The position numbers and the translations under genes were made by a program. From IMG/VR virus record IMGVR_UViG_3300007735_000871, positions 1-20,080 of that record: DNA of 20,080 nucleotides. One strand, 5' to 3'. The notes below the pieces were generated by a model. That model saw only the letters and a list, made by a program, of their open reading frames with translations, searched no databases and was not told where the DNA came from. The DNA is from a virus. Below are positions 1-20,080 of the stretch, piece by piece. Position 1 is the stretch's first letter. Each line of letters starts with the position of its first letter.

Positions 1-3000
1 GACCTTGGTGAAGTATATGCGCAAGATATCGCAATGGCGCTATTACGCTCATTTAAGAATGACATGGGTTATACATACACCTTGCCACATTCAAGAGAAG
101 CGCCTTATTCAGAAGGGCAAGTCTGGGCAGGTGCATATATGCCTTCAGGTCGTGCCCCATTATTACTACCAACGAATGTTAGCTCTAGTTTAGAAAAAGC
201 TTGGGATGAGTATTGGCTCAATTATCAAAAGAGCCTGTATCCTAATGTGCCAATCCCACAAGTAGAAAATGCTTTTAAAGCGCGGTTTAATACTGATGAA
301 GCGTATAACAATACTCGTAATCAGCAACTTGAAGCATTTTTGCAAACTGATAAGGCAAAAGAAATTATTGGCGATCACTACGTTGCAACGCCTAAAGAGT
401 ACATGCAAAAGCTTGATGATTTTGATAAGTGGGTTGAGAATAAAGTTGTTAAGAACTTCATCTCATCTAAACTTGGCACACCTGAAGATCCTCTTATCAA
501 GCTAACTGCTGAAGGGAAGGGCTTTAGAAAAAAGACCGGCGAATTGGCGTTTGATGATAGCGTAAAAGCACGTGCATCAATACAACAAAAAAGAACTGCT
601 GCAGGCTTTCCAGCTGTAGAAACACCTACTTACTTAAAAGCTGAAGAAACACGAACGCAATTAGCAGACCTTGAAATTTCTCTTGAGCAAGTTAGAGAAG
701 AAAAAGCTGCTGCATTTCAAGAAGGCGTTGAACTATACGGTTTAGAAAATCACGCTGACCACGCACCATTTGCTGCGGCTTCACAAGAAGAAGATCGGCT
801 CAATAGAAAAATTAAGCGTACAAAAGAGCAATACAATAACTTCATGCAGGCAATTAATTACGAAACTCTTGCTGATGAAGCCATAGAGTTTTCACGCAAT
901 TTGCCTGAGACTGAACGTGACTCGTTTTTGGCAAACATAAAAAAGTCGCAGCAACAATTTTTTGAGCATACAAAGCGCGCGCCGCCTACCGAGACACTTT
1001 ACTCATATATGCCAACCGGAGCATTGCAAGTTGCTATTGATAGAACCATTGCTGAAATTGGCAAGAAGTTCTTGAAGAATGAGATCACTGATAAGCAATT
1101 GCAAAATTTGGACTTTCCAAAAGCTGTTGCACAAGTTAGTGAGACACTTGCTGATAAGCTAAAGCTTGAAGAGCAGAAACGTCAAACGTATCGTGACAGC
1201 GTGTCAAAACAAGCTTTAATAGACGCACATAAATTCCAAAAATCACCTGAACCTGATGGCACTCGAGTAATTGTCATTGACAATCAAAATTTTACGCCTG
1301 ATGAAATCACTAGGCTTATGTCAGTGGACACTGCGGTACTTAATCATTGCATGAGCAATAAAGGCTCCACAGCAAAAGAAACACATGCATTTACAGGTAA
1401 AAGTGGCACACATTACGTGCCTTATGCTGACCCGGTGACAGGTGAAATCTCACCTGATGCAACACTACAAATGAAAGGTTATATTGACGGTGTAAATAAG
1501 GGCTCATCAGTTATAGCCAGTTTTAGAGATGATAAAACTGGATTGCCGTATGCATCACTGCAATTTAGAGTTCTTAATAACGGGTCATGGACAATTCATC
1601 AGTTCAAAGGGCCTGACAATGGCGAAATTGTTGACAGCGCTAAACGTGCAAAAGACATTGCAAGTTTCTTAAACGCATACCGTCATAACATTGCAAATGA
1701 TTATGACGCATATGATCTTACTGTCTCTACAGATGCTAATGTTGTTGACACACTGCATCAAGATTCTGTTCCTCAAATCGTACAAGCATTAGGCATTCCA
1801 TCAAACGAAGCTTTAAAATACGACTTTTATGATGGTGAGCGTCGCTTCTTAACGAAGCCAGAACTCCGCCAGATGTATGAAGAGTTTAAGAAAGGCACCC
1901 GTGCACCTGCAGTAGCTAACCCTAAGCCTTCATTGGTTAATCCGTCACAGCAATGGGAATACGTAATTGACCAAGGCATGCAAGATGTAAGTATTGCTTT
2001 AGTGCAAGAAAGAGTGCCTGATGCAGATAGAGAAGAAGCCGCAACTGCATATAACGCATTAATGCATAATGGTTATATTCAAGTCGCTAATGACATACAT
2101 GCCTTAACACCTGATGTGCATGTCAACGCAATTAACGTAGGTTTGGACGTGCTTGGCATGGAATTATCTGCTTTACTTGCTGCGCTTCGGTATGATCTAG
2201 ACAATGCGTCTAATACACGAAAAGCTCTTGACGCAATGATGGACGCAGTTATTGGCTCGACTAAATCGCCAATCATTACATTTTTAGATAAGAATAGACC
2301 GCTTAATGCAGTATTGGTACGCGGTACTCAATCTTTTAGTTACGCGCTTGATTGGTTTTTTAGCAACGTTGTGCATAATGATGAGTTTTTGAATACCGTT
2401 GACTCAATAGTACTTTCAACAATAGAAGGCGTGCGTCAAGCAGGTCTTACATTAGAAAGTTTTTATCCAGTTTTTGACTCTCCTAGAGCTGATGCGTTTG
2501 CTACTGAAATGCAAAATCAATTTTCGGCTGCTGATAATCCTGAGTATCGACAGCAAATTAAGTCGAACCTTGAAAAGTTTGCCACTGACATCAACGCCAA
2601 TACAGCAAATGGGACTATTCCAAAGCTTATTGAGAATCTAGTAGAAGAGTCAATGGATACGTTGCCTTTATTTGAAAGAACAGCTTATATGTATGCTGCT
2701 TCTGAAATGCTGCGTTACGTACAAGAATATTTCATGCATACTGATCTTATTGATAATGCAATGCAAACTGTAGCTACGCCTACTGTTTATAAGTTTATCA
2801 ATGATCCGATGTACGTAAACTCATTGCATAATCGTGAAGTGCCTATGCCTGAGCGATTTGCACAAGCACGTGCGCAACAAGCGCCTGTACAAGTTGTGGA
2901 TATGGATATTCCTGAAGAGCCTTTAGTTGATGATCAAGGTCGATTGCTTGCTGACTTTGAACCAGAACCACCTGTGCAAATGCCTGAAGGTCCTGACATC

Positions 3001-3492
3001 GTTGTTCGCGGTCGCAATCAACAGCCTATCCCACCTCTTATTGGGCCTGAAGCCGACGCACAACCTGCACCACAACCACAAATAGCGCCTTTGGCGCCTG
3101 TACCTGTAGAGACGCTTAATTTAGCTACCGCGCGGCTTGTGGCTCAAGTAACTGCTGAACAGGCTCGTGAAGTGCAAGATGCGCTTACGGCGCTTAGAGA
3201 GCAAAACATAAATGATCCAGTAGCGCTTAACGCATTACCAGACATAATTGCTCAGTATGCCATAGGACCTTGGGCACAGTTTGATAACATACAGCGTGCG
3301 TTACTAAAACGAAGTGTTGAAGAGCTTATAGAATATGAAAACCGAGCTGCGCAACGGCGACTTGAGCAACTAGGGCGCAACGCACCCGATAATAACGAAG
3401 ACGATGATATACCATTTGCGCAAGGCGGTTTGGTTGAAAGGCCTTTGACAATCGATGATATGAAGTATGCTCTTATGATGCGGAGTGCCTAA
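1..3492 (+). CDS. Giant phage protein, 5'-truncated, with PcfJ-like region (putative polyvalent/internal virion protein)
   Basis: The frame is open from base 1, so the true start lies upstream; the first internal Met codon is at 34 but the codons before it read through smoothly. The visible part is 1163 residues, soluble, with no membrane segment. Residues about 200-400 are helical and charged. Residues about 435-545 resemble the PcfJ-like domain of plasmid and phage proteins: a His-Cys pair (bases 1345-1350), then a segment ending SFRDDKTGLPYASL and a closing IHQFKGPDNG. Residues about 950-1045 are a Pro/Glu/Gln-rich linker, followed by a helical tail and a C-terminal FAQGGLV motif. The gene sits directly before the portal with a 2-base gap, where some phages encode large polyvalent or ejected proteins. 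That role is inference. GC is low (one counted line is 37%), unlike the capsid and fibre genes. Existence of the gene is certain; function is open. Confidence 0.85.
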   Translation, partial: DLGEVYAQDIAMALLRSFKNDMGYTYTLPHSREAPYSEGQVWAGAYMPSGRAPLLLPTNVSSSLEKAWDEYWLNYQKSLYPNVPIPQVENAFKARFNTDEAYNNTRNQQLEAFLQTDKAKEIIGDHYVATPKEYMQKLDDFDKWVENKVVKNFISSKLGTPEDPLIKLTAEGKGFRKKTGELAFDDSVKARASIQQKRTAAGFPAVETPTYLKAEETRTQLADLEISLEQVREEKAAAFQEGVELYGLENHADHAPFAAASQEEDRLNRKIKRTKEQYNNFMQAINYETLADEAIEFSRNLPETERDSFLANIKKSQQQFFEHTKRAPPTETLYSYMPTGALQVAIDRTIAEIGKKFLKNEITDKQLQNLDFPKAVAQVSETLADKLKLEEQKRQTYRDSVSKQALIDAHKFQKSPEPDGTRVIVIDNQNFTPDEITRLMSVDTAVLNHCMSNKGSTAKETHAFTGKSGTHYVPYADPVTGEISPDATLQMKGYIDGVNKGSSVIASFRDDKTGLPYASLQFRVLNNGSWTIHQFKGPDNGEIVDSAKRAKDIASFLNAYRHNIANDYDAYDLTVSTDANVVDTLHQDSVPQIVQALGIPSNEALKYDFYDGERRFLTKPELRQMYEEFKKGTRAPAVANPKPSLVNPSQQWEYVIDQGMQDVSIALVQERVPDADREEAATAYNALMHNGYIQVANDIHALTPDVHVNAINVGLDVLGMELSALLAALRYDLDNASNTRKALDAMMDAVIGSTKSPIITFLDKNRPLNAVLVRGTQSFSYALDWFFSNVVHNDEFLNTVDSIVLSTIEGVRQAGLTLESFYPVFDSPRADAFATEMQNQFSAADNPEYRQQIKSNLEKFATDINANTANGTIPKLIENLVEESMDTLPLFERTAYMYAASEMLRYVQEYFMHTDLIDNAMQTVATPTVYKFINDPMYVNSLHNREVPMPERFAQARAQQAPVQVVDMDIPEEPLVDDQGRLLADFEPEPPVQMPEGPDIVVRGRNQQPIPPLIGPEADAQPAPQPQIAPLAPVPVETLNLATARLVAQVTAEQAREVQDALTALREQNINDPVALNALPDIIAQYAIGPWAQFDNIQRALLKRSVEELIEYENRAAQRRLEQLGRNAPDNNEDDDIPFAQGGLVERPLTIDDMKYALMMRSA

Positions 3493-3494
3493 TT

Positions 3495-6011
3495 ATGGCT
3501 ACAGAAGTGCCGATTCCTCAAGACTTTAATCGCTTTATTCCTCCTATGGTTGAAGAAGAATCAATCGAGGAAGATAAGTCAATCTTTGAGATGTTTGAAC
3601 AGGAAGACGACGATGTTGTAGAGCTTCCTGATGGCAGTGCTATTATTCGTAGCAAAGACCTTGGACCTTCAAAGGAGCCTGACTTTTATGCAAACATGGC
3701 AGAAGATATTGAGCAATTTAAGCTTGCGCCACTTGCTCAGAAGTATTTGGATCTTATTGAAAAAGATCGTGAGGCGCGTTCAGAACGTGATAAGCAATAT
3801 GAGGAAGGGATCCGGCGAACGGGGCTAGGCAAAGACGCTCCTGGTGGCGCGCAGTTTCAAGGTGCCAGCAAAGTGGTGCATCCCATCATGGCCGAGGCAT
3901 GTGTTGACTTTTCAGCTCGTGCTATTAAAGAGCTATTTCCACCTGAAGGGCCGGTGCGCACAAAGATTGTAGGTGAAACAACTGACGATAAAGTGCAAAT
4001 AGCCGAGCGTAAGCGCGACTTTATGAATTGGCAGCTCACCGAGCAAATCGTTGAGTTTAGAGCCGAAGAAGAGCAAATGCTTACGCAAATGCCTCTTGGT
4101 GGTAGTCAATACTTTAAGATTTGGTACGACGATCAGCAAAAACGTCCTTGCGTCGAGTTTGTCCCTATTGATAACATTTATTTGCCCTATGCTGCAGGTA
4201 GTTTTTATACAGCACAACGTGTGACTGAAGTCAATGACATTACGCAAGAAATGTTTGAGATTCGCGTTGACCAAGGCTTGTATATTGATTTAGATTTGAT
4301 GCCGCCTTCGCAATCGCCGGATCAATCAAAGGCTGAACAAGCTAATGACAAGATTGAAGGTCGAACAGAGCAAGCCATGAACATTGATGGCGTCCGCCGT
4401 GTGTTTCATATTTACACGTGGTTGGAGCTTGAGGATGATAGCTTTTCAAAGGGCGAGCGTGCACCTTATATCCTAATGATCGACGAGCTTAATAGAGCCG
4501 TTGTAGGTTTATATCGCAATTGGGAATACGATGATAATCGATACGTAAAGCTGGATTGGATCGTTGAGTTTCCATTTATTCCATGGCGTGGAGCTTACGC
4601 CATTGGTATGCCACATTTGATTGGTGGTCTATCTGCTGCGTTAACAGGCTCATTGCGTGCTTTGCTTGATTCAGCACACATTGCCACAGCGCCTACTATG
4701 CTAAAGCTAAAAGGTGCAAAGATTAGTGGACAATCAACAAGCATTGAGCCTACGCAGGTATCTGAAATTGAAGGCGCGCCTGGCGTTGATGATATTAGAA
4801 AAGTCGCCATGCCTGTACCCTTTAATCAGCCCAGTCCTGTTTTATACGAGCTGCTTGGTTGGTTAACCAATGCTGCAAAGGGTGTGGTTACAACCAGCGA
4901 GGAAAAGATTGCAGATGTTACGTCCAATGCTCCGGTAGGCACAACACAAGCTTTGATTGAGCAAGGCGCTGCGGTATTCTCAGCCATTCATGCAAGGTTG
5001 CACGCCAGCCAGCGTCGAGTCTTACAAGTACTTACGCGTATTAATCGTTGGTACTTTGATGAGATGGATAAAGCCGAGATGGTTGAAGATCTTGGCATTA
5101 GAAAAGAAGACTTTGAGAAGAACAGCGATGTTATGCCGGTTAGCGACCCGCATATCTTTGCTGAGACGCAACGGTATGCGCAAATTCAAACCTTGGCATC
5201 GCGTGCTGAGAAAAACCCTGACTTGTATAATCGTCTGGCAGTTGAAAAGCGTATCTTAAAGCAAATCAAACTGCCTGATATTAATGAAGTCTTACCTGAT
5301 CCTAAAGAAGTTAAAGAAATGAATCCGGCTTTGGAAAACGTAGCTATGACGTTAGGCAAGCCGGTTGGTGCGTTTCCTCAGCAAGATCATATTGCTCACC
5401 TTATGGTGCATTGCGCTTATGCCATTGACCCGACGTATGGTGCAAGTCCACTTATTGCAAAGTCATTTACGCCGGCGTTTTTAGAGCACGCCAAGCAGCA
5501 TATGACGCTATGGTACTTAAATCAAGTTGATGGCTATGCTAGTGCTGCGTTGGATAGACCTTTTAATGTTTTGAAAGAACAACAGCTTCCGCATGAGGCT
5601 GATAAGTTCATGGCCGTCATTGCACAGTTGGTGCATAAGGATACGCAGCCGACGTTTCAAAATATCCAACAGGTTATTCAAGGCGCCATGCAAGTCATGC
5701 AGCAATTACAACCGCAGCCACCTATGGATCCAGCAACTCAAGCATTTGTGCAAACATCCATGGCAGAGACACAACGCCGTGCTATGAAAGATCAAGCCGA
5801 CGTGCAATTGAATATGGCTAAGTTAGAGCAAAAGGCACAAGCCGATCAAGCTAAACTACAAGCCGATATTGTTATGAATACCGAAGACAATCTGGTTAAT
5901 GAAAGAATCAAGACGGCAGAACTTACGCGCGACGCTGCCGACTTGCAAAATGAGCAAGTTCGTACTGCTCTTGACGCGCAACGTATGGTTCAAACCTCAT
6001 TAGGAGCATGA
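3495..6011 (+). CDS. Portal protein, P22-like
   Basis: An 838-residue protein forming the dodecameric ring at the head vertex through which DNA is packaged and ejected. P22 portal is 725 residues, so this is long. After an acidic N-terminus, residues about 120-160 carry a stretch I recognise from podovirus portals (GASKVVHPIMAEACVDFSAR, then KELFPPEGP). The middle holds the usual alpha/beta wing and stem region, and near residue 548 is VSDPHIFAETQRYAQIQ, also typical of the family. From about residue 735 the chain is Gln/Ala-rich and helical with coiled-coil character, matching the C-terminal barrel of P22-type portals. The start ATG has GGAG at 3482-3485. The gene precedes scaffold and capsid genes in standard head-cluster order. 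The family call is firm; the exact portal subtype is less so. Confidence 0.9.
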   Translation: MATEVPIPQDFNRFIPPMVEEESIEEDKSIFEMFEQEDDDVVELPDGSAIIRSKDLGPSKEPDFYANMAEDIEQFKLAPLAQKYLDLIEKDREARSERDKQYEEGIRRTGLGKDAPGGAQFQGASKVVHPIMAEACVDFSARAIKELFPPEGPVRTKIVGETTDDKVQIAERKRDFMNWQLTEQIVEFRAEEEQMLTQMPLGGSQYFKIWYDDQQKRPCVEFVPIDNIYLPYAAGSFYTAQRVTEVNDITQEMFEIRVDQGLYIDLDLMPPSQSPDQSKAEQANDKIEGRTEQAMNIDGVRRVFHIYTWLELEDDSFSKGERAPYILMIDELNRAVVGLYRNWEYDDNRYVKLDWIVEFPFIPWRGAYAIGMPHLIGGLSAALTGSLRALLDSAHIATAPTMLKLKGAKISGQSTSIEPTQVSEIEGAPGVDDIRKVAMPVPFNQPSPVLYELLGWLTNAAKGVVTTSEEKIADVTSNAPVGTTQALIEQGAAVFSAIHARLHASQRRVLQVLTRINRWYFDEMDKAEMVEDLGIRKEDFEKNSDVMPVSDPHIFAETQRYAQIQTLASRAEKNPDLYNRLAVEKRILKQIKLPDINEVLPDPKEVKEMNPALENVAMTLGKPVGAFPQQDHIAHLMVHCAYAIDPTYGASPLIAKSFTPAFLEHAKQHMTLWYLNQVDGYASAALDRPFNVLKEQQLPHEADKFMAVIAQLVHKDTQPTFQNIQQVIQGAMQVMQQLQPQPPMDPATQAFVQTSMAETQRRAMKDQADVQLNMAKLEQKAQADQAKLQADIVMNTEDNLVNERIKTAELTRDAADLQNEQVRTALDAQRMVQTSLGA

Positions 6012-6012
6012 C

Positions 6013-6303
6013 ATGTCGGATGAAGGAATTAATCTCCATAAGAGAATGGCTATGGGAGCGGGCGAGGGCATTGCAAAAGCTCCAGGAAAAGGCCCAATTC
6101 AAAAATACAAAGAGGGCGGAAAAGTTATGCCGGAAAAGGGCGTTGCTAATTTGCCTGCTCGTGGATCTGCACCTCCACCTTTGCCTATAGGCGGTAAAAC
6201 TAAGATTGCAACAATGAAAAAGGGCGGTATGCCAAAAAAGCCACCTGGGCTTATGATTGCTATTGGCATGCCTATTAAGAAGTCATCCGGTCGGGGCCGC
6301 TAG
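6013..6303 (+). CDS. Small basic Gly/Lys-rich phage protein with GG motifs
   Basis: A 96-residue basic protein, rich in Gly, Lys, Met and Pro, probably disordered. It contains two copies of a lysine-flanked double glycine (KYKEGGKV and TMKKGGMP) and ends in a Lys/Arg/Gly-rich tail. The start is well set: TAGGAG lies at 6001-6006, one base separates the portal stop from the ATG, and the genes are probably translationally coupled. I do not recognise a characterised family. Similar short basic GG-containing proteins are common in freshwater phage genomes, to my knowledge without assigned function. Position next to the portal suggests a minor head component or a nucleic-acid-binding peptide, but the sequence shows no catalytic feature. 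Confidence 0.8.
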   Translation: MSDEGINLHKRMAMGAGEGIAKAPGKGPIQKYKEGGKVMPEKGVANLPARGSAPPPLPIGGKTKIATMKKGGMPKKPPGLMIAIGMPIKKSSGRGR

Positions 6304-6306
6304 TTT

Positions 6307-6489
6307 ATGCGTGTTTCTGATCTCATCGGTCGACTAAAAGCTGCGCAACTGCGGCTTGCTGGAGTTCTTACAAGTGGAACTCCACAAACTTTTGATGCGT
6401 ATCAGCGATTAGTTGGCGTACACCAAGGCTTGGATGAAGCCTTGAATATCATTAACCAACTTATAGAAGAGGAAGAGAATGTCGAATGA
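6307..6489 (+). CDS. Small helical phage protein, unknown function
   Basis: A 60-residue protein predicted almost entirely helical: an amphipathic N-terminal helix (LIGRLKAAQLRLAGVL), a short turn, then a second helix ending in an acidic EEEEN tail. There is no signal peptide or metal motif. It begins 3 bases after the preceding stop without a clear Shine-Dalgarno sequence, so translation probably depends on the upstream gene. Its last 11 bases overlap the start of the co-chaperonin gene, a further sign that it is a real member of the operon. Short helical proteins of this look are frequent in phage head clusters, but I know no function for them. Confidence 0.65.
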   Translation: MRVSDLIGRLKAAQLRLAGVLTSGTPQTFDAYQRLVGVHQGLDEALNIINQLIEEEENVE

Positions 6490-6901
6490 CATTATTGAAC
6501 AGACGCTTGAAGAAGCGTTTCCTGAAATTGACCCTATGATGGCACCGTATGGGGCTAGAGTTTTAGTACAGTTACGTGCGGTGAAAGAAAAAGTGTCAAA
6601 AGCCGGCTTGGTTTTGGTTGAAGAAACCCGCGAAACCGAGAAATGGAACACAATGATCGGTAAGATTATTGCCATTGGCCCTTTGGCATTCAAAAAGCGT
6701 GAATCTATGGAGCCTTGGCCTGAAGGATCATGGGCTGAAGTTGGCGACTTTGTTCGCGTACCAAAATGGGGTGGTGATCGATGGGAAGTTGACTATGAAA
6801 AGGGTGAGCATAAGGGCAAAGCCTTGTTTACTTTTTTCAATGACCATGAATTGATTGGCAAAGTCACAGGCGACCCGTTGAAAATCAAAGCTTTCATTTA
6901 A
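6479..6901 (+). CDS. GroES-like co-chaperonin (Cpn10 family), phage-encoded
   Basis: A 140-residue protein with the Cpn10 layout; cellular GroES is about 97 residues. After a 22-residue acidic extension comes PYGARVLVQLRAV, matching the first strand of GroES. Residues 34-58 fit the mobile loop, with Leu-Val-Leu at 44-46 in the place of the Ile-Val-Leu tripeptide of GroES that binds GroEL. GKIIAIGP (61-68) matches the strand after the loop, and VGDFVRVPKWGG (88-99) matches the conserved VGD segment. The C-terminus (about 114-128) fits the last strand. Known phage relatives such as T4 gp31 replace host GroES to fold the capsid protein. Its place between portal and scaffold suggests the same here (inference). 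A purine-rich stretch at 6466-6477 serves as ribosome site, and the gene overlaps its upstream neighbour by 11 bases. Confidence 0.85.
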   Translation: MSNDIIEQTLEEAFPEIDPMMAPYGARVLVQLRAVKEKVSKAGLVLVEETRETEKWNTMIGKIIAIGPLAFKKRESMEPWPEGSWAEVGDFVRVPKWGGDRWEVDYEKGEHKGKALFTFFNDHELIGKVTGDPLKIKAFI

Positions 6902-6906
6902 GTTTT

Positions 6907-6915
6907 GAAAGGAAA
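6907..6915 (+). promoter_or_regulatory. Ribosome binding site that sets the scaffold start
   Basis: GAAAGGAAA lies 7 bases before the ATG at 6923. An in-frame TTG at 6905 would put the site inside the coding region, so 6923 is the likelier start. Confidence 0.6.
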
Positions 6916-6922
6916 CTACGTA

Positions 6923-7918
6923 ATGAATGCCACAGAAAAGTTGGAAATGCAGATTGCTGAGGAGCAAGACGGCTCGGCAATTGTCAAAATACCCATAACC
7001 GATGAAGATCTTGACCAAGATCAACAAAGTAACGCTCAAAATGCTTCAAGTGATGCATCAGATGACACTGAGGGACCCGATTCTTCAGACGATGATGGCA
7101 ACTATGGTCCTGATGATGATAGAGAGGCCATAAGAGCTGCTCGACGCGAAGAAAGAAAGCTTAAGAAGCAACTTCATCGTGAAAAAGCACGCGAATCTAA
7201 TCATCTTATCAATGCTTTACGCAAGCAAAACCAAGATTTAGCTCAGCGCCTTGCTGCGGTTGAAAGTAAGACGTCTGGAGCCGAGTTCGCAAGGTTAGAA
7301 AAAGCAATTGATGATGCTTCGACACGAGTTGAATACGCAAAGTTGCAAATTAAGCAAGCAACAACTTCTAGAAATGGCGATGACATGGCCAAAGCACAAC
7401 AGCTTTGGTATGATAGTCAGCGCCAGTTAGAAAGTTTGCAAGCTATGAAGGAAACTGCCGCAAAGCAGCTTTCTCAGCCTAAGCAAAATATTTCTGTGCC
7501 TGATCCTTCTGTGCAAAAGAACGCTGCAGATTGGATGGGACGAAATCGTTGGTATGACCCCCAATTGCGTGATCCAGATTCAAAAATTGCGCAAATGATT
7601 GATAATCAGCTTACAGAAGAAGGGTTTGACCCGTCTTTGCCTGATTATTGGGACGAATTAGATGAAAGAGTGCAAAAATACCTTCCACATCGCTATAATT
7701 CGGGGTATAGTAGCAACGTACGAAATCCTAAACCGAGATCTCCTGTGACAAGTTCCGGCCGCGAATCCTCACCAGCAACTAAACTTGGCGAATTCAGACT
7801 AGACCCTGAACGCGTCAGGGCTATTAAAGAAGCTGGCATGTGGGATGACCCAAAGCAGCGGAAACGTATGATTGATAAGTACGTGGAATTTGACCGTCAA
7901 CAGAAGAGAGGTGGTTAA
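6923..7918 (+). CDS. Scaffolding-type protein, capsid assembly
   Basis: A 331-residue acidic and helical protein with the usual make-up and position of a phage scaffold, which guides coat assembly and then leaves the procapsid. Residues about 28-66 are very rich in Asp, Ser and Glu. Residues about 66-185 form a long charged helix or coiled coil. A conserved aromatic segment follows (GRNRWYDPQLRDPDSKIA near 206-223, then YWDELDERVQKYLPHR near 242-257). The C-terminus is basic and helical, as expected for the coat-binding end of P22-type scaffolds. The start at ATG 6923 is chosen over an in-frame TTG at 6905 because of the ribosome site between them. It lies between portal and capsid genes. No protease motif is visible, so it may leave intact as in P22. 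Confidence 0.75.
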   Translation: MNATEKLEMQIAEEQDGSAIVKIPITDEDLDQDQQSNAQNASSDASDDTEGPDSSDDDGNYGPDDDREAIRAARREERKLKKQLHREKARESNHLINALRKQNQDLAQRLAAVESKTSGAEFARLEKAIDDASTRVEYAKLQIKQATTSRNGDDMAKAQQLWYDSQRQLESLQAMKETAAKQLSQPKQNISVPDPSVQKNAADWMGRNRWYDPQLRDPDSKIAQMIDNQLTEEGFDPSLPDYWDELDERVQKYLPHRYNSGYSSNVRNPKPRSPVTSSGRESSPATKLGEFRLDPERVRAIKEAGMWDDPKQRKRMIDKYVEFDRQQKRGG

Positions 7919-7919
7919 C

Positions 7920-8456
7920 ATGGATGATCGTTTAAGAAAGAATACTCGTGCTGGTCGTGAAAATCGTGCTGCGCAAGATGAGTCACGTCAAGCACCTGAG
8001 TCTAAGTTTGCATTATCTGAGGAACGTCGTAAGATGTTCCGCTCGGAATGGCTACAAGAAGCTCTTCCGACTCCCCCTGAGATTCCAGGCTATCACTTAT
8101 GCTGGCTCTCATCCAACAACTCGTATGACCCCATTCACAAAAGAATGCGCCTTGGCTATGAGCCTGTGAAAGCCGATGAATTGCCCGGCTTTGAGCATTT
8201 GAAAGTGAAAGCTGGCGAGCATGTAGGCTTTGTTGCATGTAATGAGATGCTACTCTTTAAACTTCCGATGGATATCTATCAGGAGATGATGTATGAGTTG
8301 CATCACAGATTGCCTCTTGAAGAACAAGAGAAAATCAAAGTGCAGCAGGATCAGTTGCTACAGTCTCGTGACAAGAATGGTCGTTCACTTGTTATGGTTG
8401 AAGGCGACGGCATGAACTTTAACAATCCGGCACCTGCAATACCTATTTTTGAATAG
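7920..8456 (+). CDS. Conserved phage protein of unknown function, head cluster
   Basis: A 178-residue protein starting at ATG 7920, one base after the scaffold stop, with an AGAGAGGTGG ribosome site just upstream. The first 35 residues are charged and probably flexible. The core (about 36-125) has a compact conserved look: PPEIPGYHLCWLSSNNSYDP, then KRMRLGYEPVKADELPGFEH, then two strands and NEMLLFKLPMDIYQ. The rest is a charged helix and a short Pro-rich tail. I recognise this as a recurrent protein between scaffold and capsid genes of podovirus-like phages, but no function is known to me. It might be an assembly factor or minor virion protein because of its place; nothing in the sequence shows enzymatic activity. 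Confidence 0.8.
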   Translation: MDDRLRKNTRAGRENRAAQDESRQAPESKFALSEERRKMFRSEWLQEALPTPPEIPGYHLCWLSSNNSYDPIHKRMRLGYEPVKADELPGFEHLKVKAGEHVGFVACNEMLLFKLPMDIYQEMMYELHHRLPLEEQEKIKVQQDQLLQSRDKNGRSLVMVEGDGMNFNNPAPAIPIFE

Positions 8457-8490
8457 TGTATGCAAGAGCCTATTTTAGTAAGGACTAATG

Positions 8491-9066
8491 ATGAGCGCTA
8501 CTAATGCTCCGTTTGGCCTTCGTCCCGTATACCATCCTTCTGGTTTGGATCGCGCGACGGTATTGGCCGGCGGCATTCCGTCCGGGTACGCCACTCAGAT
8601 TCTGAAGGGCCAGCCCGTTAAGTATAACAGCAGTGGTCAAATTGTACCTGCTGCTGCAGGTGATTCGTTTGTTGGTGCCTTTGCAGGCGTTGAGTTTACC
8701 GACAGTACGGGTCGTTATCGTGTGTCTAATTACTGGCCAGCTAGCCAGTCTTTGGCTACTAACACCGTAGCAACTGCATATTTTTATAGTGATCCCCTTA
8801 TTGTTTATGAGATCCAGGCAAATGGTTCGCTGGCTCAAACAGCAATTGGTGATCAGGCTGATCTTACTGACGTCATCGATGGTTCTTCAACTACCGGATT
8901 GTCGCAAGCCAGACTATCAACCACTTTGGTTGGTGCAGGTAGCTCGGCCCAAATGCGTATTGTGGACATTGCACCTTATCCTGGCAATGCTTGGGGTGAT
9001 GCATTCACGATCGTTCGTGTAACTATTAACGAGTCGCAAGTTCAAGCGACCGTTAATGCATTCTAA
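8491..9066 (+). CDS. Probable head decoration / virion structural protein
   Basis: A 191-residue beta-rich protein beginning SATNAPFGLRPV, an opening I associate with a phage structural protein encoded just before the capsid gene. It is rich in Ala, Gly, Ser, Thr and Val and lacks Cys, as expected for a capsid-surface or cement protein. Two adjacent ATG codons (8488 and 8491) are possible. The TAAGGA at 8479-8484 is better spaced from 8491, so that start is used here. Its GC content rises abruptly compared with the genes before it, and its codon use resembles the following capsid gene, suggesting high expression. It is separated from the capsid gene by 13 bases. A role in decorating the head is inference from position and composition. 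Confidence 0.7.
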   Translation: MSATNAPFGLRPVYHPSGLDRATVLAGGIPSGYATQILKGQPVKYNSSGQIVPAAAGDSFVGAFAGVEFTDSTGRYRVSNYWPASQSLATNTVATAYFYSDPLIVYEIQANGSLAQTAIGDQADLTDVIDGSSTTGLSQARLSTTLVGAGSSAQMRIVDIAPYPGNAWGDAFTIVRVTINESQVQATVNAF

Positions 9067-9071
9067 GGAGG
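9065..9071 (+). promoter_or_regulatory. Strong ribosome binding site of capsid gene
   Basis: AAGGAGG, a perfect Shine-Dalgarno sequence, overlaps the stop of the preceding gene and lies 8 bases before the capsid ATG. It is the strongest such site in the window, as expected for the most abundant virion protein. Confidence 0.8.
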
Positions 9072-9079
9072 GCTAACAA

Positions 9080-9994
9080 ATGGCAGCCCCGATGCGCAGT
9101 ACGGACTTTAGGTCGATAGTCGAGCCTATTCTTAATGAATGTTTTGATGGCGTCTACGATCAGCGGTCCGATGAATGGTCCACGGTTTTCCGTGAGCAAA
9201 TGGGTATCCCCCGTAACTACCATGAAGAACCCGTCCTTTATGGCTTTGGTGCAGCACCGCAACTGCCCGATGGTAGCCCAGTGGCTTACCAACAGGGTGG
9301 CGTGCTCTTTCTCAAGCGCTATGTCTATTCGGTGTATGGCCTGGCCTTTGCACTGACCAAAGTGCTTGTGGAAGATGGCGACCATATCCGTATTGGTCAA
9401 GTTTACGCAAAGCATTTGGCGCAATCTTTGGTGGAAACCAAAGAGACACTTGCAGCCAACGTGCTTAACAATGCGTTTAACTCTTCCTACCCAGGCGGTG
9501 ACGGCGTGCAATTAAACGCAACAACTCACCCCATTGTGAACGGTAACGTTTCTAACTTGTTGTCAACAGCTGCGAACCTTTCGCAGACCTCACTTGAGCA
9601 AATGCTTATTCAGATTCGCCAAGCTGTGGATAACAACAACAAGAAGATTCGTCTTCAGCCACTGAAGCTTGTCGTTGCCCCTGGCAACGTTTTCCAAGCT
9701 GAAGTCTTGCTGAAATCCGTTCTTCGTGCAGGTACGGCAAACAATGACATCAACCCGGTTAAATCAATCGGTTTGCTGCCTGAAGGCGCTACTGTGCTTT
9801 CACGTTTGACAAATGCTAACGCTTGGTGGGTGCAGACTGATGCTCCGGAAGGCATGAAGCTCATGATGCGTCGTAAGCTTGAAAAGACCATGGAAGGTGA
9901 CTTTGAAACCGACTCCATGCGTTATAAAGCTACCGAGCGTTATGACATCGGCTGGACCGATTGGCGTTCCATGTATGGCACTCCTGGTGTCTAA
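9080..9994 (+). CDS. Major capsid protein, HK97-fold type
   Basis: A 304-residue protein that forms the icosahedral head shell. The N-terminus (SIVEPILNECFDGVY) is helical, followed by an aromatic-rich strand region (FLKRYVYSVYGLAFALTKVL) and a long spine-type helix near residues 112-135. The second half has LKLVVAPGNVFQAEVLL, a strand-helix segment typical of capsid A-domains, and the end (ERYDIGWTDWRSMYG) reads like the closing strand of the P-domain seen in many phage major head proteins. The gene follows portal, scaffold and decoration genes. It has the best ribosome site of the window, balanced composition near 50% GC, and a hairpin directly after the stop. There is no sign of a prohead protease gene in the window. 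The capsid call is firm; the exact subfamily is not. Confidence 0.85.
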   Translation: MAAPMRSTDFRSIVEPILNECFDGVYDQRSDEWSTVFREQMGIPRNYHEEPVLYGFGAAPQLPDGSPVAYQQGGVLFLKRYVYSVYGLAFALTKVLVEDGDHIRIGQVYAKHLAQSLVETKETLAANVLNNAFNSSYPGGDGVQLNATTHPIVNGNVSNLLSTAANLSQTSLEQMLIQIRQAVDNNNKKIRLQPLKLVVAPGNVFQAEVLLKSVLRAGTANNDINPVKSIGLLPEGATVLSRLTNANAWWVQTDAPEGMKLMMRRKLEKTMEGDFETDSMRYKATERYDIGWTDWRSMYGTPGV

Positions 9995-10000
9995 ATTGGT

Positions 10001-10018
10001 GAGAGGCTTTGGCCTCTC
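10001..10018 (+). terminator. Hairpin after capsid gene, terminator-like
   Basis: A perfect 7-base-pair stem (GAGAGGC / GCCTCTC) with a TTTG loop starts 6 bases after the capsid stop. There is no real T-run behind it, so it may be an attenuator or RNA-stabilising 3' end instead of a full terminator. Confidence 0.55.
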
Positions 10019-10037
10019 TCCTTAACAGGAGAATATA

Positions 10038-10430
10038 ATGGCGTACAATAATTCGGTAACTAATACGGCTGGACAGTTGTCAGCAATTACTGCTACGATT
10101 GCCTATACCGATACTAGCGCTGTTACAATTGGCACGATTCCTGCAAATGCGCAGATCATCAATATCAATATTGATGTAACTACGGCATTTAATGCGGGTA
10201 CAACCAACACAGTCACAGTTGGTAAAACTGGGTCTGCTGCAGCTTTTGTGGCTGCAACGTCGGTAGGTTCTGCAGGTCGTGCTTCTGTTGCAACAACTGG
10301 TGTCTATAGTGCATGGGCCAATGTTGGATCAAGTGATGTGGATTATGCCACAGTTACTTTTAGCCAAACTGGTACGGCAGCAAGTGCAGGTGCAGCACGC
10401 GTCACAATCGTTTACAAATCTTTTGCATAA
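10038..10430 (+). CDS. Small beta-sandwich phage protein (putative decoration/virion protein)
   Basis: A 130-residue protein rich in Ala, Thr, Val, Gly and Ser, with alternating hydrophobic pattern indicating an all-beta fold. Characteristic segments are TIGTIPANAQIININIDVTT, then TVTVGKTGSAAAF and a closing AGAARVTIVYKSF. It has no Cys, no signal peptide and no membrane segment. AGGAGA at 10027-10032 supports the start. It is the first gene after the capsid hairpin. I know similar small beta-proteins from the segment after capsid genes in other phages, where they are generally unannotated. A capsid-surface or connector-associated role is a guess from fold and place. Confidence 0.75.
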   Translation: MAYNNSVTNTAGQLSAITATIAYTDTSAVTIGTIPANAQIININIDVTTAFNAGTTNTVTVGKTGSAAAFVAATSVGSAGRASVATTGVYSAWANVGSSDVDYATVTFSQTGTAASAGAARVTIVYKSFA

Positions 10431-10434
10431 GGGG
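10429..10434 (+). promoter_or_regulatory. Ribosome binding site that sets the next start
   Basis: AAGGGG overlaps the upstream stop and is 9 bases before ATG 10444, but only 3 bases before the in-frame TTG at 10438. ATG 10444 is therefore preferred. Confidence 0.5.
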
Positions 10435-10443
10435 TAATTGGTC

Positions 10444-10854
10444 ATGGGTCAATTTAAGCTAATGCCAAAGATGGAAACGACTGAGCCTTCTGTAATTCTT
10501 AAACTTGCAAATGGTGGACCTGTTAAGAAAGCAATGGGCGGGCGTATGCCTGCTGCAGCTATGCCTTCTGAACGTGGTGTGCCTGCTGCAGCACGTCGAG
10601 GCGTTGCACCCCCAATGACTGTACCCAAGGGTGGAATGCGTGGACCAATGATGCGTAAAAATGGTGGTGAGGTTGAATCTAAATCGATGCATAAAGCAGA
10701 GATGGCTGGGATTAAAGGCATTAAGAAAGAGCTGAAATCTCATGAAGGTAAACCTGCTTCCAAGGCGCATAAAGGTCTTGCCACTGGTGGTGTGGCATTG
10801 AAAAATGCCAAGCATGGTGGTAAAATGAAGAAAGCCTACGGCGGCGCGTGCTAA
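10444..10854 (+). CDS. Lys/Gly/Met-rich basic phage protein with seven GG motifs
   Basis: A 136-residue strongly basic protein, low in aromatic residues, probably mostly disordered. Double glycines recur seven times, mostly next to Lys, Met or Val: LANGGPV, KAMGGRMP, PKGGMRG, RKNGGEV, LATGGVA, AKHGGKM and the C-terminal AYGGAC. Between them is one likely helix (HKAEMAGIKGIKKELKSHEG). I recognise this composition as a frequent small gene after the capsid gene of aquatic phages, without known function. The high charge suggests contact with DNA or an acidic protein surface. The start follows from AAGGGG at 10429-10434. A strong hairpin lies right behind the stop, making 10038-10854 a two-gene unit after the capsid gene. 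Confidence 0.75.
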   Translation: MGQFKLMPKMETTEPSVILKLANGGPVKKAMGGRMPAAAMPSERGVPAAARRGVAPPMTVPKGGMRGPMMRKNGGEVESKSMHKAEMAGIKGIKKELKSHEGKPASKAHKGLATGGVALKNAKHGGKMKKAYGGAC

Positions 10855-10857
10855 ATA

Positions 10858-10877
10858 GTAGGGGCTTCGGCCCCTGC
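10858..10877 (+). terminator. GC-rich TTCG hairpin, probable intrinsic terminator or attenuator
   Basis: An 8-base-pair stem (GTAGGGGC / GCCCCTGC, with one G-T wobble) closed by a TTCG tetraloop, starting 4 bases after the stop. It is followed by TTCT, not a long T-run. The very stable loop argues for an RNA-level function. Confidence 0.65.
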
Positions 10878-10895
10878 TTCTAACTGGGGACTGAT

Positions 10896-11198
10896 GTGAA
10901 AGTTCAAACAGTTTCAAAAACAGGAGTTGGGTCAAGCGACTCTTTAGTTATTAATACAAACATTAGCCCGTGCAATATTGGTTTTGGTGTCATAGTGACA
11001 GGCACGGTTAATTACACCGTTCAGCACACTTTTGATGATCCTGCATCAGGATTTTCAACTTGGTTCTCACACCCTACGGTAGCCTCTCTGACAGCCAATG
11101 CCGATGGCAACTATGCCTTCCCAGTTACCGGCGTTAAGGTCCTGGTGAACTCAGGCGCAGGCACTGCAACTTTGAAGCTAATTCAGGCAGGCATTTAG
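10896..11198 (+). CDS. Small beta-rich phage structural protein (putative)
   Basis: A 100-residue protein with all-beta pattern: two strand clusters around GFGVIVTGTVNYTVQHTFDD and a C-terminal GAGTATLKLIQAG. It has one Cys and no membrane segment. Translation starts at GTG 10896; the overlapping ATG at 10894 meets a stop at once, and upstream in-frame codons offer no better start. TGGGGA at 10885-10890 is the ribosome site. Its stop overlaps the GTG start of the next gene by one base. I have seen similar small proteins in phage head-to-tail segments but know no function. A decoration or connector-linked role would fit the place and fold. Confidence 0.7.
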   Translation: MKVQTVSKTGVGSSDSLVINTNISPCNIGFGVIVTGTVNYTVQHTFDDPASGFSTWFSHPTVASLTANADGNYAFPVTGVKVLVNSGAGTATLKLIQAGI

Positions 11199-11437
11199 TG
11201 GGCATTGTTGGTTACACCGGCGTTGCTAATCAAGCCAATACGTCCGATGGGTTTGCTCGTGGCGTAGGGGCTCAAAACGTCATTGGTGGCACGGATTGGG
11301 GCCTGGACGTTGGCGATAACGGCGTGGTCGATATGTATGGTGCGGCACCAACAACCACCTTCTACATTCTTGATGAGGCGACCCCAGGGTACGTCCTTCA
11401 GGAAGACAACAGCAAGATCGTATTGGAGGCCTCGTAA
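11198..11437 (+). CDS. Small Gly/Asp-rich phage protein, unknown
   Basis: A 79-residue acidic protein. Its first 50 residues are Gly, Asp, Asn and Val rich, and it ends in strand pairs (TTFYILDE, YVLQEDNSKIVLE) of a type often seen repeated in phage fibre-associated proteins. It starts at GTG sharing the last base of the preceding stop, and its TAA overlaps the next ATG, so three genes are linked by stop/start overlaps. The weak start argues for translational coupling. No function can be assigned; it is probably a minor structural part encoded with its neighbours. Confidence 0.6.
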   Translation: MGIVGYTGVANQANTSDGFARGVGAQNVIGGTDWGLDVGDNGVVDMYGAAPTTTFYILDEATPGYVLQEDNSKIVLEAS

Positions 11438-12021
11438 TGGCTGATCAAAAGATTTCCGCGATGCCTACCGCCGCTACCCTGACGGGTACTGAGCTTGTTC
11501 CGCTGGTACAGAGCGGTGCGAACGTAAAGGCCACGCTCGACAGCTTTCGTAACTTCGATAATGCGTATGGTGGATTTAGTGATAGCACTGATCAGACAGG
11601 CAACATTTCTACCGGAACTGTAGTTACGTTTAATACGGTTGATATTACTGATGGCGTAACGTTGGCAAGTGGGAGCAGAATTACTGTTCCTAATACTGGT
11701 AAGTACAACTTACAATTCAGTATTCAGTTCAAAAACACAAACAATGCACAAGACGATGCAACAGTTTGGCTTCGAATTAATGGCATTGACCTTACAAATT
11801 CTGCTACGCAATACACAATACCTGCGCGTAAAAGTGCCAGTATCTTTGGTTATAACGTAGCATCGCTAACGTTTTTATTGGATTTAGTTGCAGCCGATTA
11901 CGTTGAGATTGTTTGGCTTCCAACGGCTACTACAATAACGATTGAAGCTCTTCCTGCAAGTGTTTCACCCGTATACCCTGCAATTCCTTCAATTATTGCA
12001 ACAATGCTGCAGGTGGCCTAA
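11437..12021 (+). CDS. Phage virion protein with fibre anchor-like N-terminus and C1q/TNF-like jelly-roll domain
   Basis: A 194-residue protein in two parts. Residues 5-35 contain TLTGTELVPLVQSG, a short module common at the start of phage fibre proteins and also present at the start of the fibre gene at 13828. Residues about 45-194 look like a trimeric C1q/TNF-type jelly roll. Signs are a GKYNLQFSIQF strand, an alternating strand followed by VWLRINGIDL, then the ADYVEIVWLP strand and the closing IPSIIATMLQVA. Such domains trimerise and often bind surfaces. GGAGG at 11425-11429 and the TAATG overlap support the start. It may be a short fibre or a head/tail decoration; the anchor suggests attachment to the virion. 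Domain recognition is by eye and should be read as moderately sure. Confidence 0.7.
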   Translation: MADQKISAMPTAATLTGTELVPLVQSGANVKATLDSFRNFDNAYGGFSDSTDQTGNISTGTVVTFNTVDITDGVTLASGSRITVPNTGKYNLQFSIQFKNTNNAQDDATVWLRINGIDLTNSATQYTIPARKSASIFGYNVASLTFLLDLVAADYVEIVWLPTATTITIEALPASVSPVYPAIPSIIATMLQVA

Positions 12022-12429
12022 ATGCCTCTTATTAAAAGCAAATCGAAAGAAGCTTTTGGCAAAAATATTGCCACTGAAATTAGAGCAGGCAAACCTCCTA
12101 AACAAGCTGCAGCCATTGCGTATTCAGTGCAGCGTTCTGCAAAAAAGATGGCCAAAGGCGGTGATCCGCGTCTTTCTGTTTCTCGTGGTGAAAAGTTACC
12201 TACTTCACAAGGCGCGGGACTTACTGAGAAAGGTCGTCAAAAATTTAATCGCGCAACAGGCGCAAACTTAAAAGCTCCTGCGCCGCACCCAAAAACAAAA
12301 GCTGACGAGGGACGTAAAAAGTCATTTTGCGCGCGTATGAGTGGTATGCCAGGCCCTAAATATGATGATAAGGGCAACTTAACTCGTAAAGCTGCATCTT
12401 TGAAGCGTTGGAACTGCCCGGGGTGGTAA
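12022..12429 (+). CDS. Small basic phage protein with [10 protein letters not shown] and GG motifs, unknown function
   Basis: A 135-residue basic protein. Residues 1-40 form helices ([14 protein letters not shown], then [12 protein letters not shown]), followed by [10 protein letters not shown], a lysine-flanked Gly-Gly motif also found in other proteins of this window. Residues about 67-135 form a second conserved block: [20 protein letters not shown], then [10 protein letters not shown] around Cys103, and a closing LKRWNC with Cys132. Both blocks are familiar to me from many phage and metagenome proteins of unknown function. The two invariant-looking cysteines could pair or bind metal. It starts at the base after the preceding stop and ends at the base before the adaptor gene, so it is fully embedded in the operon. 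No enzyme motif is seen. Confidence 0.75.
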
Positions 12430-13488
12430 ATGGCTACAAGCGGAACAGTTGGTCAAACACTCGTTACTGTTCAGCAATTGATAGATCACGGCGCTAGACG
12501 CGCCGGAAAACTTGCTGAAGAGTTAACCAATGAGCAAGTCTCAGCTGCTAAGACTAGCTTGTTTTATCTTCTTTCTAATTTGGCCAATTATGGCATACAC
12601 TATTGGTGTATAGAAAAAACGGTCATAGGCCTTATACCTGAAAAGTATGTCTACTCGTTGCCTGTAGGTACCGTCGACGTATTAAATGCTAATTATCGTA
12701 CGGTAACTGCAAACACAACAGGCGGATATAGCTCATCAGGTACAGCTGCAAACGCCTTTGACGGACAGTTTACTAATATTTGTCAATTGTCAAATAACAC
12801 AGGCAATATTGGTATTAATCTTGGCACCGGCAATAACGTTTACATTGGCACAGTAGGCATATTGCCAGCCATCACTGGATCGGTTACGATTCAAATCCAG
12901 TACTCAACAGATAATTCCACATGGACTACAATTGAGAGCCCTGGAGCCACATCTTGGGTCTCAGGGCAATGGTTGTATTACGACCTTGAACCGTCAGCTT
13001 CGGTACCATACTGGCGCATATTACAAACTGCCGGTAGCAACATGGGAGTCTATCAAGTCGTCTTTGGTTCAAACGCCACTGAAATTCCTTTGGCTCGTCT
13101 TAATCGCGATGACTACACTAATCTTCCCAATAAGAATTTTTCTAATAACTATCCTTTGCAGTATTGGTTTGATCGCACTATTCCTCAGCCTAGTATGTAT
13201 TTGTGGCCTTCGCCTAGTACATATCAGCCTCAGTTGGTTGCATGGCGTTATCGACAAATTGAAGATGTAGGCGCGTTATATGGTTCTTTAGCCATACCGC
13301 AGCGATGGTACTTAGCAGTACAAAACATGCTTGCGCATCAAATGGCTATGGAATTGCCTGCCGTACCGCTTGAAAGAATTAATTATTGCGAACAGCAAGC
13401 AGAAAAATATTGGCTTATGGCCGAGCAAGAGGAAAGAGATAAAAGTCCAATTTATTTTGCGCCCAATATTAGTTACTATACACGGTAA
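12430..13488 (+). CDS. Head-tail adaptor, P22 gp4-like, with inserted discoidin-like domain
   Basis: A 352-residue protein. Residues 1-90 (helices, then EKYVYSLPVGTVDVLN) and 217-352 (DDYTNLPNKNF, PLQYWFDR, YLWPSP, LVAWRYRQIEDVG, IPQRWYLAVQNMLAHQMAME) match the tail accessory factor that binds below the portal in P22-like phages and closes the filled head; P22 gp4 has 166 residues. Between them, residues about 94-216 form an extra beta domain: AANAFDGQFTNIC, IGINLG, VTIQIQYSTDNSTWTTI, and a PYWRILQT strand before VFGSNATEIP. This is the pattern of F5/8 type C (discoidin) sugar-binding modules. The start follows the preceding stop directly, with GGGGTGG upstream. The adaptor call is good; the fold of the insert is inferred from motifs only. 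Confidence 0.8.
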   Translation: MATSGTVGQTLVTVQQLIDHGARRAGKLAEELTNEQVSAAKTSLFYLLSNLANYGIHYWCIEKTVIGLIPEKYVYSLPVGTVDVLNANYRTVTANTTGGYSSSGTAANAFDGQFTNICQLSNNTGNIGINLGTGNNVYIGTVGILPAITGSVTIQIQYSTDNSTWTTIESPGATSWVSGQWLYYDLEPSASVPYWRILQTAGSNMGVYQVVFGSNATEIPLARLNRDDYTNLPNKNFSNNYPLQYWFDRTIPQPSMYLWPSPSTYQPQLVAWRYRQIEDVGALYGSLAIPQRWYLAVQNMLAHQMAMELPAVPLERINYCEQQAEKYWLMAEQEERDKSPIYFAPNISYYTR

Positions 13489-13490
13489 CC

Positions 13491-13826
13491 ATGCCTGTCT
13501 TTCTTAACACATTAGGTAATTCAGTACTCTCGATTGCTGTTTGCGATCGGTGTAAGATGAAGCGTGCCTATGTGAGCCTGGGCATGGATCCTAATTTTCC
13601 AGGTTTGAGAGTCTGTGATCAAGGTTGTGTAGATCAAAAGGACCCATACAGACTTCCAGCTCGACAGCCTGAAAAAATAGCACTACGCTTTCCACGGCCT
13701 GATGTTAGTGTTGCTGCTGACAATGACGCAATCGTAACTAATCCTTACGGTACGTATCTTATTTCGCCTGAGCAAAACACTGCTACACCAGCGCAAAATG
13801 GTAACCTTAACAATTTGAGTCCGTAA
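13491..13826 (+). CDS. Small CxxC-containing (zinc-ribbon-like) phage protein
   Basis: A 111-residue protein with a short N-terminal strand leading to VCDRCKMKRAY (Cys-x-x-Cys) and later LRVCDQGCVDQ (Cys-x-x-x-Cys). Four cysteines in two pairs suggest a zinc ribbon. The second half (PARQPEKIALRFPRPDVSV onward) is Pro-rich and ends in a low-complexity Asn/Thr/Pro tail. In other podovirus-like genomes I recall small proteins with the same CDRCG-type opening and RPRPD-type ending next to adaptor and fibre genes, usually listed as unknown or structural. No clear ribosome site is visible; the gene starts 3 bases after the adaptor stop and is probably coupled to it. A structural zinc in a tail part is plausible but unproven. 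Confidence 0.7.
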   Translation: MPVFLNTLGNSVLSIAVCDRCKMKRAYVSLGMDPNFPGLRVCDQGCVDQKDPYRLPARQPEKIALRFPRPDVSVAADNDAIVTNPYGTYLISPEQNTATPAQNGNLNNLSP

Positions 13827-13827
13827 T

Positions 13828-16428
13828 ATGACAGCAAACGTTACCATCACGCAGTTACCCGCCGCAGGTGCAATTACTGGCTCTGAGCTAGTCCCTATTG
13901 TCCAAAATGGCGTTACTAAGCAAACAACCACAGGCGCAATTGCTGCATCGCCAAGTCAAACGCAAACGTTCTTAACTGTAAATCAAGAGCTGACTTTACC
14001 CAATAGTCGTTATTTATCAACAGGGACTGGCCTAGGTCTTACTGATGGTGGTGCAACGTCATTTTATCGCATTACTCTTAATGGCGCATCCGGCTCACTT
14101 GAAACCGCAGGTTTGGGTTTTATAGTCAAAACAGGGTCTTCAACTGTTGTTGCACGACAATTAACAACGTCTGGTGTAGGTGTTAATGTTGCTAATGCTG
14201 ATGGTACAGGCGCTAATCCTATTATTTCGTTAACAGGCCTGGCTGCGTCATTTGCAAATCTTGGTGGCTCAGGTATTGCATTTGTAAATTCAGGCACAAA
14301 TGCAGGGCTTAGACTTCTTACAGGCACAACAGAGCAAATAACTGTAATAGACGGTAATGGCGTTGCAGGTAATCCTACTTTTTCAATAGCCTCTAACCCA
14401 AGCCTGCCAGGCACAGGTTCGGTACGAATACCATCGGGCACTACGGGTCAGCGCACTGCGCTACCCTCGGCAGGGGCCATGCGTTTTAATACGTCGCTGG
14501 CGCAATTTGAGGGCTATAACGGCTCGGCTTGGGGTTCGTTAGGTGGTGGGGGTGGTGGTGGGGGTAACGTCGCCATTCAACTTGACGGGGCACTCATCGG
14601 CTCTGAACCCGCGTTGAACCTGATCACGGGAACGGACGTAGTGCTGACTCCCGTAGATGACCCAGCAAACTCTAGAGTCAACATCACACCTTCACTGGTG
14701 AACACCGCAGTAACGGCTGCCAGCTATGGGTCGGCATCTCAAGTAGCACAGTTTACGGTTGATGCAAAAGGCCGTTTGACGGCAGCTTCTAACACTTCAA
14801 TTGCTATTTCAGCTTCTCAAATCACCTCGGGCACTTTGCCCGTTGTGCAAGGTGGCACCAACATAAGTGGCTATGCCATTGGGGACACACTTTACGCCTC
14901 GGGGAATACGACGCTCTCAAAGTTAACAATTGGGAGCGTCAATCAGGTCATGACCTCAACGGGAGCCGCTCCTCAGTGGGTGAATGGCTCAACCCTGAGC
15001 GTAGGCACAGCGACAAACCTTGCGGGTGGTGCTGCTGGCTCTATACCGTATCAAACAGGGTCTGGTGCAACGAGCATGCTCGCTGCGGGTTCAGGGGTGC
15101 TAGTTGGTGGTTCAACCCCCTCTTACAGCAGCTCGCCTTCGCTGACAGGCACTAACTTTTCAGGTATACCCAACGCTGCGCTTTCTAATTCTGCGGTAAC
15201 CATAGGTACCACTTCGATCGCTCTTGGGGCCACCTCACTGACCCTGGGTGGGTTGACTACCGTTAGCGTTACGCAGGACCCCTCAACAGCGTTTGAACTA
15301 ACCACTAAGCAGTACGTTGACGGTTTGGTATCAACAGGCCTGACCTATCATCAACCCGTTCAAGCCGCCACGACGCAAGACCTTGCGACCCAGACTGGGG
15401 GCACTGTTATTTACAACAACGGTGCGAGTGGCGTTGGCGCGACGATTACGCTTTCCGTAGCACTTACGACGCTGGATGGTTACTCGCTTGCTAACACTAA
15501 TCGTATCCTCGTTAAAAACGAGATAAACCAAGCGTATAACGGCGTTTACACCTGGGCTACGGGTGGGTTGGTCCTGACCCGCGCTACCGATGCTGACAGC
15601 TACGGCACGGGCACAGGTGACTTGAGTCTGAATGATTACTTTTTCGTTCAGAACGGTACTGTTAACAAAGGCACTTCGTACGTCTTGACCACGGTGGGCA
15701 CGATCACCTTTGGGACCACGGCTATTACGTTTGCGGAGTTTTCAACGTCCCAGGTGTACACAGGGACTTCGCCCATTCAGGTTTCTGGTACGGTTATTTC
15801 GCTCAACACGGTACCTGTGGATTTTGGTGGTACGAATATTACCTCCTACACGGCTGGAGACCTCATCTACGCCACCGCAGCAACCACACTCAATAAGCTA
15901 ACGGTAGGAGCGAGTGGTGCCTACCTTTCAAGCTCGGGCACTGCGCCGCAATGGTCGGCTGCAGCCGCACTGACTAAAACCGATGACACCAACGTTACGC
16001 TAACGCTGGGTGGCAGCCCGTCAACTGCACTACTGAATGCGGCGTCACTTACATTAGGTTGGACAGGGGAACTCGCCACAGGCCGAGGTGGCACTGGCGT
16101 ATCGAGCTACACCGCAGGCGATCTCCTTTATTATGCATCGGGTACCACGCTTTCAAAGTTAGCCATCGGCTCAAGCACCTACATCCTGACCTCATCAGGG
16201 TCAGCACCCCAATGGTCAGTGCCTTCAAATATCACGGTTGGTACTGCCACAAATGCTGTAAACGTAGGTATTACGGACGATGCAACCACCAACGCAACAA
16301 TGTATCCCGTCTGGGTCACGACATACACTGGCAACCTTCCCGCTAAGGTCACTTCAACCAAGTTGAGTTTTAACCCTTCGACGGGTATTTTGACCGCAAC
16401 TGGCGGCGTCGCAGGCGGCACTTTCTGA
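13828..16428 (+). CDS. Tail fibre protein, modular
   Basis: An 866-residue Gly/Ser/Thr/Ala-rich protein with the mosaic make-up of phage fibres. Residues 5-35 carry the TGSELVPIVQNG module shared with the protein at 11437. A conserved fibre segment (LPSAGAMRFNTSLAQFEGYN) leads to an eight-glycine hinge near residues 239-246. Then come three copies of a 43-residue repeat (GGT-x-SYTAGD ... APQW), split by a larger module beginning KQYVDGLVSTGLTYHQPVQ (near residue 494) that contains NRILVKNEINQAYNGVYTWA, a common phage fibre block. There is no catalytic motif or C-terminal chaperone signature. Composition jumps near base 14400 from about 40% to 55% GC, indicating recombination inside the gene. 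It probably trimerises and links receptor-binding parts to the tail; receptor unknown. Confidence 0.85.
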   Translation: MTANVTITQLPAAGAITGSELVPIVQNGVTKQTTTGAIAASPSQTQTFLTVNQELTLPNSRYLSTGTGLGLTDGGATSFYRITLNGASGSLETAGLGFIVKTGSSTVVARQLTTSGVGVNVANADGTGANPIISLTGLAASFANLGGSGIAFVNSGTNAGLRLLTGTTEQITVIDGNGVAGNPTFSIASNPSLPGTGSVRIPSGTTGQRTALPSAGAMRFNTSLAQFEGYNGSAWGSLGGGGGGGGNVAIQLDGALIGSEPALNLITGTDVVLTPVDDPANSRVNITPSLVNTAVTAASYGSASQVAQFTVDAKGRLTAASNTSIAISASQITSGTLPVVQGGTNISGYAIGDTLYASGNTTLSKLTIGSVNQVMTSTGAAPQWVNGSTLSVGTATNLAGGAAGSIPYQTGSGATSMLAAGSGVLVGGSTPSYSSSPSLTGTNFSGIPNAALSNSAVTIGTTSIALGATSLTLGGLTTVSVTQDPSTAFELTTKQYVDGLVSTGLTYHQPVQAATTQDLATQTGGTVIYNNGASGVGATITLSVALTTLDGYSLANTNRILVKNEINQAYNGVYTWATGGLVLTRATDADSYGTGTGDLSLNDYFFVQNGTVNKGTSYVLTTVGTITFGTTAITFAEFSTSQVYTGTSPIQVSGTVISLNTVPVDFGGTNITSYTAGDLIYATAATTLNKLTVGASGAYLSSSGTAPQWSAAAALTKTDDTNVTLTLGGSPSTALLNAASLTLGWTGELATGRGGTGVSSYTAGDLLYYASGTTLSKLAIGSSTYILTSSGSAPQWSVPSNITVGTATNAVNVGITDDATTNATMYPVWVTTYTGNLPAKVTSTKLSFNPSTGILTATGGVAGGTF
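14542..14565 (+). repeat. G-rich tract encoding polyglycine hinge
   Basis: Eight consecutive glycine codons, only GGT and GGG, giving G-runs of 2 to 5 separated by single Ts. The peptide is a flexible joint. The DNA could form a quadruplex or allow slippage. Confidence 0.7.
14851..14979 (+). repeat. Fibre repeat copy 1 (43 residues)
   Basis: First of four in-frame copies of a 129-base unit with consensus GGT-x-x-SYTAGD-x-x-Y ... TTL-x-KL-x-IG ... S-x-G-x-APQW. This copy has NISGYAIGD at its start. Confidence 0.85.
15826..15954 (+). repeat. Fibre repeat copy 2 (43 residues)
   Basis: Second copy, same length, beginning GGTNITSYTAGD and ending SSSGTAPQW. It follows the large module that separates it from copy 1. 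Confidence 0.85.
16087..16215 (+). repeat. Fibre repeat copy 3 (43 residues)
   Basis: Third copy, same length, beginning GGTGVSSYTAGD and ending TSSGSAPQW. It is closest to copy 4, which lies in the next gene. Confidence 0.85.
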
Positions 16429-16441
16429 GAGGACTGAAATC

Positions 16442-17626
16442 ATGGCAGCATCAGGGTTCACCCCTATATCCCTCTACTACTCGACCACGGCTGCGGCTGA
16501 GCCTACAGCGGGTAACCTCGTCAGCGGTGAGCTTGCGATTAACATTGCTGACGGTAAATTGTTTTATAAAAACAGTAGCGGCAATGTTAGGTTGTTGTCT
16601 ATTGGGTATAGGTCAAGTACGGTAACGCCCACAAATGGTGGCGTTCAGTACGGAACGGGAAGTGCCCTGGCGCTAACAGCAGCAGGTACTTCAGGCCAAA
16701 TTTTGCGCTCAAACGGAGCAGCAGCGCCCACTTGGGCAGACCTTTCATCGCTAGGTGTTAACACTATCTCTTTTGGGTCCACGGGACTTACGCCTAGCAC
16801 AGCGACCTCAGGCGCGGTGACCGTTGCTGGTACGCTAATTACTTCCAATGGCGGCACGGGCCTGTCCTCCTACACTGCTGGGGACATGGTCTACTACAGC
16901 ACAGGTACGACGCTGACCAAGTTGACGATTGGTGCTGCAAACCGTGTAATGACTTCAAGCGGCTCGGCTCCGCAGTGGGTTGACTCACTTACTGGCCTGA
17001 GCAGCGTCTCTTCAACCGCCTTCACTGAAAACAGCTACCCAGTTGTCTCCCAATCCGACATTGGAACTGCCCCTAACGAAATCCCGCTGAATCAGTATCT
17101 GGGGGCTATGGCTTTCATCGACACGACAACGGTAGCACTAGAACCTGGGGCGGGTATCACATTAGGCACAGGTGCAATCTGCCAAGGAACCTACGAAAAC
17201 AATGATGGTGTTAAGTCTGTAGTGATTGTGATGGACTTAACAGGTCTAAAAGGTGGTGGTACGGCAGGCGATATTATTGGCAGTGACTCAACCTCAGTAA
17301 ATAGCGCAAAACAACCAGCATATGTCGCTCAGTTGCCAGCAGGGTTTACGGCTATGGGCGGCAGAATGACATGCTTGGAGTTGCCAGCAGGAGGAAGTAC
17401 AAGCGTCGGCATTTACTCGGCAACAGAAGGAACGGGTGTGCAAGATGATGCGGTTACAGGCTTAACGGAAACATTGCTTATTGCAACGGGAACGCAGGCA
17501 CTAGGGACGGTTGGTTTTTTTGCTGGTGATCCAGCGGCAAGTTCATACATCTACATGGTAAGCGGTGGAACAACCACAACGGCATACACAGCAGGGCGTT
17601 TCCTTGTTGAGATCTTTGGAGTTTAA
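16442..17626 (+). CDS. Second tail fibre protein, modular
   Basis: A 394-residue protein. Residues about 10-55 (LYYSTTAAAEPTAGNLVSGE, then IADGKLFYKNSSGNV) are a widely seen N-terminal module of phage fibres. A central Gly/Thr/Ser region contains one copy of the 43-residue repeat also present three times in the preceding gene. The C-terminal part (about 230-394) is a separate globular block: ALEPGAGITLGTGAICQGTY, KGGGTAGDIIGS, MTCLELPAGGSTSVGIYS and a final TAGRFLVEIFGV strand. I know this block from other phage structural proteins without assigned function. GAGAGGA at 16427-16433 supports the start. Base composition falls towards AT after about 17200, so the C-terminal block looks acquired separately. 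It may extend or branch from the first fibre, since both share a building unit. Confidence 0.8.
   Translation: MAASGFTPISLYYSTTAAAEPTAGNLVSGELAINIADGKLFYKNSSGNVRLLSIGYRSSTVTPTNGGVQYGTGSALALTAAGTSGQILRSNGAAAPTWADLSSLGVNTISFGSTGLTPSTATSGAVTVAGTLITSNGGTGLSSYTAGDMVYYSTGTTLTKLTIGAANRVMTSSGSAPQWVDSLTGLSSVSSTAFTENSYPVVSQSDIGTAPNEIPLNQYLGAMAFIDTTTVALEPGAGITLGTGAICQGTYENNDGVKSVVIVMDLTGLKGGGTAGDIIGSDSTSVNSAKQPAYVAQLPAGFTAMGGRMTCLELPAGGSTSVGIYSATEGTGVQDDAVTGLTETLLIATGTQALGTVGFFAGDPAASSYIYMVSGGTTTTAYTAGRFLVEIFGV
16850..16978 (+). repeat. Fibre repeat copy 4 (43 residues), in the second fibre gene
   Basis: Fourth copy, same length, beginning GGTGLSSYTAGD and ending TSSGSAPQW. It lies in a different gene from copies 1-3, about 630 bases after copy 3. 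Confidence 0.85.
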
Positions 17627-17629
17627 GAC

Positions 17630-19450
17630 ATGAGCATTGCATCCCTATACCCAAGCATCAACCCATCACTGCTTTTGGATTTTGCAAATAGCAAGGTATT
17701 AGACCCCCGCATTACCTTTACCCGCACGACGACAGCTACCTATTACGATGGTGTGACCACGGCGAAGGCTGAGGAGAATCTGCTGACGTATTCGCAGGAT
17801 TTTACGAGTGGGTGGACACAAAATAATGTTACGGTAACTGCAAATTCAGTTGCTGCGCCAGATGGCACGACAACAGCAGATACGGTTACGCCTAATACAA
17901 CCAATACATATCACAGAGTTTTACAAGCTGTTCCTGGCAGCACCACAGGGTTAACAGTAACTTATTCGGTTTATGTAAAAGCAAATGGTTACACGGTTGT
18001 TGCTTTGCGTGAAGGTACTACAAACGGTTCTGCGGCAGTATTTAGTTTAAGCGGTGCTGGCTCTCTTCTTGGTTACTTCAACAACCCAACATATGTTTCT
18101 GGAGGCACTATTACTGATGTTGGGAACGGTTGGTTTAGGATTTCTGCTCAGTTTTTTAACGTATCAGCGCAAGCTGTTGAAATGGTAGTTTTAAACAGTT
18201 GGACATCTGGCGATCCAAATTCGGCTACTTATGCTGGCAATGGGACGTCGGGTATGTATCTCTGGGGCGCACAGGCAGAAATCCGCTCCTCTGCCACTGC
18301 CTACACAGCCACTACCACACAAGCCATTACCAACTACATCCCTGTATTACAGACAGCAGCAGCAGGGCAGGCTAGGTTTGACCACAACCCAACCACGGGT
18401 GAGTCTCTGGGGTTGTTGATAGAGGAGGCGAGGACGAATTCGCTAACTTACTCAGCACAGTTTGATAATGCTGCGTGGAGCAAAGTCGGCGTGACGGTTG
18501 ACGCAAACTCCGTAATTTCTCCGGATGGCGCCTTGACAGGCGATAAGCTGATTGCCAGTAATGCAGCGGGTGCCAAGGTCACGTTCCAATCCGTGTCCTC
18601 AGGAACTCTGACTGCGACCGTCTACGCAAAAGCTGCACAGTTTGGTGGTTTGGTACTGACGACTGGGGTTGCCGGAACTTTCTTTAATCTCACCACAGGA
18701 GTGGTTCGGGGTTATTACGCTACCCAGCCAACATCCAGCACCATCACTCCAGTAGGCAATGGCTGGTATCGTTGCTCAATCACAGTGACTCTTGGCACCT
18801 CTGACAATCTCTACATTGGCCCAAACGACAACGTAGACAATACGATTGGGAATAACGTCACCGGCAACGGGTTTAATGGCATCTTCATCTGGGGCGCACA
18901 GCTAGAAGCAGGCTCCTTCGCCACTTCCTACATACCCACAGTAGCCTCAACAGTAACCCGCAATGCAGATGCTGCCAGCATGACTGGGACGAACTTTAGT
19001 AGTTGGTTTAACAATGGTGAGGGGACGGTTTATTTTGAAGCACAGCCTATGTATGTGGGGACAGGTGTTTCATCATTAAACTCATGGTTATGGGACGGAA
19101 CGACTAACAATTTTATTGGAATTGGTCAAAACAACTCATATGGAAACGGGGTTGGAATAGACGGTATTGTACGCGTCAATGGATCAAATACTGTTTATGG
19201 ATCTACAACAACCGGAGTAACAACATCGTCGGCGTTTAAGGTAACTATGGCTTATGAAGTAGACAATACCGGTTCGTATCTTAATGGAGCAAGTTTTATT
19301 GCTGATACGTCATGCACAATTCCAGTAGTAAACCAATGGAAATTTAGTGGAAATTATGTTAGCGGCAACGCCTCAAACGGTTGGGTTAGAAAATTGTCTT
19401 ATTACCCACAAAGACTATCTGCAACCAATTTAGCGGCCCTGACCACTTAA
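17630..19450 (+). CDS. Probable receptor-binding protein with two carbohydrate-binding-like modules and a LamG-like C-terminus
   Basis: A 606-residue all-beta protein. The first 48 residues (SLLLDFANSKVLDPRITFTR, then TATYYDG) are a conserved opening of a phage receptor-binding family. Two related modules follow. Module 1 (about 49-229) has LTYSQDF, NGWFR and LWGAQAE. Module 2 (about 269-436) has LTYSAQF, NGWYR and IWGAQLE in the same order. They resemble CBM_4_9-type carbohydrate-binding domains. The linker between them contains LGLLIEEARTN. Residues about 445-606 resemble a concanavalin/LamG fold, ending KLSYYPQRLSATNLAALT. No hydrolase residues are seen, so binding and not degradation is likely. 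GGAG at 17618-17621 supports the start. Module 1 and the C-terminus are more AT-rich than the rest. It is the best candidate here for host-range determination. Confidence 0.8.
   Translation: MSIASLYPSINPSLLLDFANSKVLDPRITFTRTTTATYYDGVTTAKAEENLLTYSQDFTSGWTQNNVTVTANSVAAPDGTTTADTVTPNTTNTYHRVLQAVPGSTTGLTVTYSVYVKANGYTVVALREGTTNGSAAVFSLSGAGSLLGYFNNPTYVSGGTITDVGNGWFRISAQFFNVSAQAVEMVVLNSWTSGDPNSATYAGNGTSGMYLWGAQAEIRSSATAYTATTTQAITNYIPVLQTAAAGQARFDHNPTTGESLGLLIEEARTNSLTYSAQFDNAAWSKVGVTVDANSVISPDGALTGDKLIASNAAGAKVTFQSVSSGTLTATVYAKAAQFGGLVLTTGVAGTFFNLTTGVVRGYYATQPTSSTITPVGNGWYRCSITVTLGTSDNLYIGPNDNVDNTIGNNVTGNGFNGIFIWGAQLEAGSFATSYIPTVASTVTRNADAASMTGTNFSSWFNNGEGTVYFEAQPMYVGTGVSSLNSWLWDGTTNNFIGIGQNNSYGNGVGIDGIVRVNGSNTVYGSTTTGVTTSSAFKVTMAYEVDNTGSYLNGASFIADTSCTIPVVNQWKFSGNYVSGNASNGWVRKLSYYPQRLSATNLAALTT
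17774..18316 (+). repeat. Carbohydrate-binding-like module, copy 1
   Basis: Protein-level repeat with landmarks LTYSQDF, NGWFR and LWGAQAE, spaced about 110 and 40 residues apart. Counted lines show about 42-48% GC. Confidence 0.7.
18434..18937 (+). repeat. Carbohydrate-binding-like module, copy 2
   Basis: Same landmarks (LTYSAQF, NGWYR, IWGAQLE) in the same order. A counted line is about 55% GC, so the two copies differ in composition and are not a recent duplication. Confidence 0.7.
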
Positions 19451-19459
19451 GGAGCAAAC

Positions 19460-19828
19460 ATGAACGACTACAGACTCCAACTACCCGACGAAAACGCATG
19501 GTGGACTGCTGCTGATGCTTGTGGATGGGTTAAGTACGAATACGAACCACAGACCGTGGAAGTCGGCCAAGAGCCAGAACCCGTTGTAAAGCGTAAGTGG
19601 TTAGATACGAATGGCAAAGACTTTGATGTCATCGGAACCATCTATAAGCCCACAGGTAACATGATCCAGCAGGATGATATGCAGACGCAGGAAATGGCAG
19701 CTATCCCAGGGCATCATGTCAACGTACGATTACATTACTCGGAGCTACCTGAGTCTTTGAGACAGTACGTTGTTATCCCTAACAATCCTGTCCGTGGCTG
19801 GGCAGGTGGATGGTACGAAGGGCAATGA
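19460..19828 (+). CDS. Small conserved phage protein, unknown, after fibre genes
   Basis: A 122-residue protein with several Trp residues: an N-terminal NAWWTAADACGWVKYEYE, a central KDFDVIGTIYKPTG, then IPGHHVNVRLHYSELPESL and a final NPVRGWAGGWYEGQ. The middle and C-terminal parts are a pattern I have seen in small proteins directly downstream of phage receptor-binding genes; their role is unknown to me, though a fibre assembly or capping role has the right neighbours. AAGGAG at 19449-19454 is an excellent ribosome site. The stop overlaps the start of the next gene (ATGA). No membrane segment or catalytic motif is visible. Confidence 0.75.
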   Translation: MNDYRLQLPDENAWWTAADACGWVKYEYEPQTVEVGQEPEPVVKRKWLDTNGKDFDVIGTIYKPTGNMIQQDDMQTQEMAAIPGHHVNVRLHYSELPESLRQYVVIPNNPVRGWAGGWYEGQ

Positions 19829-20080
19829 GTCTTGACCTTTTTGTGTTTATTCATAGTGTGGGTTTGCCTATTGCTTCCGCCTGTCTTGGTGGTTACTTTG
19901 TTTACCTGACGCTAAAGTACATCTTGGCAGGGGTCACAAATTCCATCAACTCTATTTCCAGCATCATCACTCAGTTGGAAAAGCGTGTGGAAACGATGAA
20001 TACCCAGTTACAACGAATAGACATTAAGGTCACACATTCCTTGGGGCTGGAGCCGGATTACGACCGGATAGCCCGTGCCG
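19825..20080 (+). CDS. Holin-like small membrane protein, 3'-truncated by window end
   Basis: The frame opens at an ATGA overlap with the preceding gene and stays open to the window end (85 codons seen). Residues about 3-36 are hydrophobic (DLFVFIHSVGLPIASACLGG, then YFVYLTLKYILAGV), giving one or two membrane segments. They are followed by an amphipathic helix with coiled-coil spacing (IITQLEKRVETMNTQLQRID) and a polar end. This is the layout of small phage holins or holin-like proteins, which open the inner membrane at lysis. Its place after the fibre genes is a usual spot for lysis genes. No endolysin is visible, but it could follow outside the window. A membrane-bound virion or superinfection role cannot be excluded. 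Confidence 0.65.
   Translation, partial: MSLDLFVFIHSVGLPIASACLGGYFVYLTLKYILAGVTNSINSISSIITQLEKRVETMNTQLQRIDIKVTHSLGLEPDYDRIARA

Follow-up and report, generated by a model that had tools for sequence, protein, structure and literature searches.

A short Gly-Gly motif recurs in unrelated late proteins of one lineage of tailed phages and may be a docking signal

The window, which is the whole stretch of DNA that we analyzed, is a fragment (20,080 bp) from the genome of an environmental tailed phage. In order, it encodes a giant protein (cut at the 5' end), the portal, proteins of 96 aa and 60 aa, GroES, a scaffold-like protein, and proteins of 178 aa and 192 aa. These are followed by the major capsid protein, proteins of 130 aa and 136 aa, three short proteins, a 135-aa protein, and adaptor-like and fibre-like proteins. 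The labels "scaffold-like" and "adaptor-like" are based on gene order and on annotated relatives. The GroES-like co-chaperonin gene (PHROG 3188; window 6479-6901), between the portal and scaffold genes, is kept in most relatives. Close relatives of the capsid protein (loci L394-L407) are on contigs that binning has placed in metagenome genomes, betaproteobacterial ones among them. The host might therefore be a betaproteobacterium, though such binning is unreliable.

Four of these proteins, all encoded on the + strand, contain short motifs centered on Gly-Gly (GG). The giant late protein (1..3492; at least 1163 aa, truncated by the window's 5' boundary) is encoded just upstream of the portal gene, and it has a strict match to the motif that we describe below, FAQGGLV (3415..3435), with the GG 21 residues from its C-terminus. 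Directly 3' of the portal gene, the 96-aa basic protein (6013..6303) has two copies: YKEGGKV (6106..6126), which is a strict match, and MKKGGMP (6214..6234), which has the core of the motif without V or A at +2. The 136-aa Lys-rich protein (10444..10854; ATG start at 10444, open frame from a TTG at 10438) has seven GG pairs, including the strict matches LANGGPV (10504..10524) and LATGGVA (10777..10797). Finally, the 135-aa basic protein (12022..12429) comprises an N-terminal helical module (PHROG 2423), a copy of the motif core (MAKGGDP, 12148..12168), and then DUF6321 (PF19846, which matches residues 64-130 with 77.0 bits against the curated Pfam cut-off of 28.5). This copy is exactly at the joint of the two modules.

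All of the GG instances that a sequence-only reading of the window had named in these four proteins are where it placed them. But its pattern, [K/A/F]-x-x-GG-[V/M/K/L/D], was too loose, and most of its own examples do not fit. In 21 of the 22 window proteins, GG pairs by themselves are no more frequent than in composition-matched shuffles, and in the 136-aa protein they are borderline (7 seen vs. 3.3 expected, p = 0.03). On the relatives, we refined the pattern to [YFML]-[AK]-x-G-G-x-[VA], with [YFML] at -3, [AK] at -2, and V or A at +2. The core of this pattern, [YFML][AK]xGG, has six matches in the window, all within the four named proteins. The expectation is 0.27 within those four proteins and 1.0 over all genes (p = 0.0006; this p-value is not independent because the relatives had guided the refinement of the pattern). 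Only two of the seven GG pairs of the 136-aa protein fit the refined pattern.

We compared four sets of loci, with up to 80 loci each. Group A has the 80 relatives found through the window's capsid protein. Group D was found via the portal of phage DSL-LC04; its loci are distant from group A and have a related portal. Groups B and C are controls, found via DUF6321 as in phage DSL-LC05 and as in marine Pelagibacter phage HTVC168P, respectively, and in these phages the same DUF6321 module is encoded by its own gene. In group A, the core is found 661 times (56.8 expected), and in group D 174 times (33.6 expected; 71/80 loci), with no excess in group B (26 vs. 30.6 expected) or group C (18 vs. 34.0 expected). 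Reversed motifs are near background. Group D is the independent support for the pattern, as it was gathered with a different protein and was not used in the refinement.

Because the excess is present in groups A and D and absent from groups B and C, the motif marks a lineage and not freshwater phages generally. The sequence-only reading had described it as common in freshwater phages; group B, found with the DUF6321 of a lake phage, gives no support for such a general trait. Rather, the motif belongs to phages of one portal family, and not to all phages with the same small modules. In the wider portal family, we found no excess in Roseobacter phage CRP-901, Pelagibacter phage HTVC023P, or Caulobacter phage RW. 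Phage RW shares the portal, GroES, scaffold, and capsid genes and lacks the proteins that carry the motif.

Across the 80 relatives, the narrow pattern around GG is found in the families of the 136-aa, 96-aa, and 135-aa proteins and in the giants, and not in the fibres. For counts by family, we used a stricter pattern, [YFML][AKQ]xGGx[VAILM], and compared it with shuffles. There were 471 matches in the 136-aa family (vs. 6.2), 35 in the 96-aa family (vs. 0.4), 13 in the 135-aa family (vs. 0.9), 54 in five families of giants (vs. about 2.7), and 11 in the scaffold family (vs. 0.4). These counts show conservation as well as excess because related sequences are included. The portal, GroES, and 192-aa protein families have no matches. 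The sequence-only reading had held that a frequency no higher than in composition-matched shuffles, or a lack of conservation in orthologues, would count against the motif. It far exceeds the shuffles and is conserved, and it is indeed common to proteins that otherwise lack similarity. All 80 relatives have a motif-like YQQGGVLF in the capsid protein (window 9080-9994), which we excluded as probably a single conserved site of the capsid fold.

Where [AK]xGG is present, the residue at -3 is mostly Y, M, L, or F (K is next), and I and V are almost absent. Position -1 is polar and +1 is free; at +2 there is V or A, and charged residues hardly ever occur. Proline at +1 is depleted in group A and enriched in group D. 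Selection acts only on about -4 to +3 around the GG, and this span, together with the constraint on both sides, would fit a short linear motif that is read by a candidate partner. The codons at both glycines of the motif vary much as they do at other glycines, so the signal is in the protein, and we rejected a DNA-level signal such as a recombination site. We also rejected the idea that the motif is a relic of start codons (M-K-x-G): at -3, Y, F, and L together outnumber M, and at the one site considered, the Met at the joint in the window, no Shine-Dalgarno-like stretch precedes it.

The carriers of the motif comprise at least five classes of late proteins and sit within the late, virion gene block. 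The giants are the most varied. In the relatives, their slot lies between the terminase and portal genes, and in groups A and D, 85 of the 96 distinct proteins in this slot have the motif (14 expected), leaving 11 without a copy of the core. Among 25 mutually non-similar giants from this slot, 20 carry it. In complete giants, motifs are enriched about 3.5-fold within 60 aa of either end, and in the window giant's own family, 9/10 members have a GG motif near the C-terminus. In the window giant, we found no significant Pfam domain, nor any peptidase domain. One relative in the slot is annotated as PcfJ-like, and another has DUF6973. In the 1863-aa giant at L094:3298-8889, DUF6973 spans residues 1725-1823 and is closely flanked by a GG motif on each side.

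Large, mosaic late proteins, as well as the PcfJ-like and DUF6973 relatives, are reminiscent of the polyvalent proteins (Iyer et al. 2017). The window giant fits these in size and lacks a Pfam domain. No GG motif is reported in that study.

Small proteins encoded after the portal carry the motif in both groups A and D. In the 96-aa family, both sites are kept in 12/12 relatives counted. Some of the post-portal proteins of group D have KYKAGSTPAG in place of KMKSGGSVQG. A tape-measure-type DSIPAMLSDGEFV domain is found in another late carrier, and in 7/10 relatives the motif precedes this domain. Similar wording occurs in known tape-measure proteins. In Nitrincola phage 1M3-16, FATGGYV and FSTGGYV lie on both sides of a GTGTSDSIPAWLSNGEFV domain, and Gordonia phage Woes has AYRTGGPV and AYAMGGPV. 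The window's relatives carry the motif before the same domain as in the FATGGYV...GTGTSDSIPAWLSNGEFV element. There, a single tail protein is involved, whereas here the motif is found in at least five classes of late proteins. In the literature that we searched, we did not find a role for the FATGGYV-type element in tape measures.

The 136-aa family is a Lys-rich and Gly-rich protein encoded after the capsid gene, and it is predicted to be disordered. Complete relatives are 145-528 aa long with a mean of 8 motif cores, and the sites are 6-10 residues apart. The family has a conserved N-terminal block (MGQFKPMxKMxTTEPSVELKLKKGG), and 42/51 complete members end in Cys, usually 1-3 residues after the last GG. 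One member (L078) has an internal module of the GLYANIHAKR type with a GG motif on each side. Among named phages, our search for homologues of this family returned only MW202545 itself; low complexity hinders the search. The composition, predicted disorder, length, and many copies raise the idea that the aromatic-Lys-Gly-Gly repeats act as stickers, condensing with DNA and drawing in other proteins with the same unit. In phage RW, the 136-aa family is absent together with the other carriers, which would also be expected. We consider this improbable: the window giant has just one copy and is not basic.

The clearest pattern in the placement of the motif comes from modules that are fused in some phages and separate in others. 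Phages KBS-P-1A, HTVC168P, and DSL-LC05 encode the modules as short genes of their own, without the motif core, and in KBS-P-1A and HTVC168P these genes sit between the scaffold and capsid genes. Sets of 2-3 short basic genes (PHROG 2423-like, GLYANIHAKR, and DUF6321; loci L104, L105, and L108) recur near the scaffold and capsid or the terminase genes in cyanophages, Pelagibacter phages, and DSL-LC05.

When DUF6321 is fused, in the window's group, there is a GG within the 8 residues upstream in 39/39 cases; when it is a separate gene, in any group, this is seen in 0/58. Similarly, GG is at the joint of 18/18 fused GLYANIHAKR modules in group A and in 0 of about 36 separate GLYANIHAKR genes from all groups. 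Pooling the two modules, GG is at 57/57 fused joints in the window's group and in 0 of about 94 separate genes. Two cases from group B that were counted as fused, one of them probably via the choice of start, lack GG. In a low-confidence structure model of the 135-aa protein, the GG directly follows a predicted helix and opens a probably disordered stretch; the model for the 136-aa protein is also of low confidence.

The joint statistic favors either of two explanations. In the first, a viral or host protease would cut at or inside the Gly-Gly and separate the fused modules and the giants, during assembly or after injection. This would account for GG at every fused joint and at none of the separate modules. 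Also, in other phages these modules are encoded by separate, closely spaced genes, so they do not have to be covalently linked. Adenovirus has a comparable set of sites: its protease cuts many internal proteins at (M/I/L)XGG|X and (M/I/L)XGX|G (PMC4246237). There too, a hydrophobic residue followed by Gly-Gly is found on unrelated core and capsid-lining proteins, some of which are basic (PMC4246237). But the spacing is off by one residue. Adenovirus-type substrates have a hydrophobic P4 and Gly at P2 and P1 or at P2 and P1', while the phage motif is hydrophobic-x-x-GG, with the hydrophobic residue at -3, two residues intervening before the GG, and V or A at +2. The phage motif also allows Pro at +1 in group D, and we found no related protease.

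Indeed, no C48, C39, JAB, or S78 peptidase was above the cut-off in 18 motif-bearing genomes. The controls worked for C39, JAB, and S78; for C48, the control genomes gave no match either. A Pfam scan of the 41 proteins of one near-complete relative found no peptidase family. A host protease, or a protease of an unknown family, is possible. The enrichment of Pro at +1 in group D disfavors cleavage after the GG, and in the 136-aa family, cuts at sites 6-10 residues apart, or 1-3 residues from the C-terminus, would be pointless. Overall, we think cleavage is unlikely, but it is the strongest of the alternatives.

In the second explanation, which seems to us somewhat less likely than cleavage, the motif has no partner: it would be a favored flexible hinge or beta-turn that is kept because it joins domains without disturbing them. 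Its presence at all fused joints of group A, on both sides of DUF6973 in one giant, and before the tape-measure-type domain all agree with this, as does the constraint on both sides of the GG, as in a hairpin. But a generic linker would need no Y, F, M, or L at -3 and would not be missing from whole lineages. Furthermore, alignment breaks in the giants are only weakly concentrated near motifs (1.55-fold within 5 aa and 1.25-fold within 10 aa, vs. 1.2-fold within 10 aa for non-motif GG). We set aside this alignment-end test for junctions in the giants, as its signal was weak.

Because the motif is far above chance in unrelated late proteins and at the joints of fused modules, it is probably a shared assembly signal. 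Our preferred explanation, which we hold tentatively, is that it is a docking signal that loads proteins into the virion. We rank this ahead of cleavage, then the passive joint, and then self-association or DNA condensation. The sequence-only reading had proposed packing or docking, a protease site, and a DNA or portal contact; of these, docking and cleavage are our two leading candidates. Several observations favor docking. Like diverse cargo sharing one tag, 20/25 non-similar giants carry the motif. Groups A and D show an excess, and the control groups B and C do not. Docking is also favored by the bias towards protein ends, by Pro at +1 in group D, by how tightly the sites are spaced in the 136-aa family, by our failure to recognize a protease, and by the predicted disorder of the 136-aa family and of the joint in the 135-aa protein. 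Also, the carriers are in the late block, and phage RW, which lacks them, shows no excess. On the other hand, a simple loading tag does not need a copy at every fused joint, yet copies are seen there. The 11/96 giants without the core, the KYKAGSTPAG variants in group D, and the depletion of Pro at +1 in group A also count against docking.

If the motif is a docking signal, it would be carried, in flexible joints and at protein ends, by proteins that go inside the phage particle or are handled with it. It would be read by a single binding site on a conserved component of the head or tail, where the hydrophobic side chain from -3 and the small hydrophobic residue from +2 would be held across the Gly-Gly bend. 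The giant, the small post-portal protein, and the DUF6321 protein would each be recruited through one or a few copies, and the disordered 136-aa family would gain high avidity from its many copies. Outside the backbone, no gene tracks the motif across groups A and D, so a shared partner encoded by the phage would be a backbone protein. More broadly, and a little more cautiously, we speculate that one trans-acting factor, whether a head component or an unrecognized protease, reads the motif on late proteins of at least five classes; a module that gains the motif would then become injected or processed cargo.

The capsid targeting sequence of phage T4 offers a comparison. It is present as one N-terminal copy, which is removed by the head protease, whereas copies of the GG motif are internal, terminal, and repeated, and we found no S78 head protease in the 18 motif-bearing genomes. 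To our knowledge, there is no sequence relation between the two. What they share is that the T4 sequence is a short signal common to highly diverse internal proteins (PMC3012670), and the GG motif is a short signal on a diverse set of proteins that are presumably located in the virion.

Signals of a like sort, such as T4 capsid targeting and the adenovirus cleavage sites, are already known, as is similar wording around one tape-measure domain in unrelated phages. We found no description of the motif itself in the open literature that we searched, and its spread over five classes of carriers and the contrast between fused and separate modules are undescribed there as well. Since the same modules exist in fused and separate forms, cleavage and docking can be directly tested against each other. 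If one factor reads the motif, then in a large group of uncultured phages, whose late proteins mostly lack annotation, it would serve as a sequence tag for finding proteins that are inside the virion or injected. The sharing of one gene slot by very different giants would be explained as well.
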